Part shown: piece by piece, positions 1-64,000 of the stretch | Layout of the letters: the number at the start of each line of letters is the position of its first letter | How positions within the stretch are numbered: the first letter of the stretch is position 1 | Origin: Solidesulfovibrio alcoholivorans DSM 5433 | GTDB lineage: Bacteria; Desulfobacterota; Desulfovibrionia; Desulfovibrionales; Desulfovibrionaceae | Assembly (NCBI RefSeq): GCF_000702665.1 | Contig: NZ_JNJA01000003.1 | Coordinates: 248,001-312,000 of the forward strand | Direction: 5' to 3' | Length of the DNA: 64,000 nucleotides | Notes under the pieces: model-generated | Database searches by the model: none | What the model was told of the DNA's origin: nothing | The model's input: the letters and a program-made list of their open reading frames with translations, nothing else | Program-made: the position numbers and the translations under genes

Positions 1-1006
1 GCGTCAGCGGCAGCACCGAGCCGATCCATTGCGCCCACTCGGGCATGCCCTGGAAAGGAAACATGAACCCGGAAAGCAGGATGCTCGGCAGAAAGAAAAA
101 AAACGACATCTGCACGGCCTGCAACTGGTTCTGGGCGATGGTGGAAAAGGTGATGCCGACGCCGAGGTTGGCGGCGATAAACGGAAACGAGACCAGAAAC
201 AACAGCGGCAGGCTGCCGATTACCGGCACATGGAACAGCAGGCGCGCCGCCAGCACGATCAGGCCCATCTGCAAATACCCCACAATGATATAGGGCAGAA
301 TCTTGCCGAGCAGCACTTCCGTCGGCCGCACCGGCGTGATGAGCAGGTTTTCCATGGTGCCGCGCTCGCGTTCGCGCGTGATGGCGAGCGATGTGATGAT
401 GACGAGCGTCATGGTCAGCACCACCCCCATGAGCCCGGGCACGATGTTGTATTGCGTGATGGCCTCTGGGTTGTAGCGGGCGTGCAGGCGCAGGTCCACG
501 GGGCCTTCCCCGGCGCGCAACGACAACAGCGGCCCGGTCAGGTCGCGGTTGAAGGCGTCGGTTGCGGCCTGGCGGATGGCGGCCACGGCGTTGGACGTGG
601 CCGAAGGGTCGGTGGCGTCGGCTTCCAGCAAAACCACCGGGCGCTTGCCGCGGATGAGGTCGCGGCCGAAATTCTGCGGTATGGTCAGCACGAACTGGAT
701 GCGGCCCAGGCGCAGCAGTTCGTCGGCCTCGGCCTCCGTTCGCAGGTCCTGGGTGAACTGGAAATAGAGGCTGTTTTTCATGGCCGTGGCCATGTCGCGG
801 GAAAAGACCGAGCGGTCGTTGTCCAGTATCGCCGTGGGCAGATGTTTGGGATCGGAATTGATGGCGTAGCCGAAGAGAATAAGTTGGAGCAGCGGAATGC
901 CGACCATCATGCCGAAAGTCACGCGGTCGCGACGCATCTGGGTGAATTCCTTGGACACCATGGCCGCGAACCGCTTGGGCGAAAAAGTGAAAAGCTGTCG
1001 CATCAT
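1..1006 (-). CDS. ABC-2 type export permease (3' end outside window)
   Basis: Membrane subunit of an ABC exporter; 335 codons are visible and the C-terminus lies beyond the left edge. The protein opens MMRQLFTFSPKRFAAM, has a first membrane helix at about residues 31-48, a soluble loop of about 140 residues, then a membrane block starting near residue 190, followed by the RERERGTMENLL element typical of ABC2_membrane_3 / DrrB-YhhJ permeases. Its ATG overlaps the stop of the ATPase gene (ATGA, 1003-1006), so the two are translationally coupled. With the HlyD-like lipoprotein and TetR gene upstream this is the last visible gene of a four-gene efflux operon. The substrate cannot be read from the sequence. 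Confidence 0.9.
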   Translation of the reverse strand, partial: MMRQLFTFSPKRFAAMVSKEFTQMRRDRVTFGMMVGIPLLQLILFGYAINSDPKHLPTAILDNDRSVFSRDMATAMKNSLYFQFTQDLRTEAEADELLRLGRIQFVLTIPQNFGRDLIRGKRPVVLLEADATDPSATSNAVAAIRQAATDAFNRDLTGPLLSLRAGEGPVDLRLHARYNPEAITQYNIVPGLMGVVLTMTLVIITSLAITRERERGTMENLLITPVRPTEVLLGKILPYIIVGYLQMGLIVLAARLLFHVPVIGSLPLLFLVSFPFIAANLGVGITFSTIAQNQLQAVQMSFFFFLPSILLSGFMFPFQGMPEWAQWIGSVLPLT

Positions 1007-1926
1007 GTCGTCGCCTTGCGCATGAGGCTGATGAAGACCTCTTCGAGGTTGGAGGGAATCCGGCGCACGGCAAGGGGCTCGGCCGCATACGGCGCGAGGC
1101 TTTGCGTCAGGGCCGCTTCGTCGCGGCCGCTCACGTGCAGGGTCACGCCGAAGGCCACCACCTGCTCGACACCCGGCAGGCCGCGCAGCCTGTCGATGAG
1201 GTCGTAGAGTTTCGGCCCGGCGATCTCGAACGTGGCCAGCCCCTCGGCGGCCACGATCTCCGCCACCGTGCCCGTGGCCAGCAAGTGGCCGTAGGCGATG
1301 TAGGCCAGGCGGTGGCAGCGCTCGGCCTCGTCCATGTAGTGCGTGGAAATGAGCGCCGTGATGCCCTCGCCGGCGAGCTTGTGCACTTCGTCCCAGAAAT
1401 CGCGCCGCGCCATGGGATCGACGCCGGCCGTGGGCTCGTCGAGCAGCAGCAGCTTCGGTTCGTGGATCATGCAGGCGGAAAGCGCCAGGCGCTGCTTCCA
1501 GCCGCCGGAAAGCGTGCCGGCCAGCTGGTCGCGGAAGCGCCCCAGGTTCATGCGCTTGATGGTGCGGGCGATGGCCGTTGCGCGGTCCGCGACGCCGTAC
1601 ATGCGCGCGATGAAATCAAGGTTTTCCCGCACGGTCATATCTTCATAGAGCGAGAACTTCTGGGACATGTAGCCCACATGGGGCTTGATCAGTTCCGCCT
1701 GCTCGCGCACGTCGAAGCCCAGGCACGTGCCCGTGCCGTCGTCGGGGCGCAACAGCCCGCAGAGCATGCGGATGAACGTGGTCTTGCCCGAGCCGTTGGG
1801 CCCGAGAAAGCCGTAGATTTCCCCGCGTCCGACACGCATGTCGATGTGGTCCACCACGGTCTTTTTGCCGAAGATCTTGGTGAGCCCCGCGACGTCGATG
1901 ACCGGGGCCGCCGCGTCCGCGCTCAT
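1003..1926 (-). CDS. ABC exporter ATP-binding protein
   Basis: 307-residue cytoplasmic ATPase that powers the adjacent permease. It shows Walker A GPNGSGKT near residue 40, the signature LSGGWKQRL, Walker B LLLLDEPTAGVDP and the switch histidine in STHYMDEAER. The C-terminal 80 residues form the accessory domain common in DrrA/CcmA-type drug-export ATPases. The start is ATG 1926, which overlaps the stop of the HlyD gene as ATGA; its own stop overlaps the permease start the same way. This tight coupling supports one transcription unit running tetR-hlyD-ATPase-permease on the minus strand. Only one nucleotide-binding domain is present, so it probably works as a homodimer. Confidence 0.93.
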   Translation of the reverse strand: MSADAAAPVIDVAGLTKIFGKKTVVDHIDMRVGRGEIYGFLGPNGSGKTTFIRMLCGLLRPDDGTGTCLGFDVREQAELIKPHVGYMSQKFSLYEDMTVRENLDFIARMYGVADRATAIARTIKRMNLGRFRDQLAGTLSGGWKQRLALSACMIHEPKLLLLDEPTAGVDPMARRDFWDEVHKLAGEGITALISTHYMDEAERCHRLAYIAYGHLLATGTVAEIVAAEGLATFEIAGPKLYDLIDRLRGLPGVEQVVAFGVTLHVSGRDEAALTQSLAPYAAEPLAVRRIPSNLEEVFISLMRKATT

Positions 1927-2900
1927 GACGCGCCACCGCCCGCTTCCGGCGTCACGTCCACGGGTTGCCCGGGATGCATCCGCGCCGCCACGTCCGGGGC
2001 AAACCGCCCCTCGACCATGATGACGAGCTTTTCGCGAAAGCCCTGGCTGTAGATGACCGGCGGCGTGTATTCCACCGAGGGCGCGATGTAGGAGACGGTG
2101 GCCGCGACGGGCGCGCCGCCGTCGAAAGCCACGCGCAGGCGCTGCCCCAGGGCGAGGGAGCCGGCCACGGCCTCGGGCACGAAAAAGCGCACCTTGACGT
2201 TCGCCGGCGGCAAGAGCGTCACCACAGGGCTTCCCGCCGCCACCCATTCGCCCGCGTAGTGCAGCACGTCGTAGACCAGACCGGAGACGCCGGCGGCCTG
2301 CGTCATCTGGCCGAGGTTCCAGCGCGCCTGGTCCAGGGCGGCCCTGGCGGCCTCCACGGCGGCCTTGGCGGCGAGGATCTGGTCCACGCGGCTCGGCAGC
2401 TTGCCCGTGGCCAGCTTGGCTTCCAGTTCCCGCACCTGCTGCTTGTCCCGGGCATGGGTCGTGCGCGAGGTGTCGAGTTCCTCCTTGGCGATGACGGCAT
2501 CGCCGTACAGTTTGATACGGCGGTCGTATTCCAGGGAGGAAAGCGTGTGCGAGGCCTCGGCCCGGCGCAGGTCGGCTTCGATCTGCGCGATCTCCTCCGG
2601 CCGCAGCCCCTTTTGCCTGTCGTGCAGCGTGTCCTCGGCCTGGCGCAGATCGGCCTCGGCCAGGGCGACGCCCGCGGTCTCGTAGGCGTGCTCCAACACA
2701 TAAAGCGTTTGCCCGGCCTCCGCCACGTCGCCCCGAGCCACGTCGAGCGCGTCCAGCCGCCCGGCGATCTTGCCGGCCACGTACACGAATTCGCCCTCGA
2801 TATACCCCTGGTAGGCCGACGAGCCCTTGGACTCGCACCCGGCAAGCAGAAGCAGCACAAGGAGAAGCGCGGGAAAAACGAAACGGTCAGTCGTTTTCAT
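1923..2900 (-). CDS. HlyD-family membrane-fusion lipoprotein
   Basis: 325-residue periplasmic adaptor (HlyD/YbhG type) linking the inner-membrane ABC exporter to the outer membrane. The N-terminus is a lipoprotein signal with lipobox LLAGC, followed by CES, so lipidation is likely and the residue after Cys is Glu rather than Asp. A first lipoyl half (YIEGEFVYVAGKIAGRL) is followed by a long Ala/Glu-rich helical hairpin (about residues 75-200), a second lipoyl half, and a beta-barrel ending near PGQPVDVTPEAG. The start at ATG 2900 lies inside the 3' end of the tetR gene (14-base overlap). Neighbouring ATPase and permease confirm the exporter role; cargo unknown. Confidence 0.9.
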   Translation of the reverse strand: MKTTDRFVFPALLLVLLLLAGCESKGSSAYQGYIEGEFVYVAGKIAGRLDALDVARGDVAEAGQTLYVLEHAYETAGVALAEADLRQAEDTLHDRQKGLRPEEIAQIEADLRRAEASHTLSSLEYDRRIKLYGDAVIAKEELDTSRTTHARDKQQVRELEAKLATGKLPSRVDQILAAKAAVEAARAALDQARWNLGQMTQAAGVSGLVYDVLHYAGEWVAAGSPVVTLLPPANVKVRFFVPEAVAGSLALGQRLRVAFDGGAPVAATVSYIAPSVEYTPPVIYSQGFREKLVIMVEGRFAPDVAARMHPGQPVDVTPEAGGGAS

Positions 2901-3564
2901 GGCCTGTCTCCTGGGACGCGTCCGGTTGGGCCGGGGCGGCCAGCCCCTTGCCGAGCAGCCCTCCGACGAAGGCCGCGGCATCGGCCAGGGGCGAATCGAG
3001 CCGCAGCCCAAGTCCCTGCGACGCGGCAGCGAACCGCGCCCGCAGCGGCTCGGACAGGCTGTAGACGACCATGGTCCCGACGAGCGTCAGGTGCACGAGA
3101 ACGGGCTCGGCCGGGACGAGCGCCCCTTGCGCCGCACCCTTTTCCAGGATGCCGCGCGTGACGCCGAAGATGCGGCGAAATTCCGCCATGGCCGCCGCCG
3201 GCATGTTGGCCCCGCCCGAGGCCATCTCCAGGGCCATGATGCGCGGCAGCATGGGCAGCTTGGTGAAAAGCCCGGCCAGGGCCGTGGCCAGGGCGGTGAA
3301 GGCCTCGCCCGGCGTGCCGCACGAACCCGGCGCGCCGGCCGCCTGCTCCAGCGCGCCGGCCACCTGGCCGAACAGGTGGAGCATGACGGTTTCGTAGAGC
3401 TTTTCCTTGTTGCCCACGTGGTAGTAGAGGCCGGCTTTGTTGACCCCGGCGCGCCTGGCGATGGCGTCCACCTTGGCCCCGGAAAAACCTGCCCGGCCGA
3501 ATTCCTCGGCCGCCGCTTCGAGGATGCGTTCCCGGACCGAATCCGGGGCATTGGCTATGACCAT
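2887..3564 (-). CDS. TetR-family transcriptional regulator
   Basis: 225-residue repressor with the TetR helix-turn-helix at the N-terminus (RERILEAAAEEFGRAGFSGA, then VDAIARRAGVNKAGLYYHVG) and a variable ligand-binding C-terminal domain. It heads the minus-strand exporter operon and overlaps the hlyD start. ATG 3564 is preferred because an AAGG lies nine bases upstream; a TTG at 3573 would extend the protein by three residues but has no usable spacing. A palindrome sits 18-36 bases upstream of the ATG and overlaps the predicted -10, so self-repression with relief by the exporter's substrate is the simplest model. Confidence 0.92.
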   Translation of the reverse strand: MVIANAPDSVRERILEAAAEEFGRAGFSGAKVDAIARRAGVNKAGLYYHVGNKEKLYETVMLHLFGQVAGALEQAAGAPGSCGTPGEAFTALATALAGLFTKLPMLPRIMALEMASGGANMPAAAMAEFRRIFGVTRGILEKGAAQGALVPAEPVLVHLTLVGTMVVYSLSEPLRARFAAASQGLGLRLDSPLADAAAFVGGLLGKGLAAPAQPDASQETGHEND

Positions 3565-3581
3565 ATGTTTCAACCTTTTCG

Positions 3582-3620
3582 TTTAACCAAACGGTTAAAA
3601 CATCCGGTTGTCCCCGTCAA
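3582..3620 (-). promoter_or_regulatory. Promoter and TetR-type operator of the exporter operon
   Basis: Reading the minus strand, TTGACG (3620-3615) is followed after 17 bases by TAACCG (3597-3592) as a weak -10. The inverted repeat TTTAACC-AAAC-GGTTAAA at 3582-3599 covers that -10. A 7-bp palindrome overlapping the promoter directly before a tetR gene is the usual autoregulatory arrangement; binding itself is inferred. Confidence 0.6.
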
Positions 3621-3718
3621 GGATGCCGAACGCGCCGGGAACGCTTTTCATTTGCGTGAAAGCGGTGTAATCCGAAGTGCGGCCGGCCCACGCAAGGGGC
3701 GCATGAAGCCGACATACC

Positions 3719-4525
3719 ATGACCGACGCCATCACACTTCTTCTTTCCCCGGCAGCTTATGTCGGCAGGACGGCACTGACCGTCATCGCCGAGCTCGGAG
3801 GCTTCTGCATCTTCCTGGTCCAGGGGCTCTGGCGCATCGTCGTGCCCGCGCCACCTTTGCGCAAGATCGTGCAGCAGGTCTACTTCATCGGGGTCAAGTC
3901 CATCTTCGTCATCGTGCTCATAGGGCTTTTCACGGGCATGGTGCTCGGGCTGCAAGGCTATTACACCCTGGTCAAGTTCGGTTCGGAGGGGCTTCTTGGC
4001 GCGGCCGTGGCCCTGTCCATCATCCGGGAGCTCGGGCCGGTACTGACGGCCATCATGATCACGGGCCGCGCGGGCTCGTCCATGGCCGCGGAAATCGGCA
4101 TCATGCGCATCTCGGAGCAGATCGACGCCCTGTGGACCATGGGCATCAACCCCATGCGCTTTCTCATTGCGCCAAGGCTTGCCGCCTCGCTGCTTTGCTT
4201 TCCGCTTTTGACCGCCATTTTCGACGTGGTGGGCATCTGCGGCGGCTACCTCACGGGCGTGGTGCTTTTGGGCATCAACCCCGGCGTCTATTTCGACCGC
4301 ATCGACGCGGCCGTGGAGATGGGCGACGTGACCGGCGGCTTCGTCAAGTCGCTGCTCTTCGCCGTGCTCGTGGCGGCCATCAGCTGCTACGAGGGCTATT
4401 TCACCCATGCCCGACGGGACGGGTTCGGGGCCAAGGGCGTCAGCCTCGCCACCACGGCGGCGGTGGTCTTCTCCTGCGTCGCCATCCTGGTGGCGGACTA
4501 CGTCCTGACCTCGTTTCTCCTGTGA
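3719..4525 (+). CDS. mlaE: MlaE-family lipid-transport permease
   Basis: 268-residue inner-membrane permease of the MCE/Mla system that moves phospholipid between inner and outer membranes. About five hydrophobic segments are visible, with the family hallmark blocks LGLQGYYTLVKFGSE, IIRELGPVLTAIMITGRAGS and EIGIMRISEQIDAL in the middle third. It starts at ATG 3719, 98 bases from the tetR operator on the opposite strand. mlaD, mlaC and mlaA follow in order. The gap to mlaD is only 57 bases and has no room for the ATPase MlaF, which normally sits beside mlaE. Confidence 0.93.
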   Translation: MTDAITLLLSPAAYVGRTALTVIAELGGFCIFLVQGLWRIVVPAPPLRKIVQQVYFIGVKSIFVIVLIGLFTGMVLGLQGYYTLVKFGSEGLLGAAVALSIIRELGPVLTAIMITGRAGSSMAAEIGIMRISEQIDALWTMGINPMRFLIAPRLAASLLCFPLLTAIFDVVGICGGYLTGVVLLGINPGVYFDRIDAAVEMGDVTGGFVKSLLFAVLVAAISCYEGYFTHARRDGFGAKGVSLATTAAVVFSCVAILVADYVLTSFLL

Positions 4526-4582
4526 GGGCGCAAGGCGGGCCGTGTTGCAACTTCGGCGGGATATCCGTAAAAGGCCAGTGGC

Positions 4583-5032
4583 ATGAAAAAATACTCCATG
4601 GAAACCACGGTCGGGATCTTTGTCCTGGCGGGGCTTATGTGCGTGGCCTACCTGACCGTCAAGCTCGGCAAGCTCGAGGTGCTCGGCGGCGACCGGTATC
4701 CGGTGACGGCCCGGTTCAAGGACGTGACGGGGCTCAAAAACGGCGCGTACGTGGAAATGGCCGGCGTGCGCATCGGCCGGGTGGCGGGGATCAACCTCGA
4801 CACCAAGGACAACATGGCGCTCGTCACCCTCGACATCGACAAGGGCGTGCGCCTCACCGACGATTCCATCGCCTCCATCAAGACCAGCGGCCTGATCGGC
4901 GACAAGTTCGTCAAGATTTCCCCCGGCGGCTCGGACGACGTTCTCGGCCCGGGCGGGCTGATCGTCGAGACGGAGCCTTCCGTGGACCTTGGCGACCTCA
5001 TCGGCAAGTATGTTTTCGGCGGCGTGAAATAA
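4583..5032 (+). CDS. mlaD: MlaD-type MCE-domain substrate-binding protein
   Basis: 149-residue protein anchored by one N-terminal helix (TVGIFVLAGLMCVAYLTV) with a single MCE domain (about residues 38-118) facing the periplasm. The MCE core reads VTARFKDVTGLKNGAYVEMA, then GVRIGRVAGI and IKTSGLIGDKFVKISPGG. MlaD hexamers bind lipid and pass it between MlaE and the soluble carrier MlaC. The length is slightly below E. coli MlaD (183), lacking much of its C-terminal helix. It follows mlaE by 57 bases and precedes mlaC by 44. Confidence 0.93.
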   Translation: MKKYSMETTVGIFVLAGLMCVAYLTVKLGKLEVLGGDRYPVTARFKDVTGLKNGAYVEMAGVRIGRVAGINLDTKDNMALVTLDIDKGVRLTDDSIASIKTSGLIGDKFVKISPGGSDDVLGPGGLIVETEPSVDLGDLIGKYVFGGVK

Positions 5033-5076
5033 CACACGCCCCAGCAACCCCGTCACTTGAACGCGTGGAAATCCTT

Positions 5077-5667
5077 ATGCATCGTTTCGCAAGCCGCATG
5101 TTTTTAGCCCTCGCGATCGTCGCCGTCCTGGCCGCGCCTGCGCTGGCCGGAGCGCCCACCGAAGCCTTGAGCGCCTCCATCGACAAAGTCATCGCCCTGC
5201 TCGCCGATCCAGCCTACAAGAATCCCGACACCCGCCCGACCATGCGGACCAAGCTCATCACGGCCATCGACGCCGTCTTCGACATGAAGGAGCTTTCCCG
5301 CCGGGCGCTTGGCGCGCAGTGGAACAAGTTCACCCCCGAGCAGCAGCAGCGTTTCGTGACCGCGTTCGGGCAGCTTCTCCAGAATACGTACCTTGACAAA
5401 ATCGAAAGCTACACCGATGAAAAGGTGCAGTATCTCAAGGAACAGGACCTGGGACCCGGCAAGGCCGAAGTGGACACCAAGGTCGTCGGCAAAGGCAAGG
5501 AGATCCCCATCTCCTACCGCTTGTCCGATCACAACGGCTGGAAGGTCTACGACGTGGTCATCGAAGGCGTAAGCCTCGTGCAGAATTACCGCACCCAGTT
5601 CGGCCAGATCCTGGTAAACGAAACGCCGGATGCGCTGATCGCGAAGATCACCGCAAAAAGGTCCTGA
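5077..5667 (+). CDS. mlaC: MlaC periplasmic phospholipid carrier
   Basis: 196-residue secreted protein with a Sec signal peptide (FLALAIVAVLAAPALA, cleavage after ALAGA) and the Tol-Ttg2/MlaC fold. Recognisable blocks are IDAVFDMKELSRRALG, FVTAFGQLLQNTYLDKI and the C-terminal DHNGWKVYDVVIEGVSLV then NYRTQFGQIL. It shuttles phospholipid between MlaD in the inner membrane and MlaA in the outer membrane. ATG 5077 was chosen because it opens the signal peptide and has GTGGAA upstream; the longer open frame upstream has no homology. Confidence 0.93.
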   Translation: MHRFASRMFLALAIVAVLAAPALAGAPTEALSASIDKVIALLADPAYKNPDTRPTMRTKLITAIDAVFDMKELSRRALGAQWNKFTPEQQQRFVTAFGQLLQNTYLDKIESYTDEKVQYLKEQDLGPGKAEVDTKVVGKGKEIPISYRLSDHNGWKVYDVVIEGVSLVQNYRTQFGQILVNETPDALIAKITAKRS

Positions 5668-5758
5668 CCGGCCAGGGCCGCGCGGCTCCCAACGACACCG
5701 CGACGCCTTGGCCCGAAGAACCGGAAACGCTACGGACCGCCTTGCCGGGGAATACCTT

Positions 5759-6586
5759 ATGCCAACCTCCTTGCCGCGCAACACCCTCCTTGTCCTGCTC
5801 GCCGCCCTGCTCCTGGCCGCTCCCATCTGCCAGGCGGCCGGAACGCCGATCAACCAGGAAAGCCCCAAACCGGCCGTCGCCGCCCCTGCCGCGTCCACGG
5901 CAGCGACCACTCCGGCACAGGCCGACGAAGACTACGCCGAAACCGCGCCCGCGCCCATCGCCGATCCGTTCTACCATTGGAACAAATTCTGGTTCGGCTT
6001 CAACCACCTGTTCTACAGCGGGCTCATGCGCCCCTTCGCCAAGGGGTACGCCTTCATCGTCCCGTCCATGGTCCGCAAGGGGCTCAGCAACGCCTACCAG
6101 AATTTCATCTTCCCCATCCGCTTCGTAAACGCCCTGCTCCAGCTCAATTTCACCAAGGCTTCCAAGGAGTTCGGGCGGTTCATGATCAACACCACCCTCG
6201 GTGTCGGCGGGCTCATGGACGTGGCCAAGTCCGATCCGAACCTCCAGCCCGGCAACGAGGACTTCGGCCAGACGCTGGGGTTCTGGGGCATCGGCGACGG
6301 CTTCTACATCGTCTGGCCGTTCCTCGGCCCCTCCTCCGCGCGCGACTCCGTGGGCTTGGCCGGCGACGCCGTGGCCAACCCGCTGTTCTGGATCTTCGGC
6401 CCCTGGTCCATCCAGGGCGAGGACAACCCCTGGTATCTGTCCTACGTCGTCAAGGCCGGCGACGTGTTCAACAACCTGCCCGAGACCCTCGAGACCTACG
6501 ACAGCGTGACCAAGCCGGCGGTCGATCCCTACAGCGCCATAAAGGACGCCTACATCCAGTTCCGCCGCAACGCCGTTTCCCAATAG
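5759..6586 (+). CDS. mlaA: MlaA (VacJ) outer-membrane lipid-asymmetry protein
   Basis: 275-residue VacJ-family protein. After a signal sequence and a Pro/Ala-rich linker the core starts at ADPFYHWNKFWFGFNHLFY and includes FVNALLQLNFTKASKEFGRF, FGQTLGFWGIGDGFYIVWP and GPSSARDSVG, all typical of MlaA, which sits in the outer membrane and removes misplaced phospholipid. The start is ATG 5759 with GGGG eight bases upstream. The Cys in LLLAAPICQA is not in a canonical lipobox (Pro and Ile at -2/-1), so signal peptidase I cleavage is also possible, unlike E. coli MlaA, a lipoprotein. It is the last gene of the mlaEDCA run. Confidence 0.92.
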   Translation: MPTSLPRNTLLVLLAALLLAAPICQAAGTPINQESPKPAVAAPAASTAATTPAQADEDYAETAPAPIADPFYHWNKFWFGFNHLFYSGLMRPFAKGYAFIVPSMVRKGLSNAYQNFIFPIRFVNALLQLNFTKASKEFGRFMINTTLGVGGLMDVAKSDPNLQPGNEDFGQTLGFWGIGDGFYIVWPFLGPSSARDSVGLAGDAVANPLFWIFGPWSIQGEDNPWYLSYVVKAGDVFNNLPETLETYDSVTKPAVDPYSAIKDAYIQFRRNAVSQ

Positions 6587-6634
6587 CACGTTGCGCCTGC
6601 CGCCGCCGCGCCCCGGGCGCGGCGGCGGTCGCGT

Positions 6635-7495
6635 ATGCAAAACCCGCCCTCCGCATTCTCCGCATCTCCGACAAGCGACAACCTTATCGCCAAGGCCCTG
6701 CCCTTCCTGGGACCGGGCGCGCTGGCCGTGCGGGCCAGCTATCGCCGCCAACGCTTTTCCCGCCACGCCCACGACGGCTACGCCCTGGGCGTCATCGAAT
6801 CCGGCGCCCTGGCCTTCCGCTACCGGGGGAGCAACCTCGTGGCCCCGGCCGGCAGCGTCAACCTCGTCCAGCCGGGCGTGCCCCACGACGGCGAACCGGC
6901 CCTGCCCGAGGGCTGGCGCTACCGCATGCTCTATCTGCCGCCCGAGGCCCTGGCCCGGGTCCTGCCCGAAGGCGCGGCCCTGCCCTCTTTCCGCCAGGGC
7001 GTCATCGAGGACCCGGGGCTTGCGGCCATGGTCGCCGCCGCCCACCGCCGCATCCTTTCGCCTTTGGCGAGCGATCTGGCCCGCGAAACCTGCGTGCTTG
7101 CACTCCTGGCGACCTGGATCGCGCGCTATGCCGCGCAGCCCGCGCCCGCGCGCGACCCCGGCCCCGAGCCCCGGGCCGTGCGCATGGCCCTGGACATCCT
7201 GGCCGCGCGCTTTCGCGAGAACGTCACGCTCGGCGAGCTCGCCGCCGCCGCGAGCCTTTCCCCCTGGCACTTCGCCCGTGCCGTCACCCGCCACACCGGC
7301 CTGCCGCCCCACGCCCACCTGCTGGCCAACCGCCTGCGCGCCGCCCGCGCTGCCCTGTCCGGCCCCGAACGCCTGGCCGACATCGCCTCCGACACGGGGT
7401 TCGCCGATCAGAGCCACCTGACCCGCGCCTTCGTGCGCCGTTTCGGCCTCACGCCCGGGGCCTACCGCAAGATCGTTCAAAACGTCGACGCGTAA
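6635..7495 (+). CDS. AraC-family transcriptional regulator
   Basis: 286-residue regulator. Residues about 20-130 form a cupin-like AraC-binding domain (RFSRHAHDGYALGVIESG and the PGVPHDG loop), and the C-terminal 100 residues carry the two helix-turn-helix units: FRENVTLGELAAAASLSPWH and ERLADIASDTGFADQSHLTR, ending in the family motif FGLTPGAYRK. It lies 40 bases upstream of an EamA exporter in the same direction, the common pairing in which the regulator controls the transporter in response to the exported compound. Ligand unknown. Confidence 0.9.
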   Translation: MQNPPSAFSASPTSDNLIAKALPFLGPGALAVRASYRRQRFSRHAHDGYALGVIESGALAFRYRGSNLVAPAGSVNLVQPGVPHDGEPALPEGWRYRMLYLPPEALARVLPEGAALPSFRQGVIEDPGLAAMVAAAHRRILSPLASDLARETCVLALLATWIARYAAQPAPARDPGPEPRAVRMALDILAARFRENVTLGELAAAASLSPWHFARAVTRHTGLPPHAHLLANRLRAARAALSGPERLADIASDTGFADQSHLTRAFVRRFGLTPGAYRKIVQNVDA

Positions 7496-7535
7496 AACAC
7501 GTACGCCTGCGCCAACGTCTTTTTTCGGAGGAGAC

Positions 7536-8474
7536 ATGGCGACACGCGTCAAAGCCGTGGCCGCGCTCATCGCGGCCATGATCCTGGTAGGCTCCTCGCT
7601 GGCCACGGGCCGTGTCCTGGTCGCGACCCTGCCCATCCATTTCGCTTCGTTGCTGCGCTTTGCCCTGGCGAGCCTCGTGCTCGCGCCCCTTGTCCTCGTG
7701 CGCGAAGGCCGGCTGCCGCACCTGTCCCGACGAAGCCTCGCCATCGTGTTCGCCCAGGCCCTGTGCGGTTCCTTCCTCTTTACGGTCTGCCTGCTGTCCG
7801 GGCTGCGCCTGACCGGCGCGGCCGAAGCCGGCGTGACCGCAGCCGCGACGCCCGCCGCCGTGGCGCTCATGGGCTGGCTGCTGTTCCGGGAACGGCCCTC
7901 CGGCCGGGCCGTCGGCGGCATCCTCGCGACCATGGCCGGCATCGCCGTCCTTACCGCCGGCGCGGGCGCGGCACAGGGCCCCGCCCCCTTGCAGGGCAAT
8001 GCCCTGGTCCTTTGCGCCGTAGTCTTCGAGGCGGCCTTCCTGCTGCTGCGCCGCGCCGTGCCCGAGCCGCTCTCCCCGCTTGGCGCGGCGCTATGGGTCT
8101 CGCTTTGCGGCACGGCCCTCTTCCTTGGGCCAGGGCTCTGGCAGGCCGGCGACATCACCGCCGCGGACCTGACGCCGACGGCCGTGGCGGCCGTGCTCCA
8201 CTACGCCCTCGGCGTCACGGTCGCAGCCTATGTGTGCTGGTTCTACGGCGTGGTGCGGGTGGATGCGGCCACGGCCGGCGTGGCCACGGGAATCATGCCC
8301 GTGGCGGCCCTGGCCTTTGCGGCGCTGGTGTGCGGGGAACGGATCGGCTGGCGGGAGATGGCCGGCTGCGCGGCCGTGCTGGCCGGCATCGTCTGTCTGG
8401 CCACGGCAGGAACGGCACGCCCGGCCCGGACCGCCGTCGCAGGGGCGGTCCGGGTCGAACGTCACGACTCATGA
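7536..8474 (+). CDS. EamA/DMT-superfamily metabolite exporter
   Basis: 312-residue inner-membrane protein with about ten hydrophobic segments in two EamA repeats. The first ends around GVTAAATPAAVALMGWLLF, the second around AATAGVATGIMPVAALAFAA followed by GERIGWREMAG, the typical repeat end. A strong GGAGGAG lies ahead of ATG 7536. Paired with the AraC gene upstream it is probably an amino-acid or metabolite efflux permease (RhaT/YdcZ-like group); the substrate is not deducible. Its last six bases overlap the convergent lipoprotein gene. Confidence 0.88.
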   Translation: MATRVKAVAALIAAMILVGSSLATGRVLVATLPIHFASLLRFALASLVLAPLVLVREGRLPHLSRRSLAIVFAQALCGSFLFTVCLLSGLRLTGAAEAGVTAAATPAAVALMGWLLFRERPSGRAVGGILATMAGIAVLTAGAGAAQGPAPLQGNALVLCAVVFEAAFLLLRRAVPEPLSPLGAALWVSLCGTALFLGPGLWQAGDITAADLTPTAVAAVLHYALGVTVAAYVCWFYGVVRVDAATAGVATGIMPVAALAFAALVCGERIGWREMAGCAAVLAGIVCLATAGTARPARTAVAGAVRVERHDS

Positions 8475-9341
8475 GCCGGTTTTCTTCGGCGGCGGCACGT
8501 AGCCGTCCGGCAGGGGCGGCGCAGGCTCGACAATGGGCGGTGCGATGGGGGCCGAGACCTTGGGCGCGGCCGCCGGCTGGGCTTTCGGCGCGGGCGCGGC
8601 AGCAGGCGCGCTCGCCGCGGCCGGAGCCTTGGTGCCGGCAGGCCGCTCCGAGACCAGGCGCGGCTCGGTCACGCCCGCGCCGAGCAGTTCGGCCTCAAGC
8701 ATCGCGCGCGAGCCCGCCTTGCCGGCAGAAACCGTGTAGAAGGGCTTGTTGTTGCGCTTGCCCTGGTCCATGCGGGTGGAAAAGCCCTTCGCCTCCAGGA
8801 TCGCCATGAGCTGCTTGCCCGATGCGGCATGGGCGAATTCCCCGACCTGGAATGTGAGGTAGGACTGGTCGCCGGGCACAGCCGCGTGCTGCGGCGCGGG
8901 AGCGGCAGTGGAGACGGCCTGCGGCGCAGGCTCGGGAGCCGGCTGCTGCGCCTGTTGTTCGAACAGCGCGGCCCCCGGTTTTTCCACCGCCGGCTGCGCG
9001 GCCGGGGCGGGCGTGAACGGCTTTGGCGTATAGTCCGCTCCCGCTGGCGGCCGCGACGCCGGAGACGTCGACGGCACGGAGCCCGATGCGGGAGCCGGCA
9101 CGGTTGCCGGCACAGGAGCTGGCGCGGCGGCGGACGGCGCAGGCGCGGGGGCATATGCCGGAGCGGCCGGCGGCGTCTGGCGCGGCGGCGGTGGCGGCGG
9201 TGGCGGCGTCCGCGACCAACCGGTGTCCGTGGACGATTCCGGAGCGGGATGGCCCAGGATCTCCTTTTCAAAACTCTTGTCCGCAGCGCAGCCGGAAAGG
9301 CAAAGCGCCGCCAGGACGCACAGGGTCGTCGCAAGCCGCAT
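8469..9341 (-). CDS. Pro/Ala-rich lipoprotein with C-terminal SPOR-like domain
   Basis: 290-residue lipoprotein: signal MRLATTLCVLAALCLSGC with lipobox LSGC, a run of eight prolines, then a long Pro/Ala linker. Residues about 160-230 (SYLTFQVGEFAHAASGKQL, FSTRMDQGK, KPFYTVSAG) look like a SPOR domain, a fold that binds denuded peptidoglycan glycan strands. A second Pro/Ala tail follows. ATG 9341 is fixed by AAAGGAG seven bases upstream. Probably an envelope protein spanning the peptidoglycan; the SPOR call rests on pattern resemblance. Confidence 0.75.
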   Translation of the reverse strand: MRLATTLCVLAALCLSGCAADKSFEKEILGHPAPESSTDTGWSRTPPPPPPPPRQTPPAAPAYAPAPAPSAAAPAPVPATVPAPASGSVPSTSPASRPPAGADYTPKPFTPAPAAQPAVEKPGAALFEQQAQQPAPEPAPQAVSTAAPAPQHAAVPGDQSYLTFQVGEFAHAASGKQLMAILEAKGFSTRMDQGKRNNKPFYTVSAGKAGSRAMLEAELLGAGVTEPRLVSERPAGTKAPAAASAPAAAPAPKAQPAAAPKVSAPIAPPIVEPAPPLPDGYVPPPKKTGS

Positions 9342-9373
9342 GGCGACTCCTTTGGTCGGGGTTTCGTCCCGGG

Positions 9374-9751
9374 TCAGAACGCCATGCCCACGAGGCGGGC
9401 GAGCAGGTCCCGGGCCGCATGAAAGGTGCGCAGGGCTTCCTCCAGGGCGGCGGCGTCCCCGGCGGTGGCCGCGCGTTCCACGGCCTCGGCGGTGCGGCGC
9501 AGCCCTTCTGCCCCGATGGCGGCGGCGGAGGATTTCACGGTATGGGCATGCAAGGCCACCGCCTTCCAATCCCCGGCCCGCCATGCCTCGTCGAGCCGTG
9601 AACGCCGCTCCCGGACCTCATTCCAGATGTAGTCGAAAAATCGTGCGAATTCCTTCCTGCCCACGCCCATGCGTTCGCGGGCCGCATCAGGGTCGAAGGC
9701 CTGTCTGTCCTCGGGCGCCATGGCTGCCCCGCATGGATACACTCCCTTCAT
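9374..9751 (-). CDS. HPt (histidine phosphotransfer) domain protein
   Basis: 125-residue stand-alone phosphotransfer protein. The four-helix HPt core carries the phospho-acceptor histidine in ALHAHTVKSSAAAIGAEGLR (His70 if translated from ATG 9751). An internal ATG at 9721 would shorten it by ten residues and is also possible. It lies 32 bases upstream of the SPOR lipoprotein. Such proteins relay phosphate between hybrid kinases and response regulators; several kinases occur in the window but none adjoins this gene, so the partner is unknown. Confidence 0.82.
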   Translation of the reverse strand: MKGVYPCGAAMAPEDRQAFDPDAARERMGVGRKEFARFFDYIWNEVRERRSRLDEAWRAGDWKAVALHAHTVKSSAAAIGAEGLRRTAEAVERAATAGDAAALEEALRTFHAARDLLARLVGMAF

Positions 9752-9810
9752 GCACCCTCCGCAGCTGCGGCGCCTCCCGAGCGCCGTACCCCGAACCGCT
9801 CGAACCGGGG

Positions 9811-10524
9811 TTATTGCAGAAAGACCACTTCCGTGCCCACATCGATCAACCTGGCCAGATCCTTGCCCTCATCGTTGCGCATGCGGATGCAGCCGCTGGT
9901 GACCGGCCGGCCGATAGAGCCGGGGTTGTTGTTGCCGTGGATGCGAAAGCCGTACCCGTGGGACAGGATGATCTTGAACGGTCCCATCGGGTTTTCCTTG
10001 ACGCCGGGCTTCACCACCTCCGGGAGCGTCTTGCCTTTCTTGCGGGCGCGCTCCTTCATGGCCGGGGTCGGCCGCCACCAGGGCTCGAAACTGATGCCCG
10101 TAACCACGCCCCAGCCCTGGGGCGCTTCCATGTCCCGCCCCGGCACGGCCACGGTATAGGCGCGGGCCAGGTGTCGCGAGCCGTCGGGCAGGTTCTCGTA
10201 GAGGTAAAGCCTGCGCTGGGACAGGCGCACCTCGATGGAATACCGGTTCTTGCTCGCATTAAATTCCGCGACCCGTTCGTCGAGACTCCCCTGGCCGCCG
10301 GAACGCGTCAGGGACGCCAGATACGCATCCAGGCCGCCGCCGTCGGCCACGGGCGCATACGAAGCGACCGCATGGCGCGGCACGGCTTCCCGCGCGCCGC
10401 CCGCCGGCTCGCGCACGAGCGTCAGGCCCTGCAACGAAGCCGTCTCGGTCTTTTGGGCCAGCCCCACCCCCGGCGCGGCCAACACCAGGCACGCCGCCAA
10501 AACGAAAAGTCCCCGCCCCCGCAT
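9811..10524 (-). CDS. L,D-transpeptidase (YkuD family)
   Basis: 237-residue exported enzyme with a signal peptide (RGLFVLAACLVLAAPGVGLA). The YkuD catalytic domain occupies the C-terminal half: IEVRLSQRRLYLYENL opens it, then GPFKIILSHGYGFRIHG and the catalytic SGCIRMRNDEGKDL with the nucleophilic Cys, ending VGTEVVFLQ. It makes 3-3 peptidoglycan crosslinks or attaches lipoproteins in the periplasm. ATG 10524 is preferred: GGGAGG lies eight bases upstream and it opens the signal peptide. Length and order resemble the ErfK/YbiS group. Confidence 0.92.
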   Translation of the reverse strand: MRGRGLFVLAACLVLAAPGVGLAQKTETASLQGLTLVREPAGGAREAVPRHAVASYAPVADGGGLDAYLASLTRSGGQGSLDERVAEFNASKNRYSIEVRLSQRRLYLYENLPDGSRHLARAYTVAVPGRDMEAPQGWGVVTGISFEPWWRPTPAMKERARKKGKTLPEVVKPGVKENPMGPFKIILSHGYGFRIHGNNNPGSIGRPVTSGCIRMRNDEGKDLARLIDVGTEVVFLQ

Positions 10525-10605
10525 CGCAGCATCCTCCCGGGCGCACCGCCTCTCGTCCCCACGAGGGCCATGCGCCGCGCGCAGCATCCGACCGCCGGTG
10601 TCCCC

Positions 10606-11511
10606 TCAAGCGGTCTTGTATCGTACGACCGGACGGCGACGCGCCGTCTGGCGTAAAAAATTCGCATCCGGCCAACCCAGGGCGACCACGGCATGGGCGG
10701 CCTCCTCGGGCGGCAGGCCCGCCGCGGCCTTGACGCGCCTGTCATGGCGCATGGCCTCCACGGCGTAGCCGATCAGGCACGTCCCGAGCCCCATGGCATG
10801 CGCCGTCAGCAGCATGTTCTGCGCGGCCAGCAGCGCATCCTCGGCCGGGCAGCTCGCCCCGGGCCGCGAGCCGATGATCACGGCGGCGACGGCACCGTGA
10901 AAAAGCCGGTCCGTGCGGTCGCGGTCCCAGGCGGCCAAGGCGTCCGCGACCGAAGCGTAATACTCCCGGTAATAGTTCTCAAGCTCCGGGCGGCCGATCA
11001 GGGCGTAGGCCTTGCGCGCAAGGCCCATGGCCGCGATGCGGTTGAGCCGCCGGAAAAATCCGGCCACGACCTCGCCGAACCCCGCCACCGCCGCCCGAGA
11101 CGTGAGCACGGTGAAGGTCCAGGCCTGGGAATTGGTGCCCGACGGCGCGGTCACGGCCGCGCGGATGAGGTCCTCGAGCATGGGGCCGGGCACGGCCTTT
11201 TCCGTAAACGCGCGGCAGGAACGCCGGGAGCGCAGCAAATCGACGAGAAGTTCGGGCGAAAATTCCCCCGGCGCGACAACCTTGCCGGACGGGGTGAAGG
11301 TGGCGAAGGTGTCGGCGTAATTTTCCTCGTCGCCCAAAGTCACCGCTGCGGCCGGGCACACCGCCCGGCAATGGCCGCAGCCGATGCAGTCCGTCCCCTT
11401 GACCGCGGCGCGCTGCCCGTCGAAGGCGATGGTCCCCGACGGGCACAGCCGGGCGCACGCGCCGCAGCCGACGCAGGCTTCGGGGTCGATTATCGGAAGC
11501 GGACTTGCCAT
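10606..11511 (-). CDS. Ferredoxin-nitroreductase fusion protein
   Basis: 301-residue flavoprotein. The first 60 residues hold two [4Fe-4S] motifs, CVGCGACARLCP and CIGCGHCRAVCP; the rest is a nitroreductase fold with the FMN-binding start LRSRRSCRAF, APSGTNSQAW, and the end GLGTCLIGYAVEA. Such fusions are common in anaerobes and probably pass electrons from ferredoxin to FMN; the physiological acceptor is unknown. GGAGAG nine bases before ATG 11511 supports this start. It lies 41 bases downstream of the NlpC/P60 gene in the same direction. Confidence 0.9.
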   Translation of the reverse strand: MASPLPIIDPEACVGCGACARLCPSGTIAFDGQRAAVKGTDCIGCGHCRAVCPAAAVTLGDEENYADTFATFTPSGKVVAPGEFSPELLVDLLRSRRSCRAFTEKAVPGPMLEDLIRAAVTAPSGTNSQAWTFTVLTSRAAVAGFGEVVAGFFRRLNRIAAMGLARKAYALIGRPELENYYREYYASVADALAAWDRDRTDRLFHGAVAAVIIGSRPGASCPAEDALLAAQNMLLTAHAMGLGTCLIGYAVEAMRHDRRVKAAAGLPPEEAAHAVVALGWPDANFLRQTARRRPVVRYKTA

Positions 11512-11552
11512 GCCGGATATCTCTCCATGCGCGTGCGAGGCAAAACGCGGCG

Positions 11553-12245
11553 TCAGGGCCGGCCCCTGTCGGCCAGAGCCGGCTCGACCTTGGCCAGCCG
11601 CCGGGCCCCGACGAGCCACCGTTCGTAATCGGTTCCGGCCAGCCGGTCCACTCCCACGCCGCCCCGCCTCGGGCTCGAATGGAGCATGCGCCCGCCGCCG
11701 AGGTAGATGCCCACATGGCTGATGCCTGCGGCGCGGTCCGTGGCGAAAAAGAGCAGATCCCCGGCCTCGAGTTCCGTCGGCGCGACCGGCTGGCCCAGGC
11801 CCGCCTGGAGCCGGCTTTGGCGCGGCAGGTCGCAACCCAGGCGGGCGAATACGGCCCTGGTCAGGCCCGAACAATCGATACCGGCCGCGCCGTCGCCACC
11901 CAGGCGGTAGGGCGCGCCCATGTACGGCGCGGCCAGGCCCAGGATGCGCTCGCCGCGTTCGGAAAGCGGCCCCATGTCCACGGGGAGCACGGCGGCCTGG
12001 GGCCTGGGTGGCGGCGGGCCGCCCAGGGCGGCCTGGGCGCGCAGGGCGTGCATCAGGGCCTCATGGTCGGCCTTGCCTTCAAAAAGCGGCTTGTAGTTCG
12101 CGTTGACCTTGACCGGACTCGTATGCAGCATGCCGAGGCTGTCCTCGTAGCCATAGATGGTCCGGCAGGCCCCGGGCGCGGGCGCAATGAGCACCGCGCC
12201 GCAGCAAAGCCCGAAGGCGGCCAGCATGCGCGCGCCCGGCCTCAT
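11553..12245 (-). CDS. NlpC/P60 peptidoglycan endopeptidase
   Basis: 230-residue secreted cysteine peptidase that cuts peptide stems of peptidoglycan. After a signal sequence a DUF4124-like segment is visible (CRTIYGYEDSLGMLHTSPVK), then a Pro-rich linker and the catalytic domain: nucleophile in GIDCSGLTRAVF, histidine in GISHVGIYLGGGRM, plus LEAGDLLFF. The ATG overlaps the stop of the upstream histidine kinase (ATGA, 12242-12245), implying coupled translation. The pairing of a sensor kinase with a wall hydrolase suggests envelope surveillance, but that is inference. Confidence 0.9.
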   Translation of the reverse strand: MRPGARMLAAFGLCCGAVLIAPAPGACRTIYGYEDSLGMLHTSPVKVNANYKPLFEGKADHEALMHALRAQAALGGPPPPRPQAAVLPVDMGPLSERGERILGLAAPYMGAPYRLGGDGAAGIDCSGLTRAVFARLGCDLPRQSRLQAGLGQPVAPTELEAGDLLFFATDRAAGISHVGIYLGGGRMLHSSPRRGGVGVDRLAGTDYERWLVGARRLAKVEPALADRGRP

Positions 12246-13597
12246 ACCGCGCCTCCGTAGGTGATGCGCCGGACGTCGCCGATGCGCGTGGTCTTGACGC
12301 ATTCGCGGCGGAAGGAGCACAGCTCCTGGCCGCAACGGTCATGGACGCCCCAGGCGAAACAGGGGGCAAAGCCCTCGCCCTTCTGGATGGCGCGCACGGC
12401 GTCGATGGTGGTGAGCCCCGAGACGTCGAGGCCGAGCTCGCGGGCCTTGTTCTTGAGTTCGCGCACATCGAGGCCCATGGGGCCGTAGAACGCCTCGCGG
12501 CCAAGGCCCGACTCCGGAGTGTCGAACAGGCGCAGGAGTACCGTCGCCCCGCCGCTTTCGGTTGTTTGCAGCGTGATCTCGCCGTTGTGCTCGAGTACGG
12601 CCTTGCGCGCCAACGTCAGGCCCACGCCCGCCCCACGCGCCTTGGTGGTGAAAAAGGGATCGAAAAGAAACGGGACAAGATCCTGGCGCACGCCGGGCCC
12701 GTCGTCGGCAACGGTGATCGCCACGCCGTCGTCGCGGCGACTCAGGGCCACGGCAACATGGGCGACGTCTTTTCCGGAAAATTCCACGGCGTTTTGCAAC
12801 ACTTCCTGGAGCGCCTGGCCGAGCAGGCCCGCATCGGCCACGATCTCGACCTCTTCCAGGGAAAGCGAACATTCCAGGCGCTTGTGCAGGCTCTCGGCCT
12901 CCCGTTCGGCCCTGTCCGCCGCTTCCCGGACCAGATCGGCGAGATTGACCGCCGTCAGGCGCGGGTGCGGCAACGACGCAAGCCGCACCACCGCCGCCAC
13001 GAGCTCCTCCAGCCGGCGCGCCTCCTGGAAAATGATGTCCGGGGACTCGGTTTCCAGATGCCGCTCCTTGTGCTCGCGCAGGAGCTTGAGCGCGAAACCG
13101 CCGATGGCCGCCGCCGGATTGCGGATCTGATGGGCCACGGAAAGGGCCAGGTTATTGAGGCTCTCGATCATGTCGTATTGCAGGCGGTTTTTTTCGCGCA
13201 ACACGATGGTTTCGCGTTCCCGGCTGCGATAGAGCGCGGTGACGTCGTCGATGAGCAGCGTCACGCCGGCCCGCCTGCCGTCGAGCTCCGGGCAGGAGGC
13301 GGTCATGGAGAAGCGGCGTTGTTCCCCGTCGGGGCGCAGGTATTCGGTCAGGCAATGCCGGAAGGATCGGCCCCTTTCCACGGCCTCGACGAGGTTGCGG
13401 TTGAACTGCTCGTTGAACGGTTCCGGCCGCAACAAGGCGCGCCACCCCTTCCCTTCCAGGGAATCCGACGGCAGTCCCAGCAACGTCCCCGCCGAGGGGC
13501 TGGCCACCAACACGTTCCCCTTGGGATCGATGACGACAAGGCCCACCGGCAGGGTTTTGATGACGTTTTGGACAAGTATCTGTCTGACGCTCGGCAT
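12242..13597 (-). CDS. PAS sensor histidine kinase with SAP-like/Cys C-terminal tail
   Basis: 451 residues, no membrane segment. A PAS domain (about 10-120) is followed by a coil and the kinase core: H-box SVAHQIRNPAAAIGGF with His156, N-box QALQEVLQNAVEFSG, G1 VADDGPGV and G2 GAGVGLTLARKA. After the ATPase domain there is an extra module of about 75 residues: a short SAP/Rho-N-like helical pair (LDVRELKNKARELGLDVSGL) and four cysteines at 413, 422, 427 and 433. I recall similar helix/Cys modules from other Desulfovibrio proteins; their role is unknown, metal or redox sensing being a guess. The start codon at 13597 has GAGG from the upstream repeat as ribosome site. Confidence 0.88.
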   Translation of the reverse strand: MPSVRQILVQNVIKTLPVGLVVIDPKGNVLVASPSAGTLLGLPSDSLEGKGWRALLRPEPFNEQFNRNLVEAVERGRSFRHCLTEYLRPDGEQRRFSMTASCPELDGRRAGVTLLIDDVTALYRSRERETIVLREKNRLQYDMIESLNNLALSVAHQIRNPAAAIGGFALKLLREHKERHLETESPDIIFQEARRLEELVAAVVRLASLPHPRLTAVNLADLVREAADRAEREAESLHKRLECSLSLEEVEIVADAGLLGQALQEVLQNAVEFSGKDVAHVAVALSRRDDGVAITVADDGPGVRQDLVPFLFDPFFTTKARGAGVGLTLARKAVLEHNGEITLQTTESGGATVLLRLFDTPESGLGREAFYGPMGLDVRELKNKARELGLDVSGLTTIDAVRAIQKGEGFAPCFAWGVHDRCGQELCSFRRECVKTTRIGDVRRITYGGAV

Positions 13598-13608
13598 GGT
13601 GCGCCTCT

Positions 13609-13632
13609 GGCCGGGGGGGAGACCCCCCGGCC
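13609..13632. terminator. GC hairpin, divergent member of the dispersed repeat
   Basis: GGCCGGGGGG and CCCCCCGGCC (13609-13618, 13623-13632) form a perfect 10-bp stem closed by a GAGA tetraloop. It lies downstream of the DsbA-like gene and just upstream of the kinase start, so it could end the former transcript. The flank GCGCCTCTGGCC resembles the start of the repeat copies near 41636 and 43515. There is no T-run. Confidence 0.55.
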
Positions 13633-13691
13633 TGCGCTACAAATAGGCCTGCGGCGGCCCGATGGCAAGCGCCGAACCGCAGGTCGGCGCG

Positions 13692-14480
13692 TCAGGGTTT
13701 CTTGGCTTTGGCCGCGGCGGCCTGGGGGTCCTTGGCCACGGCCACGAACTCCTCCAGCACCTCGAGGGGCACGGCGCCGCGCACCGCCGCGCCGTTGACC
13801 AGGAAGATCGGCGTGCCGTTGAAGCCGAAATCCCGGGCCTCCTTGACGTCGGCCGCGATGCGATCGGCGAGGTCCTTGCGCTGCAGGTCCTTGGCCAGGC
13901 GGTTCATGTCCACGCCGAGCTCCTTGGCCATGGCGGAAAGCGCCTCGTCGCCCTTTTCCGCGACGTCCTTCTGGTTCGCGAAGGCCTTGTCCATGAACGC
14001 CCAGGCCTTTTTGGGGTCCTGGAGGTTGATGGCTTCGAAGTAGAGCGCCGCCCGGACGTCGTTTTTGCCCGAAGCGAAATGCTTGAACACCAGGCGCACG
14101 TCCTTGGGATGGTCCTGGGTGAGCTTCTTGACGGTGCCTGCGGCCTGAGCGCAGAAATGGCACAGGAAATCCGAATATTCGACGATGGTCACCGGCGCGT
14201 CCTGGGGACCGATCGAAGCGCGGCCGGCATCCAGGGCGGGTTTGAGGGGCTTGGCCAGTTCCGCGGCGAAACGGGCCCGTTCCATTTCCTTCTGGCGGTT
14301 CCTGGCCGCGACCTCGACGACCTCGAGCACCGCCGGACCTTGCTGACGCAGGGCTTCTATAACGATTTCGGGATGTTCGCGCAACACGGTGCGCACCCGT
14401 TCCAGATCGTCGTCGGCATGGGCCGGACCGGCCAAAGCCGCGACCAGCACAGGGGCGATCGCCCATTTCCACTCGCGCAT
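13692..14480 (-). CDS. DsbA-like thiol:disulfide oxidoreductase
   Basis: 262-residue periplasmic thioredoxin-fold protein. After the signal peptide (IAPVLVAALAGPAHA) comes a helical segment of about 70 residues, then the DSBA-like domain with active site YSDFLCHFCAQA (CHFC), a helical insertion and the cis-proline strand FGFNGTPIFLVNG. This layout is that of the Com1/BdbD-like DsbA group that oxidises or isomerises exported proteins. GGAGG sits just before ATG 14480; an upstream in-frame ATG at about 14500 lacks a ribosome site. A 94-base gap with a hairpin separates it from the kinase downstream. Confidence 0.9.
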   Translation of the reverse strand: MREWKWAIAPVLVAALAGPAHADDDLERVRTVLREHPEIVIEALRQQGPAVLEVVEVAARNRQKEMERARFAAELAKPLKPALDAGRASIGPQDAPVTIVEYSDFLCHFCAQAAGTVKKLTQDHPKDVRLVFKHFASGKNDVRAALYFEAINLQDPKKAWAFMDKAFANQKDVAEKGDEALSAMAKELGVDMNRLAKDLQRKDLADRIAADVKEARDFGFNGTPIFLVNGAAVRGAVPLEVLEEFVAVAKDPQAAAAKAKKP

Positions 14481-14596
14481 GGGTCCTCCAGGAGATGTCA
14501 TTGCGGCATGAGCCTCGCGCCGCTTATAGGACCTTTGCCTGCGCCTGTCATCCGCCGCCCATCGACTCCCGGCCCCGAATAGGGTAGGCGGAAAGG

Positions 14597-14686
14597 ATGG
14601 AACTCCTGCTGCTCCTGGCGGGGCTTGCCGCCGTTTTCCTGGTCTTTTGCCTGACGGGACCCAAAGCCGGTCCCGGGGGCACCTGA
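14597..14686 (+). CDS. Possible 29-residue single-span membrane peptide
   Basis: An ATG directly after GGAAAGG opens a 29-residue frame: MELLLLLAGLAAVFLVFCLT, then a short Gly/Pro tail. The hydrophobic stretch fits one membrane helix. In the same direction, 91 bases downstream, is a rhodanese lipoprotein. The size recalls subunit-stabilising peptides such as KdpF, but no partner is present. The AGG is too close to the ATG for ideal initiation, so this may be chance. Confidence 0.3.
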   Translation: MELLLLLAGLAAVFLVFCLTGPKAGPGGT

Positions 14687-14777
14687 CTGCCCGAGTCCTG
14701 CCGCCGGGGACGGCACAGCGAGGATACCGATTCCGGGAATAACGCCGCAACGGGCCGCAAGGCCGGGGAGTGACGCC

Positions 14778-15302
14778 ATGCCGCACCAACGCCTTTCCTG
14801 GCTGCCGCTTGTGGCCCTGCTGCTCCTTGGCCTTTGCGCGTGTTCGCGCCCGCCGGCGGACGACGCCGCGCGCAAGGCCCGGGTTTATGAACTCTACGCC
14901 GGCTACAAGAAGGACTTCCCCCAGGCCCCGGAAATCTCTGCCGCGCAAGCCGTGGCCCTGGCGCAACAAGGCGAACTGCTGCCCATCGACGTGCGCGAAC
15001 CGGTCGAACGCGCCGTCTCCACCCTGCCCGGGGCCGTGACCGCCAAACAATACCTGGCCGATCCCGGGCGTTTCGCCGGCAAAAAGGCCGTGGCCTATTG
15101 CACCATCGGCTACCGCAGCGGCGTCTGGGCCGCGCAGGAGGCGAAAGAGGGCCTGCCTGTGGCCAATCTGGCCGGGGGGCTCCTCGGCTGGCTCCATGCC
15201 GGCGGCACGCTCGTCGACGCCAAGGGCGAACCCACGAAGACCGTCCACGTCTACGGCCGGACCTGGGACCTCGCGCCCAAGGCCTTCACCGCCGTATGGT
15301 AG
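14778..15302 (+). CDS. Rhodanese-like lipoprotein
   Basis: 174-residue exported protein: signal with lipobox LGLCAC, then a rhodanese domain (about residues 50-165) that opens EISAAQAVALAQQGELLPID and VREPVERAVSTLPGA and has the active-site loop YCTIGYRSG with Cys109 by my count, followed by VANLAGGLLGWLHAGG. Rhodaneses carry persulfide sulfur; a lipid-anchored version would act in the periplasm. Its 3' end overlaps the convergent glycosyltransferase fusion by 17 bases. Rhodanese genes next to GT2 (TIGR04283-type) and DUF547 genes recur in arsenosugar/selenodomain neighbourhoods, matching this context. Confidence 0.88.
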   Translation: MPHQRLSWLPLVALLLLGLCACSRPPADDAARKARVYELYAGYKKDFPQAPEISAAQAVALAQQGELLPIDVREPVERAVSTLPGAVTAKQYLADPGRFAGKKAVAYCTIGYRSGVWAAQEAKEGLPVANLAGGLLGWLHAGGTLVDAKGEPTKTVHVYGRTWDLAPKAFTAVW

Positions 15303-17355
15303 GCTCCCGGCCGTAATAGCGCAGGAAATAGCGCCGCCCCGTGGCGTCGGCCAGCCCCAGCCGCCGCGCGGCCAGATAGGCCGTGAAAAGCCGCAGCACG
15401 GCAAGCATGCGCGCAAAAAAGCCCTCGCCGCTCCAGCGCCGCGGCGAAACGACGATGCCGCCGCCAAGGAGCACGGTCTCGCCGGCTTCGCGCAGCCTTA
15501 GCGACAGCTCCACGTCCTCCATGAGTGCCATGTCCGGGAAACCGCCGCCAGCCGCCAGGGCCTCGCGGCGGAAGAATTGTCCCTGATCGCCGAAGCTGAT
15601 TCCGAAAAACCGCGCGCGAAAGGTGTTGAGGCCGGAAACGAGCGAAAGCCTGGTCCCGCCGCCGGCAAAGCGCATGCCGACCGCGCCTCCGGCCACTTGC
15701 GGCGTGCGCGAAAGCGCCCCGAGCACCCGGCGCGGCACGTGGGCGTCCATGCGGCAATCGGCATGGAGCACCAGCACCGCCTCGCTCGCGCAAGCGGCGA
15801 CCCCCGCCGCGATCTGCCCGCCCCGGCCGCCGGCCGCGACCATCACCCGCGCCCCGTGCGCGCGGGCAACGTCCACGGTCGCATCGCGCGAGCCGCCGTC
15901 GGCCACGACCACTTCCGCAATCTCCCCGGCGGCCAGGGGCGCGGCCAGGGAGCCAAGGCATGCGCCCAGGCGCGCGGCCTCGTCCCGGGCCGGCACCACC
16001 ACGGCCAGGCGCGGCGCTGGAGCGAACGCCCTGCCCCGCACGAGCATCAGCGGGCGCACGGCTCCGGCCAGGACCAGGCCGAGCCAGGGCAGCCAGACGG
16101 CGGCGAGCGCCGCGCCCTCGCCGCCGAGCCCTGCCGGGCGCAGCCAGCCGGGCGTGGTCACCAGTCCCTGGGCGGCAAAGAGCCACCACAGCGCCCACGT
16201 CGGGCGCAGCGCCCAAAGCGGGACCAGGGGTAGCAAATACCAGGGATAGACCGTGGGCAGGCAGGCCAGGGCGACGCAGCAGGCCGCGGCCGGGCCGCGC
16301 CGGACGTCCTGGACGGCGAGCCACAAGAGCGCCAGCGCGGCCGCGCCGATGCTCATGGCGGCAACCGGCGCGGCCGGGCCGAAAAGCGGCCAGAGCAGGG
16401 CCGCAAGCGGCCCGCCATGGGCATTGAAGCGGGCAAAGGCGGCCAGGGAGGCGAAAAGCCCTGTCCCCGCGCCGGCGAAAAAGACAAATGCGCCAAGCGG
16501 CGCGGCGGCCCAGAGGGCTTTTTTCGCATTGCCGCCGCGCATGAAAAAGGGCGCGAGCGCAAGTGCCGGGTATTTGACCATGCCCGCCGCGCCGAGCAAG
16601 GCGAATCCGAAACCGTCGCGCCGGGAGCCGAAGGCCCAAAGCGCCAGGGAAACGAGCGGGATCATGAGCGCATCGAGGTGGCCTTCCCCCGCGCCCATGA
16701 CCAGGGACAACGGGTTGGCCACGGCAAGAAGCAGCAGCGCCGCCGGCGCGGCGCGCCGGGAAAGGACCATGGCAAGGGCCGCGCAGCCGAGCAGGTCGGC
16801 CAGGGCCGCCGCCGCCCTAAATCCCAGGGGCGTGGGCGAAACAGACGCCACGAGGCGGCAATAGAGCTCGGCCAGGGGCGGATACGCGGCCGCAAGCTCC
16901 TTGTGGTTGACCCCGGGCAGGGCCTGCCGCGCCGGTTCGGACAAAAGCGCCGCCGTGCGCGCATCACCCGGGGCGAGCAGGTAGGGGTTGCCGCCGCGCC
17001 GTTGCAGCGCCCCTTCGACGATGTAGCGGTTGACGTCGGAATCGGCCGGCCACGCGCACAGAAACAGCAGGCGTAGCGCAAGCCCCAGGCCGAGGAGCAT
17101 GACGGTCGTCCTGCCCCGCCCGCCGTCCGGGAACCGCCGCACGGCAAACGCCAGGGCGGCGAAGGACGCGGCGAAGCAGGCCGCGTACACGCCGCGCCCG
17201 GCCGCAAACGCCCCGCACAGGGCCAGGGCGAGCAGACAGGCGGCAAGCGCGAGCAGCGGATGCGGGAATTTCAAAACGGCGCGCCATGGCGCGCGGCGGC
17301 TTCCCCCGCCAGCGTCGGACGCGGCGCGCGCGGCTTCGCAACGGGACGACGGCAT
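15286..17355 (-). CDS. Fusion of GT-C-like membrane glycosyltransferase and GT2 transferase (TIGR04283-like)
   Basis: 689 residues. Residues 1 to about 445 are polytopic (ten or more hydrophobic segments) and resemble GT87/GT-C mannosyltransferases, with an acidic loop after the second helix (WPADSDVNRYIVEGALQRRG) typical of the catalytic Asp site. From about residue 447 a complete soluble GT2 domain begins (LAVVVPARDEAARLG, VVVADGGSRD, then GGRGGQIAAG, LVLHADCRM and FGDQGQFFRREAL), resembling the TIGR04283 group linked to arsenosugar or selenodomain clusters. The two normally occur as separate proteins. ATG 17355 follows the DUF547 stop by four bases, so they are co-transcribed. The sugar and acceptor are unknown. 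Confidence 0.78.
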   Translation of the reverse strand: MPSSRCEAARAASDAGGGSRRAPWRAVLKFPHPLLALAACLLALALCGAFAAGRGVYAACFAASFAALAFAVRRFPDGGRGRTTVMLLGLGLALRLLFLCAWPADSDVNRYIVEGALQRRGGNPYLLAPGDARTAALLSEPARQALPGVNHKELAAAYPPLAELYCRLVASVSPTPLGFRAAAALADLLGCAALAMVLSRRAAPAALLLLAVANPLSLVMGAGEGHLDALMIPLVSLALWAFGSRRDGFGFALLGAAGMVKYPALALAPFFMRGGNAKKALWAAAPLGAFVFFAGAGTGLFASLAAFARFNAHGGPLAALLWPLFGPAAPVAAMSIGAAALALLWLAVQDVRRGPAAACCVALACLPTVYPWYLLPLVPLWALRPTWALWWLFAAQGLVTTPGWLRPAGLGGEGAALAAVWLPWLGLVLAGAVRPLMLVRGRAFAPAPRLAVVVPARDEAARLGACLGSLAAPLAAGEIAEVVVADGGSRDATVDVARAHGARVMVAAGGRGGQIAAGVAACASEAVLVLHADCRMDAHVPRRVLGALSRTPQVAGGAVGMRFAGGGTRLSLVSGLNTFRARFFGISFGDQGQFFRREALAAGGGFPDMALMEDVELSLRLREAGETVLLGGGIVVSPRRWSGEGFFARMLAVLRLFTAYLAARRLGLADATGRRYFLRYYGREPTIRR

Positions 17356-17359
17356 GGCG

Positions 17360-18103
17360 TCACCGCCCGTTGAGCGACCAGTCGTAGGGCGTATAGGCCA
17401 GCTCGTGCCGTCCGGCCGCGTCCATGGCCGCGGCCAGGGGCGGAGCGGCGTAGCGCCGGATGAAGCGCCACACGCCCTCGGGGCCGCCGAAGTCCTCGCC
17501 GTACCAGTCGAAAATGCGGCTGACGTGGAGCGTGCCGTCCTTAAAAAAGGTGTTGGCCGGGTTGTTGATGCAAGCGCGTGCGGCCGCGTCCAGGGCGGCG
17601 TCCAGGGTCGCGCCCGCATAGGGCGCGCCGGCCAGCGGCGGGCAGCTCTTGGAGGCGCAGTTGACCGCGAAATGCACGCGGGGGTCGTGGAACTGCGGCC
17701 GCAGGATGCCATGCTCCACGTCGTCGAGGCTGACCGTGCCCGCACGCAGGCGCACGAACGCGCGCTGCCAGGGCGAGCGGAAAAGGTTCCCCGCGTCCTT
17801 GATGGAGCGGATGCCGGGGTAATGTTCGAGGATGAGCTTGAGCGTCCAGGCGTTGTAGACGTTGATATAGTAGGCGAAGCGCTCCGGGCCGGACAGGGCG
17901 GCCGGGTCCACGGCGGCCAGGGCGGCAAGGTAGTTGTCGAGTGTAGCTTCGTCTTTTTTAAGTCCCGCGTAATCCACCACGCCGTCCGCGACATGGGCGG
18001 CGAGCAGCGCGGCGTAGGGGGCGTCGCGGTCGGCGGCGCGGCTTGCGGCCGCCGTGAAAAAAAACGCCAGCGCGCACAGCGCGGCGACGATCCTCCCGGC
18101 CAT
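17360..18103 (-). CDS. Secreted DUF547 protein
   Basis: 247-residue exported protein with a signal peptide (IVAALCALAFFFTAAASRA). The DUF547 core is clear: FAYYINVYNAWTLKLILEHY, IKDAGNLFRSPWQ, LDDVEHGILRPQF and HFAVNCASKSCPPL. DUF547 members have a cysteine/histidine arrangement suggestive of a papain-like peptidase, not demonstrated here. The gene sits four bases upstream of the GT-C/GT2 fusion and 29 bases downstream of a small secreted protein, forming a probable operon. DUF547 and TIGR04283 genes often co-occur, which supports the pairing. Confidence 0.88.
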   Translation of the reverse strand: MAGRIVAALCALAFFFTAAASRAADRDAPYAALLAAHVADGVVDYAGLKKDEATLDNYLAALAAVDPAALSGPERFAYYINVYNAWTLKLILEHYPGIRSIKDAGNLFRSPWQRAFVRLRAGTVSLDDVEHGILRPQFHDPRVHFAVNCASKSCPPLAGAPYAGATLDAALDAAARACINNPANTFFKDGTLHVSRIFDWYGEDFGGPEGVWRFIRRYAAPPLAAAMDAAGRHELAYTPYDWSLNGR

Positions 18104-18132
18104 GGGCCGTTTCCCTTCCGCCCCGGGCGGCG

Positions 18133-18540
18133 TCAATTGAGCTCCTCGCACAGCGCCCGGCCGAGGCCCCCGCGGCGCATGGGCCGCCAGGGTAGTCCCG
18201 AGGCCGGCGCATCGCGGTCCAGGGCCTTGCCGCTGACGCCGATCCAGACCCCGGCGCGCCGCGCGATCCGCTTGTTCTCGCAATCGAGGGTCACCTGCTC
18301 CACGGCATAGGCCACGGGTTCCGGCGCATTGTGGTCCTCGGCCAGTTCCCGGCCTTCCTGTTCGGAAAAAACGCGCTTGATCCGGACCTGGACGAAATCC
18401 CCCCGCACCCGCACGGAATGGGGGTCGTAATACAGGCTCACCGACTTGTCCGCATGGGCGGCCAGAAACTTCCAGTCCGTGGCCAGGGCCGAAGCCGCCA
18501 TGGCCAACAACGCCGACAGGCATAACACCACTACCCGCAT
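18133..18540 (-). CDS. Small secreted protein, adhesin E-like
   Basis: 135 residues: signal peptide MRVVVLCLSALLAMAASALA, then a compact domain beginning WKFLAAHADKSVSLYYDPHS with alternating strands VRVRGDFVQVRIKRVF and an ALCEELN tail. The strand pattern WKF...YYD...VWVR resembles the surface-adhesin E family (PF16747-like) of small periplasmic proteins of unknown role. One Cys near the middle and one at the end could pair. It leads the minus-strand DUF547-GT operon. Function not assigned. Confidence 0.7.
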   Translation of the reverse strand: MRVVVLCLSALLAMAASALATDWKFLAAHADKSVSLYYDPHSVRVRGDFVQVRIKRVFSEQEGRELAEDHNAPEPVAYAVEQVTLDCENKRIARRAGVWIGVSGKALDRDAPASGLPWRPMRRGGLGRALCEELN

Positions 18541-18642
18541 GCCCGGTCCTCCTCTCCCATGCGCGCCCCAATTTCCCCAGGATGGACACTAGCATCGGCT
18601 ACGCCCGGACACAAGCGCAGGCGGCCATCCCCTTGCCGCCCT

Positions 18643-18670
18643 TTGACGAAGCGGGCGAAGGGCCTTATGG
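18643..18670 (+). promoter_or_regulatory. Promoter of RNase P RNA
   Basis: TTGACG (18643-18648), a 16-base spacer and TTATGG (18665-18670) place the start about eight bases downstream, exactly where the conserved 5' stem of the RNase P RNA begins. Confidence 0.6.
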
Positions 18671-18677
18671 GGATTGC

Positions 18678-19046
18678 GGGGAGTCGGACAGGTCGTCGCC
18701 GCGGGCCGCAAGGCCCGGGGAGGAAAGTCCGGGCTCCATAGGGCGGGACGCTGGGTAACCCCCAGCGGGAGCGATCCCGGGAGAGCGCCACAGAAAGCAA
18801 ACCGCCCGCGCGAACCCCGCGCGGGTAAGGGTGAAACGGTGGGGTAAGAGCCCACCAGTTGTCGCGGCGACGCGGCAAGCTCGGCAAGCCCCGTTCGGAG
18901 CAAAACCAAATAGGAGGGCGTCAAGGCTGGCCCGGCCGTGCCCTCGGGTAGGTTGCTTGAGGCCGCGAGTAATCGCGGTCCTAGAGGAATGACGACCGCC
19001 CCGGATCTTCCGGGGAACAAAACCCGGCTTATCGGCCGGCTCCCCC
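18678..19046 (+). ncRNA. rnpB: RNase P RNA, bacterial type A
   Basis: Catalytic RNA that removes 5' leaders from pre-tRNAs. The universal P4/J3-4 core GAGGAAAGTCCGGGCTCC is at about 18719-18736, and ACAGAAAGCAAACCGCC (about 18791-18807) and the 3' GAGTAATCGCGGTCCTAGAGG with AACAAAACCCGGCTTATCGG follow in the expected order. The 5' GGGGAG pairs with CTCCCC at the 3' end (P1), and six T residues directly after it form the terminator. Length about 369 nt. Boundaries are accurate to a few bases. The open reading frames that cross it are not genes. Confidence 0.95.
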
Positions 19047-19076
19047 TTTTTTCACCGCCAACCCAAAGGAATTCCC

Positions 19077-20309
19077 GTGTCCGTGTGGACCGTGCTCCTG
19101 GCCGCCGGGTCCGGCACCCGGCTGGCCTCTGCCGCAGGCGGCGTCAAAAAACAGTTTCTGCGCCTGGACGGCCGCCCGCTCTACTGGCGCTCGCTACGCG
19201 CCTTCGCGCGCTGCCCCGAGGTCGCGGGCGTGGTCGTGGTCTTTCCCCCGGCCGACCTTGCGGCCGCGCAGGCGGAGCTCGACGCGCTTCGCGCCAGGGA
19301 GGACCCGGGCGTTGCCGTCGTGACCGCCCCGGGCGGCGTGCGGCGGCAGGACTCCGTGGCGAGCGGGCTGGCCGCCCTGCCGCGCGCGTGCCGCTTCGTG
19401 CTCGTGCACGACGCCGCGCGCCCCTTCGCCGATCCGCCGCTGATCGGCCGGGTCATCGACGCCCTGCTTGCGGGAAAAAAGGCCGTCATCCCGGTCCTGC
19501 CCGTCACGGACACGATCAAGGAAATGTCGGGCGGCGTGGTCGCGCGCACGTTCGACCGCAACGCCCTGGCCGCGGTACAGACCCCCCAAGGATTCGAACT
19601 GTCCCTGTTGCGCCAGGCCTTCGCCCATGCCGGCGAGGATTTCGACGTCACCGACGACGCGAGCCTCGTCGAACACTTCGGCCAGGACGTGACGACCGTG
19701 GCCGGCGCGTCCGAAAACCGCAAAATCACCAACCCGGAGGACCTCGCCTTGCTCGCCGCAAGCCCCGCCGTCGCCGTGCCCGTGGTCGGCTACGGCTACG
19801 ACGTCCACCGCTACGCCGATCCCGCCCGCCCCGGCAAACAGCCGGCCCGGCCCATGAAGCTCGGTGGCTACCCCATCCTCGGCGCGCCCGAGGTGCTGGC
19901 CCACTCCGACGGCGACGTGCTGCTGCACGCCCTGGTCGACGCCATCCTCGGCTGCGTTGCCGGTGGGGACATCGGCGCGCTTTTCCCGGACAGCAACCCG
20001 GACTTCGACAACATGGCCTCGGGCGTGTTCGTGAGCGAAGCGCTGCTTTTGGCGAAAAGCCGGGGACTTGCCATCAGCCACGTGGACCTGACGGTCATCT
20101 GCCAGATTCCGCGCATCGGCCCCCATGCCCAGGCCATCCGCTTAAACGTCGCGGCGCTGCTCGGGCTCGACAGATCCCAGGTCAACGTCAAGGCCACCAC
20201 CGAAGAGGGGCTGGGGTTTACCGGCGAGAAAAAAGGCATCAAGGCCGTGGCCCTGGTCACGGGCTGGCGGCAGGCCGGGCAGGACGCCTCCGCGGCCCCG
20301 GGGTCTTGA
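19077..20309 (+). CDS. ispDF: Bifunctional IspD/IspF of the MEP isoprenoid pathway
   Basis: 410 residues with two complete enzymes. Residues 1 to about 228 are IspD (2-C-methyl-D-erythritol 4-phosphate cytidylyltransferase), with LAAGSGTRL, GGVRRQDSV, VHDAARPF and TDDASLVE. From about 235 starts IspF (MECDP synthase): VGYGYDVHRY with the metal-binding DVH, LAHSDGDVLLHALVDAILG, GDIGALFPD and the C-terminal VNVKATTEEGLGFTG. The fused form catalyses non-consecutive steps of the pathway and is known from alpha-, epsilon- and some deltaproteobacteria. GTG 19077 with AAAGGA upstream is the start; the gene follows RNase P RNA by about 30 bases. Confidence 0.96.
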   Translation: MSVWTVLLAAGSGTRLASAAGGVKKQFLRLDGRPLYWRSLRAFARCPEVAGVVVVFPPADLAAAQAELDALRAREDPGVAVVTAPGGVRRQDSVASGLAALPRACRFVLVHDAARPFADPPLIGRVIDALLAGKKAVIPVLPVTDTIKEMSGGVVARTFDRNALAAVQTPQGFELSLLRQAFAHAGEDFDVTDDASLVEHFGQDVTTVAGASENRKITNPEDLALLAASPAVAVPVVGYGYDVHRYADPARPGKQPARPMKLGGYPILGAPEVLAHSDGDVLLHALVDAILGCVAGGDIGALFPDSNPDFDNMASGVFVSEALLLAKSRGLAISHVDLTVICQIPRIGPHAQAIRLNVAALLGLDRSQVNVKATTEEGLGFTGEKKGIKAVALVTGWRQAGQDASAAPGS

Positions 20310-20336
20310 CGCCGCGCGCCCGGGTCGGGTTATACT
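20306..20336 (+). promoter_or_regulatory. Promoter giving a possibly leaderless hicA transcript
   Basis: TTGACG (20306-20311, overlapping the ispDF stop) and TATACT (20331-20336, 19-base spacing; TTATAC at 18) end seven bases before the ATG at 20343. No ribosome site lies between, so transcription could start at the A of the ATG. Confidence 0.5.
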
Positions 20337-20342
20337 CCGGTC

Positions 20343-20651
20343 ATGGCCTTAAACGACGCCGTCGCGCCGCTTCCGCCGGTCAAGCTCAACAGCGCCCGCC
20401 AGCGCACCTGGCAGGCCCTTTTCGTCACCCCTCCCCGGGCGGACATCGCCTGGGACGACGTCACGGCGCTCATTCGCGCCCTGGGCGGCCGGGAAATCCA
20501 CCATCACCAGAAAACAACCGGCTCGCGGGTGCGGTTCCTGCTCGGCGGGGTCAAGGGCTTCTTCCACCGCCCGCATCCGGAAAACGTGCTGGGAAAAGGC
20601 TGCGCCGCCGATGTCCGGGATTTCCTCGTCCGGGCCGGCGCGACGGCCTGA
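20343..20651 (+). CDS. HicA-family toxin, GSRV subtype
   Basis: 102 residues with the HicA (YcfA) fold: WDDVTALIRALGGREIHHHQ, TTGSRVRFLLGGVKGFFHRP, then HPENVLGKG and DVRDFLVRAG. HicA toxins bind double-stranded RNA and cleave mRNA. In classical HicA the catalytic histidine lies in GSH; here it is GSR, as in the longer E. coli-type HicA variants with GSRV. The N-terminus is extended by about 30 residues. The partner hicB-like gene begins 12 bases downstream. A promoter ends seven bases before the ATG and no Shine-Dalgarno is present. Confidence 0.8.
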   Translation: MALNDAVAPLPPVKLNSARQRTWQALFVTPPRADIAWDDVTALIRALGGREIHHHQKTTGSRVRFLLGGVKGFFHRPHPENVLGKGCAADVRDFLVRAGATA

Positions 20652-20662
20652 GGTCGAAACAC

Positions 20663-20881
20663 ATGGCAAACGACGCCTGCTACGCGACCTACAAGGGCTA
20701 CTGCCTGGAATGTCAGGTCGAGGACGGCGGCCTGCACGGCCGCATCGCCGGCATCCGCGACGTGGTGACCTTTCACGGCGAAACGCCGCAAGACCTGCAA
20801 CACGCCTTCGAGGAAGCCGTGGACGACTACCTGTCCGTGTGCGGCGATGCCTGCCTTTCGCCCGACGCACCGTCGGCCTGA
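20663..20881 (+). CDS. HicB-family antitoxin
   Basis: 72-residue partially degraded RNase-H-like domain of HicB antitoxins: ATYKGYCLECQVEDGGLHGR, then IAGIRDVVTFHGETPQDL and HAFEEAVDDYLSVCGD. It ends shortly after the domain, so the C-terminal ribbon-helix-helix found in many HicB proteins is absent; autoregulation by DNA binding would need another factor. It follows the HicA-like gene closely with GAGG upstream of ATG 20663. The order toxin-antitoxin is usual for hicAB. Confidence 0.85.
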   Translation: MANDACYATYKGYCLECQVEDGGLHGRIAGIRDVVTFHGETPQDLQHAFEEAVDDYLSVCGDACLSPDAPSA

Positions 20882-20963
20882 AGCCCTTTCGCGCGCCCCC
20901 GCGCGGCCCTGCCATTGCGCCCCATGCCCCTTTCCCGCTGCGCGTGACGCCACGCCCTTCCAG

Positions 20964-20992
20964 TTGACAATGATTTTCATTTCCAATACCAG
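20964..20992 (+). promoter_or_regulatory. Promoter with overlapping Fur box before the MoxR/VWA operon
   Basis: A consensus -35 TTGACA (20964-20969) is followed after 17 bases by a weak -10 TACCAG (20987-20992). Between them GACAATGATTTTCATTTCC (20966-20984) matches the 19-base Fur box GATAATGATAATCATTATC at about 15 positions. It occludes the promoter, the standard layout for iron-dependent repression. A GC-rich leader of about 130 bases follows. Confidence 0.65.
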
Positions 20993-21132
20993 AAGGCGTC
21001 CCGGATCGTCCGCGCCGGAGGTCATGCCCGACGCGCCGCAAGGCCCGGAAGTCCGCGCCGGGCCCCAAGGCGCGCTCCTGCACCGGCTGCCGCGACGGTT
21101 CGGGACAATACCGTTTCGGAGGCGACTTTCCC

Positions 21133-22116
21133 GTGATTCCTTCCCATGTCGGCCGCGCCCTGCAAACCTGCATCGCCGCGCGCCAGCCCGTGTTCCTCTG
21201 GGGACCGCCGGGTGTCGGCAAAAGCCAGGTGGCGGCGCAAACGGCCGCTGTCCTGCACCTTCCCCTGCTCGACATCCGCGCCGTGCTGCTCGATCCCGTG
21301 GACCTGCGCGGCCTGCCGCACATCGGTGAGGATCGCCGCACCCACTGGCGCGCCCCGGCCTTTTTGCCGACCGACGGCGCGGGCGTGCTCTTTCTCGACG
21401 AACTCAACGCCGCGCCGCCCCTGGTCCAGGCCGCCTGCTACCAGCTCATCCTCGACAGGGCGCTCGGCGAGTACCAGTTGCCAGACGGCTGGGCCGTCCT
21501 CGCCGCCGGCAACCGCGACCAGGACCGCGCCGTCACCCACCGCATGCCCACGGCCCTGGCCAACCGCTTCGTGCACCTCGATTTTGAACCGCACCTGCCG
21601 GACTGGCTGGCCTGGGCGGAACGCGCGGGTATCCGGCCGGAAGTGACCGCGTTCCTGCGCTTCCGCCCGGCGCTGCTGCACGATTTCGATCCCACCCGCG
21701 CCGACCGCGCCTTTCCCTCGCCGCGCTCCTGGGCGTTCGTGTCCGCCCTGCTCGCCGCCCGGCCCGATGCCGCCATCGAAGCATCGCTCGTCGCCGGGGC
21801 CGTGGGCGAGGGCGCGGCCGTGGAATTCGACGCGTTTTTGCGCCTGTGGCGGGAGCTGCCCGACACCGACGCCGTGCTGGCCGATCCCGACGCCGCCCCG
21901 GCCCCGCGCGACCCGGCCGTGGCCACGGCCATCTGCGAAGCCCTGGGCAGGCATGCCCGACCCGAAACCATGCCGGCACTCGCCCGCTACGCCGCGCGGC
22001 TGCCGGCGGAATTCGGCGTGCTGCTCATGCGCGAAGCCGTGCGCAACGATCAAACCACCGCCGCGACCGACGCCTTCGCCGCCTGGGCGCGCGACAACGC
22101 CGAGGTGTTCGCGTGA
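21133..22116 (+). CDS. MoxR-type AAA+ ATPase
   Basis: 327-residue AAA_5 ATPase of the MoxR class, chaperones that act with VWA-domain partners to insert metals or remodel complexes. Walker A GPPGVGKS lies near residue 25, Walker B GVLFLDELNAAPP near 80, sensor 1 AAGNRDQDRAVTHRMP, and an arginine-finger region ALANRFVHLDFEPHLPDWL. Start GTG 21133 has GGAGG ten bases upstream. Its stop overlaps the start of the VWA gene (GTGA, 22113-22116). It lies behind a Fur-box promoter, so its substrate may be an iron- or metal-dependent complex; that is inference. Confidence 0.9.
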   Translation: MIPSHVGRALQTCIAARQPVFLWGPPGVGKSQVAAQTAAVLHLPLLDIRAVLLDPVDLRGLPHIGEDRRTHWRAPAFLPTDGAGVLFLDELNAAPPLVQAACYQLILDRALGEYQLPDGWAVLAAGNRDQDRAVTHRMPTALANRFVHLDFEPHLPDWLAWAERAGIRPEVTAFLRFRPALLHDFDPTRADRAFPSPRSWAFVSALLAARPDAAIEASLVAGAVGEGAAVEFDAFLRLWRELPDTDAVLADPDAAPAPRDPAVATAICEALGRHARPETMPALARYAARLPAEFGVLLMREAVRNDQTTAATDAFAAWARDNAEVFA

Positions 22117-23444
22117 ACGGCCCCGATCCCGTGGCGCGCAAACTGGCCAGGGCGCGCATGGAGCTGGTGCTCGGCCACCCGTTTTTCGGAGCCATGGCCC
22201 TGCGCCTTTTCCTGCGCGAGGACGCGGCCTGCGCGGACCTCTGGACCGACGGCGTGACGCTCGGCTACAACCCGAACGTCCTCGTCTGTCGCGACGAGGA
22301 GGACATTGCGGCCATGCTCGCCCACGTCATCCTGCACGTGAGCTTCGAACACCACCTGCGCCGCCGCGACCGCGACCCGGCCCTGTGGAACAAGGCCTGC
22401 GACCTGGCCGTAAACGGCCTGCTCGCCGAAGCCGGGTTCACCCTGCCCAAGGGCTACCCCTTCGACGCCGCCCACGCCGGCCGCCCGGCCGAGGCCATTT
22501 ACGCCGCGCTTTCCGGGGAACTCGAAGAACGCCCGGGCGCGGGCGGCGGCAAGCCTTCCCGGCGCAAGGACGCCAGCGCCCCGGACGCAATGGGCGGCGG
22601 CGAAGGCAAGGCGCCTTTTGCCGGCAAGGCGCGCCAGGCCGAGGCGGCGGCCGGGAAGTTCGACGCCAAGGGCGCGAAGAAAACGCGCCAGTCCGCATCC
22701 GGAGATCGCGACGCGCCGGACAAACCCCGCGATGGCGCATCCGCCCCGGCCCGGGGCGAGGTGCGCGACCACCCGGACCTCGCCGGCGACCCGGGCGAGG
22801 CCACGCGCCGCGAACTGACGACGCGGCTGCGCCAGGACGTCAGCCAGTCGCTGCGCAGCGCCTCGGACATGGGCAACCTGCCCGCTGGGCTCGCCCGCCA
22901 GCTCGGGGAACTGGCGCAGCCGCGCCTGCCCTGGGGCGTGCTGCTGCGCCGGTTCATCCTTTCGCGCGCGGTAAACGACTATTCCTGGTCGCCGCCCAAT
23001 CGCCGCCACGTGCACCAGGGGCTGTACCTGCCATCGCCGCGCAGCCAACAGCTCGGCGACGTGGTGCTCGCCATCGACACGTCCGGGTCGGTGGGCGACG
23101 CGCTGCTGCGGGCCTTTTGCGCCGAGCTGACGGCCATTCTCGACACCTGCGACACGCGCCTGCTCGTCTCTTTCTGCGACGCCGCAGCAAGCGACCCCGT
23201 GGTCCTCACCCGCAACGACCCGCCGCTCGCGCTCTTTCCCGCCGGCGGCGGCGGCACAGACTATCGGCCCGTTTTCGCCGTGGTGGAGGCCATCGGCCTG
23301 CGCCCGGCGTGCCTGATCTACTGCACGGACCTGGAATGCGACCGCTACCCGGACGAACCGACCTATCCGGTGCTGTGGGTCGCTCCCGAATCGGCCCGCA
23401 ACCGGCCGCCCTTCGGCGATGTCCTCGAACTGCCGGCGGCGTAA
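22113..23444 (+). CDS. VWA-like protein (DUF2201/putative metallopeptidase family)
   Basis: 443 residues. N-terminal domain (1-130) resembles the putative metallopeptidase DUF2201_N, but the expected HExxH is HVILH (in AMLAHVILHVSFEHH), so the catalytic Glu is missing while the histidines remain. A low-complexity charged linker rich in Lys, Ala and Gly covers about 140-240. The C-terminal third is a VWA-like domain with a MIDAS-type start VLAIDTSGSVGDALL and the later GGGGTDYRPVF. GTG 22113 overlaps the MoxR stop. MoxR plus VWA pairs act together as a metal-dependent remodelling machine. Target unknown. Confidence 0.85.
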   Translation: MNGPDPVARKLARARMELVLGHPFFGAMALRLFLREDAACADLWTDGVTLGYNPNVLVCRDEEDIAAMLAHVILHVSFEHHLRRRDRDPALWNKACDLAVNGLLAEAGFTLPKGYPFDAAHAGRPAEAIYAALSGELEERPGAGGGKPSRRKDASAPDAMGGGEGKAPFAGKARQAEAAAGKFDAKGAKKTRQSASGDRDAPDKPRDGASAPARGEVRDHPDLAGDPGEATRRELTTRLRQDVSQSLRSASDMGNLPAGLARQLGELAQPRLPWGVLLRRFILSRAVNDYSWSPPNRRHVHQGLYLPSPRSQQLGDVVLAIDTSGSVGDALLRAFCAELTAILDTCDTRLLVSFCDAAASDPVVLTRNDPPLALFPAGGGGTDYRPVFAVVEAIGLRPACLIYCTDLECDRYPDEPTYPVLWVAPESARNRPPFGDVLELPAA

Positions 23445-23456
23445 GGAGGCTTTTGC

Positions 23457-23930
23457 ATGCTCATCACTTGGCGCATCGAGAAACAACGTGGCAACCTGCG
23501 GCCGGAACTGACCTATTCCGTCATCCTGGAAGGCCACGAAAAAGGCCTCGCCCTGCCCTACGTGCGCGTGGAATCGACCATTCCCGAGCCGCCGGCTTCG
23601 TGGCAGGCCCATTGCCACCCGCACGAGCACGAGCGCGCCGGCGCGCCGCCGGCGGGCCATTACAGCCTGTCCACGCCGAGCCACGCCATGCGCGGCACCG
23701 GGCAGACCTTGCGCCTGCCGTGGCGGGAGGACAACGCCTATCCCGAAGTGGAGGAATCGTTTCGGCTGTTGCGCGCGGCCTTCGAGCAGGAGCTGGCCGC
23801 GGCCCATGCCAGCGAGCCCATGGACGTGACGGGCAAACTCGTGGTTTCCGGGGAACTCAAGCGGGACATGGCCGCCGCCATCGTGGCGGACAGGCTGCTG
23901 CGGCTGGCGAAACAGCCTGCGCTCAGCTGA
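23457..23930 (+). CDS. Unrecognised 157-residue protein of the MoxR/VWA operon
   Basis: Soluble protein with no signal or membrane segment and no family I recognise. It begins MLITWRIEKQRGNLRPELTY and contains WQAHCHPHEHERAGAPP near residues 48-64, a cluster of four His and one Cys that could bind metal, then an acidic helix (PEVEESFRLLRAAFEQELAA). It lies 12 bases after the VWA gene with AAGGAGG before its ATG, so it is the third gene of the operon. Metal binding would fit the Fur box, but nothing beyond the His cluster shows this. Its tail overlaps the convergent SnoaL-like gene by eight bases. Confidence 0.7.
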   Translation: MLITWRIEKQRGNLRPELTYSVILEGHEKGLALPYVRVESTIPEPPASWQAHCHPHEHERAGAPPAGHYSLSTPSHAMRGTGQTLRLPWREDNAYPEVEESFRLLRAAFEQELAAAHASEPMDVTGKLVVSGELKRDMAAAIVADRLLRLAKQPALS

Positions 23931-24306
23931 TGTCCGTAATCTTCGAGAGTTTGCCGTCGCAAAAGACAAATTCGGATCGACCGGAGAGCGTTATGCAATC
24001 GCCCTCATGCAATCCATTGGGAAGATCGACCGCCAAAACACCGTGAAAATCCAATGAGATGTTCGCCATGTCGCCGGCTGCTTCAAATCCTGTCACGGCC
24101 AGCTTCCGGGACGCGAATAATTTTTTTGATTGCTCCGCCAACGCACGAAACGCCTCAGCGCCCGAGGTCCTCGCGTTGACTTCGCCATTGGCGATGTTGC
24201 TGAATTCAACATCAGGATGCACCGTTTCCATCATGCCCTCGACATCAAGCGCATTATAGGCGGCAAGATATCGCTCGATCAGGGCTCGTTTTGCCTCGTC
24301 GCGCAT
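23923..24306 (-). CDS. SnoaL-like (NTF2-fold) protein
   Basis: 127-residue protein of the SnoaL/NTF2 superfamily: ALIERYLAAYNALDVEGMME, TVHPDVEFSNIANGEVN, a SGAEAFRALAEQ helix, and C-terminal strands VLAVDLPNGL, ITLSGRSEFVF and KLSKITDIS. Members include isomerases, hydratases and stress proteins; the active residues vary and no reaction can be inferred. Its codons are visibly less GC-rich than those of neighbouring genes, which suggests recent acquisition. It stands alone on the minus strand between the MoxR/VWA operon and pgi. Confidence 0.78.
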   Translation of the reverse strand: MRDEAKRALIERYLAAYNALDVEGMMETVHPDVEFSNIANGEVNARTSGAEAFRALAEQSKKLFASRKLAVTGFEAAGDMANISLDFHGVLAVDLPNGLHEGDCITLSGRSEFVFCDGKLSKITDIS

Positions 24307-24500
24307 GGATGCCTCTGTCCCAAAAGCCGCTGCGCTTCATAGTGCTTGCACGCTCCACAGCAGAGGAACGGCAGCATCCCGCAATGGCGCATTTTCGCTG
24401 GCAACGTGCGGAAAACGCTTCCAGACCGCGGCGTGCCGACGACAGTTGCGGCGTAATCCGTATGCCCGGCCCTCCTCCCCTGACGGGAGAAGCGATATCA
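24307..24500. other. Intergenic stretch between SnoaL-like gene and pgi
   Basis: About 190 bases with no open frame I trust and no RNA motif. Near its right end CTCCC-CTGAC-GGGAG forms a short stem beyond the pgi stop, without a T-run. Confidence 0.4.
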
Positions 24501-26144
24501 TTATCCGCGCAACATCTTGTAGTAATTGATCAGCCCGTTGGTCGAGCAATCGTGCGAGGCCACGGGCTTTGCGTCTTCCAGTTCCTTTAGGATCGCGCCC
24601 GCCAGCACCTTGCCGAGCTCCACGCCCATCTGGTCGTAGGAATTGATGTCCCAGATCGTGCCCTGGGTGAAAATCTTGTGCTCGTAGAGCGCGATGAGCG
24701 TGCCGAGCGTCTTCGGGTCCAGGGAGTCGTAAAGGAACGAATTGGTCGGCCGGTTGCCCTCGAAGGACTTGGCCCGGGCCAGCAGTTCCAGGCGCTCGGG
24801 CGCATAGCCCTTGCCGGCAAGCTCCTCGCGCGCCTGCTCCACGGTCTTGCCCCGCATGAGGGCCTCGGTCTGGGCGAAGAAGTTCGACAGCAGCATGTCC
24901 TGGTGCCGGCCCAGGGGATTGAGGCTCTTGGCCGCGGCCAGAAAATCGCAGGGGATGAGCTTTCTGCCCTGGTGGATCAGCTGGTAGAAGGCGTGCTGGC
25001 CGTTGGTGCCGGGCTCGCCCCAGATGATGGGGCCGGTGGTGTAGTCCACGAACCGGCCGTCGTTCGAGACGGACTTGCCGTTGCTCTCCATGTCGCCCTG
25101 CTGAAAATAGGCGGCGAAGCGCGTGAGGTACTGGTCGTAGGGCAGGATGGCCTGCGTCTGCGCGCCGAAAAAATTGTTGTACCAGATGCCGAGCAGCCCC
25201 ATGACGATGGGGATATTTTTATCCAGCGGTGCGGTGCGGAAGTGTTCGTCGGCGGCAAACGCCCCTTCGAGCATGGCCGCGTACTTGTCGAAGCCCACGG
25301 CCAGGGCGATGGAAAGCCCGATGGCCGACCACAGCGAATAGCGCCCACCGACCCAGTCCCAGAAGGCGAACATGTTCTCCGTGTCGATGCCGAAGGCGGC
25401 CACGGCGGCGGCGTTGGTGGAAAGGGCCACGAAATGCCGGGCCACGGCGGCCTCGTCCCTGGCATGGGCGAGGAACCAGTCGCGCGCCGTGTGCGCGTTG
25501 GCCATGGTTTCGAGCGTGGTGAAGGTTTTCGACGCGATGATCCAAAGCGTCGTCTCGGGATCGACGCGCTTAAACGTCTCGGCCAGATGCGTGCCGTCCA
25601 CGTTGGAGACGAAGTGCGCGGTCATGCCGGGCACGGCGTAATGGGCCAGGGCGAGCGAGGCCATCTGCGGCCCCAGGTCCGAGCCTCCGATGCCGATATT
25701 GACCACGTCGGTGATCTTCTTGCCAGTGTATCCCTTCCAGGCCCCGGAGTGGATGCGCGCGCAGAAATCACGCATCTGCGCGAGCACCCGGTTGACATCG
25801 GGCATGACGTCCGCGCCGTCGACCAGAATGGGGCGGTTGGCGCGATTGCGAAGCGCCACGTGCAGCACGGCCCGGTCCTCGGTGCGGTTGATTTTTTCGC
25901 CGGAGAACATCGCGTCGCGCCGGGCCTCGACGCCCGCCTGCCGGGCCAGTTCAAACAGCAGGGACATGGTCTCTTCCGTCACCCGGTTTTTCGAATAATC
26001 GAAGAGGATGTCGCCCAGGCGCAGGGAGAACTTGTCGAACCGGCCGGCGTCGGCGGCGAACAGGTCGCGCATGCGCAGGTCCCTGGCGATCTCGAAATGC
26101 TCGGCCAGGGCGGCGTAAGCGGGCAGTTCCGTGAAAAGCGGCAT
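24501..26144 (-). CDS. pgi: Glucose-6-phosphate isomerase
   Basis: 547 residues, the usual length for long-form Pgi, which interconverts glucose 6-phosphate and fructose 6-phosphate in the cytoplasm. Diagnostic segments are [73 protein letters not shown] and the C-terminal GLINYYK. It starts 30 bases downstream of the P-type ATPase gene, likely in the same transcript. In this genome segment it would connect glycolysis with the glycogen genes glgA and glgB. Confidence 0.97.
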
Positions 26145-26174
26145 GGGGTGCTCCTTGAGAGGGAACGGATGGGG

Positions 26175-28682
26175 TTAGGGCTTTGCCGCACGCACTGCGG
26201 CGGGATGCAGCGGACGGTTGACACGGCCGAGGATATGCCGGTGCTGCGCCGGAGGTTCCATGGCCAAGTGTCCGTATACCACGAGCTTGGCCCAGTCTTC
26301 AATAAAAAGCCAGATGATGCAGTAGCCCCAGATGAGCCCGACGTATTCCCAGGGCACGGCGGCCACGAACCAGCCCAGGCCCACGCAGGCCGTGGCCAGG
26401 GCCTTGGTGGCCAGGGCCGACCAGATCATGGCCGGCGCGGGATGGGGCGGCGCCCAGAAGGGCTTGCGCGAGCGGGCGACGAAAAGCGTCAGATGCCCGG
26501 CGACGGCCAGCTTGAGGAAGATGAAGGACTGGATCTGCGCCAGGTCGAGCTTCAAATAGGTCTTGGCCAGGATGAGCAGGCCGAAGGTCTCGATGACGCC
26601 GATGACGCCAAGAACCGTGGAGAGCGTGAGCACGCGGCGCATGTCCCAGCGCACGGGGTTGGGGTCGAGGTAGGTGTTGTCGTAGGCGATGGTCATGATG
26701 GGCACGTCGTTTAAAAGCGCGAGCAGGATGATCATGACCGCGGTGATCGGATAGAAGTTGTAGACGAGGATGGCGAGCACCACGAAGAGCATGATGCGGA
26801 TGGTCTCGGTGATGCGGTAGATGGCGTAGGAGTTCATGCGCTCGAAGATGCGCCGGGCGTATTCCACGGCCTCGACGATGACGGACAGGCCCGGCGCGGT
26901 GAGCACGAGGTCGGCAGCGGCGCGGGCCGCGTCCGTGGCCCCGGACACGGCGATGCCGACATCGGCCTGTTTGAGCGCCGGGGCGTCGTTGACGCCGTCG
27001 CCGGTCATGCCGACCAAGTGCCCCCTGTTCTGGAGCGCCTTGACGATGCCGTACTTGTGCTCGGGAAAGACCTGGGCGAAGCCGTCCGCGGCTTCGATGC
27101 GCTCCTCCACGTCCACGCCCAGGCGCGAAACATCCGCGCCCTCGGCGAAAAAGCCCCCGGCCGGAACGATGCTCTGGCCAAGACCGAGCTCCCTGGAGAT
27201 TTCCCGGGCAATGGCCGTGTTGTCGCCGGTGACCATCTTGACGGCGATACCGTGCTCGCCGGCCTTGGCGATGGTCGCGGCGGAATCCTCACGCGGCGGA
27301 TCGGACAGCGGCAGGATACCGCAAAACACCCAGGCCCCCTCCCCGTCCTTGCGCGCGACGCCGAGCGTACGCGAGCCCTTGGACGCGAGTTCCTCCACGG
27401 CGGCGTCGGCCCTTTGTGCATCGGCGGCGGAAAGGGAACACAGCCCCATGATCACCTGCGGCGCGCCCTTGGTCACGCGAAACGCCGCGCCCGCGGCGTC
27501 GGTCACGGCCGCCTCGGTGCGCTTGCCCACGGGGTCGAAGGGCGTAAACGCCGTCTGTTTGTAGCCCGCCAGCGCCTTTTGGTCCGGCAGGCTCTCCAGG
27601 ATCGCCAGATCGATGGCGTCGCGGTCCTCGGCCTTGGAGGCCAGGCCGCCGAGGAGCAGGAGTTCGGCCGCGTCCCTGGCCGCGAAAACGATGGGTTCGC
27701 CCAGGGTGAGCCTGTTTTGCGTGAGCGTGCCGGTCTTGTCGGAACAGAGGATGTCCATGCCGGCCATTTCCTCGATGGCTTCCAGTCGCGAAACGATGGC
27801 CTTGAGTTTGGACAGCGCAAGCGCTCCCACGGCCATGGTCACGGACAGCACCGCGGGCATGGCCACAGGGATGGCGGCCACGGTGAGGATGAGCGCGAAC
27901 TGGGCCAGTTCGAGGATCTTTTCGCCCCGGTCGAGGCCGACGAGGATGAGCACGGCGACCATGGCGAGGGTGAGGTAGATGAGGTAGTTGCCGATGGTCA
28001 TCACGGCTTTCTGGAAATGGGACGTCGCGCCCGCCGTGGAAACCAGGCGCGCGGTCTTGCCGAAAAACGTGCCGGAGCCGGTGGCCGTGACCACGGCCAC
28101 CATCTCGCCCTGTTTGGCCACGGCCCCGGAATAGACCGTGTCGCCGACTTTTTTCGCCACGGGCAGGGATTCGCCGGTGAGCGCCGCCTGATCGACGCTC
28201 AGGTAGTCGCCCTCGAGGCAGACCGCGTCGGCCGGGATGACGTCGCCCAGGCGCAGACGGATGACGTCGCCGACGACCAGGGTCGCGGCGTCCACCCCGC
28301 CCCAGGCCCCGTCGCGCAGCGCCCTGGCCCGAAGCGCCAGCTGGTTTTTGAGCGCGGCCAGGGCGTTTTCCGCCTTGTGCTCCTCGAAAAAGCCGATGGC
28401 CGCGTTGAAGACGAGCAGCACCAAAATGATGGTGAGGTCGGCCCAGTGCCCGACCACGGCCGAGAGGATCGCCGCCGCCTCGATCATCCAGGGAATGGGG
28501 CCCCAGAAGTAGCCGCACAGCTTGAGGAGCGGGTTGACCTTCTTCTCGGGCAGGGCGTTGGGGCCATTTGCGGCAAGACGTTTGGCCGCCTCGGCCCCGG
28601 TCAGTCCTTCCGGGGTGGCCCCGGCGTCCTTGAGGACCGCGGCGAGGGGCTTTTTCGCCGCGTCATGCGCTTGATCGGCCAT
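26175..28682 (-). CDS. P3A-type proton-pumping P-type ATPase
   Basis: 835-residue inner-membrane ATPase of the plasma-membrane H+-ATPase type. It has an N-terminal cation-ATPase domain (EGLTGAEAAKRLAANGPNAL), the actuator TGES, about ten membrane helices, the phosphorylation site CSDKTGTLTQN, nucleotide-binding KGAPQVI and the hinge TGDGVNDAPALK. The IPWMIEAAAILSAVVGHW start of helix 2 and the AIPVAMPAVLSVTMA of helix 4 match archaeal and bacterial proton pumps rather than Ca2+ or heavy-metal pumps. pgi follows in the same orientation. Proton export would support acid tolerance or pH homeostasis; ion specificity is inferred. Confidence 0.88.
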   Translation of the reverse strand: MADQAHDAAKKPLAAVLKDAGATPEGLTGAEAAKRLAANGPNALPEKKVNPLLKLCGYFWGPIPWMIEAAAILSAVVGHWADLTIILVLLVFNAAIGFFEEHKAENALAALKNQLALRARALRDGAWGGVDAATLVVGDVIRLRLGDVIPADAVCLEGDYLSVDQAALTGESLPVAKKVGDTVYSGAVAKQGEMVAVVTATGSGTFFGKTARLVSTAGATSHFQKAVMTIGNYLIYLTLAMVAVLILVGLDRGEKILELAQFALILTVAAIPVAMPAVLSVTMAVGALALSKLKAIVSRLEAIEEMAGMDILCSDKTGTLTQNRLTLGEPIVFAARDAAELLLLGGLASKAEDRDAIDLAILESLPDQKALAGYKQTAFTPFDPVGKRTEAAVTDAAGAAFRVTKGAPQVIMGLCSLSAADAQRADAAVEELASKGSRTLGVARKDGEGAWVFCGILPLSDPPREDSAATIAKAGEHGIAVKMVTGDNTAIAREISRELGLGQSIVPAGGFFAEGADVSRLGVDVEERIEAADGFAQVFPEHKYGIVKALQNRGHLVGMTGDGVNDAPALKQADVGIAVSGATDAARAAADLVLTAPGLSVIVEAVEYARRIFERMNSYAIYRITETIRIMLFVVLAILVYNFYPITAVMIILLALLNDVPIMTIAYDNTYLDPNPVRWDMRRVLTLSTVLGVIGVIETFGLLILAKTYLKLDLAQIQSFIFLKLAVAGHLTLFVARSRKPFWAPPHPAPAMIWSALATKALATACVGLGWFVAAVPWEYVGLIWGYCIIWLFIEDWAKLVVYGHLAMEPPAQHRHILGRVNRPLHPAAVRAAKP

Positions 28683-28804
28683 GGGCGTCTCCTTTGGCGG
28701 GAATGGGCGAGGCGGGAGAATAAAGGATCATGCCCGTCCATTACCACAGCGCACGGCGATATGCACGGCCCACCGCCGTAATGCCACCCGATGAAACCGT
28801 ACCG

Positions 28805-30574
28805 TCACGCGGAAGGCAACGGCGCGCCAAGCGACAGCACGGCCGCGGCGTATCCCGCGCGCAGCGCCTCCATGTAGGCCGCGTCCACGGGGCCCTTCCA
28901 GGTCTCGATTTCCGCGAAGCGTTTGGGAATGCGCGTGGCAAGCGGATCGTATCCCGTGGCGATCTTCAGTCTCCAACGCGCCCGGCGGGCGTTTTCCGCT
29001 GCCGTATCGATGCCGGCCGCGAGCTCCCCATGCCCGAGGCAGGACAGGGCCGCGGCGACGACCTCGGGCTTGTAGACCTCGCGGGCGAACAGGCAGGCCA
29101 CGAGGCAGGTCAAAAGCACGCGCTCGCGCTCGTCGTCCACGAGGAATTTGACCACCGCGTCCACGTCCTTCTCCTTGTGTTTCTGGTCGTAGGAATAGGC
29201 CCCGGTGTCCAGGTGGGAATGGCGGAAGGACACGGTCTGGGAGGCGAAATAGGTCTCGCCCGTGGCGTAGCCGGCCATCTCCTGGCCGAGCACGCAGGCG
29301 AAGTCCTCGCCGCCGTACTGTCTGGCCGCGACAAGCGCCCCCTGTCCCAGGGCGGCGTAGAAGTCGTTGACCTTGTGGCCAAGCAGCCACATCGCCCGCT
29401 TGAAAGCGGCCGCGTCGCCGAAGGCAAGCTTCACCTCGGTCTCTTTTTCGGAAACGAGTCCCTTTTGCGTGGCTTCCACGGCCCAGGCCAGGGCCACGCC
29501 GGCGGAGATGATGTCCAGGCCCTGGCGGTCGGCCACGTCGTTTATCGCCAGCACCTCGCTCGGGTCGGTGACGCCGAGCATGGGGCCGGCGGCGAAGTTG
29601 GGCTCGTGGTCGTAGGCCACCTGGTGGATGGCGAAGCGGTGGGAAGCGGAGAACATCTCGCGCACCATGCCGACGTGGATGCAGCCCACGGGACAGCCGG
29701 CGCAGGCGGCGTTGTGCATGAGCAGCTTTTCCGCGAACGCCTCGCCGGAGATCTTGTCCGCCTCCGGGTCGGTGGTCGCGGCCAGATTGCGCCAGGGCAG
29801 GGATTTGAGGGCGTTTAGGGGCAGCACGTTGGCCGGCGTGCCGAGGTTGTGGTATTTCTCCATCATCCCCGACGCGGTAACCTTGTCGTGGATTTCCTTA
29901 AACAACTTCGGATAGGCCTTGTCCTCGGGGAGCGCCAGGTCGCCGTCGCCCATGACGACGAGCGCCTTGCAGTTTTTCGCGCCCATGACGGCGCCCGCGC
30001 CGAGGCGGCCGAAGTGGCGGTAGGTGTCCACGTTGATGCAGGCGTAGGCACTGCCGTTTTCCCCTGCCGGGCCGATGCGCATGATGCTGCGGTGGCCCGA
30101 GGCGCCGGCGGCGATCTTGCGCAGGAGCTTGCCCGTGGTGAAGACGTCCGCGCCGCGCAGGTAGTGGACGTCGAGGAGCTCGATGCGCCGCGCCCCCACG
30201 ACGAGCGTGGACAGGCGCGCGGCCTTGCCCGTGACGACCAGCGCGTCGAAGCCGGCGAAGCGCAGGGCCAGGGCCGAGCGGCCGCCGGCGTGGGATTCGG
30301 CGTAGTTGCCGTTGTAGGGCGACTTGAAGCCGCACACGGTCTTGCTCATGAGCGGAAAGTAGCCCGTGGCCGGGCCGATGGCGAAGATGAGCGGCTGGCC
30401 GGGATCGAACGGCGGGGCCGTGGGCAGGCCGTATTTCTCGAAAAGCAGCGCCGCCAGCCCCGAACCGCCGATGTATTGCCCGCGCCCGGGCACAAGGACG
30501 ATGTCGCCGCGCCTGGCGGAAAGATCATAGACGAGGACGCGGAACAGGTCGGGGTCGTTATTTTTCGGCGACAT
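28805..30574 (-). CDS. Aldehyde:ferredoxin oxidoreductase (tungstopterin enzyme)
   Basis: 589-residue AOR-family enzyme oxidising aldehydes to acids with ferredoxin as acceptor, or the reverse. The N-terminal pterin-binding domain shows GQYIGGSGLAALL, CGFKSPYNGNYAESHAGGRS and INVDTYRHFGRLGAGAVMGA; the [4Fe-4S] ligands are CAGCPVGC (Cys291, 294, 298) plus Cys490 or 494 in LLTCLVACLF. Length is slightly below the 605-620 of archaeal AORs. The start overlaps the 3' end of the iron-sulfur gene by 17 bases. Tungsten is assumed from family membership. Possible substrates include acetaldehyde or aromatic aldehydes. Confidence 0.92.
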   Translation of the reverse strand: MSPKNNDPDLFRVLVYDLSARRGDIVLVPGRGQYIGGSGLAALLFEKYGLPTAPPFDPGQPLIFAIGPATGYFPLMSKTVCGFKSPYNGNYAESHAGGRSALALRFAGFDALVVTGKAARLSTLVVGARRIELLDVHYLRGADVFTTGKLLRKIAAGASGHRSIMRIGPAGENGSAYACINVDTYRHFGRLGAGAVMGAKNCKALVVMGDGDLALPEDKAYPKLFKEIHDKVTASGMMEKYHNLGTPANVLPLNALKSLPWRNLAATTDPEADKISGEAFAEKLLMHNAACAGCPVGCIHVGMVREMFSASHRFAIHQVAYDHEPNFAAGPMLGVTDPSEVLAINDVADRQGLDIISAGVALAWAVEATQKGLVSEKETEVKLAFGDAAAFKRAMWLLGHKVNDFYAALGQGALVAARQYGGEDFACVLGQEMAGYATGETYFASQTVSFRHSHLDTGAYSYDQKHKEKDVDAVVKFLVDDERERVLLTCLVACLFAREVYKPEVVAAALSCLGHGELAAGIDTAAENARRARWRLKIATGYDPLATRIPKRFAEIETWKGPVDAAYMEALRAGYAAAVLSLGAPLPSA

Positions 30575-31007
30575 TGCAGCTCTCCAGGCAGGGCGCGGCC
30601 GGGGCGGCGGCTTCCACCAGCTCCAGGCAGTCGTGGGGGCAAAAGGGGATGCACTGGCCGCAGTGGATGCACACGCTGGGGTTTCCGGCGGCGTCGAGGT
30701 TGATCGCCTCCACCGGGCAGGCGGCCGCGCATTTGCCGCACTGCACGCACAGGGATTTTTTGAGCAGCACCCCGCCGCCGGATTTGCGCGGGCTCATGGC
30801 GCCCGTGGGGCAGGCGGCGGCGCATGGGGCTGGGTCGCAGGCCAGGCAGAGCACGGCCTGGAACCCGCTGGAGACGCCGCCCGTGGAGCGGATGCGGATG
30901 CCTGCGGTGTTCCAGGAAAAATTTTTATACACAAGCCTGGCGCAGGCCAGGGAACAGGAGTGGCAGCCGATGCAGCGCTCCATCCGCAGGGCGCGATGGA
31001 CTTTCAT
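30558..31007 (-). CDS. Four-cluster ferredoxin-like partner of AOR
   Basis: 149-residue iron-sulfur protein with four Cys sets: CIGCHSCSLAC, CLACDPAPCAAACP, CVQCGKCAAACP and CIHCGQCIPFCP, resembling DmsB/HycB-type electron-transfer subunits. Together with the AOR it is the small subunit that would pass electrons to ferredoxin or another carrier. Start ATG 31007 has AAGGAG eight bases upstream; no signal peptide is present, so it is cytoplasmic. A TTGACC (31100-31095 on minus) with 17-base spacing to CACAGT is a weak promoter candidate about 65 bases upstream. Confidence 0.9.
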   Translation of the reverse strand: MKVHRALRMERCIGCHSCSLACARLVYKNFSWNTAGIRIRSTGGVSSGFQAVLCLACDPAPCAAACPTGAMSPRKSGGGVLLKKSLCVQCGKCAAACPVEAINLDAAGNPSVCIHCGQCIPFCPHDCLELVEAAAPAAPCLESCNVAEK

Positions 31008-31157
31008 GAACAGGGCTCCTTCGGCCTTGCGGCCAAAAAAGACATAATGGTTCCGGGGAATTCCGATCCTCACTGTGGCAGACACGGAGCATCGGGTCAA
31101 CCGTGACCGGACCACTTGCCGTGCAAAGGTTTTTTGCGCGGGCGGGCCAGGGATTCC

Positions 31158-31186
31158 TTGACCCGTCCCCGGAATCCGCCTATACC
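31158..31186 (+). promoter_or_regulatory. Promoter of tRNA-Ala
   Basis: TTGACC (31158-31163), 17 bases, TATACC (31181-31186); the mature tRNA begins 14 bases later. Confidence 0.6.
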
Positions 31187-31199
31187 CCTTCTTCCTAAC

Positions 31200-31275
31200 G
31201 GGGGCGTAGCTCATCTGGGAGAGCGATGCGTTCGCAACGCATAGGTAGTGGGTTCAAGTCCCATCGCCTCCACCA
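31200..31275 (+). tRNA. tRNA-Ala (anticodon CGC)
   Basis: 76 nt including encoded CCA. Acceptor GGGGGCG pairs with CGCCTCC and contains the G3-U70 wobble that marks alanine tRNAs. The anticodon stem ATGCG/CGCAT closes the loop TTCGCAA, anticodon CGC (codon GCG). The T-loop GGTTCAAGTCC is canonical. A promoter lies upstream and a strong terminator downstream, so it is a monocistronic tRNA. No integrase or direct repeat accompanies it. Confidence 0.97.
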
Positions 31276-31284
31276 AGAAAATCA

Positions 31285-31326
31285 GGGCCTTGCGGCTATT
31301 TGCCGCAAGGCCCATTTTCTTTTTGC
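31285..31326 (+). terminator. Rho-independent terminator of tRNA-Ala
   Basis: GGGCCTTGCGGC (31285-31296) and GCCGCAAGGCCC (31302-31313) form a perfect 12-bp stem with loop TATTT, followed by ATTTTCTTTTT. It may also end the convergent membrane-protein gene. Confidence 0.9.
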
Positions 31327-31338
31327 CGCTCTAATCGC

Positions 31339-32841
31339 TCAAGATGCGGCTGGCGTTTTTCTATAAAACACGCTGTAGCCCTCGTTACCGAACGCCTCCT
31401 CCCAATCCGGCAGGCAGCGCATGTTCTCCCAGGCCTTCTCCGATTTTTTGAGCACCACGATGTCCGCGCCGTATTTGTCGAGGAATGCGCCGGTATCGCT
31501 TTTGCCGTTTACGAAAGCGAAATAGGCGTCGGTATAGGCGTCGTCGTAGACCGTCTCGTAGCGGCCATCCATGCCGATTTTAAACGACGGCGGCAGCTCC
31601 CACAGCAAATACTCGCCCCAGGCGAACTGCGGCATGATCCGGCCCGCGCACTTCGTAGCCAGGATGTGGCGCAGGCCGTCCACAGGATAATACATGAATC
31701 CGGCTCCCGGGTCGTGGGCGGCAATGTCCGTAACCACGATGCGCGCAATGCCCCGCCGCCAAAGCGCAGCCCCCTGCCACACGCCATAGCCCAGGGCCGC
31801 CAGGGCCAGACACGACAAAACCGCACGGCGAAACGGCGCAAGCCGCACGGCCAGCCGCGCCGCATACGCATCCAGATAGGCCGGCACATACAAGACGATG
31901 GCCAGGCACAGATAGGTCAGCATGCGCACGGACTTGGCCGCGGCGAAAAGGAACCCGAACAGCATGAGCAGCGAAACCGCCTCGCGCCTGCCCTTGCCCA
32001 GCATCGCGGCGGCCACGACGATAAGCGTCAGCGTCGCGAAAAAGACGCCGAAGCCCGGATTGCCCCGGACGAAATGAAAAATGCTTTGCCACTCCAGGAT
32101 GTCCGGCCGGGAATGGCCCCAGGCGTAGAGGAAGAATTTCCACACCGCCGGCCCGTAGGGCGTGACGCACGAGGCGGCGAAACAGCCGAGCGTCACGGCG
32201 GCATAGCGCGCGGCAAGGCCCCGTTCGCCGTTTAAAAACGAACCCACGCCGTACGCGCCAAGCGCGAGAAACCCCACCGCCACCTCGCCGTGCAGATTGG
32301 CCCAGAAGGCGAACAAAGGAAGCAGCCACAACCCGTACGTGAACCGTTTGCGTCGGCACAACTCCAGCACCAGTACCGTGACGGCGAAGAACAGGTGGGA
32401 AAAGACCTTGGCCCGCACGGGACTCGCATTCATGGTGAAGACGGGCATGACGTAGAGGATGGCGCAGTACGCCGTGGCCTGCCGCCCGCCCCGGCGCACG
32501 GCCACGCGCACAAGGGGCGCAAGCGTCGCCAGGAGCGCGGCGTACTTGAGCCATTGCAGGAATTCGAGACCGAAATACGCCACGGCCTTGTAATAAAGCA
32601 CCCCGAGCAGCCACTCGTGGTAGACCCAGGCGTCCTTGACGGGCGTGAAGGCAAAGACGTCCTTGTAGGGAAAGCCGCCCTCCCAGAAAAGCCGGCCAAA
32701 GGCGAGATAGCCCCAGAGGTCCGGGTCGGCGTTCATCCTGGCCGTGCGGGAAAGGAGGTACACGCCAAGCGCCGCCCACAGGACACACCAGAACGCCTTG
32801 CCCGTCCATCCGCCGCCGCCCCGCGCAGTCGTCGCCGCCAT
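31339..32841 (-). CDS. Polytopic membrane protein, GT-C-like, function unknown
   Basis: 500 residues, ten or more hydrophobic segments and a soluble C-terminal domain of about 110 residues (MPQFAWGEYLLWELPPSF, GMDGRYETVYDDAYTDAYF, YGADIVVLKKSEKAWE). Early on, MNADPDLWGYLAFGRLFWEG places acidic residues in the first periplasmic loop, and the C-terminal strand/helix pattern is seen in membrane proteins related to dolichyl-mannosyl-type glycosyltransferases. A transferase acting on a lipid-linked sugar is plausible, not proven. The second ATG (32841), with GGGG six bases upstream, is the likely start; GTG 32916 or ATG 32847 are alternatives. Confidence 0.7.
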   Translation of the reverse strand: MAATTARGGGGWTGKAFWCVLWAALGVYLLSRTARMNADPDLWGYLAFGRLFWEGGFPYKDVFAFTPVKDAWVYHEWLLGVLYYKAVAYFGLEFLQWLKYAALLATLAPLVRVAVRRGGRQATAYCAILYVMPVFTMNASPVRAKVFSHLFFAVTVLVLELCRRKRFTYGLWLLPLFAFWANLHGEVAVGFLALGAYGVGSFLNGERGLAARYAAVTLGCFAASCVTPYGPAVWKFFLYAWGHSRPDILEWQSIFHFVRGNPGFGVFFATLTLIVVAAAMLGKGRREAVSLLMLFGFLFAAAKSVRMLTYLCLAIVLYVPAYLDAYAARLAVRLAPFRRAVLSCLALAALGYGVWQGAALWRRGIARIVVTDIAAHDPGAGFMYYPVDGLRHILATKCAGRIMPQFAWGEYLLWELPPSFKIGMDGRYETVYDDAYTDAYFAFVNGKSDTGAFLDKYGADIVVLKKSEKAWENMRCLPDWEEAFGNEGYSVFYRKTPAAS

Positions 32842-33067
32842 CGCCATCCCCTTTCGCGACCCGCTCCCGGACGCGCCTGCGTTCAATCCCGTCCGCTTCC
32901 CGGCAATCCGCCACACCGGGGCCGTTCAAACGCCTTGCCTTTTTCCGCGGCGCGGGACAAGCGCCCCTGCCCCCAACCGGCCGTCGGAGCGGGAATTCCC
33001 GGCCAGCCATTGCCCCTTATGCCGCTTTGGTGCATAGATACGAAAAAACGTACGCAACGAGGTCGCC

Positions 33068-34021
33068 TTGCCCCCATCCGCCCGCGCACTGCTCGCCCGT
33101 CTGGCCCCGGATTTTCCCGCCCGGCACGTGGGGGAAATCCATACCGACACCACGGAATTCATGCGCATCGGCCACGGCGACGTCATCGCCCTGGGCGAGC
33201 GCCATTTCCTGGTGCTGCGCGACGAAGCCGAGCGCCGTTTCGGCATGGAAGACCCGAAATTCTGGGTCAAACGCTGCCGCGACCTGGAAACAGGGGAACG
33301 CCGCCTCGTCAAGCTCGTGTTCCACGAATCCTTTCCCATGACCATCGGATCCATGGTCGTCACCTGCACGCGCAGCCCGCGCAAGGAATCGCGCATCCTC
33401 GACCTCGTGCGCGGCGACGACCGTTTCATGCAGGGCGAAACCATCCCCGATACGGCGGGCAACCCCGTGCGCATCCTCGACGTGGTGCCGGGCAAGCGGC
33501 TGGACGAAAAAATCGAGGCCCTGGAAATGCCCCACCGGGACTATTTCTTCGAACTCTTCCCGGAGGTGCTCACGCACTTCATCGAGGCCTGCCAGGCCAT
33601 CGCCTGGCTGCACGCGCACAACGAAAAGCACGGCGACGTCCGCCGCGACCATCTCTACGTGCGCTACGACTCCGGGACCTATACCTGGATCGATTTCGAC
33701 TACACCTTCGATTTCCAGGACAGCCCGTTCGGCCTGGACCTCTTTGGCCTGGGCAACATCATCCAATTCCTCGTCGGCATGGGGCAGCACACCACGCAGT
33801 CCGTCTCGCCGGAAGTCCGCGCGCGCATCACGACGGAAGACTGCTCCATCATGTTTCCCAACCGCATCGTCAACCTGCGCAAGCTCTTCCCCTACGTGCC
33901 GGAAGCGCTCAACAACGTGCTGCTGCGCTTTTCCATGGCGGCCAACGTCTTTTACGACGCCACGCCCGACCTCATCCGCGACCTGGAACGGGCGCTCGAC
34001 GCCGTGCGCGGCCAGCGCTGA
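33068..34021 (+). CDS. Protein kinase-like protein with altered catalytic residues
   Basis: 317 residues, kinase fold in the C-terminal two-thirds. The catalytic loop reads AHNEKHGDVRRDHLYV, APH/RIO-like HGD with the expected Asn five residues after Asp replaced by His, and the metal loop is TWIDFDYTF (DFD instead of DFG). KLVFHESFP may hold the ATP lysine. The N-terminal 60 residues have no recognised domain. Start TTG 33068 has GAGG five bases upstream; no earlier ATG is in frame. It lies 22 bases before a universal stress gene, so both probably respond to the same signal. Kinase activity is uncertain. Confidence 0.7.
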   Translation: MPPSARALLARLAPDFPARHVGEIHTDTTEFMRIGHGDVIALGERHFLVLRDEAERRFGMEDPKFWVKRCRDLETGERRLVKLVFHESFPMTIGSMVVTCTRSPRKESRILDLVRGDDRFMQGETIPDTAGNPVRILDVVPGKRLDEKIEALEMPHRDYFFELFPEVLTHFIEACQAIAWLHAHNEKHGDVRRDHLYVRYDSGTYTWIDFDYTFDFQDSPFGLDLFGLGNIIQFLVGMGQHTTQSVSPEVRARITTEDCSIMFPNRIVNLRKLFPYVPEALNNVLLRFSMAANVFYDATPDLIRDLERALDAVRGQR

Positions 34022-34043
34022 CCCCTCGCCAAACGGAGCGGCC

Positions 34044-34532
34044 ATGAACACCGAAAAAATCCTGATCGCCTTCGACGGCTCGGAAAACTCCCGGCGCGCC
34101 GTGGCCTACACCGCGGCCATGACCGGCGTGGGGCCGCAACGCCATGTGACCGTGGCGGCCATCGAGCGGCCGCCGGACCGCGACCTGTTTCCCGACGACG
34201 CGTCCTGGAAGGAGGAATGCGCGCACCGCGTGACGCTCACCCACAAGGCCCTGGCCGACGCCCGCGACATGCTGCTCGCCGCGGGCCTCCCGCCCGCCTG
34301 GGTGGAGACGCGGTTCGTGGAAAGCTGCCGTTCGCCGCTACGCGAATCGCGCGAGTGCAGCATCGGCACGAGCATCGCCCTGGAAATCCTGCGCCTGGCC
34401 GACGAAGGCGACTACGGCACGGTGGTCGTCGGCCGCCGCGGCGTGTCCAAGCAGGAGGAATTCCTCTTCGGCAGCGTCTCGACCAAGATCATCCAGGCGG
34501 CCAAGGGCTTGGCCGTATGGGTCGTGGCCTGA
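34044..34532 (+). CDS. UspA-family universal stress protein
   Basis: 162-residue Usp domain: ILIAFDGSENSRRAVAYTAA at the N-terminus and the ATP-binding end VVVGRRGVSKQEEFLFGSVS then TKIIQAAKGLAVWVV, with the GRRG-x-GSVS pattern of nucleotide-binding members. A 20-residue insertion between the central strands contains two Cys (ESCRSPLRESRECS). It follows the kinase-like gene with GGAG before ATG 34044. Role in stress survival is inferred from the family. Confidence 0.9.
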   Translation: MNTEKILIAFDGSENSRRAVAYTAAMTGVGPQRHVTVAAIERPPDRDLFPDDASWKEECAHRVTLTHKALADARDMLLAAGLPPAWVETRFVESCRSPLRESRECSIGTSIALEILRLADEGDYGTVVVGRRGVSKQEEFLFGSVSTKIIQAAKGLAVWVVA

Positions 34533-34554
34533 CGTATTTTTGAGGTGGCGCGGC

Positions 34555-35583
34555 CTAGGCCGCGCCACCCGTCATCTGTCGCGCCAGGCGCAACGCCGCC
34601 CGCAGGCTGCCGGTATCCGCCTGTCCCGTGCCGACGAGCGCGAAGGCCGTGCCGTGGCCGACGGAGGTGCGCACGAAGGGCAGGCCCAGGGTGACGTTCA
34701 CCGTTTCGCGAAAGTGCAGCATCTTGAGCGGCGGCAGTCCCTGGTCGTGGTACATGGCCAGGATGGCGGAAAATTCGCCCCCCACCGCCCGGTGAAAGAC
34801 CGTATCCGCCGGCAGCGGCCCCATGGCGCGTATCCCCTTGGCCACGGCGGCCGCCACGGCCGGGCGCACCACGGCCTCGTCCTCGCTCCCGAGCAACCCG
34901 CCCTCCCCGGCATGGGGATTGAGCCCGCACACGGCGATGGGCTTGTCCGTCAGGCCCAGGCGCTTCACGTAGTCCCAGGTGAGCGCCAGGCACAGCGCCA
35001 CGCGGTCGTAGGTGACGAGCGACGGCACCCGGGCCAGGGGCGGATGCGTGGTGACGAGGCTGACCCGCAGCACCGGTCCGCACAGGTGCATGCACACCCC
35101 GGACGGCCCCACGCCCGAGCGTTCGGCCAAAAACTCCGTATGCCCCGGAAAGGCGAAACCGGCTGCGTTGAGCGCCGCCTTGGAGAGCGGCCCCGTGACG
35201 AGGCCCCAGTCGGGATGACGGGCGAGGATCGCCGTGGCGTATTCCAGGGATTCGCCGGCGGCGAGCCCTCCGGCCGGGGTTTCCTTGCCGGGCGTGACCG
35301 GCAGCCCGTCCAGGCGCGGCGGCGTCAGCAGATAGACGCCGGGCGGCGAGGCCGCCAGGGCGTCGGGGTTGTCGGCGGGAAGCGGCGTCCAGAACCTGGG
35401 CAGGGAAAGGCGCTCGCAGTGGGCGACAAGGGCCGCTTCGGGGCCGATGAGCCCAAGGCGCAACGACGCGCGGCATTGGGGTTCCTCCGAAAGAAGGCGG
35501 CAGACCAGTTCCGGGCCGATGCCGTTGGCGTCGCCGAGGGTCAGGAGCAAAGGGGGAGCGGGAGGAGCGGCGATTGGAGTCAT
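34555..35583 (-). CDS. pdxA: 4-hydroxythreonine-4-phosphate dehydrogenase
   Basis: 342-residue PdxA of the DXP-dependent vitamin B6 pathway: NAD-dependent oxidation of 4-phosphohydroxy-L-threonine. Blocks seen: LTLGDANGIGPELVCRLL at the N-terminus, PGHTEFLAERSGV, VTTHPPLARVP, GLNPHAGEGGLLGSEDE, and MYHDQGLPPLKML with metal-binding histidines, ending FVRTSVGHGTAFALVGTG. Length is typical (about 330). It stands alone on the minus strand, convergent with the Usp gene. Confidence 0.95.
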   Translation of the reverse strand: MTPIAAPPAPPLLLTLGDANGIGPELVCRLLSEEPQCRASLRLGLIGPEAALVAHCERLSLPRFWTPLPADNPDALAASPPGVYLLTPPRLDGLPVTPGKETPAGGLAAGESLEYATAILARHPDWGLVTGPLSKAALNAAGFAFPGHTEFLAERSGVGPSGVCMHLCGPVLRVSLVTTHPPLARVPSLVTYDRVALCLALTWDYVKRLGLTDKPIAVCGLNPHAGEGGLLGSEDEAVVRPAVAAAVAKGIRAMGPLPADTVFHRAVGGEFSAILAMYHDQGLPPLKMLHFRETVNVTLGLPFVRTSVGHGTAFALVGTGQADTGSLRAALRLARQMTGGAA

Positions 35584-35681
35584 GGAATACTGCTTTTGTT
35601 GCGCTAATGCTGGTTAATACGAAAAAGAAAGCCTGTCCTTTGAGCGGTGGTCAGTCGGCCCGGGCGGGCTTTGGGCGCGGC

Positions 35682-35712
35682 GGGAGGCGTATTCTTCAAA
35701 TATGCGCCTCCC
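35682..35712. terminator. Hairpin downstream of glgB
   Basis: GGGAGGCG (35682-35689) pairs with CGCCTCCC (35705-35712), extended by AT pairs with one bulge. It lies 10 bases past the glgB stop on the minus strand. No T-run follows, so termination is tentative. Confidence 0.45.
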
Positions 35713-35721
35713 AGCGCTTCC

Positions 35722-37653
35722 CTATTCCGGCGTAAACGCGACGGCGGCGAGCGGGGGCAGGGTCAGGGACAGGTAATGGGGCCAGCCGCCGACGGTGGCG
35801 GGTTTGGCCATGACGCCTCCGCCGTTGCCGCTGTCCGTGCCGCCGAAGAACGCCGAATCGGAATTGAAGATTTCCTTCCAGAATCCGGGGACGCGGCAGC
35901 CCACGGTATAGTCTTCGCGGATGATGGGCGTGAAGTTGAAGGCCCAGAGAATTTGCGAGCCATCCGGGGCCTTGCGCAGGAAGGTGATGACGGAGGAAGC
36001 GTAATCCGAGAGATCGACCCACTCGAAGCCGGTCCAGTCGTTGTCGCGGACGTGCATGGCCGGGAAGGCCTTGTGCAGGGCGTTGAGCGAGCGCACGAGG
36101 GACATGGCGCCCTGGTGGGGCGGAAATTCCGTCAGCACCCAGTCGAGGGGCTCATGGGAATTCCACTCCTTCCACTGGCCGAACTCGCAGCCCATGAAGA
36201 CGAGTTTTTTGCCGGGGTGCGCCCACATGTAGGAGAGGAAAAGGCGCAGGTTGGCCATCTGCTGCCACTGGTCGCCCGGCATCTTGGAGATGAGCGCGCC
36301 CTTGCCGTGGGTGACCTCGTCGTGTGAAAGCGGCAGGACGAAGTTCTCATGGAAGGCGTAGAGCATGGAAAAGGTGAGCTGATTCTGGTGGTAGGAACGA
36401 AACACCGGATCCTTGGTGAAATAGTCCAGGGTGTCGTTCATCCAGCCCATGTTCCACTTGAAGGTGAACCCGAGGCCCCCGGTGTAGACCGGGCGGGAGA
36501 CGCCGGCCCAGGAGGTGGATTCCTCGGCGATCATGGCCGCGCCGGGGAAATGCTCGTGCACCACGACGTTGAGGTCGCGCAGGAAGTCGATGGCGTCGAT
36601 GTTTTCCTTGCCGCCGTACTTGTTGGGAATCCACTCCCCTTCATTGCGCGAGTAGTCGAGGTAGAGCATGCTGGCCACGGCGTCGATGCGGATGCCGTCG
36701 ATGTGGAATTCCTTGAACCAGTAGAGGGCGTTGGCGAGGAGGAAGTTGCGCACCTCGTGGCGGCCGTAGTTGAAAACGTAGGTGCCCCAGTCGGGGTGTT
36801 CGCCCTGGCGCGGGTCTTCGTGCTCGAAGAGCCCGGTGCCGTCGAAGCGGCCCAGGCACCAGGAGTCCTTGGGGAAATGCCCGGGCACCCAATCGAGGAT
36901 GACGCCGATGCCGGCCTGGTGGCAGGCGTCGATCAGGAAGCGCAGGTCCTCGGGCGTGCCGAAGCGCGAGGTCGGGGCGAAATAATGCCCGGTCTGGTAG
37001 CCCCAGGACTCGTCCAGGGGATGCTCGGCCAGGGGCATGAATTCGATGTGGGTGAAACCCAGGTCCCTGACGTAGGGCACGAGCTGCTCGGCCATGTCGC
37101 GGTAGGTATAAAACGAGCCGTAATCCTTGGTCTTCCAGCGCCAGGAACCGGCATGGACCTCGTAGACGGAAACGGCGTCGTCAAGCGGAAGATCGTGCGC
37201 CCGGCGCGCGTCCATCCAGGCTGCGTCGTTCCACTGGTAGGCGTCGAGGCTCCAGGCGCAGGCAGCCACGCCCGGCCGCATCTCGGCGAAAAAGGCGAAC
37301 GGGTCGGTCTTTTCCACCGTATTGCCGTCTTTTTGCACCACGGAGAACTTGTAGAGCGCGCCCTGGGCGATGCCCGGAACGTATCCGGCCCAGATGCCCG
37401 ACGCGGCCACGGGATAGAGCTTGTGCAGCTCCGGCGTCCAGCCGTTGAAGTCGCCGACCACGGAAACGCCTTTGGCGTTGGGGGCCCAGACCGCGAAGCG
37501 GTAGCCCGGGCCTTCGGGGCCGTCATGGGGATGCGCGCCGAGCACGCGGTAGAGGTCCCAGTGCTGGCCCTGGCCGAAGAGGTAGATGTCAAGTTCGCCG
37601 ATGTCCACGGGCAGGCATGGCGTTTGGGGCTTTTTGAGGGCGGTCGCTGACAT
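35722..37653 (-). CDS. glgB: 1,4-alpha-glucan branching enzyme
   Basis: 643-residue GH13 glycogen branching enzyme that makes alpha-1,6 branches. An N-terminal CBM48 (YLFGQGQHWDLYRVLGAHP, AVWAPNAKGVSVVGDFNGW) precedes the barrel, with YEVHAGSW, FMPLAEHPLDESWGYQ, the nucleophile region FHIDGIRIDAVASMLYLDYS, acid/base Glu in AEESTSW and LPLSHDEVTHGKGAL. ATG 37653 with AAAGGAG upstream is the start. It lies 249 bases downstream of glgA on the same strand; together they make glycogen, with pgi elsewhere in the window feeding hexose phosphate. Confidence 0.97.
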   Translation of the reverse strand: MSATALKKPQTPCLPVDIGELDIYLFGQGQHWDLYRVLGAHPHDGPEGPGYRFAVWAPNAKGVSVVGDFNGWTPELHKLYPVAASGIWAGYVPGIAQGALYKFSVVQKDGNTVEKTDPFAFFAEMRPGVAACAWSLDAYQWNDAAWMDARRAHDLPLDDAVSVYEVHAGSWRWKTKDYGSFYTYRDMAEQLVPYVRDLGFTHIEFMPLAEHPLDESWGYQTGHYFAPTSRFGTPEDLRFLIDACHQAGIGVILDWVPGHFPKDSWCLGRFDGTGLFEHEDPRQGEHPDWGTYVFNYGRHEVRNFLLANALYWFKEFHIDGIRIDAVASMLYLDYSRNEGEWIPNKYGGKENIDAIDFLRDLNVVVHEHFPGAAMIAEESTSWAGVSRPVYTGGLGFTFKWNMGWMNDTLDYFTKDPVFRSYHQNQLTFSMLYAFHENFVLPLSHDEVTHGKGALISKMPGDQWQQMANLRLFLSYMWAHPGKKLVFMGCEFGQWKEWNSHEPLDWVLTEFPPHQGAMSLVRSLNALHKAFPAMHVRDNDWTGFEWVDLSDYASSVITFLRKAPDGSQILWAFNFTPIIREDYTVGCRVPGFWKEIFNSDSAFFGGTDSGNGGGVMAKPATVGGWPHYLSLTLPPLAAVAFTPE

Positions 37654-37808
37654 GACGGACTCCTTTGTGGTCGCCTCGATCACTGCCGGTAAGGCAAGGC
37701 GGCGACGATTCCGGGCCGGTTGTGCGACAAGAGCGCCGCAAGCGGCCGCAGGTCGCCAACACGGGCCATGCGGGTCGGCGTGCGGCGGTCCGGGAGCCTC
37801 ATGTCGCG

Positions 37809-37839
37809 TCCTCGAAGAAGGCTTCCGCTTTTTCGAGGA
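37809..37839. repeat. Hairpin between glgA and glgB
   Basis: TCCTCGAA (37809-37816) and TTCGAGGA (37832-37839) form an 8-bp stem extended by AAG/CTT. The surrounding 249-base gap, richer in A and T near the glgA stop, holds no credible gene. It could attenuate read-through from glgA into glgB or stabilise an mRNA end. Confidence 0.45.
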
Positions 37840-37902
37840 CAAAAGTTTCGAACACTTCTTCTTCGCTAAGAAAGACTACCCTATTTTTTAAGGGACACAA
37901 CA

Positions 37903-39360
37903 CTAGATGTCCGCGCCAAGCTCCCGGTAGAGGCTGATGTAGTTCTTGGCCGCCTTTTCCCAGGAATAATCCGCGCGCATGGCGCGCCGGACCATGCCGC
38001 GCCAGGCTTCCGGTTGCCGCCACATCTCCAGGGCGTCAAGGATGGCCCGGAAGAACAGCTCGGGATCGGGCTCGCGGAAGGTGAATCCCGTGGCCTCGGG
38101 GTCGGGCCAGGAGACGATGGTGTCGCGCAGCCCGCCAACGGCCGTGGCCACGGGCGGCGTGCCGAAACGCAGGGCGTACATCTGCGTGAGCCCGCAGGGC
38201 TCGTAGCGCGAGGGCATGAGGAAGATGTCCGACCCGGCCTGGATGCGGTGGGCAAGGTCCTCGGTGTAGCCGATGCGCACCACGAGGCGGCCGGGGTAGT
38301 TTTCCATCATGTCGAGGAGCACGGCCTCGTAGTCCAGGCTGCCTTCGCCGAGGACCACCACGGCCACGTCCTGTTCCATGAGCCTCGGCATGATGTCGAT
38401 GAGCAGATCGACGCCCTTCTGGTCGCGGATGCGGCCGATGAAGCCGAGGATGGGCCGCTTGAAGAAACGGCGGTCGAGGCCGAGTTCGGCCACGAGGTTG
38501 CGCCGGCAGAGGTCCTTGCCGGACAGGTCGTCGGCGCTGTAGGCGCTCGGCAGGTAGCGGTCGTTGATGGGGTCCCAAACGGTGTAGTCCGCGCCGTTTA
38601 AAATGCCGCGCAGCTGCGCCGAGCGCTTGGACAGAATGCCCTCCAGGCCGCAGCCGAACTGGGGATAGAGGATCTCCAAGGCGTAGGTGGGGCTCACCGT
38701 GGTGACGATGTCGGAATAGGCGATGCCGGCCTTGAGCAGGTTGAAATCGCCCCAGAATTCGGCCCCGTCCATGTTCCAGGCCTCGCGCGGCAGCCCGGAA
38801 TCCCAGAAGAGCCGCGAAGCGAACCGGCCCTGGAACGCCAGGTTGTGGATGGTCATGACGGTCTTGGTGTTGCGCCAAAACGGCGCTTCCGGGCGCAAAA
38901 AGCGCAGATAGGCCGGCACCAGCGCCGCCTGCCAGTCATGGGCGTGGACGATGGCCGGCGCGCCGTCCAGGCGGCTGGCCCAGGCCATGGTCGCCCGGCA
39001 GAAGAAGATGAAGCGCTCGCAGTTGTCGAAATAATCGCCGTCGTGGGTATTGTAATAGAAACGGCGGTCGAAGTATTCGCCGCGCTGCACGAAATACACC
39101 GGCACGTCGTCGCAGGTGGCGGTGTAGATGTCCGCCGTGATGGGGGCCCAGGGATAGCCGACGCGGCATTTGGAATAGATCAGCCGCAACTGGTGGTCGC
39201 TCGTGTTGAGCCGGCCGTAATACGGTGCGATCAAGGCGACATTGACGCCCTGCCGCTTGAGTTCTTTGGGCAACGCGCCCATGACGTCGCCAAGACCGCC
39301 GGTCTTGGAAAAAGGGTACATCTCCGAAGCGACAAAGAGGACCTTGTGATGGAACTTCAT
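37903..39360 (-). CDS. glgA: Glycogen synthase (ADP-glucose dependent)
   Basis: 485-residue GT5 enzyme adding glucose from ADP-glucose to glycogen. The N-terminal [16 protein letters not shown] is the substrate-binding hallmark; [26 protein letters not shown] and [11 protein letters not shown] follow, and the C-terminal Rossmann domain has [14 protein letters not shown] and [17 protein letters not shown] 39360, with GAGGAG close upstream, gives the usual bacterial length (about 480). The next gene on this strand is glgB. No glgC lies in the window. Confidence 0.97.
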
Positions 39361-39507
39361 CGCGCTCCTCGGCCTGGCCGGTTGCGTTCTCGAGCCCGAA
39401 GCCGCCCGTTTCCCGTGACGGCGTGCGGCGTTGCCGCGCATGCGCGGACAAAGCGCCGCTTGCCCTCCGCCGCCCGAAACAGTAAGCACACCATGGCGGC
39501 AAACGGA

Positions 39508-39966
39508 TCAGATTTTATACTTTCCAATTAACATCGCATAATCGTTGACAATGCGTTCGTGATCGAAGCAGAGGGGGCTGGGCCATTGGCCTATGGGGAA
39601 GACGTCGACTTCCTTGGCGTCGTCGCCGGCGGCCAGTTCGTCCGGGTCGAGGGCCTGGGCGATGTAGACCACGCTCATGGTGTGCTGCCGGGGATCGCGG
39701 GCGGGATCGGAATACACGCCCAAGAGTCCGGTCAACTCCACGGTGAGGCCCGTTTCCTCCTTGGCCTCCCGGATGGCGGCCTTCTCGGCGGGTTCGCCGT
39801 AATCCACGAAGCCCCCGGGCAAGGCCCAGCCGAAGGGTTCGTTGAGGCGTTTGACGAAGACCACGCCGCGCCCCGGAATATGGATGAGCGCGTCCACCGT
39901 GGGCACGGGATTGCGGTAGTGGACCACGGGCTGGCCGCAATGGGGGCAGGGTTTGGTAAGGGCCAT
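39508..39966 (-). CDS. NUDIX hydrolase with N-terminal zinc-ribbon motif
   Basis: 152 residues. CPHCGQPVVHYRNPVPTVDA at the N-terminus includes the Cys pair of a short zinc-ribbon-like motif; the Nudix box is complete (GGFVDYGEPAEKAAIREAKE then ETGL), followed by VYIAQALDPDELAAGDDAKE. The arrangement matches YjhB-like or ADP-ribose/NADH pyrophosphatases that cleave nucleoside diphosphate linkages. Start ATG 39966 is preferred over an upstream in-frame codon because it opens the conserved region. It precedes glgA by about 150 bases on the same strand; no functional link is visible. Confidence 0.9.
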   Translation of the reverse strand: MALTKPCPHCGQPVVHYRNPVPTVDALIHIPGRGVVFVKRLNEPFGWALPGGFVDYGEPAEKAAIREAKEETGLTVELTGLLGVYSDPARDPRQHTMSVVYIAQALDPDELAAGDDAKEVDVFPIGQWPSPLCFDHERIVNDYAMLIGKYKI

Positions 39967-40093
39967 GTGTCGTCGGCTCCCGGACGGGCCCAAGGCGTCG
40001 TCCCATCTTGCGGCCCGCCGGTCGGGCGCGCTGGGAAAGAGGCCTCAAGCGTTTATAAAAATACGTCTTTTCTTATCCGTGAGACTACGCGAA

Positions 40094-41023
40094 ATGCAGC
40101 CCCCTGACAAGATCGTTTTGGAACATGCCGGAGCCCTTGGAGATTTTCTTCTGGCCTGGCCTTTTTTTCTTTCCGTTTCGCGCCATTTCCCGGCAGTCCC
40201 CGCCTGCTGGGCCGCGCCGCCGTCCCATGGCCGCTGGCTCGCCCCCCTGGCCGCGCCCTGTCCGCCGGAACTCCGCCGCGCCCTGGACGCGCGTTTCGCG
40301 GGCGACGCCTGGCCCAAGGAACTCGAAAACGCATGGGTTTTCCGGCCGGGGCTGGCCGCGCGGCCGGCGCTGCCTCCCTGGGAGGGGTTCCGCTTCGTCC
40401 CCGGCGTCGTGCCGGGGCGCGACGTTTCGCCCCTGGCCCTGTACCGCGAAGCCCTTGGCGGCTGGGGCATCCCCTTTGCGGAGGATTACCGGGAGGCGTT
40501 CCAGGGGTATTTCGGCGGGCATGCCCCGACGGGCGATGCGGCGCTCCTCTTTCCCGGGGCCGGGCACATGGACAAGGCCTGGCCGCTGGCCCTTTGGCAG
40601 CATCTGGCGCGGTTGTTACGGGAATATGGCGTGCGCCCCGTTTTCGTCATCGGCCCGGTCGAACGGGACCGGGGCCTCGTGCCGCAGGCAGGGGAAATCC
40701 TCGAACCGGAGGACCTCGAAGCGTTGTCAAAAGCCCTGCGCGGTTGCCGCTTCGTGGTCGGGCCGGACTGCGGCCCCATGCACCTCGCCGGCCTGCACGG
40801 CGTGCCGGGGGTGTCGCTTTTCGGCCCGACGTCGCCGCGACAGTGGGGACCGGCCGGCCTGGAGATCCTCCGCGCCAGCCTGCCCTGCGCGCCCTGCACG
40901 GCGGTGACGTCCGGAGAATTCGCCCCGGGCTGCGCCAGGCCCCTGCCCTGCATGGTGCGCATCGCGCCCGAGGACGTGCTCGCCCGCCTACGGCGCGCAG
41001 GGCTCGTACCCGGCCGCCCGTAA
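40094..41023 (+). CDS. GT9-family (heptosyltransferase-like) glycosyltransferase
   Basis: 309 residues resembling ADP-heptose:LPS heptosyltransferases. GALGDFLLAWPFFLSVSRHF is the N-terminal GDxL motif; LFPGAGHMDKAWPLALWQHL begins the donor domain, and VVGPDCGPMHLAGLHGVPGV then SLFGPTSPRQWGP is the ADP-heptose binding signature. The N-terminal half is shorter than in WaaC/WaaF. It probably extends LPS core or another surface glycan in the cytoplasm. ATG 40094 opens the conserved motif but has only a weak GAGA upstream. The 3' end overlaps the convergent tsaC-type gene by 36 bases. Confidence 0.87.
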   Translation: MQPPDKIVLEHAGALGDFLLAWPFFLSVSRHFPAVPACWAAPPSHGRWLAPLAAPCPPELRRALDARFAGDAWPKELENAWVFRPGLAARPALPPWEGFRFVPGVVPGRDVSPLALYREALGGWGIPFAEDYREAFQGYFGGHAPTGDAALLFPGAGHMDKAWPLALWQHLARLLREYGVRPVFVIGPVERDRGLVPQAGEILEPEDLEALSKALRGCRFVVGPDCGPMHLAGLHGVPGVSLFGPTSPRQWGPAGLEILRASLPCAPCTAVTSGEFAPGCARPLPCMVRIAPEDVLARLRRAGLVPGRP

Positions 41024-41626
41024 CGCCGCAAGGGGCGTTGCGCCCTCGCGAAAAATCGCAAGCCGCCGCCCGCCGGCAAGCCCCGCCACGGTGGACGCCT
41101 GGCCGCCGCCGGGCGCCGGCCCCGCGGCGACCACGCCGTCCGCCGCCGCAACCACCGCGGGGTCGAGCGTTTCCAGCGTCGCCGCCGGCGGGAACCCGCT
41201 CACATTGGCGCTCGTGGCGACCACCGCTCCGCCCGCCAGACGGCACAAGGCCGCCGCCGCCGGATGCGGCGTAAAACGCAGCGAAACATAGCCCCGCGCG
41301 TCCTTGACCAGAACGGGCAAATCCTCCCGGCACGGCACGACGAGCGAAAGCGGTCCGGGCCAGAAGCGCGCGGCCAGCGCCTCGAAATCCGCGCCCAGCG
41401 GGCCGTCCAGGAACCCTTCGCGCAACACGCCCGCAAGCTGCCCCATCTCCCCCACGAGCAGCGGCAAGGGCTTGGTCGCCGGCCGGGCCTTGATCGCCAC
41501 GACGCGCGCAAGCGCCGCCGCCTCGGTCGCCAGCGCGCCCAGGGCGAAAAACGTCTCGGTCGGGTAGACCACGCAGCCCCCGGCGCGAAGTGCCCGGGCC
41601 GCCGTGGAGAGGTCGATGTGGAGCAT
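40988..41626 (-). CDS. L-threonylcarbamoyladenylate synthase (TsaC/YrdC/Sua5 family)
   Basis: 212-residue YrdC-domain enzyme that makes threonylcarbamoyl-AMP for the t6A37 modification of ANN-decoding tRNAs. Signature pieces: GGCVVYPTETFFALGALATE, AIKARPATKPLPLLVGEM, FWPGPLSLVVP, VSLRFTPHPAAAALCRLAGG and VATSANVSGFPPA. Start ATG 41626 is the natural N-terminus; the GGAGG twelve bases upstream belongs to a dispersed repeat (41636-41680). It overlaps the end of the GT9 gene. It has no Sua5 C-terminal domain. Confidence 0.93.
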   Translation of the reverse strand: MLHIDLSTAARALRAGGCVVYPTETFFALGALATEAAALARVVAIKARPATKPLPLLVGEMGQLAGVLREGFLDGPLGADFEALAARFWPGPLSLVVPCREDLPVLVKDARGYVSLRFTPHPAAAALCRLAGGAVVATSANVSGFPPAATLETLDPAVVAAADGVVAAGPAPGGGQASTVAGLAGGRRLAIFREGATPLAALRAAGYEPCAP

Positions 41627-41635
41627 GGGTGAAAA

Positions 41636-41680
41636 ATGCCTCCGGTGGCCAGGAGGGACGCTGTCCCTCCTGGACCTCCC
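41636..41680 (+). repeat. Dispersed hairpin repeat, copy A
   Basis: Sequence ATGCCTCCGGTGGCCAGGAG followed by a perfect stem: CCAGGAGGGAC (41649-41659) and GTCCCTCCTGG (41663-41673), loop GCT, then ACCTCCC. Copies at 43515-43558 and 43804-43848 share the ATGCCTCCGG start and the self-complementary core. This copy provides the Shine-Dalgarno of the tsaC-type gene on the opposite strand. Confidence 0.8.
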
Positions 41681-41787
41681 GCATGGGGGAAATTCAACCA
41701 CAAAGAGCGGCCGATGGACTTTTGGCCGGTGTTTCCGTAGTGCGGAAGGCAGCCTACCACCATCGCAACCAAGGGAAAAGGACCGCC

Positions 41788-43512
41788 ATGCCGTCCGCGA
41801 CCGGTTTCATGCCCCTGCCCGCCCTGCCCGTTCCCTCCCCGGAATTCTTGCCCGCCATCCTGGACGCCCTGCCCCTCTGGGCCCTGACGAGCGAGCAAAA
41901 GGAACTGCGCCTGTCCCTGTGCCGCATCCTCCTCGGCCAGGGCAACGCCGACTGCCTGGCCGCCGCACAGGGACTGCTTGCCCTGGCGTTTGCGGAAACC
42001 CCCTTCGACGCGGCAAACCTCGCCCTGCTCGAGGAGACACAGCGCAACCACCCCTTCCTGCCGTCCCGGGCCGCGGCCACGACACGTCTGGTCCGGGCGG
42101 CCATGCACCACGCGCCGACGGACATCCCCTTCGAACAGATCAGGGCCAGCGGCGACGCCGACCTCGTCGCGCGCTACCTGGAAGTGGCCGCCAAGGACAA
42201 AAGCCACGCCCTGGGCCGGCTCGCCCCGGCTTTCGGCAGCCTGTGCCGCCTGCCGGACGCAGGCCTCGCCGCGGCCCTTCTCGACGGCTTCGCCGGGAGC
42301 ATCCCGCCCCCCCTTTTCGCCCGCCTCGCCGCCGAACTGGCCGTGCTGCGCCTGCCCCCGGAAACCGCCCTCGAAAAACTCGCCGCCCTCGACCCGGATG
42401 CCTGGGGCCTTTACGCCGCCATCGCCGCATCGCACTGCCTGGAACGCCTGGGGCGCAGGGGCGAAGCGCTCGCCGCCTGCCTCGGCGCGTGGCGCGCCCT
42501 GCCCCAGCACGGCAACCTGACGCTTCGCGCCTTCGCGCTGTCGCGCCCCCGGACCGCGCCGCCCGTCCCGCATCCCGGCGAAGCGGCCGTGTGCCTCTAC
42601 TCCATGAACAAGGCTGAGCTGTTCCGGGAATGCCTCACCCACCTGGCCGCAACCGACCTCGGCGGCGCGCTCGTCGCGGCGCTCGACAACGGCTCCAGCG
42701 ACCATACGGCCGACGTCCTGCGCGACGTGGCCCCGCTTTTCCCCGCAGGCCGCTTCCTGCACGTCGCCCTTCCCGTCAACATCGGCGCGCCCGGCGCGCG
42801 CAACTGGCTGCTCGCCCTGCCCGAAGTCGCCGCTTGCCGCAACGTCGCCTTCCTCGACGACGACGCCTTCCCCGAACCCGACTGGCTCGCCCGGCTCCTG
42901 CAAACCGGCCGCGACCACCCCGACGCCGGAGCCATCGGCTGCGCCATTGTGGACAAGGACGCGCCAAACGACCACCAGTCCGCCGACTTCAACCTCTTCC
43001 CGCCGCGGACAGGCGAACAAAGCCTGCCCGAAACCAACGAACGCCTCTTCGTCTGCGAACCCTGCCGGGGCGCGCCGGACCTCGGCCTCTACGCCTACTC
43101 CCGCCCCTGTCTGTCCGTTTCCGGCTGCTGCCACCTGCTGCCGCGCGCCTCCCTCGACGCCGTCGGCGGCTTCGACATCCGCTTCAACCCCACCCAGTTC
43201 GACGACCTCGACCGCGACATCCGCGCCTTCCTCGCCGACCGCCCCGCCGTCTATGACGGCACCGTCCGCGTCGCCCACAAACAGGGCTCGAGCCTCGCCA
43301 TGGCGCAGAACATGGCGCAAGTCGCCCACATCATGGGCAACAAGATCAAACTCGAACACAAGGTTTCCGACGCCGACGCCGAGCGCCTCTGGCGCGGCAA
43401 TTTGGAGTCGCTACGGGAGGATTTGAGGGGGAAGTACTCGGAAGTGCGGCGAATCAATGAGGGGATGGAGCAGGGAGAGAGTGCGAGAAGGAATGGAGGG
43501 ATGAAGGGATGA
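41788..43512 (+). CDS. Large GT2-family glycosyltransferase with helical N-terminal domain
   Basis: 574 residues. The first 260 are Ala/Leu-rich helices with TPR-like spacing (LDALPLWALTSEQKELRL, ETALEKLAALDPDAW). From about 265 comes a GT2 domain: AAVCLYSMNKAELFRECLTH, VAALDNGSSDHT, NIGAPGARNWLLAL, NVAFLDDDAFPEPDW with the DDD metal motif, and a late FDDLDRDIRAFL. A Cys-rich loop (VCEPCRGAP, SGCCHLLP) lies in the acceptor region. Such proteins decorate flagellin or cell-surface glycans in Desulfovibrio relatives, but the acceptor here is unknown. AAAGGA precedes ATG 41788. The repeat begins two bases past the stop. Confidence 0.82.
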   Translation: MPSATGFMPLPALPVPSPEFLPAILDALPLWALTSEQKELRLSLCRILLGQGNADCLAAAQGLLALAFAETPFDAANLALLEETQRNHPFLPSRAAATTRLVRAAMHHAPTDIPFEQIRASGDADLVARYLEVAAKDKSHALGRLAPAFGSLCRLPDAGLAAALLDGFAGSIPPPLFARLAAELAVLRLPPETALEKLAALDPDAWGLYAAIAASHCLERLGRRGEALAACLGAWRALPQHGNLTLRAFALSRPRTAPPVPHPGEAAVCLYSMNKAELFRECLTHLAATDLGGALVAALDNGSSDHTADVLRDVAPLFPAGRFLHVALPVNIGAPGARNWLLALPEVAACRNVAFLDDDAFPEPDWLARLLQTGRDHPDAGAIGCAIVDKDAPNDHQSADFNLFPPRTGEQSLPETNERLFVCEPCRGAPDLGLYAYSRPCLSVSGCCHLLPRASLDAVGGFDIRFNPTQFDDLDRDIRAFLADRPAVYDGTVRVAHKQGSSLAMAQNMAQVAHIMGNKIKLEHKVSDADAERLWRGNLESLREDLRGKYSEVRRINEGMEQGESARRNGGMKG

Positions 43513-43514
43513 AG

Positions 43515-43558
43515 ATGCCTCCGGCAGCCAGGAGGGGGTGACCCCCTCCTGGACCTCC
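43515..43558 (+). repeat. Dispersed hairpin repeat, copy B
   Basis: ATGCCTCCGGCAGCCAGGAG start, then CCAGGAGGGGG (43528-43538) and CCCCCTCCTGG (43542-43552) around loop TGA, then ACCTCCTC. Same layout as copy A; located directly behind the GT2 stop, where it could act as a transcript end. Confidence 0.8.
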
Positions 43559-43678
43559 TCGATAGGGGATTGGGGAAGCGGGTGGAAGCGCGGTCGTGGG
43601 CGGGAGTGCGTCGGCTGAACGCCCTAGAAAAAAACTTAAGGAAAAATTTTAAAATGCGGCGCTTCGCCGCTGGCGCCC

Positions 43679-43750
43679 GTGGTCGCGGAAAGAGGGGCAA
43701 CGTGCTGACCGGCGTTGCGGCCTTCGGGTTGCCCCTCTTTCCGCGACCAC
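43679..43750. repeat. Perfect 23-bp inverted repeat with 26-base loop
   Basis: GTGGTCGCGGAAAGAGGGGC plus AAC (43679-43701) is exactly complementary to 43728-43750. The 26-base loop is also GC-rich. No transposase or terminal T-run is associated. It could be a very strong bidirectional hairpin or a trace of an insertion. Confidence 0.85.
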
Positions 43751-43803
43751 AGCCCCCGACGCACCGCCCACCGGCCGTCCTCCCACCCGCTTACCGTCTC
43801 CCC

Positions 43804-43848
43804 GCCCAGGGGGTCCTGGGGGGATGATCCCCCCAGGCCCGGAGGCAT
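43804..43848 (-). repeat. Dispersed hairpin repeat, copy C (inverted)
   Basis: On the minus strand it reads ATGCCTCCGGGCCTGGGGGG and on through a self-complementary core (43815-43837, 11-bp arms around one base) to ACCCCCTGG. Orientation is opposite to copies A and B. It lies 38 bases beyond the end of the glnQ-like gene. Confidence 0.75.
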
Positions 43849-43886
43849 CTTCCTCCGATCCGACAGTCCTCCCGCACCGGCACCCG

Positions 43887-44627
43887 TTACAGAATCTGCT
43901 CCAGGAACTTCTGCGTGCGCGGGTGCTTGGGGCTGGTGAAAAACTCCGCGGGCGTGGCCACCTCGAGAATCTGCCCTTCGTCCATGAACACGATGCGGTC
44001 CGCCACTTCCCGGGCGAAGCCCATTTCGTGGGTGACGCAGACCATGGTCATGCCCTCGCGCGCCAGGCGCACCATGACGTCGAGGACCTCGCCGATCATC
44101 TCCGGGTCCAGCGCTGAGGTCGGCTCGTCGAAGAGCATGATTTTGGGGTTCATGGCCAGGGCCCGGGCGATGGCCACGCGTTGCTGCTGGCCGCCCGAGA
44201 GCTTGGCAGGAAAGACGTCGGCCTTTTCCAGGATGCCGACCTTGTCCAGGAGCTTGCGGGCCAGGGCGTCGGCCTCGTCCTTGGACATGCCCTTGAGCTT
44301 GATCGGCGCGAGGGTCACGTTTTGCAGCACGGTCTTGTGCGGGAAGAGGTTGAAGCTCTGGAAGACCATGCCCACTTCCATGCGCACTTTGTTGATGTCG
44401 ATGGAGCGGTCGTCGAGATCGAAGCCGTCCACCACGATCTTGCCCCGGCTGATGTCCTCGAGCCGGTTGATCGTGCGCAGCAGCGTGGATTTGCCCGAGC
44501 CGCTCGGCCCGATGATGACGACCTTTTCGCCGGTGGCCACGTCGAGGCTGACATTGGTCAGCGCAGCCACCTCGTCGAAGAACTTGCTGACGTCCGTGAT
44601 GCGGATGATGGGATTATCGTTTGACAT
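43887..44627 (-). CDS. Polar amino-acid ABC transporter ATP-binding protein
   Basis: 246-residue GlnQ/HisP-type ATPase: Walker [18 protein letters not shown]-loop [13 protein letters not shown], signature [20 protein letters not shown], Walker [15 protein letters not shown] and switch [16 protein letters not shown], ending FLEQIL. It energises import of a polar amino acid from the periplasm. The start overlaps the permease gene by 14 bases. Third gene of the operon binding protein - permease - ATPase on the minus strand. Confidence 0.95.
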
Positions 44628-45423
44628 GGTGGGACAGACGCTCCTCCATGATGCTGACGAGTTTGGACAGGATCAGGGTAATGATGAGGTAGATCACGGC
44701 GACCATGGTGAACGTCTCGAAGTACTCGAAGGATTCCGAGGCGTATTCCCGGCCGCGGCGCAGCAGGTCGGCCACGCCCAGGATGGACACCAGCGAGGTG
44801 TCCTTGAGCAGGGCGATGAATTCGTTGCCCACGGGAGGCAGGATGGTGCGCCAAGCCTGCGGCAGGATGACGTAATACATGGTCTGGGCGCGGTTGAACC
44901 CGAGCGAGCGCGCCGCCTCGGTCTGGCCCACGGGGATGGCGGTGATGCCGGCCCGGAAGACCTCGCCCATGTACGCGCCGTAGCACACGCTCATGGAGAT
45001 GACCGCGGCGAGCAGGTCCGGCACGTGCACGACGCGGCCCAGGGCGTAGTAGATGTAGAAGAGCTGGACGAGCAGGGGCACGCCGCGCACGATCTCCACG
45101 TAGGTGGAGGCGACGAGGTTGATGTACTTGTTGCGGGAAATGCGGCCGAGTCCGGTGATGAGGCCGAACAGCAGGGCCAGGGCGATGGAGCAGACGGTGA
45201 CCTGGAAGGTGACCAGGATGCCGTCGGGCACGAACTTGAAAATACGCAGGTAGGGGTCGGGCTTGAAATACAGCAGGCAGGCCAGGACGATCACGGCCCC
45301 GGCGAATGACAAGCGCCAAGCCGAAACGAGGCCCTTGTCGGAGGATTTGGGGATAGCCGCGCCGTCGCCGACGTCTATGACAATGTTGCCGTCATCGACA
45401 GGAGTCTTGCATTGCTTGGTCAT
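44614..45423 (-). CDS. Polar amino-acid ABC transporter permease
   Basis: 269-residue HisM/GlnP-type permease. Residues 1-30 are cytoplasmic and unusually long ([20 protein letters not shown]), then a first helix ([16 protein letters not shown]), an insertion, and the core with [39 protein letters not shown] and the EAA loop [20 protein letters not shown] then [20 protein letters not shown]. About five membrane helices. It lies 69 bases behind the binding-protein gene; that gap holds a 30-base palindrome. Confidence 0.93.
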
Positions 45424-45441
45424 GAGCCTGTTCCACGAAAC

Positions 45442-45471
45442 GACGTCCGCCGGCCCGGGCCGGCGGACGTC
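45442..45471. repeat. 30-base perfect palindrome between binding-protein and permease genes
   Basis: GACGTCCGCCGGCCC (45442-45456) is directly followed by its exact complement GGGCCGGCGGACGTC (45457-45471). On the operon's mRNA it lies between the first and second gene. Such hairpins commonly block 3' exonucleases and keep binding-protein mRNA in excess over permease mRNA. Confidence 0.8.
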
Positions 45472-45492
45472 ATGAAGTCTTAGGGAGTGGCG

Positions 45493-46233
45493 CTATTTGC
45501 CGCCGCCGATCCACTTGGCAAGCAACTGCTTGTCGATGCCCTTTTCCTGCACGGCCTTGATGCCCTTGTTGATGAGCTCCAGGTCTTCCTTGTTCCCCTT
45601 CTGCAGCGCGATGCCGTAGTACTCGTCGCCGGCTTCGATGATGCACGCGATCTTGAGCGCGCCCTTGTACTTATCGTTTTGCAGGGCGTACTGCGCCGCG
45701 ACCGGGTCGTCGCAGACCACGCCGTCGATGCGGCCGTTGTAGAGGTCTTCAAAGGCCAGGCCGACTTCGTCATACGACTTGTCCTTGACGCCCTCGGCCT
45801 TCTTGATGGCGAAGTGGCCGGTGGTGCTGATCTGCGCGCCAAGGGTCTTGCCCTTCATGTCGTCGATGCACTTGGCCGCGGACTTGACCGGAATGACCAG
45901 GGCCTGGCGCACCTTGAAATAGGGAGTGGAGAACTCCATGGTCTTTTTGCGTTCGTCCGTGATGGACACCGAGGAGCAGATGGCGTTGTACTTGCCGGCG
46001 GCCAGGCCCGCGAAGATGCCGTCCCAGGCCACGGCCTTGAACTCGGGGGTGAAGCCGGCTTCCTTGCCGGCGGCCTTCATGTAGTCGATGGCGTAGCCGG
46101 TGATCTGCTTGTCGGCGTTGACGAACTCCATGGGCGGCCAGGTGGCGTCCGTGGCGAAGATGATGGTTTTCGCCAGGGTGGGGGAGGCCGTCAAGGCGAC
46201 GAGGGCCAGGGACAGGACGAGTTTTTTGACCAC
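45493..46233 (-). CDS. Polar amino-acid ABC transporter periplasmic binding protein
   Basis: 246-residue family 3 solute-binding protein. Signal peptide VVKKLVLSLALVALTASPTL then AKTIIFATDATWPPMEFVNA, ITGYAIDYMKAAGKEAG, VAWDGIFAGLAAGKYNAICS, ITDERKKTMEFSTPYF and the hinge GAQISTTGHFAIKKAEG. Start GTG 46233 with AAAGGAG eight bases upstream is far better than the longer frame. First gene of the importer operon, expected to be expressed most. The specific ligand (polar or acidic amino acid) is not readable. Confidence 0.94.
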   Translation of the reverse strand: MVKKLVLSLALVALTASPTLAKTIIFATDATWPPMEFVNADKQITGYAIDYMKAAGKEAGFTPEFKAVAWDGIFAGLAAGKYNAICSSVSITDERKKTMEFSTPYFKVRQALVIPVKSAAKCIDDMKGKTLGAQISTTGHFAIKKAEGVKDKSYDEVGLAFEDLYNGRIDGVVCDDPVAAQYALQNDKYKGALKIACIIEAGDEYYGIALQKGNKEDLELINKGIKAVQEKGIDKQLLAKWIGGGK

Positions 46234-46303
46234 GGAAGACTCCTTTGTGGGTGTGCAAAAAAGTGTGGGGACAGCCCCCTTCGAGCCCGGGAAGCGTTCG
46301 CAC

Positions 46304-46327
46304 TTTTGTGGCTGAAACGTCACAAAA
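46304..46327. promoter_or_regulatory. Inverted repeat upstream of amino-acid importer
   Basis: TTTTGTG (46304-46310) and CACAAAA (46321-46327) are exact complements separated by 10 bases, about 70 bases before the binding-protein start. The TGTGA part resembles half of a CRP/FNR-family site, but spacing is 2-4 bases wider than normal. Candidate operator only. Confidence 0.4.
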
Positions 46328-46372
46328 ATTCAAGGGCATCGGGGCGCAAATGCGCTTGCTCCGGCGAATTTC

Positions 46373-47500
46373 CTAAGCCCGCGCGGCATCCCAAAATTGG
46401 CAAAATTCGCCAAGCTTTTTCAGGTTTTCCGCAAAATCCGCCCGTCCGAAACCGATGCGGAACCGCTCCGGCCACTGCGCGCCGTAGAGCCTGCCCGGCA
46501 ACAGCAGCAGCCCGGCCTCGTGAAGGGCGGCCCGGCAAAACGCGTCCGCGTCGCCGGAGACGAGGCCCGGAAAGGCGGTCAGGCCGCCGCGCGGCGGCAC
46601 GAAATGGAACATGCCCGCGCGGGCGTGGAAAAAGTCCGCAAGCAGCGCGCGGTTGCGCCCGAGCAGCTCCCGCATGCGGCCAAGGATCGCCTCGCGCGCG
46701 CGAAGCGCGCATACGGCCAGGTACTCCGAGACCGCCGAGCCGCAGATGGAGAGGTAGTCCTTGATCGCGGCCATACGGGCGAGCTGCTCGCGGTCGCGGC
46801 AGGCCACCCAGCCGACGCGGAGCCCGGGCAGGCCGAAGGATTTGGACATGACGCCAAGGGAGACCGCGCGCTCGTCCAGGTCGCAGGCCGCAGGCAGCGG
46901 CGCGACCCCTTCGGCCTCGGAAAAACGGTAAACCTCGTCGGAAAACACCCTGGCCCCGTGTTCCCGGGCCATTTCGAGCATGGACGCGAACACCTCGGGC
47001 GCGGGCATGTATCCCGTGGGGTTGTGCGGGAAATTGAGCACCAGAGCCCTGCTTCGCCCCCCGAGCAGCGCCCCGAGTTCGGCCATGTCCGGGGCGAATC
47101 CCCAGGCCGGGTCGCACAGCCAGGCGGACGCATGCGCGCCAAGGCCCACGGCCACGTCGGTCAGGGACTGGTAGCAGGGCGTGGGCACGACGACGGCGTC
47201 ACCCGGGGCGAGCGTGGCCGCCATGAAGGTGTAGATGGCTTCCTCGGCCCCGACATGAACCAGGACGTCGTCCGGGGAAATGGTTTCGTAGAGCCCGGCG
47301 ATGGCCTCGCGCAGCTCGGGAGCGCCCCGGGAATCGGTGTAGCCCAGGCGCAGACGGGAAAGCCCGGCCTCGGCCCCGGGCACGAGCGCGAACAGGTCGG
47401 CCACGGACAAGGTCTCGCCGTCGGAGGCGCAAAGCAGCCGCGGCGCGGTGAATTCATGTTCGGCGAAAAAGCGTTCCAGGCGAAAAGGGGGGAGTTGCAC
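46373..47500 (-). CDS. PLP-dependent class I/II aminotransferase
   Basis: 375 residues of the aspartate aminotransferase fold. LGYTDSRGAPELREAIAGLY, VHVGAEEAIYTFMAATLAPG, NFPHNPTGYMP (Asn-Pro of the PLP ring contact), ARVFSDEVYRFSE with the PLP Asp, GVMSKSFGLPGLRVGW with the Schiff-base Lys, and a late RFRIGFGR with the carboxylate Arg. Substrate unknown. Start GTG 47500 has AAGGAAGG upstream; a longer in-frame ATG near 47559 lacks this. It faces the DUF2905 gene divergently. Confidence 0.9.
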   Translation of the reverse strand: MQLPPFRLERFFAEHEFTAPRLLCASDGETLSVADLFALVPGAEAGLSRLRLGYTDSRGAPELREAIAGLYETISPDDVLVHVGAEEAIYTFMAATLAPGDAVVVPTPCYQSLTDVAVGLGAHASAWLCDPAWGFAPDMAELGALLGGRSRALVLNFPHNPTGYMPAPEVFASMLEMAREHGARVFSDEVYRFSEAEGVAPLPAACDLDERAVSLGVMSKSFGLPGLRVGWVACRDREQLARMAAIKDYLSICGSAVSEYLAVCALRAREAILGRMRELLGRNRALLADFFHARAGMFHFVPPRGGLTAFPGLVSGDADAFCRAALHEAGLLLLPGRLYGAQWPERFRIGFGRADFAENLKKLGEFCQFWDAARA

Positions 47501-47561
47501 GGCGATTGCCTTCCTTGTGCCTTGGGGATAGTGTTGCTCACGGGAAAAAGCGGGCATACCG

Positions 47562-47804
47562 ATGAATTTTTCTCCCGGCAAGCTGCTTTTGTTCCGGGGG
47601 CTCGTATTGGCCTGCGCGGGCGCGCTCATGCTCCTGGCGGACCGCCCGGGGCTCTGGCGCGACCTGTGGCAACGCCTGCCGCCGGGACGTCTTCCCAGCG
47701 ACGTGCGCATCGAACGCGAAGGATTTTCGGTTTGCATTCCCTGGGTCACATGCCTCGTCATCAGCATCGTCCTGTCCTTGCGGGCCTCCTGGTTCCGGAA
47801 ATGA
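47562..47804 (+). CDS. DUF2905 small membrane protein
   Basis: 80 residues with two hydrophobic segments (LLLFRGLVLACAGALMLLA and VTCLVISIVLSLRASWF) around the conserved LPSDVRIEREGFSVCIPWVT. This LPGDI-IER-F-P-T pattern is the DUF2905 family, found mostly as tiny inner-membrane proteins of unknown role. It precedes the AI-2E-family permease gene by 65 bases in the same direction. Confidence 0.85.
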   Translation: MNFSPGKLLLFRGLVLACAGALMLLADRPGLWRDLWQRLPPGRLPSDVRIEREGFSVCIPWVTCLVISIVLSLRASWFRK

Positions 47805-47869
47805 CGCCCCGTATCCGTCACCGCGCCGACATTGTCGCCCCGCGCGAATTGTGCTAGCCCTGCCCTCCT

Positions 47870-48988
47870 ATGCCATTCGACATCTCCCAGGCGCTTCGCA
47901 CCAACAAGACCCTCGCCATCTGGGCCGCCTTTTTCGGCCTGGTCTGGCTCATCAATTATTACGGCCTGTTCGGACTGGTTTTCATCACCTACATCCTCTG
48001 CTTTCTCTTCAGCGGCCCCATCGAGGCCCTGGCGAGACGTACGAAGCTCCCCCGCACGCTGTGGGCCGTGGTGATCTACCTCGTCTTCGTGGCCCTGGTG
48101 CTGCTGCTCGTGTCCTCGGTGTTGCCCAAGCTCGGGGCCGAATCCTCCTCCTTCCTCAAGAAACTGCCCGACACCCTGGAAACCCTGCGCAAGCACCTCG
48201 ACCAATGGGCCTGGCTCGCGCCGGACATGGCAGCGCCCATCTCCAAGGTGAAGGATTACCTCACCCTGGAAGCCCTGGTCGGCGTCAAGACCGAGACGCT
48301 TTTCACCCTGGCCGTCAACTCGCTCAACCAGATCTCCATCTACGTCTCCACGTTTCTCCTGGGCACGCTGTTCAGCTTCCTCATCATGCTCGACTTGCCC
48401 AACCTGCGCGCCAAGACCATCGCGCTTCGCGACTCGCGCCTGCGCGACATCTACGACGTCACCGCCCGCAGCGTGGTGCGCTTCGCCGTGGTCGTGGGCA
48501 TGGGCTTTCGGGCGCAGATGATGATCGCCGGCGTCAATACCGTGTTCACGGCCGTGGGCATGTACCTCCTCGGCATCGAACCCGTCATCCTGCTGTCCAC
48601 GGTGGTCTTTTTCTGCGGGCTCATCCCCGTGCTCGGCACCTTCATCTCCTCGGCGCCCATCGTGCTCGTCGCGGTCAACACCACCGGCCCCGGGCATGCG
48701 TTGTGGGCCATCGTCATGATCATCATCGTGCACACCATCGAAACCTACGTGCTCAATCCCCGCATCGTGGCCGCCATGTTCAAGATCAGCCCCCTGGTCA
48801 CCCTCATGATCCTCTACGTCGGCCACAAACTCTTCGGCCTGTGGGGCATGGTCCTCGGCGTGCCGGTTTCCGTGTTCCTCTACCGCCATGTCATCCTCGG
48901 CAACGACTTCCACCTGTGCCGACCCGGCGAATCGATGACGGACTGCCTGCGGCGCGATCCGCAACCCACAGACGCAACAAAGGAATGA
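47870..48988 (+). CDS. AI-2E/PerM-family transporter
   Basis: 372-residue inner-membrane protein of the AI-2E transporter (PerM/YhhT) family. Hydrophobic pairs at both ends flank a soluble part (about 95-150). Family segments: VNSLNQISIYVSTFLLGTLF, GLIPVLGTFISSAPIVLVA and HTIETYVLNPRIVAAMFKIS, then GHKLFGLWGMVLGVPV. Substrates known elsewhere include AI-2 and Na+; neither can be assigned here. ATG 47870. The Sel1-repeat gene begins four bases after its stop. Confidence 0.9.
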   Translation: MPFDISQALRTNKTLAIWAAFFGLVWLINYYGLFGLVFITYILCFLFSGPIEALARRTKLPRTLWAVVIYLVFVALVLLLVSSVLPKLGAESSSFLKKLPDTLETLRKHLDQWAWLAPDMAAPISKVKDYLTLEALVGVKTETLFTLAVNSLNQISIYVSTFLLGTLFSFLIMLDLPNLRAKTIALRDSRLRDIYDVTARSVVRFAVVVGMGFRAQMMIAGVNTVFTAVGMYLLGIEPVILLSTVVFFCGLIPVLGTFISSAPIVLVAVNTTGPGHALWAIVMIIIVHTIETYVLNPRIVAAMFKISPLVTLMILYVGHKLFGLWGMVLGVPVSVFLYRHVILGNDFHLCRPGESMTDCLRRDPQPTDATKE

Positions 48989-48992
48989 GGTT

Positions 48993-49604
48993 TTGGGACG
49001 CGCAGTGCATCTTGTCGCGGCCGTGCTGACGGCCACGTGCCTTCTCGTTGCGCCGCACGCGGCGCAGGCCGGCCTGGAGGAAGGGGTCAAAGCCTACCGC
49101 GAAGGCGATTACGCCAGGGCCCTGGAGGAATTCCTGCCCGTGGCCGCCGCCGGGGACGCCACCGTGCAAAACCAGGTGGCCGCCATGTACTATACCGGCC
49201 AGGGAACGCCCCAGGAATTCGCCAAGGCGGCGGAGTGGTTCAAGAAATCCGCTTCTCTCGGCAACGCCGACGGCCAGTACTGCCTGGGCAAGCTCTACTA
49301 CTACGGCCAGGGCGTGCCCCAGAACTTCGGCGACGCCGCCAAACTGCTCACCGACGCCGGCCTCGCCGGCAAGGGCGGCGCGCAATACCTTCTCGCCACG
49401 CTCTACCTCTACGGCAAGGGCGTCTCCAAAAACACCGTCAAAGCCTACTTCTGGTCCATCCTGGCCGTCGCCGCGCCGGACCTGCCCGCCGAAGACAAAA
49501 CCGCCGCCACCTCCCTGCGCGACCAGATCGAAGCCATGCTCGCCCCGCGCCAGGTCGAATCGATCCAGACCATGGCCAGGAACTGGTCGCCGCGCCGCAA
49601 GTGA
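48993..49604 (+). CDS. Secreted Sel1-repeat protein
   Basis: 203 residues: signal peptide AVHLVAAVLTATCLLVAPHA, then three Sel1-like repeats (QVAAMYYTGQGTPQEFAKAA, YCLGKLYYYGQGVPQNFGDA, YLLATLYLYGKGVSKNTVKA) and a short C-terminal helix. Sel1 repeats are TPR-like and mediate protein contacts in the periplasm. The start is TTG 48993 with AAAGGA eight bases upstream; GTG 49005 is possible. It follows the AI-2E gene by four bases, so they are co-transcribed. Confidence 0.87.
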   Translation: MGRAVHLVAAVLTATCLLVAPHAAQAGLEEGVKAYREGDYARALEEFLPVAAAGDATVQNQVAAMYYTGQGTPQEFAKAAEWFKKSASLGNADGQYCLGKLYYYGQGVPQNFGDAAKLLTDAGLAGKGGAQYLLATLYLYGKGVSKNTVKAYFWSILAVAAPDLPAEDKTAATSLRDQIEAMLAPRQVESIQTMARNWSPRRK

Positions 49605-49633
49605 CGCGGAGCGGCACCGGGAGGCGGAAGTTC

Positions 49634-50104
49634 TTATTTTCCGTCCAGTTCACCCACGTGGCGCAGGGCCGCGTAGAGCACGACGGAGGCGGCGTTGGCG
49701 AGGTTGAGGCTGCGCACCTGCCCCCATATGGGGATGCGCACGAGGGCGTGGGCCGCCTCCAGCAGGTGTTCGGGCAGTCCCCTGCTCTCCGTGCCGAAGA
49801 CAAGCGCGTCGTCGCGGCCGTACTCCAATTGGTGGTAGGACGCGGCCGCATGCCCCCGGTTGCCGGCGGTTGCGGCCACGACGCGGGAGCCTTGCCGTGC
49901 CGCCCTGAAGTCGGCGAAGGACTCCCACACCGTCAGGTTCACGTGGGGCCAGTAGTCGAGCCCGGCGCGCTTGAGGTAGCGGTCCTCCAGGGAAAAACCC
50001 AGGGGTTTGACGAGGTGCAGGGGCGTTTTGGTCGCGGCGCAAAGCCGGGCAACGCTGCCCGTGTTCTGGGGAATCTCGGGCTCGTAGAGCACGACTTCGA
50101 TCAC
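49634..50104 (-). CDS. trmL: tRNA (cytidine/uridine-34 2'-O)-methyltransferase (TrmL)
   Basis: 156-residue SPOUT methyltransferase that methylates the wobble ribose of tRNA-Leu isoacceptors. It opens IEVVLYEPEIPQNTGSVARL and has PLGFSLEDRYLKRAGLDYW, VFGTESRGLPEHLL (SAM knot) and RSLNLANAASVVLYAALRH, the TrmL hallmark. Start GTG 50104 overlaps the thioesterase stop (GTGA). Length equals E. coli TrmL (157). Confidence 0.95.
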   Translation of the reverse strand: MIEVVLYEPEIPQNTGSVARLCAATKTPLHLVKPLGFSLEDRYLKRAGLDYWPHVNLTVWESFADFRAARQGSRVVAATAGNRGHAAASYHQLEYGRDDALVFGTESRGLPEHLLEAAHALVRIPIWGQVRSLNLANAASVVLYAALRHVGELDGK

Positions 50105-50505
50105 GCAGTCTCCCGGGTGTAGGGCATATCCTTGCGGTAGACCGTGCCCTGGAACGCGGCCACGGCTTCGCCGGCGTCGTTGGTGATGGTGATGGCGTAG
50201 GTCCCCATCTTGCCGCCGAGCGACACCTCGCGGGCCTCGGCGAAAAGCGTCTTGCCCTTGCCGGCCTTGACGTAGGAAATGGAGGCGGCCACGGCCAGGC
50301 TCAGCTTGCCGTGGGAGTTGGCGGCCACGGCGAAGGCCAGGTCGGCCAGGGTGAAGACGGCCCCGCCATGGGCGATGCCGGCGCCATTTTTGAGCTGGTC
50401 CGTCAGATCCATGGCCGTCTTGGCGTAGCCCGGCCCGGCTTCGAGGAGGCGGATGCCGAGCAGGCCGGCAAAGGCGTCGCGGTCGAGAAACCACTGCATG
50501 TCCAT
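50101..50505 (-). CDS. PaaI-type hotdog thioesterase
   Basis: 134-residue single hotdog-fold acyl-CoA thioesterase. IAHGGAVFTLADLAFAVAAN is the HGG-x-TLAD catalytic segment of PaaI/YiiD-like enzymes, preceded by LGIRLLEAGPGYAKTAMDLT and followed by ISYVKAGKGKTLFAEAREVS and MGTYAITITNDAGEAVAAFQ. Substrate unknown. It overlaps trmL downstream by four bases; the pairing is probably not functional. AAAAGGA lies seven bases before ATG 50505. Confidence 0.9.
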   Translation of the reverse strand: MDMQWFLDRDAFAGLLGIRLLEAGPGYAKTAMDLTDQLKNGAGIAHGGAVFTLADLAFAVAANSHGKLSLAVAASISYVKAGKGKTLFAEAREVSLGGKMGTYAITITNDAGEAVAAFQGTVYRKDMPYTRETA

Positions 50506-50623
50506 GGCGATTCCTTTTTTTGCACAGGGGGAGAAACCCGGGGAGAAAACTCCCGGCGGCAGGATTTGTCAAGCCGGCGGATTGTCGGTATGGCCAAGAG
50601 CATCCCAGCTCACGGGGAACGCC

Positions 50624-50956
50624 ATGCGAAAACGCCTCTGCCTCGCTTTTCTGCTTTGCGGCGTGCTGCTGTCCCTTGCCGGCGGCACCGCTGCCCTGGC
50701 TGCGCCGCAGGGTCCAGCCGACCTCAACCGCTCCATCGAGACCGCGCGCAAGACCATTGCCGACTACGAACGCATCCTCGGTGCTTACGACGTGGAGATG
50801 CGGGCCACTGTGGCCAACGACCCGGCCTCGGCGCGCCGCCGCGAGGAGATCCGCATCCTCAAACAGCACTACGTGCGCGAGATCGAGACGCTCAAGGCGA
50901 AAATCGTAAACGACTACCGGCAGATCCAGGAGTACCGCGCGCGTGGTGTCCAGTGA
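50624..50956 (+). CDS. Small secreted coiled-coil protein
   Basis: 110 residues: signal peptide LCLAFLLCGVLLSLAGGTAA, then a continuous charged helix (LNRSIETARKTIADYERILG, RRREEIRILKQHYVREIETL) likely to form a coiled coil. No family recognised; small coiled-coil periplasmic proteins of this sort are common in Desulfovibrio. GGGGAA precedes ATG 50624. A hairpin terminator follows. Function unknown. Confidence 0.75.
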   Translation: MRKRLCLAFLLCGVLLSLAGGTAALAAPQGPADLNRSIETARKTIADYERILGAYDVEMRATVANDPASARRREEIRILKQHYVREIETLKAKIVNDYRQIQEYRARGVQ

Positions 50957-50980
50957 GGGAAGCAGGAACCGCCAAATGAA

Positions 50981-51008
50981 AACGCCCCGCCTGAGCGGAG
51001 CGTTTTTT
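50981..51008. terminator. Bidirectional terminator between coiled-coil gene and tRNA-Val
   Basis: AACGC-CCCGC-CTGA-GCGG-AGCGTT forms a stem with one mismatch, followed on plus by eight T residues. On minus the A-run becomes a leading A-tract and a short T-run follows, so it can serve the convergent tRNA gene as well. Confidence 0.8.
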
Positions 51009-51018
51009 TTGGGGTCGG

Positions 51019-51094
<76 letters not shown>

Positions 51095-51101
51095 GTCGAA
51101 G

Positions 51102-51130
51102 AATGTATGTGGACCGACCTGTTTTGGCAA
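51102..51130 (-). promoter_or_regulatory. Promoter of tRNA-Val
   Basis: On minus, TTGCCA (51130-51125), 17-base spacer, TACATT (51107-51102), seven bases before the mature tRNA start. Confidence 0.6.
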
Positions 51131-51215
51131 GACTTTTTTGAGGCAAACGGGTAAAAAGATGTCCGTTGGCCCGAACGGCAAACGTAACCACCCAGACTAA
51201 AAGGAAAATATACTG

Positions 51216-52235
51216 ATGCGACTGCTCGTGACCGGCGGATGCGGCTTCATCGGCTCCAACTTCATCCGCGACATGCTGGCCCGCCACGACGACCTGACCA
51301 TCGTCAACCTCGACGCCCTGACCTACGCCGGCAACCGCCAGAGCCTGGCCGACGTCGAGGCCGCCTACACCGGCCGCTACGTCTTTGTCCGGGGCGACAT
51401 CGGCAACGCCGAACTGGCGCATTACCTGTTCGCCGCCCACGGCATCGAGGCCGTGGTCAACTTCGCGGCCGAAACCCATGTGGACCGCTCCATCAGCGAC
51501 GCCGCGCCGTTTATCGCCACCAACGTGGCCGGCACGCAGACCCTGCTCGACGCGGCCCGCTCAGGCGGCGTGCGCCGCTTCGTCCACGTCTCCACCGACG
51601 AGGTCTACGGCACGCTCGGGCCGGAAGGGAAATTTCGCGAGGACACGCCGCTGGCCCCCAACAGCCCCTACTCGGCCAGCAAGGCCGGGGCCGACATGCT
51701 CGTGCGCGCCGCCTACGAAACCTACGGCTACGACACGGTCATCACCCGCTGCTCCAACAACTACGGCCCCTACCAGTTCCCGGAAAAGCTCATCCCCCTC
51801 ATGTTCTCCCGGGCCGCGGCCGACGAGCCCCTGCCCGTCTACGGCGACGGCCTGAACGTGCGCGACTGGATCTTCGTCACGGACCACTGCCGCGGCGTGG
51901 AGCTGGCCCTGCTCAAGGGCAAGGCCGGCGAAGTCTACAACTTCGGCGGTGACGCGGAAAAACCCAACATCGAGGTCGTGCGCACGCTTCTGGCCGCCCT
52001 CGGCAAGCCCGAAAGCCTCATCCGCTTCGTGACCGACCGCCCCGGCCACGACCGCCGCTACGCCATGGACTTCACCAAGGCCGCCCGCGAACTGGGCTTC
52101 GCCCCGTCCTACGACTTCGCGCGCGGGATCGCCGAAACCGTGCAGTGGTACCGCGACAACGGCGCATGGCTCGAGAGCGTCAAGTCCGGGGCCTACCGCC
52201 AGTTCATGGACAGCTGGTACGGAGCGCGGGCATGA
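51216..52235 (+). CDS. rfbB: dTDP-glucose 4,6-dehydratase
   Basis: 339-residue extended SDR. LLVTGGCGFIGSNFIRDML is the NAD site, FAAETHVDRSISD and TNVAGTQTLLDAA follow, with VSTDEVYGTLG (active Asp-Glu pair region) and the YSASKAGADM catalytic Tyr-Lys, then NNYGPYQFPEKLIPLM. It makes dTDP-4-keto-6-deoxyglucose, the second step in dTDP-L-rhamnose synthesis for O-antigen. The stop overlaps the rfbD start (ATGA). The partner rfbA and rfbC genes are not in the window. Confidence 0.97.
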   Translation: MRLLVTGGCGFIGSNFIRDMLARHDDLTIVNLDALTYAGNRQSLADVEAAYTGRYVFVRGDIGNAELAHYLFAAHGIEAVVNFAAETHVDRSISDAAPFIATNVAGTQTLLDAARSGGVRRFVHVSTDEVYGTLGPEGKFREDTPLAPNSPYSASKAGADMLVRAAYETYGYDTVITRCSNNYGPYQFPEKLIPLMFSRAAADEPLPVYGDGLNVRDWIFVTDHCRGVELALLKGKAGEVYNFGGDAEKPNIEVVRTLLAALGKPESLIRFVTDRPGHDRRYAMDFTKAARELGFAPSYDFARGIAETVQWYRDNGAWLESVKSGAYRQFMDSWYGARA

Positions 52236-53122
52236 CCGCCGCCAGCGCCGAAAAAGGCCGCGCCATCGTCCTTGGCGGCAAGACCGGGCTGCTCGGCCGC
52301 CCACTGACCGCCGCCCTCCTCGCCTCGGGGTTCGCGGTCTCGCCCACCACGCGCGGCGAACTCGACCCCTTCGACGCCGCCGCCGTGGCGCGCGCCATCG
52401 AGGCTTTTGGCGCAACGCACCTGTTCAACACCGTGGCCTACACCGCCGTGGACGCGGCCGAGGACGACGCGGACGAAGCCTACCGCCTCAACCGCGACCT
52501 GCCGGGGCTGCTCGCCCGGGCCTGCGACGCGGCCAAGGTCATGTTCGTGCATTACAGCACGGATTTCGTCTTTGGCGGCGACGCGGACAAGCCGTATACG
52601 GAAGAAGACCCGACCGACCCGCGCTCGGTCTACGGCGCGAGCAAGCTGGCCGGGGAAAAGGCGATCCTGGAGGCCGGGGCGCTCAAGTACCAGATCCTGC
52701 GCACGGCCTGGCTGTTCGGACCGGGAAAGAAGAACTTCGTGGACACCATCCTGAACCTCGCCCGGACGCGGGAGGAACTCAAGGTGGTGTCCGATCAGGT
52801 CGGCTCGCCCACCTGCACCCTAGATCTGGCCGGCTGGTCGGCGGACCTCGCCGCGACCGGAAAGACCGGCGTCTTCCACGCCGTGGGCTCGGGCCGCGCC
52901 AACTGGTGCGAGCTGGCCGCCGAAGCCGTGATCGCGGCCGGCATCCACTGCCGGGTGCTGCCCATCCCCTCCGCGGCGTATCCGCAGAAAGCCTGGCGGC
53001 CGCGCTATTCGGTGCTGTCGAACGCCAAACTGGCCGAAGCCATCGGCCGCACGCCCAGACCTTGGGTGCAAAGTCTACGGGAATACGTCTATTCGCAGGC
53101 GCAGGCGCACACCAGCGACTGA
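52232..53122 (+). CDS. rfbD: dTDP-4-dehydrorhamnose reductase
   Basis: 296-residue SDR: IVLGGKTGLLGRPLTAALLA (NADPH site), FNTVAYTAVDAAEDDADEAY, HYSTDFVFGGDADKPYTEED, the catalytic YGASKLAGEKAILE and a late PSAAYPQKAWRPRYSVLSN with the RPxxSxL pattern. It reduces the final step to dTDP-L-rhamnose. ATG 52232 overlaps the rfbB stop. The 3' end runs 34 bases into the convergent receiver-kinase gene. Confidence 0.95.
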   Translation: MTAASAEKGRAIVLGGKTGLLGRPLTAALLASGFAVSPTTRGELDPFDAAAVARAIEAFGATHLFNTVAYTAVDAAEDDADEAYRLNRDLPGLLARACDAAKVMFVHYSTDFVFGGDADKPYTEEDPTDPRSVYGASKLAGEKAILEAGALKYQILRTAWLFGPGKKNFVDTILNLARTREELKVVSDQVGSPTCTLDLAGWSADLAATGKTGVFHAVGSGRANWCELAAEAVIAAGIHCRVLPIPSAAYPQKAWRPRYSVLSNAKLAEAIGRTPRPWVQSLREYVYSQAQAHTSD

Positions 53123-54579
53123 TCGGGGCTGGCGGGCAGGGCGAAGCAGAACGCGGCGCCCTGCCCGGGCTCGCTTTCCACCCAGATGCGCCCGCCGTGG
53201 GCCACGGCGATGCCTTCGGCGATGGCAAGCCCCAGGCCCAGGCTTTTCTCCCCGGCGGTGGGCCGGGCGGAGAGGCGCTCGAAGGGCTTGAAAAGGCGCA
53301 CGCGCTCTTCGGGCAGGATGCCCGGCCCCTGGTCCCGCACCCGCACCACGGCTTCGTTGCCGAGCAGACGCAGGTCCACCCGGACCTGCGAGCGGGGCGG
53401 CGAAAACTTCACGGCGTTGGACAGCAGATTGTCGAGCAGTCTGGCGAGCAGGTCGGGGTCGAAGGGCAGGGGCGGAATCTGCTCCACCTCGGTCCCGATG
53501 GTGATGCCCTTGCCCGAGGCCGTGGCCTCGGCCAGGCGCACACGCTCCATGACGATGCCGTCCAGGCAGGCGATGGTCAGCGCCGGTTCCAGGCGGCCCG
53601 TCTCCAGGCGCGTGAGGTCCTGCATGTTGGAGGCCAGCGAGCACAGCCGCCGGCCGGCCTGGCTGATGACCGCCGCCATCTCGCGCACCTCGCCGCCGAC
53701 CTGGCCGCAGATGCCGTCGAGGATCAGGTTGGCCGCGCCCACGATGCCGCCGGCCGGGCTCTTGAGGTCGTGGGCGAGCATGGACAGAAACATGCGGCGC
53801 AGCCTTTCCAGGCGCTTGATCTCGAGCATGCGCTCCACGGCCTCGACGCCGTGCAGCACGCGGCAATAGAGTTCCTCGCGCTCGAAGGGCTTGTGCAGGT
53901 AATCGTCGCCGCCGTTTTTGAGAAATTCCGCCGAAATGGACCGGGGCGCCTTGCCCGAGACGCCGATGAGGCAGACTTCGCGGTTGCGAAAGCCCCGCCG
54001 GATGGCCCGCGTCAACTCCACGCCGTTGGTGCCCGGCATGTCGTAGTCCATGATGACGGCGGCGATATCCGGGCGCTGCCCGAGGATGCGCAGGGCCATG
54101 TCCGCGCCGGCAGCGGTGTGGACGCGGAACTGGTAGCGCCGCAGCAGGCCGCGCAGATGCCGGCGCATGAAGGCGGAATCCTCCACGATCAGGATGCGGC
54201 AGTGGCGGTTCTTGAGCAGCCGGCAGGCGAACTGCGCCACGCGTTCCGGCTCCTCCGGATCGGCCACCACGAAGTCGATGGCGTCGAGGGCTTCGGCTTG
54301 TTCGCGCAGTTGCGGGGAGTAGAGACTGCCGGCCGCCAGCCAGGGGACCTTCGCGGCGGCGGCGGCGGCGGCAAGGCGTGACACCACCTCGCCCGGCAGG
54401 TCCATGTCCACCACGCACAGCGCGCCGGCGGTCCCGGAGGCTCCGGTCAGAAGCGCCATCACGGCTTCGGGGTCGCCGGAGCGGACGGCGCCGGGAAGGG
54501 GGGAGCCGCCGCACTGCCGGACGAGCGCGGCAGCCAGGGCGGCATTGTCCGAAGCAAGGATGATGCGCGGGTCAGACAT
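53089..54579 (-). CDS. Tandem-receiver histidine kinase
   Basis: 496 residues, no membrane helix. Residues 1-120 look like a degenerate receiver (VVDMDLPGE with Asp58 but no acidic pair near the first strand); 125-245 are a full receiver (ILIVEDSAFMRRHLRG, VIMDYDMPG with Asp178, SGK and HKPFEREE). A HisKA/HATPase core follows: SMLAHDLKSPAGGIVGAAN (His270), LLDNLLSNAVKFS, VRDQGPGI and SLGLGLAIAEGIA. It joins receivers to a kinase, so it probably accepts phosphate from another kinase or signals through the degenerate domain. ATG 54579 is the best start. Confidence 0.87.
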   Translation of the reverse strand: MSDPRIILASDNAALAAALVRQCGGSPLPGAVRSGDPEAVMALLTGASGTAGALCVVDMDLPGEVVSRLAAAAAAAKVPWLAAGSLYSPQLREQAEALDAIDFVVADPEEPERVAQFACRLLKNRHCRILIVEDSAFMRRHLRGLLRRYQFRVHTAAGADMALRILGQRPDIAAVIMDYDMPGTNGVELTRAIRRGFRNREVCLIGVSGKAPRSISAEFLKNGGDDYLHKPFEREELYCRVLHGVEAVERMLEIKRLERLRRMFLSMLAHDLKSPAGGIVGAANLILDGICGQVGGEVREMAAVISQAGRRLCSLASNMQDLTRLETGRLEPALTIACLDGIVMERVRLAEATASGKGITIGTEVEQIPPLPFDPDLLARLLDNLLSNAVKFSPPRSQVRVDLRLLGNEAVVRVRDQGPGILPEERVRLFKPFERLSARPTAGEKSLGLGLAIAEGIAVAHGGRIWVESEPGQGAAFCFALPASPDQSLVCACACE

Positions 54580-54711
54580 GGTGATACGGCGTCTCCCCTC
54601 TGGGATGGCAATCAAGTAACAGAGCCGGCCAGCCGTGGCAATGCTCAAACCGTTCCACTGCCGCAACGGCGCGGACTTGCCGCAACCCGCGTCCCCCGTT
54701 AGAATACCGTC

Positions 54712-55725
54712 ATGATTTCCGTGGTCATGCCGGTCCGAAACGCCGCCGCCACGCTCCCCGCCGCCCTGGAAAGCCTTTTCGCCCAGACCGCGTCCGACTT
54801 CGAGATCGTGGCTGTCGACGACGGCTCCGACGACAGCGGCGCGACCCGGGCCGTTCTCGAAGCATACGCCGCCCGGGATGCGCGGCTGCGTGTCCTCGCC
54901 AGGGACCGCGGCGGCATCGTGGCCGCCTTAAACACCGGCCTTGCCGCCGCGCGCGGGCGCTACATCGCCCGGATGGACGCCGACGACGTCTGCCGCCCCG
55001 AGCGTCTGGCGCGCCAGGCCGCCGCCCTCGACGCCCATCCCGAAATCGGACTGGTTTCCTGCCTGGCCGCCTTTGGCGGCGATCCCGGCAAGGCCCGGGG
55101 CTACCGCGCTCACCTCGACTGGGCCAACAGCCTGCGCGATCCCGAGGCGATACGCTTCGGCATCTTCCGGGAATCACCCCTGCCCCATCCCTCGGTGATG
55201 TTCCGGGCCGATCTGCCGGCCCGCCACGGCGGCTACCGCCAGGGCCCTTTTCCCGAGGACTACGAGCTGTGGCTGCGCTGGCTCGACGCTGGCGTGGCCA
55301 TGACCAAGGTGCCCCAACCCCTGCTCGTCTGGAACGATCCACCGGGACGACTTTCGCGCACCGACGCGCGCTACGACACGGAGGCCTTTTTCCGGGTCAA
55401 GGCCGGCTACCTGGCCCGGCTGCTCGCCCGCATCAACCCCCACCACCCGAACGTCCTCGTGGCCGGGGCCGGCCGCATCACGCGCCGCCGCGCCGCGCAC
55501 CTGCTCGACCACGGCGTCGCCATCTCCGCCTGGCTCGACATCGACCCGCGCAAGGTGCACTGCGTCGTCGGCGGCCGGCCGGTGCTGCCCCTGGCCGAGA
55601 CGCCGCCGCCGAGCGACTGCTTCGTCCTGCCCTACGTGGCCAGCCGCGGCGCCGTGGAATCCCTTTCCGGCTTCCTGGAGCGCCGCGGATTCAGACTGGG
55701 CCGATCCTATTTGTCCGCTGCTTGA
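54712..55725 (+). CDS. GT2-family glycosyltransferase
   Basis: 337-residue GT-A protein: MISVVMPVRNAAATLPAALE, IVAVDDGSDDSGATRAVLEA, YIARMDADDVCRPERLARQA (DxD) and DYELWLRWLDAGV. A C-terminal extension of about 85 residues is Rossmann-like (HPNVLVAGAGRITRRRAAHL) and not usual in the family. The sugar is unknown; nearness to rfbBD suggests rhamnose or O-antigen work, but the genes are not in one operon. It faces the receiver-kinase gene divergently. Confidence 0.87.
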   Translation: MISVVMPVRNAAATLPAALESLFAQTASDFEIVAVDDGSDDSGATRAVLEAYAARDARLRVLARDRGGIVAALNTGLAAARGRYIARMDADDVCRPERLARQAAALDAHPEIGLVSCLAAFGGDPGKARGYRAHLDWANSLRDPEAIRFGIFRESPLPHPSVMFRADLPARHGGYRQGPFPEDYELWLRWLDAGVAMTKVPQPLLVWNDPPGRLSRTDARYDTEAFFRVKAGYLARLLARINPHHPNVLVAGAGRITRRRAAHLLDHGVAISAWLDIDPRKVHCVVGGRPVLPLAETPPPSDCFVLPYVASRGAVESLSGFLERRGFRLGRSYLSAA

Positions 55726-55751
55726 ACAGGTCCTTTTCACGCAAGATGCGC

Positions 55752-55780
55752 TTGCCATAGCTACCACAACACTATATTTT
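55752..55780 (+). promoter_or_regulatory. Candidate promoter of the large hybrid kinase
   Basis: TTGCCA (55752-55757), 17 bases, TATTTT (55775-55780) in a locally AT-rich stretch, about 49 bases before the kinase ATG. TATATT at 55773 with 15-base spacing is an alternative -10. Confidence 0.5.
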
Positions 55781-55828
55781 ATTTGATCTTAGACAAAGCC
55801 CAATTCTGTCCAGAAGATCGGAGAAACC

Positions 55829-58800
55829 ATGAAATGGCCACGGCTGCAGAGTTTGCAGGTACGCATTACACTGCTTGTCCTTCTGGCATTGACTCCGGCC
55901 ATCATTCTCCACGTCGTCTCCGCCATGGAAAAACGCGCCATGACTCTCACGACCGCGGCAAACAACCTGCGCATAGTGACGGAATTGGCCGCATCAAATA
56001 TAGGTAAACTCTTACAGTCCTCCAGAGAAGCGCTCTCCGGCCTGGTCCTGCTTCCGGAAATACGGTCGATGCAGCCGGAAGCGGCGCAGGCGCTCCTCGC
56101 CAAGGCCACGAGCGTCTTCCCCAATTTCTCGAGCATCACGCTGCTCGACCTGCGGGGAAACGTCGTGGCCTCGACGCTGCCCGACACCAGCGCAGCCAAC
56201 TACGCCGACCGTCCCTGGGTGCGCGCGGCGACGGGCGGCAGCCCTCTCGGCATCGGGGCCTTCGCCCGGGGACGACGCAGCGGATTGCCGGGCGTCGCCC
56301 TGGCCAGCCCGGTACGGGGGGATTCCGGGGACGTCATCGGCGTCTGCACCGTCGCCGTGCGGCTGTCCGAACTCGTCAGCGTCATGGCCAATGCGCGCCT
56401 GCCGCGGCAAAGCCAGGCCGATTTGTTCGACGACACGGGGCTCGTCCTGGCCAACTGGCCGGAAAATCCGCAAGAGGTCGGGCAATCCTTTCCGGACGCC
56501 ATCCAAATCCTGGCCGACCAGGAAAGTGCGCCCCACGCGACCGTGACAGGCCCGGGACCGGACGGCTCGCCGTATTTTTTCTCCGTGGCCGCCGTGCGAT
56601 TCGGCGGCTCCTCGCCGCTGCACCTGCGCGTGGGGGAACCCAAGGCCCTGGCGGAAGGCCCCATGGCCGCCTCCCTGTTCCAGGACATGGTGATTTTCGC
56701 CATAACCCTGGCCCTGGCCCTTTTCGCGGCCTACCTGTTCGGCCGGACGTTTCTGTTGCTGCCTGCCGGCAAGCTCGCCCGCATGGCCAAGGCCATGGCC
56801 GTGGGCGATCTCGACCGCCGCTGCGACATGGGCGGCGGGCACGGGGAACTCTCCGAACTCGGCGCGGCCCTGGATGCCATGGCCGACACCCTGCGCGAGC
56901 GCATCCGCTTTACCCAGGAGATCATCGACGCCATTCCCACGCCACTTTTCTACAAAGACCTCGACGGGCGCTTCGTCGGCGTCAACAAGACCTACGAAAC
57001 GGACATCCGCCCTTTGGCCGCCGTCAAGGGAAAGACCTCCAGCGAGATCGATGCGCCGGAGATGGTCGCCCGCTGCGAGGCGACCGACAGGGAAATCCTC
57101 GCTACCCCGTCACGCTCCGTCCAGTTCGAAACCACGCTCCGGCTCAAGGACGGCCTTGCCCATGAGTTCCTTATCTTCAAATCGGCGTATTACAGCGCCG
57201 CGGGCGCTCCAGCCGGCATCGTCGGCGTGTGCCTGGACATCACCACCCGCAACCAATCCGAGAAAGCCCTGGCCGCCTCGGAAATGCGCTACAAATCGCT
57301 CCTCACCTCCATGCGAGACGGTTTTGTCGTGATCGACCGCAAGGACCGCATCGTCGAAACGAACCCGGCCTTTCGCGAGATGCTCGGCTACACCGATACG
57401 GAACTCGCCGGCATGACCTACAGGGACATCACGCCGCCCGAGTGGCACGAGAAAGAGGAGGCGATCCTGCGCGACGCCGTCGACGCCCACGGGTTCTCCC
57501 CGATTTTCGAAAAGGAATACCGGCGCAAGGACGGCACGCTGCTGTCCGTGGCCATACGCGTACACCGTTATCCGGGCACGCCGGAGGACGAACGGCGCTA
57601 TTTCGCCGTGGCGCGCGACGTTACCGCAACCAAGGCCATCGAGGCCGACCTGCGCCTGGCCAAGGAGGAGGCGGAAAGAGCCAACCGGGCCAAAAGCGAT
57701 TTCCTGGCCAAGATGAGCCACGACATCCGCACGCCGCTCAATGCCGTCATCGGCATGACCGACCTGACGCTCGGCAGCGAACTGTCCCCGACCCAGCGCG
57801 ACGCCCTGGAAACCGCCCGGGAATCCGCCGGCATCCTCCTCGACCTTATAAACGACGTCCTCGACATCTCGAAAATCGAGGCGCGCAAGCTGGAACTGGC
57901 AAACGAGCCCTTCGACCTGCGCCGCACCCTGGCCGCAACCGTGCGCGCCATGCGGCCGCAGGCCGCGCGCAAGGGGCTTGCCCTGCGCCTGTCGGTCGCC
58001 CCGGACGTCCCCCGCTTCGTGCGCGGCGACCAGATCCGGCTACGCCAGATCCTCGTCAACCTCATCGGCAACGCCGTCAAATTCACGGAAACCGGCGGCG
58101 TGTCCGTCTCGCTCAAGCGCGTCGCCACAGCAACGATGGGCAACTCCGCGCTGCTTTCCTGCGCCGTGGCCGACACCGGCGTCGGCATCCTTCCCGAACG
58201 CCTCGGCCGCATTTTCGACATGTTCACCCAGGCCGACGCCACGGTTTCCAGGCGCTACGGCGGCACGGGCCTTGGACTGGCCATCTGCCGGGAACTGGCG
58301 CGCCTCATGGGCGGCAACATCGCGGCGGAAAGCGCTCCGGGACGCGGCAGCACCTTCCGCTTCGCCATTCCCCTGCCCGAAACGCCGCCAGAAGAGCGCG
58401 GCGCGGACCATCCGGTGGCAGCCGGCTTCATTCTCCCCGCAGACAGGCCCCTGCGCATCCTCCTGGCCGAAGACAACCCGGTCAACATCAAGGTGGCCGC
58501 CGCCTACCTCGGCCGTCGCGGGCACACCTTCGTCGTGGCCCAAAACGGCCAGGAAGCCCTGGACCTCCTCGCCTGCCACCCCTTCGACGTTATCCTCATG
58601 GACCTGGAAATGCCCGAATGCGACGGCTTCGAAGCCACCCGCCGGCTGCGCGCCGGCGAGGCCGGGCCGCTGAACCGTTCCCGCCCGGTCATCGCCATGA
58701 CCGCCCATGCCTTAAGCGGCGTGCGCCAGCGCTGCCTGGAGGCCGGCATGACCGATTACCTGGCCAAACCGCTCGACTTCCAGGCCCTGGGCGTCCTGCT

Positions 58801-59224
58801 CGGCGGCATCACCGACGCGGAGGAGCCCAAACCGGCGACCGCGGCGCGGGACGACGCCAGGGCTCCGGACCTGGATACGGCGGCCGCGTTGCAGCGCCTG
58901 GGCGGCGACACGGAACTGCTGCGGGAACTGGAGTCGGATTTCCTGCGCCAGTATCCGCGAAAGCTGCGCCACATCACACTTTGCCGCAACAGCGAGAATT
59001 GGGACGAGGCGGCACTCGCCGCGCATTCCCTCAAGAACATCGTCGGCGCGATCGGGGCCGAGGCCGCACGACGCCTTGCCGGCGACCTGGAGGAAAGCCT
59101 GCGCCACAGCGACAGCGATGCCGCCGACCGGCTCTTCGGCGCCATCAAGGACAGCCTGCGCCACGTCGAAGAGGCCCTCGGCAACAGGGGGACGGCCCAA
59201 CCATCAGGCGCGACGGGATCGTAG
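55829..59224 (+). CDS. Hybrid sensor histidine kinase, membrane-bound, with REC and HPt domains
   Basis: 1131 residues. Helix 1 (ITLLVLLALTPAIILHVVSA, about 12-31) and helix 2 (about 288-310) flank a dCache-like sensor containing YADRPWVRAATGG and GVALASPVRGDSGDVIGVCT. A HAMP domain, two PAS domains (about 360-480, 485-610; FFAVARDV end), then HisKA MSHDIRTPLNAVIGM (His631), HATPase with GIGILPERL-like region and GGTGLGLAICREL, receiver LLAEDNPVNIKVA with Asp925, and a C-terminal HPt AHSLKNIVGAIGAEAAR with His1066. A full phosphorelay in one chain; no cognate DNA-binding regulator lies nearby, so the output is unknown. Confidence 0.95.
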   Translation: MKWPRLQSLQVRITLLVLLALTPAIILHVVSAMEKRAMTLTTAANNLRIVTELAASNIGKLLQSSREALSGLVLLPEIRSMQPEAAQALLAKATSVFPNFSSITLLDLRGNVVASTLPDTSAANYADRPWVRAATGGSPLGIGAFARGRRSGLPGVALASPVRGDSGDVIGVCTVAVRLSELVSVMANARLPRQSQADLFDDTGLVLANWPENPQEVGQSFPDAIQILADQESAPHATVTGPGPDGSPYFFSVAAVRFGGSSPLHLRVGEPKALAEGPMAASLFQDMVIFAITLALALFAAYLFGRTFLLLPAGKLARMAKAMAVGDLDRRCDMGGGHGELSELGAALDAMADTLRERIRFTQEIIDAIPTPLFYKDLDGRFVGVNKTYETDIRPLAAVKGKTSSEIDAPEMVARCEATDREILATPSRSVQFETTLRLKDGLAHEFLIFKSAYYSAAGAPAGIVGVCLDITTRNQSEKALAASEMRYKSLLTSMRDGFVVIDRKDRIVETNPAFREMLGYTDTELAGMTYRDITPPEWHEKEEAILRDAVDAHGFSPIFEKEYRRKDGTLLSVAIRVHRYPGTPEDERRYFAVARDVTATKAIEADLRLAKEEAERANRAKSDFLAKMSHDIRTPLNAVIGMTDLTLGSELSPTQRDALETARESAGILLDLINDVLDISKIEARKLELANEPFDLRRTLAATVRAMRPQAARKGLALRLSVAPDVPRFVRGDQIRLRQILVNLIGNAVKFTETGGVSVSLKRVATATMGNSALLSCAVADTGVGILPERLGRIFDMFTQADATVSRRYGGTGLGLAICRELARLMGGNIAAESAPGRGSTFRFAIPLPETPPEERGADHPVAAGFILPADRPLRILLAEDNPVNIKVAAAYLGRRGHTFVVAQNGQEALDLLACHPFDVILMDLEMPECDGFEATRRLRAGEAGPLNRSRPVIAMTAHALSGVRQRCLEAGMTDYLAKPLDFQALGVLLGGITDAEEPKPATAARDDARAPDLDTAAALQRLGGDTELLRELESDFLRQYPRKLRHITLCRNSENWDEAALAAHSLKNIVGAIGAEAARRLAGDLEESLRHSDSDAADRLFGAIKDSLRHVEEALGNRGTAQPSGATGS

Positions 59225-59256
59225 GCCGCCCCTGCGCGCTCGCGGGCGGTGCACTG

Positions 59257-60702
59257 TCAGGCCAGCAACGCGAAGAGAAAAAAGAGCCCCGCTCCCAGGA
59301 ACATGGCCGCAGGCAGGGTGAAGACCCAGGCCATGGCGATGGAGCGCAGCGTGCGCATCTGCAATCCGCTTTTCCCGGCGGCCATGGCGCCGGCCACGCC
59401 CGAGGAAAGCACGTGCGTGGTGGAGACCGGCAGCCCCAGGCCGTCGGCCAGGCCGATGGTGGTCATGGCCACCACCTGTGCCGCGGCCCCCTGGGAATAG
59501 GACAGCTTGGTCTTGCCGATCTTTTCGCCGATGGTCACGACGATGCGCTTCCAGCCGACCATGGTGCCGACGCCAAGGGCCATGGAGACGGCCAGGAGCA
59601 CCCAGTCCGGCGCGTATTCCGTGGGCCGGCGCAGCACCTCCCGCCAGCGCCCGATCATTTCCCGGTCCGCTTCGGGCGCGATGTCCTGCATTTGCCGGGA
59701 AGCGTCGTCCAGGCACAGGATGTCCGTGCGGATGGCAAAGCGCTCGTGTTCGGGCAACGCGGCGATGGTGTCGGCCTGGGCCAGGCGCACCTGGATCGCT
59801 TCCGCCGCCGGCACCGCCCCGCGCACGTCGCAGTGGGGAGCCGGGCCGGCCTTCGGGGTCTCGATGAGCGCACCGCTCGCGTAGGCCTTTTCGATCTCCA
59901 GCCTGTGCGCGTCGAAATAGTCCGTGAACCGGGCCGCCACCTCCCGCACGGCCAGCACGTCCGCCTTGGGCGTATCCACGTCCAGGGCGTAAACCCCGGG
60001 CAGGATGCCGATCAAAATGAGCATGATGAGCCCCACGCCCTTCTGGCCGTCGTTGGAGCCGTGCGCCAGGGACACGCCGAGCCCGGAGACGATCAGCGCC
60101 GCGCGCATGGCCGCGGGCGGCGGCGCGTCGCCGACGGGCGGGGAATGCAGGGCCGCATTTTTGAGCAGGCGCTGCAACAGCAGCAACAGCCCGCCGGCAA
60201 GGACAAAGCCCATGACCGGGGAAATGAGAAGCGACAGCCCCACTTCCAAGGCCTTGTGCCAGTTGATGCCGGAGCCGGCGGGCAGGCCCTCGCGCACGGC
60301 GTTGGCCAGTCCCACGCCGAGGATCGCGCCGATGAGCGTATGGGAGCTCGAGGCGGGCAGGCCCAGGTACCAGGTGCCGAAGTTCCAGAGGATGGCCGAG
60401 ACGAGCAGCGAAAAGACCATGGCCAGGCCCAGGTTGGTGTTGACCGAGACGAGCAGGTCCACGGGCAGCAGGTGCACGATGGAATAGGCCACGGCGATGC
60501 CGCCCAGATGCACGCCGAGAAAGTTGCAAACCCCGGACAGCACGACCGCTGTGCGGGCGCGCAGGGACTTGGTGTAGATGACCGTGGCCACGGCGTTGGC
60601 CGTATCGTGAAAGCCGTTGACGAATTCGAAAGAGAGAGCGATGCCGAGCGAGGCCAGTAGGAGAAAAAGGGTATGGCCGTCGAGGCCGGAAAGGAAATCC
60701 AT
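59257..60702 (-). CDS. PiT-family inorganic phosphate permease
   Basis: 481-residue inner-membrane phosphate:cation symporter. The signature repeats are present: FEFVNGFHDTANAVATVIYT near the N-terminus, LGLPASSSHTLIGAILGVGL, SLAHGSNDGQKGVGLIMLIL, and a C-terminal GLPVSTTHVLSSGVAGA. A soluble domain of about 130 residues (about 255-385) separates the repeats. ATG 60702 with GGAG upstream. In many bacteria pit is beside a PhoU-like gene; here a PhoU-domain fusion gene lies about 850 bases away on the opposite strand, which suggests phosphate-linked control. Confidence 0.92.
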   Translation of the reverse strand: MDFLSGLDGHTLFLLLASLGIALSFEFVNGFHDTANAVATVIYTKSLRARTAVVLSGVCNFLGVHLGGIAVAYSIVHLLPVDLLVSVNTNLGLAMVFSLLVSAILWNFGTWYLGLPASSSHTLIGAILGVGLANAVREGLPAGSGINWHKALEVGLSLLISPVMGFVLAGGLLLLLQRLLKNAALHSPPVGDAPPPAAMRAALIVSGLGVSLAHGSNDGQKGVGLIMLILIGILPGVYALDVDTPKADVLAVREVAARFTDYFDAHRLEIEKAYASGALIETPKAGPAPHCDVRGAVPAAEAIQVRLAQADTIAALPEHERFAIRTDILCLDDASRQMQDIAPEADREMIGRWREVLRRPTEYAPDWVLLAVSMALGVGTMVGWKRIVVTIGEKIGKTKLSYSQGAAAQVVAMTTIGLADGLGLPVSTTHVLSSGVAGAMAAGKSGLQMRTLRSIAMAWVFTLPAAMFLGAGLFFLFALLA

Positions 60703-60844
60703 GCCGTACTCCGTGGGAAAGGGCGTCCGAGCGACGGCGCGCGCAGCGACGCCGCAGGGGCTGGTCCGGGCCGTCCGGTCCCGGGCGGCCGCCGTGTCGG
60801 AAGGGCGTGGCTCCGGGGCGCTTCGCGCCGCGGACCGATGCGCC

Positions 60845-61027
60845 TTACGTGCCTTCGACGAGGTGGACGAGGGCCTGCCTCGCCTTGAGCTCCTCAGCCG
60901 TGAAGTGGAAGCCGAGGCTTGCGGCGTACTCGATGAGCTCCGGCAGCGGCATGCCGCCGACCATGAGCAGCCTGTCCTTGTTTTCCCGCAGGTATTCGAG
61001 GAAACGGTCGATCTCTTCCTGACCCAT
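60845..61027 (-). CDS. Nif11-like small protein
   Basis: 60 residues resembling the Nif11 helix-hairpin domain: MGQEEIDRFLEYLRENKDRL, LPELIEYAASLGFHFTAEEL and a short KARQALVHLVEGT tail. Nif11 proteins include RiPP leader peptides and nitrogen-fixation-linked peptides; no Gly-Gly cleavage motif or core peptide is present. GGAGG lies nine bases before ATG 61027; an in-frame ATG at 61051 would add eight residues. It is upstream of the pit gene on the same strand and divergent from the amphi-Trp gene. Confidence 0.7.
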   Translation of the reverse strand: MGQEEIDRFLEYLRENKDRLLMVGGMPLPELIEYAASLGFHFTAEELKARQALVHLVEGT

Positions 61028-61275
61028 ACGTCCATCCTCCGTCGGCGACATGCAGGCGTTTTCCCGGGTTATCCTCCCCGGGTATGGAGGAAGCGTCAAC
61101 AAACGATGGCAATTCGGTGTTGCGGCCGCTTGTGCGGCGGGCCGTGCGCACGGACGAAACATGCGCCGCGTCCAATTTGCGTCCCGGCCTTCACCGTATC
61201 TTCATAATCGGGTGCTAGTGACCCCTTCGCGTCCGTGAAGCGGCCCCTTCCGCGTCCGGAACCCAAGGAGGCAAT

Positions 61276-61557
61276 GTGACGAACAAGCTGTTCAAATACG
61301 ACGGCCTGCAGGAACGCGACGCCATCGCCGCCTACCTCGAGGCCGTGCGTGACGGTTTCGCGCACGGCACCGTGACCCTGCGCCAGGGCGAACAGGTGCT
61401 GGAGCTCCTGCCCAAAGGGCTCATCGCCGTCACCATCGAAGGCAAGCAGAAGGGCGAGGACCGCAAGCTCAAGCTGACCTTCCGCTGGAAGGAGCGGGAA
61501 TGCGAGTTGATCGACGCGCCCCTGCTCATCGCGCCAGGGGATGCGGGCGATGCATGA
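61276..61557 (+). CDS. Amphi-Trp domain protein
   Basis: 93 residues resembling the amphi-Trp domain (TIGR04354): LFKYDGLQERDAIAAYLEAV then DGFAHGTVTLRQGEQVLEL, an alternating-hydrophobic strand pair, and the C-terminal LKLTFRWKERE. Family members are small proteins of unknown function, often beside ATP-grasp and HprK-like kinase genes ('GAK system'). GTG 61276 is supported by AAGGAGG. Its 3' end overlaps the PhoU-kinase fusion by eight bases, so the two are translationally coupled. Confidence 0.82.
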   Translation: MTNKLFKYDGLQERDAIAAYLEAVRDGFAHGTVTLRQGEQVLELLPKGLIAVTIEGKQKGEDRKLKLTFRWKERECELIDAPLLIAPGDAGDA

Positions 61558-63181
61558 GATCGTAACAAACTTCCAGTTCCTGCTCGTCGAAATCGAACGG
61601 CAGGTCGAGGCGGCCATGGCCGTCATCGAAAAGCACGACGAACGGGCCATCGCCAAGATCGAGGCCCGCGACGACTATATCGACAACCTCAAGAGCGTCA
61701 TCGAAAACGGCTGCTTCGCCACACTGCTCGGGGCCGAGCGGCTCACCGCCCAGGAAACGGCCCGGGTGCGCGCGCTCAACATCATCGGCAACAACCTCGA
61801 ACGCGTGGGCGACCATGTGGTCAACGTGGTGCGCCAGACCCGCCACTACGACGAACCCGAGTGCATCCAGCGCTACGCGTACAAGCCGTTTTTCGCGGAG
61901 GTCAAAAAGGCCCTCGAATGGACGCCCAAGGCCGTGCTCGAACGCGACATGTCGGCGGCGCTCAAGATCTGCCGCTGCGAACTGCACCTGGACCGGCTTT
62001 ACAAGGAGCAGTTCGACCGCATCCGCGACGAGCTGCGCTCGGGCTTCCAGACCGGCGACCTGCTGACCACGCTTTTCATCTTCCGCTACCTGGAACGCAT
62101 GGGCGATGCGCTGCTCAACGTCGGCGAGGCGGCCATCTTCGCCATCACCGGCGACAAGTTCAAAATCCACCAGTTTACGGCGCTCAAGGACATCCTGACC
62201 GAGAGTGGCCACGAACTGCCCCTGACCGAGATCGACTTCGAGTCCATCTGGGGCACCCGCTCGGGCTGCCGCATCGGCCGGGTGGCCGACCGGGATGAAA
62301 ACGGCGAGTCCGGCCGCGAGGTCATCTTCAAGGACGGGGACACGGCCAAGCTGCGCAAGGAAGCGGCCAACATCGAGCACTGGGAATGCCTCATGCCGGG
62401 GCTCGCCCCGCGCGTCGAGGCCTTCCGGGAAGGCCGCAAATCGAGTTCCATGCTGATCGAACTGCTCCCCGGCCAGACCATCCAGGACATCGCCCTGGGC
62501 GGCGACCTGACGCTGTTGCGCCGCGCCCTTTCCGCCCAGTGCCGCGTGGCCGGCGAGATCTGGGAAAAGACCCTCGAGCGCGCTGTCGTCCCGGCCGGGA
62601 CCATGGCCCAGTTGCGCTCCCGGCTCGACGAGGTACTCACGGTCCACCCGGGCTTTCAAAGCGTGCCGCGCGCCATCGGGGACTACGCCCTGCCGAACCT
62701 TAACGACGCCCTGCGCGGGGCCGAGGCCGTGGAAGCGGGCCTTGCGGCCCCCTTCACGGTGCTGTTGCACGGCGACTACAACAGCAACAACATCCTCTAC
62801 GACGGCGTCAAGGACCGGATCCACTACATCGACCTGCACCGCTCCGCCCCGGGCGACCTGGCCCAGGACACGTCGGTCTTTATGGTGTCCAACTTCCGCC
62901 TGCCCGTCTTCGACGCGTCCCGACGGCGCATCCTGAACGCCATCATCGCGGAGTTCTTCGAATTCGCGCGTGGCTTCGCCGCCCGAAACGGTGACGACAC
63001 CTTCGAGCTGCGCGTGGCCCTGGGGCTGGCCCGCTCGTACATCACCTCGACGCGGTTCGAACTGAGCGAGCGGTTTTCCAGGCTGATGTTTTCACGCGGC
63101 ATGTATCTGCTTGGCCGCGTGGCCGGACATGCCGGCCCCCCGGCCGCCTTCCGGTTGCCCCTGGCCGCGGCCTGTTACTGA
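61550..63181 (+). CDS. PhoU-like domain fused to APH-type kinase
   Basis: 543 residues. Residues 1-210 are a PhoU-like helical domain with two repeats (ERQVEAAMAVIEKHDERAIA, NIIGNNLERVGDHVVNVVRQ, then FRYLERMGDALLNVGEAAIF). From about 235 follows an APH/choline-kinase-like phosphotransferase: VIFKDGDTAKLRKEAANIEH (ATP lysine region), LHGDYNSNNILYDG (catalytic Asp and Asn) and IHYIDLHRSAPGDLAQD. I know of no standard family with this exact order. ATG 61550 (GGGG nine bases upstream) overlaps the amphi-Trp stop. Substrate unknown; PhoU domain suggests a phosphate-status input. Confidence 0.83.
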   Translation: MHEIVTNFQFLLVEIERQVEAAMAVIEKHDERAIAKIEARDDYIDNLKSVIENGCFATLLGAERLTAQETARVRALNIIGNNLERVGDHVVNVVRQTRHYDEPECIQRYAYKPFFAEVKKALEWTPKAVLERDMSAALKICRCELHLDRLYKEQFDRIRDELRSGFQTGDLLTTLFIFRYLERMGDALLNVGEAAIFAITGDKFKIHQFTALKDILTESGHELPLTEIDFESIWGTRSGCRIGRVADRDENGESGREVIFKDGDTAKLRKEAANIEHWECLMPGLAPRVEAFREGRKSSSMLIELLPGQTIQDIALGGDLTLLRRALSAQCRVAGEIWEKTLERAVVPAGTMAQLRSRLDEVLTVHPGFQSVPRAIGDYALPNLNDALRGAEAVEAGLAAPFTVLLHGDYNSNNILYDGVKDRIHYIDLHRSAPGDLAQDTSVFMVSNFRLPVFDASRRRILNAIIAEFFEFARGFAARNGDDTFELRVALGLARSYITSTRFELSERFSRLMFSRGMYLLGRVAGHAGPPAAFRLPLAAACY

Positions 63182-63353
63182 CGTTGCTTGACCCCGCCGC
63201 GCGCCCCGGCGCGCGGCCCATTACGGAGGCGTCGCCGGAAGGCAGCGCAAACGACCCTCTTGCCGGAGACGGCCCGCGCACAGGGCTGTCCGGGCCGGGC
63301 GCGACGCCGCCCCGGACGAGAGCCATGACGGCGAGAAGACCATGGGAGGAATC
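63182..63353. other. Gap before the ATP-grasp gene
   Basis: 172 bases with a GC hairpin at about 63196-63217 (CCGCGCG arms) and a 10-codon mini-frame (63325-63357, MTARRPWEES) whose TGA overlaps the ATG of the next gene. No other feature. Confidence 0.45.
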
Positions 63354-64000
63354 ATGAAGAAGATCGGCGTGGTGGGCATCCCAAAGGGATGGTCCACCCT
63401 GCGGCTCCTGGACGCCCTGGAAGCGAAGACGGGCTTTCGCCTGTGCATCGACATGGCCGAGGTCCGCCTCGACCTGGACACGGGCAAGGTGTTTTGCCAG
63501 GGGACCGACCTCACCGGCCTCGACGCGATCATCGTGAAAAAGATCGCCCCGTCCTATACCCCCGACGCCCTGGACCGCATGGAGATCCTGCGCTTCCTCC
63601 ACCAGAAGGGCGTGCCCGTCTTCTCCAGCCCGGACAGCATGCTGCGCCTGATCGACCGCTTAAGCGGCACCACGGTGCTGCGCCTGGGCGGCATCCCCAT
63701 GCCGCCCACGGTCGTGACCGAGGACATCGAGGAAGCCGCGGCCACGGTGGCGCTCTACGGCAAGGCCGTGTTCAAGCCGCTTTTTTCCTCCAAGGCCCGG
63801 GGCATGACCGTCATCGAGGACACCCCCGACGCCCGGGAGGAGATCGCCGACTACAAGGCGGCCGGCAACCAGGTCATGTACATCCAGAAGATGGTTTCCC
63901 ACGCCGGCGGCCACCTCGACCTTGGCGTGTCGTTTCTCGGCGGCAAATACCTGGCCACCTATGCCCGCCAGGGCAGCGGCGCGTCCTGGGACACCACCAC
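63354..64000 (+). CDS. ATP-grasp enzyme (GAK-system-like), 3' end outside window
   Basis: The first 215 codons are visible. MKKIGVVGIPKGWSTLRLLD starts a pre-ATP-grasp domain; the ATP-grasp core begins around DRLSGTTVLRLGGIPMPPTV, with the lysine strand YGKAVFKPLFSSKARGMTVI and VMYIQKMVSHAGGHLDLGVS. It matches RimK-like ligases and, in context, the ATP-grasp member of the GAK neighbourhood. GGGAGGAATC precedes ATG 63354. Ligase substrate unknown. The gene would continue for perhaps 100 codons past the edge. Confidence 0.85.
   Translation, partial: MKKIGVVGIPKGWSTLRLLDALEAKTGFRLCIDMAEVRLDLDTGKVFCQGTDLTGLDAIIVKKIAPSYTPDALDRMEILRFLHQKGVPVFSSPDSMLRLIDRLSGTTVLRLGGIPMPPTVVTEDIEEAAATVALYGKAVFKPLFSSKARGMTVIEDTPDAREEIADYKAAGNQVMYIQKMVSHAGGHLDLGVSFLGGKYLATYARQGSGASWDTT

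Follow-up and report, generated by a model that had tools for sequence, protein, structure and literature searches.

The closest described relative of the locus reported here is the GAK system of NCBIfam (TIGR04354–TIGR04358), a named yet unexplained cassette as far as the literature searched shows. In the open literature searched, we found no paper on amphi-Trp or on a GAK system with ATP-grasp, and none that brings together at least three of HprK-like, ATP-grasp, PhoU, CofD and Desulfovibrio. Records on HprK-related kinase, CofD-like protein and XXXCH do not, by their titles and the starts of their abstracts, appear to concern GAK, and a fusion of PhoU with aminoglycoside phosphotransferase led to a review on Stenotrophomonas resistance.

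In the sulfate reducer Solidesulfovibrio alcoholivorans DSM 5433, the window (the whole stretch of 64,000 nucleotides analyzed) ends inside a GAK operon of amphi-Trp, PhoU-APH kinase, ATP-grasp and HprK-related kinase B genes. The original prediction of three plus-strand genes, the first two overlapping and the third, for an ATP-grasp enzyme, running off the edge, describes positions 61276–64000 correctly. The first gene (61276–61557, GTG start) encodes a 93-aa amphi-Trp domain protein scoring above threshold against TIGR04354 (67.2 bits, cut-off 31) and PF20068 (35.2 bits, cut-off 27). It shares 17 bases with the second (61541–63181), which encodes a 546-aa fusion of a PhoU domain (PF01895, 68.3 bits, cut-off 23.5) and an APH domain (PF01636, 27.9 bits, cut-off 23.2). 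The third (63342–64000 in the window, ending at 64235 in continued numbering, or C3:312235 on the contig) encodes the GAK ATP-grasp enzyme, whose window-cut part scored 296.8 bits against TIGR04356 (cut-off 300) and whose full-length version from the genome scored above threshold at 429.1 bits. The next gene, with a one-base overlap with the ATP-grasp gene, encodes HprK-related kinase B (C3:312250–313302, just past the window; TIGR04355, 559.7 bits, cut-off 200). Judged by these profile matches, this is a GAK locus, as had been claimed: TIGR04354, full-length TIGR04356 and PF01895 exceed their cut-offs, and TIGR04355 follows just beyond the edge.

As in the NCBIfam system, amphi-Trp, ATP-grasp and HprK-related kinase B form one operon. 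The expectation of CofD-like, HprK-like and XXXCH genes past 64000 held for the HprK-related kinase, whereas the other two members lie elsewhere in the genome: TIGR04357 is absent from this locus and has a copy at C3:12678–13781 (548.4 bits), while TIGR04358, also absent here, has copies on contigs C12 and C1. The genome holds its GAK genes at three separate sites, which adjoin pit, pst-like and phoU genes. The locus differs further in that the PhoU-APH fusion clears no NCBIfam cut-off and that a second unnamed GAK partner of about 390 aa, protein X, here located in the second GAK cluster of the genome, matches no NCBIfam model. X is represented by a copy on C12 and by L117:6805–7992.

Profile alignment to solved chains resolved PhoU-APH into an N-terminal PhoU part (aa 10–216) and a C-terminal kinase fold of the APH type (aa 254–443). 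Foldseek matched its AlphaFold2 model (pLDDT 88.4) to PDB entries of PhoU (4q25, TMt 0.85) and APH(3')-Ia (TMt about 0.6). The protein resembles PhoU in this fold and in its PF01895 score, but differs in being fused to a kinase and in reaching just 79 bits against TIGR02135, under the equivalog cut-off of 130.25. Across 39/39 members, the PhoU half keeps E87/D91 and E185/D189, which we take to be the PhoU metal motifs, and the APH half keeps K264, H410, D412, N417 and D431, presumably the kinase residues. Fold and invariant kinase-type residues are shared with APH-fold kinases such as APH(3') and fructosamine kinase; an aminoglycoside resistance gene was ruled out, as the APH(3') model NF033068 gave 19.6 bits against a cut-off of 205. 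We found no match to PhoU-APH on phages. The earlier idea that this protein is GAK's kinase partner stands insofar as PhoU is indeed fused to an APH-type kinase, but not in the sense of a stand-in for HprK, because a regular HprK-related kinase B comes after the ATP-grasp gene. PhoU-APH is usually an extra, nearly constant GAK component.

In a sample of 395 genomes of the phylum, we counted GAK ATP-grasp in 25 genomes, PhoU-APH in 29 and X in 28. PhoU-APH was present in 24 of the 25 genomes with GAK ATP-grasp, ATP-grasp and X shared 21 genomes, and PhoU-APH and X shared 26; PhoU-APH is tightly co-inherited with both partners. Gene order was similarly regular, with PhoU-APH immediately 5' of ATP-grasp in at least 65/73 named-genome loci under a 400-base rule, and four of the eight loci failing that rule still carrying it upstream of ATP-grasp. 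One family holds an X–amphi-Trp–PhoU-APH set without GAK ATP-grasp. According to record titles, GAK also occurs in Planctomycetes, Myxococcota, Alpha- and Gammaproteobacteria, and five records are plasmids, every one from cultured Rhodobacterales. The 105 immediate flanks surveyed showed no dominant family (the commonest reached 5/105). Glycosyltransferases (12 loci) and radical SAM proteins (7 loci) recurred as neighbors and, when examined, pointed to no clear substrate.

Protein X may be a PHP phosphoesterase, a reading suggested by its predicted fold and conserved residue pattern, with weak support at the sequence level. The best four Foldseek matches of the predicted fold in the PDB were PHP enzymes (E 7e-5 to 2e-3, probability 1.00), with a query-normalized TM of merely 0.35–0.37. 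Residues H74, H76, H106, E119, H136, H284, E302, D339 and H342 are invariant in 34/34 members and occupy what we assume to be the PHP-type metal-ligand motif positions. None of the 34 members matched Pfam PHP (PF02811), and profile comparison with PHP proteins was weak (probability 1.5%), yet the aligned motifs agree. In all three Rhodobacterales plasmid regions examined, X is missing, and downstream of HprK_B come genes for a histidine phosphatase and a metallophosphoesterase; one of the three also has NUDIX. Kin of this metallophosphoesterase occur in loci L110, L126, L147, L150 and L155.

We propose, at roughly even odds (about 0.5), that GAK runs a cycle of phosphorylation and dephosphorylation that is gated by phosphate and linked to the chemistry of the ATP-grasp, HprK and CofD enzymes; domains and co-inheritance are observed, and the function is what they suggest to us. 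PhoU-APH would act as a kinase, its PhoU half adjusting the activity to phosphate or metal, and would phosphorylate a hydroxyl group; the acceptor would be either a small molecule or a carrier, for instance the amphi-Trp protein. X would undo this phosphorylation as a PHP enzyme, with the histidine phosphatase and metallophosphoesterase doing so where X is missing. In a second stage, the ATP-grasp, HprK-like and CofD-like enzymes might add a ligated group and further phosphates. A PhoU-APH kinase set in this way, together with a reversing phosphatase and the second stage, would amount to a cycle tuned to phosphate supply.

The residues of the second-stage enzymes bear on what that chemistry might be. 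The GAK ATP-grasp is nearest to alpha-glutamate ligases (MptN, 129 bits; solved RimK-type ligases), with D255 conserved in 24/25 members and E267 in 25/25, and it carries an invariant Ser269 (25/25) at the position of the RimK Asn. The HprK-like protein keeps the P-loop and His and has NDR in place of the HPr kinase DDR (26/26). With NDR in the one and the usual Asn missing from the other, the chemistry of both may differ from that of their namesakes. The kinship to alpha-glutamate ligases favors a peptide or protein modification system, in which ATP-grasp would ligate amino acids, the kinases would phosphorylate amphi-Trp and XXXCH proteins, and the phosphate genes would be incidental. An amphi-Trp/XXXCH fusion protein in at least one genome and the amphi-Trp gene preceding PhoU-APH in 58/65 loci fit this alternative, as does the protein-kinase nature of HPr kinase, after which HprK_B is named. 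We regard it as possible though somewhat doubtful, since the partners (APH-fold kinase, PHP, histidine phosphatase, metallophosphoesterase and NUDIX) belong to families that are mostly small-molecule enzymes, and amphi-Trp is not 5' of PhoU-APH in 7/65 loci (five of these seven carry it elsewhere in the stretch).

The phosphate-gated cycle implies a tie to phosphate, and the original suggestion of a link to phosphate status gains independent, moderate evidence. Plain PhoU genes lie near GAK in 4/40 cases against 0.29 expected (P = 2e-4, with the 10-kb limit fixed after examples had been seen), and in S. alcoholivorans a plain PhoU gene adjoins HprK_B2-CofD. Clustering found Pst or PhoU neighbors at 11/104 GAK loci only. 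That low count, and the several flanking genes that are housekeeping, would suit a chance association in which GAK would be a metabolic cassette unrelated to phosphate, with a PhoU half that serves only for dimerization or as a scaffold; the plain-PhoU enrichment and the invariance of the four acidic residues of the PhoU half argue against this reading, which we consider very unlikely.

The divergent phosphate permease of the original prediction is confirmed: a Pit-type gene lies at 59257–60705 on the minus strand (PF01384, 295.9 bits, cut-off 33.7), its start near 60705 inferred from a 482-aa sister ORF (L077:6013-7458). The protein is 77–91% identical in five sister loci. Among the loci searched, pit of this type stands beside GAK in this genus only; one further PHO4-family flank appeared among the 105 flanks, and among 27 genomes Pit adjoins GAK in this genome only. 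With an MgtA gene downstream of the operon in this strain, and MgtA-cluster ATPases beside GAK in 9/104 loci, mostly of this genus, PhoU-APH could instead be a signaling protein controlling phosphate (Pit/Pst) or magnesium (MgtA) import, with the GAK enzymes a separate module sharing the operon. PhoU-family regulators work together with cognate transporters (PMC13170248). This explanation is unlikely in our view, given that PhoU-APH tracks X and GAK ATP-grasp through the phylum sample and that, of 27 genomes carrying PhoU-APH, 14 yielded no Pit gene at E 1e-10.

Between pit and the operon, the small divergent ORF described as Nif11-like is present (60845–61027, minus strand). Five sister loci show the conserved part to be 60 aa at these positions, so that 60845, formerly given as the start, is the stop end; the longer 105-aa call is probably too long. 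The ORF is 68–92% identical in 5/5 sister loci and had no match in the remaining loci, occurring in this genus only among 83 loci searched. The Nif11 label fared less well, with scores under both cut-offs (16.8 against 32.3 for TIGR03798; 19.7 against 23.8 for the other). A role as RiPP precursor was rejected on these scores, and because the ORF stops at the domain end and has no core peptide. On sequence grounds, it is a conserved genus neighbor without RiPP features. The plus-strand block at 61189–61212, 5' of the operon, contains two CTTCA-type direct repeats 11 nt apart and recurs at the same place in 4/5 sister loci by pattern, and in the fifth with one mismatch, making it a possible regulator site. 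The pattern occurs at nine places genome-wide, against four for a reversed control; two of the nine are the GAK operon (one in the duplicate arm), and another is some 0.5 kb away from the phoU gene that adjoins HprK_B2. No occurrence accompanied the C13 and C2 phoU genes or the pst-like genes near C12:84 kb. The repeat has an 11-nt period, and a Pho box is a tentative candidate for it.

A more specific and decidedly improbable version, drawn by analogy, would liken GAK to the inositol-pyrophosphate metabolism of eukaryotes: it would make and degrade a polyphosphorylated sugar or cyclitol, possibly one bearing pyrophosphates, that stores phosphate or acts as a messenger. PhoU-APH would read phosphate and begin phosphorylation. 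More (pyro)phosphates would come from the ATP-grasp and HprK-like enzymes, and their removal would fall to phosphatases of the PHP, histidine, NUDIX or calcineurin type. For Desulfovibrionaceae, one possible product is an unusual phosphorylated glucose, reportedly present in Desulfovibrio gigas granules, and another is a component of Desulfovibrio magneticus granules. Desulfovibrio gigas does not figure among the 80 GAK loci listed. The spectra of the Desulfovibrio magneticus iron-phosphorus granules were not satisfactorily fitted by reference phosphates (PMC5134017). Eukaryotic inositol-pyrophosphate enzymes include the ATP-grasp-like kinase Vip1/Asp1 and hydrolases of the histidine acid phosphatase, Nudix and tyrosine-phosphatase families (PMC8064635, PMC9765450). 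Set against that outline, GAK loci likewise hold ATP-grasp, histidine phosphatase and, in the one plasmid region, NUDIX, plus a PhoU domain, and LMW tyrosine-phosphatase family neighbors occur at 6/104 loci. The GAK ATP-grasp is, however, of the RimK type, and the likeness is drawn at the level of enzyme families rather than from homology to inositol phosphate kinases.

Comparison with relatives suggests that GAK commonly contains a kinase resembling a phosphate sensor and an enzyme that removes phosphate; this makes its function testable, and together with the wide taxonomic reach and the plasmids in cultured Rhodobacterales turns the cassette into a concrete proposal. If true, a phosphate-gated phosphorylation cycle would add a new level to the way bacteria keep their phosphate in balance.

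The operon at the window's right edge has, with high confidence, the composition and order of a GAK locus (NCBIfam TIGR04354-TIGR04358). The amphi-Trp gene (61276-61557) comes first and overlaps a gene (61541-63181) whose product joins an N-terminal PhoU domain to a C-terminal APH-fold kinase (PhoU-APH), and an ATP-grasp gene follows, whose initial three quarters fall inside the window (63342-64000). The original prediction of a GAK system here proved authentic, with amphi-Trp, ATP-grasp and the HprK-related kinase B (HprK_B) in series: past the edge, the full-length ATP-grasp protein matches TIGR04356 (429.1 bits), and the adjoining HprK_B gene (TIGR04355, 559.7 bits) overlaps its stop codon by one base. 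A magnesium P-type ATPase gene lies about 180 bases further on. Among the genes expected beyond 64000, the HprK-like one is thus in place; CofD-like and XXXCH genes are absent from the locus and occur elsewhere in the 5.13 Mb genome, where two further clusters hold other GAK parts. One, on contig C12, comprises XXXCH, a second PhoU-APH, amphi-Trp and X, a GAK partner protein of about 390 aa; upstream are a gene that groups with PstS-like proteins and one for a binding-protein-dependent permease. The other (C3:12-16 kb) combines a plain PhoU gene with HprK_B2 and with the one CofD-like gene detected in the genome.

Two of the genome's eight amphi-Trp matches are duplicates from a palindromic contig. 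Contig C3 has the apparent centre of a perfect inverted duplication at about position 334660, some 22.7 kb past the window end, and the window, C3:248001-312000, falls within one arm. This duplication (0 mismatches over 30,661 positions compared; paired family matches sum to 669,321) is probably an assembly artefact, adding to the 7.78% contamination estimate. Five sister loci (L077-L081), from genomes named Solidesulfovibrio or Desulfovibrio, have ATP-grasp identities of 83-96%, and all five, one with a mismatch, share a conserved block upstream of the operon (61189-61212) containing CTTCA direct repeats spaced 11 nt. A large gene at 55829-59224, convergent with the Pit-type phosphate permease gene pit (59257-60705, minus strand), resembles hybrid sensor kinases, with PAS-like, receiver-like and Hpt-like stretches by eye.

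We compared gene order across 80 loci from named genomes, 73 with enough sequence for the order count. Among these loci, the best 80 from at least 517 relatives, PhoU-APH lay directly upstream of ATP-grasp (400-base rule) and HprK_B directly downstream, each in 65/73 loci; amphi-Trp preceded PhoU-APH in 58/65, X was present in 43/57 and CofD in 40/60. Eight loci missed the PhoU-APH count: L102, L107 and L115 do have a PhoU-APH match immediately upstream, but their top match covered only part of the gene and so fell outside the 400-base limit; L085 has PhoU-APH with CofD intervening, and no upstream PhoU-APH was found at L082, L083, L125 or L153. Desulfamplus magnetovallimortis (L130, L143) and one Desulfovibrionaceae MAG (L083, L144) each have two GAK ATP-grasp loci, with an MgtA-type gene near both in the MAG. 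A divergent family 4 glycosyltransferase gene (about 810-830 aa) lies 0.2-2.1 kb upstream of five operons (L088, L098, L127, L138, L141).

Inheritance follows the same pattern. In a phylum sample of 395 genomes (thresholds E 1e-60 for ATP-grasp and PhoU-APH, 1e-30 for X), GAK ATP-grasp occurred in 25, PhoU-APH in 29 and X in 28; PhoU-APH was found in 24 and X in 21 of the 25 ATP-grasp genomes, and the two occurred together in 26. Each pair co-occurred at hypergeometric P < 1e-24, uncorrected for relatedness. At these thresholds G078 lacked a PhoU-APH match and G042, G078, G193 and G295 lacked X; the locus meets a contig end in all four, and completeness is 67% for G042 and 62% for G078. PhoU-APH is a near-constant part of GAK. 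One family (f82) carries X, amphi-Trp and PhoU-APH without a GAK ATP-grasp match at four loci, at least two adjoining dnaX-, YbaB- and acetate kinase-type genes; in a fifth genome the parts are split between two contigs, and G262 has X only, likewise without that match. The trio looks like a minimal module. The 1.7-Mb genome G218 has X (L163:9739-10893) but, at these thresholds, neither PhoU-APH nor GAK ATP-grasp; a PhoU-type match (60 bits) lies about 3 kb off. At L059:4291-7564, in-frame stops in PhoU-APH and X reflect decay or sequencing error.

The PDB matches of the PhoU-APH model (pLDDT 88.4) include APH-type kinases and PhoU, the sequence profile of the protein aligns to both, and PhoU-motif and kinase-type residues, which we take to be PhoU metal motifs and kinase residues, are invariant in 39/39 sequences. 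The two X proteins first tested matched no Pfam or NCBIfam family. The X alignment contains the series HWH, TQHN, GVEVD, LLLHF, IPHPE, DGYEVWN and MGDDTH, which to our eye resembles PHP motifs. The best four PDB matches of the X model (pLDDT 89.3) are PHP enzymes (3o0f, 3e0f, 9etk, 2yb1; probability 1.00, E 7e-5 to 2e-3, query-normalised TM 0.35-0.37). However, 0/34 X members match Pfam PHP, and the X profile reaches 1.5% probability against PHP proteins of relatives, even though the alignment sets IPHPE against LAHP and MGDDTH against GGSDFH-type stretches. In HprK_B the P-loop and His are conserved, with NDR in place of DDR. In ATP-grasp, D255 is kept in 24/25 and E267 in 25/25; Ser269 replaces the Asn of RimK-type ligases. 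In the inositol kinase Asp1, Asn335 is reported as non-essential (PMC9765450), and we infer that this residue corresponds to the Ser269 site.

Three annotated regions, among five Rhodobacterales plasmid matches, read PhoU-APH, ATP-grasp, HprK_B, histidine phosphatase, metallophosphoesterase, amphi-Trp, with divergent CofD in 2/3 and a NUDIX gene overlapping PhoU-APH in 1/3; a six-frame search found no X in them. The same metallophosphoesterase family (37-56% identity) adjoins GAK, with histidine phosphatase, at L147, L150, L155, L110 and L126, where X was likewise not found. X was also not found at L113, L120 and L154; the candidate replacement applies to the other five loci. Since these X-less plasmid regions and five loci carry both enzymes, a phosphatase of varying family usually accompanies the PhoU-APH kinase.

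Neighbouring genes give moderate evidence for a phosphate link. Four of the 40 plain PhoU genes above cut-off (27 genomes) lay no more than 10 kb from a GAK anchor, where random placement predicts 0.29 (P = 2e-4); this limit was picked with examples already in view. Clustering placed Pst or PhoU neighbours at 11/104 loci and MgtA-type ATPases at 9/104, five of the nine from the genus of Solidesulfovibrio alcoholivorans; these loci are partly non-independent, some genomes being in both collections. Against generality, Pit adjoined GAK only in Solidesulfovibrio alcoholivorans DSM 5433 among the 27 genomes; close Pit relatives did so only in the five sister loci, and one other PHO4-family flank appeared among 105 flanks.

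With the composition, order, conserved residues and co-inheritance of the GAK parts established, we propose a phosphate-linked mechanism with moderate confidence. PhoU-APH would be a kinase gated by phosphate or metal, X or its replacements would act as the opposing phosphatase, and ATP-grasp, HprK and CofD may form a second stage. PhoU-family regulators are treated with their cognate transporters in PMC13170248, whose PhoU set, as described there, excluded proteins carrying further known domains. This combination of enzymes is reminiscent of eukaryotic inositol-pyrophosphate metabolism, which combines an ATP-grasp-fold kinase with histidine, Nudix and tyrosine-phosphatase family enzymes (PMC8064635, PMC9765450); the likeness lies in the toolkit and is not evidence of homology. 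The GAK family thereby gains two nearly constant partners without names, PhoU-APH and X, and now has a testable phosphate-linked model.
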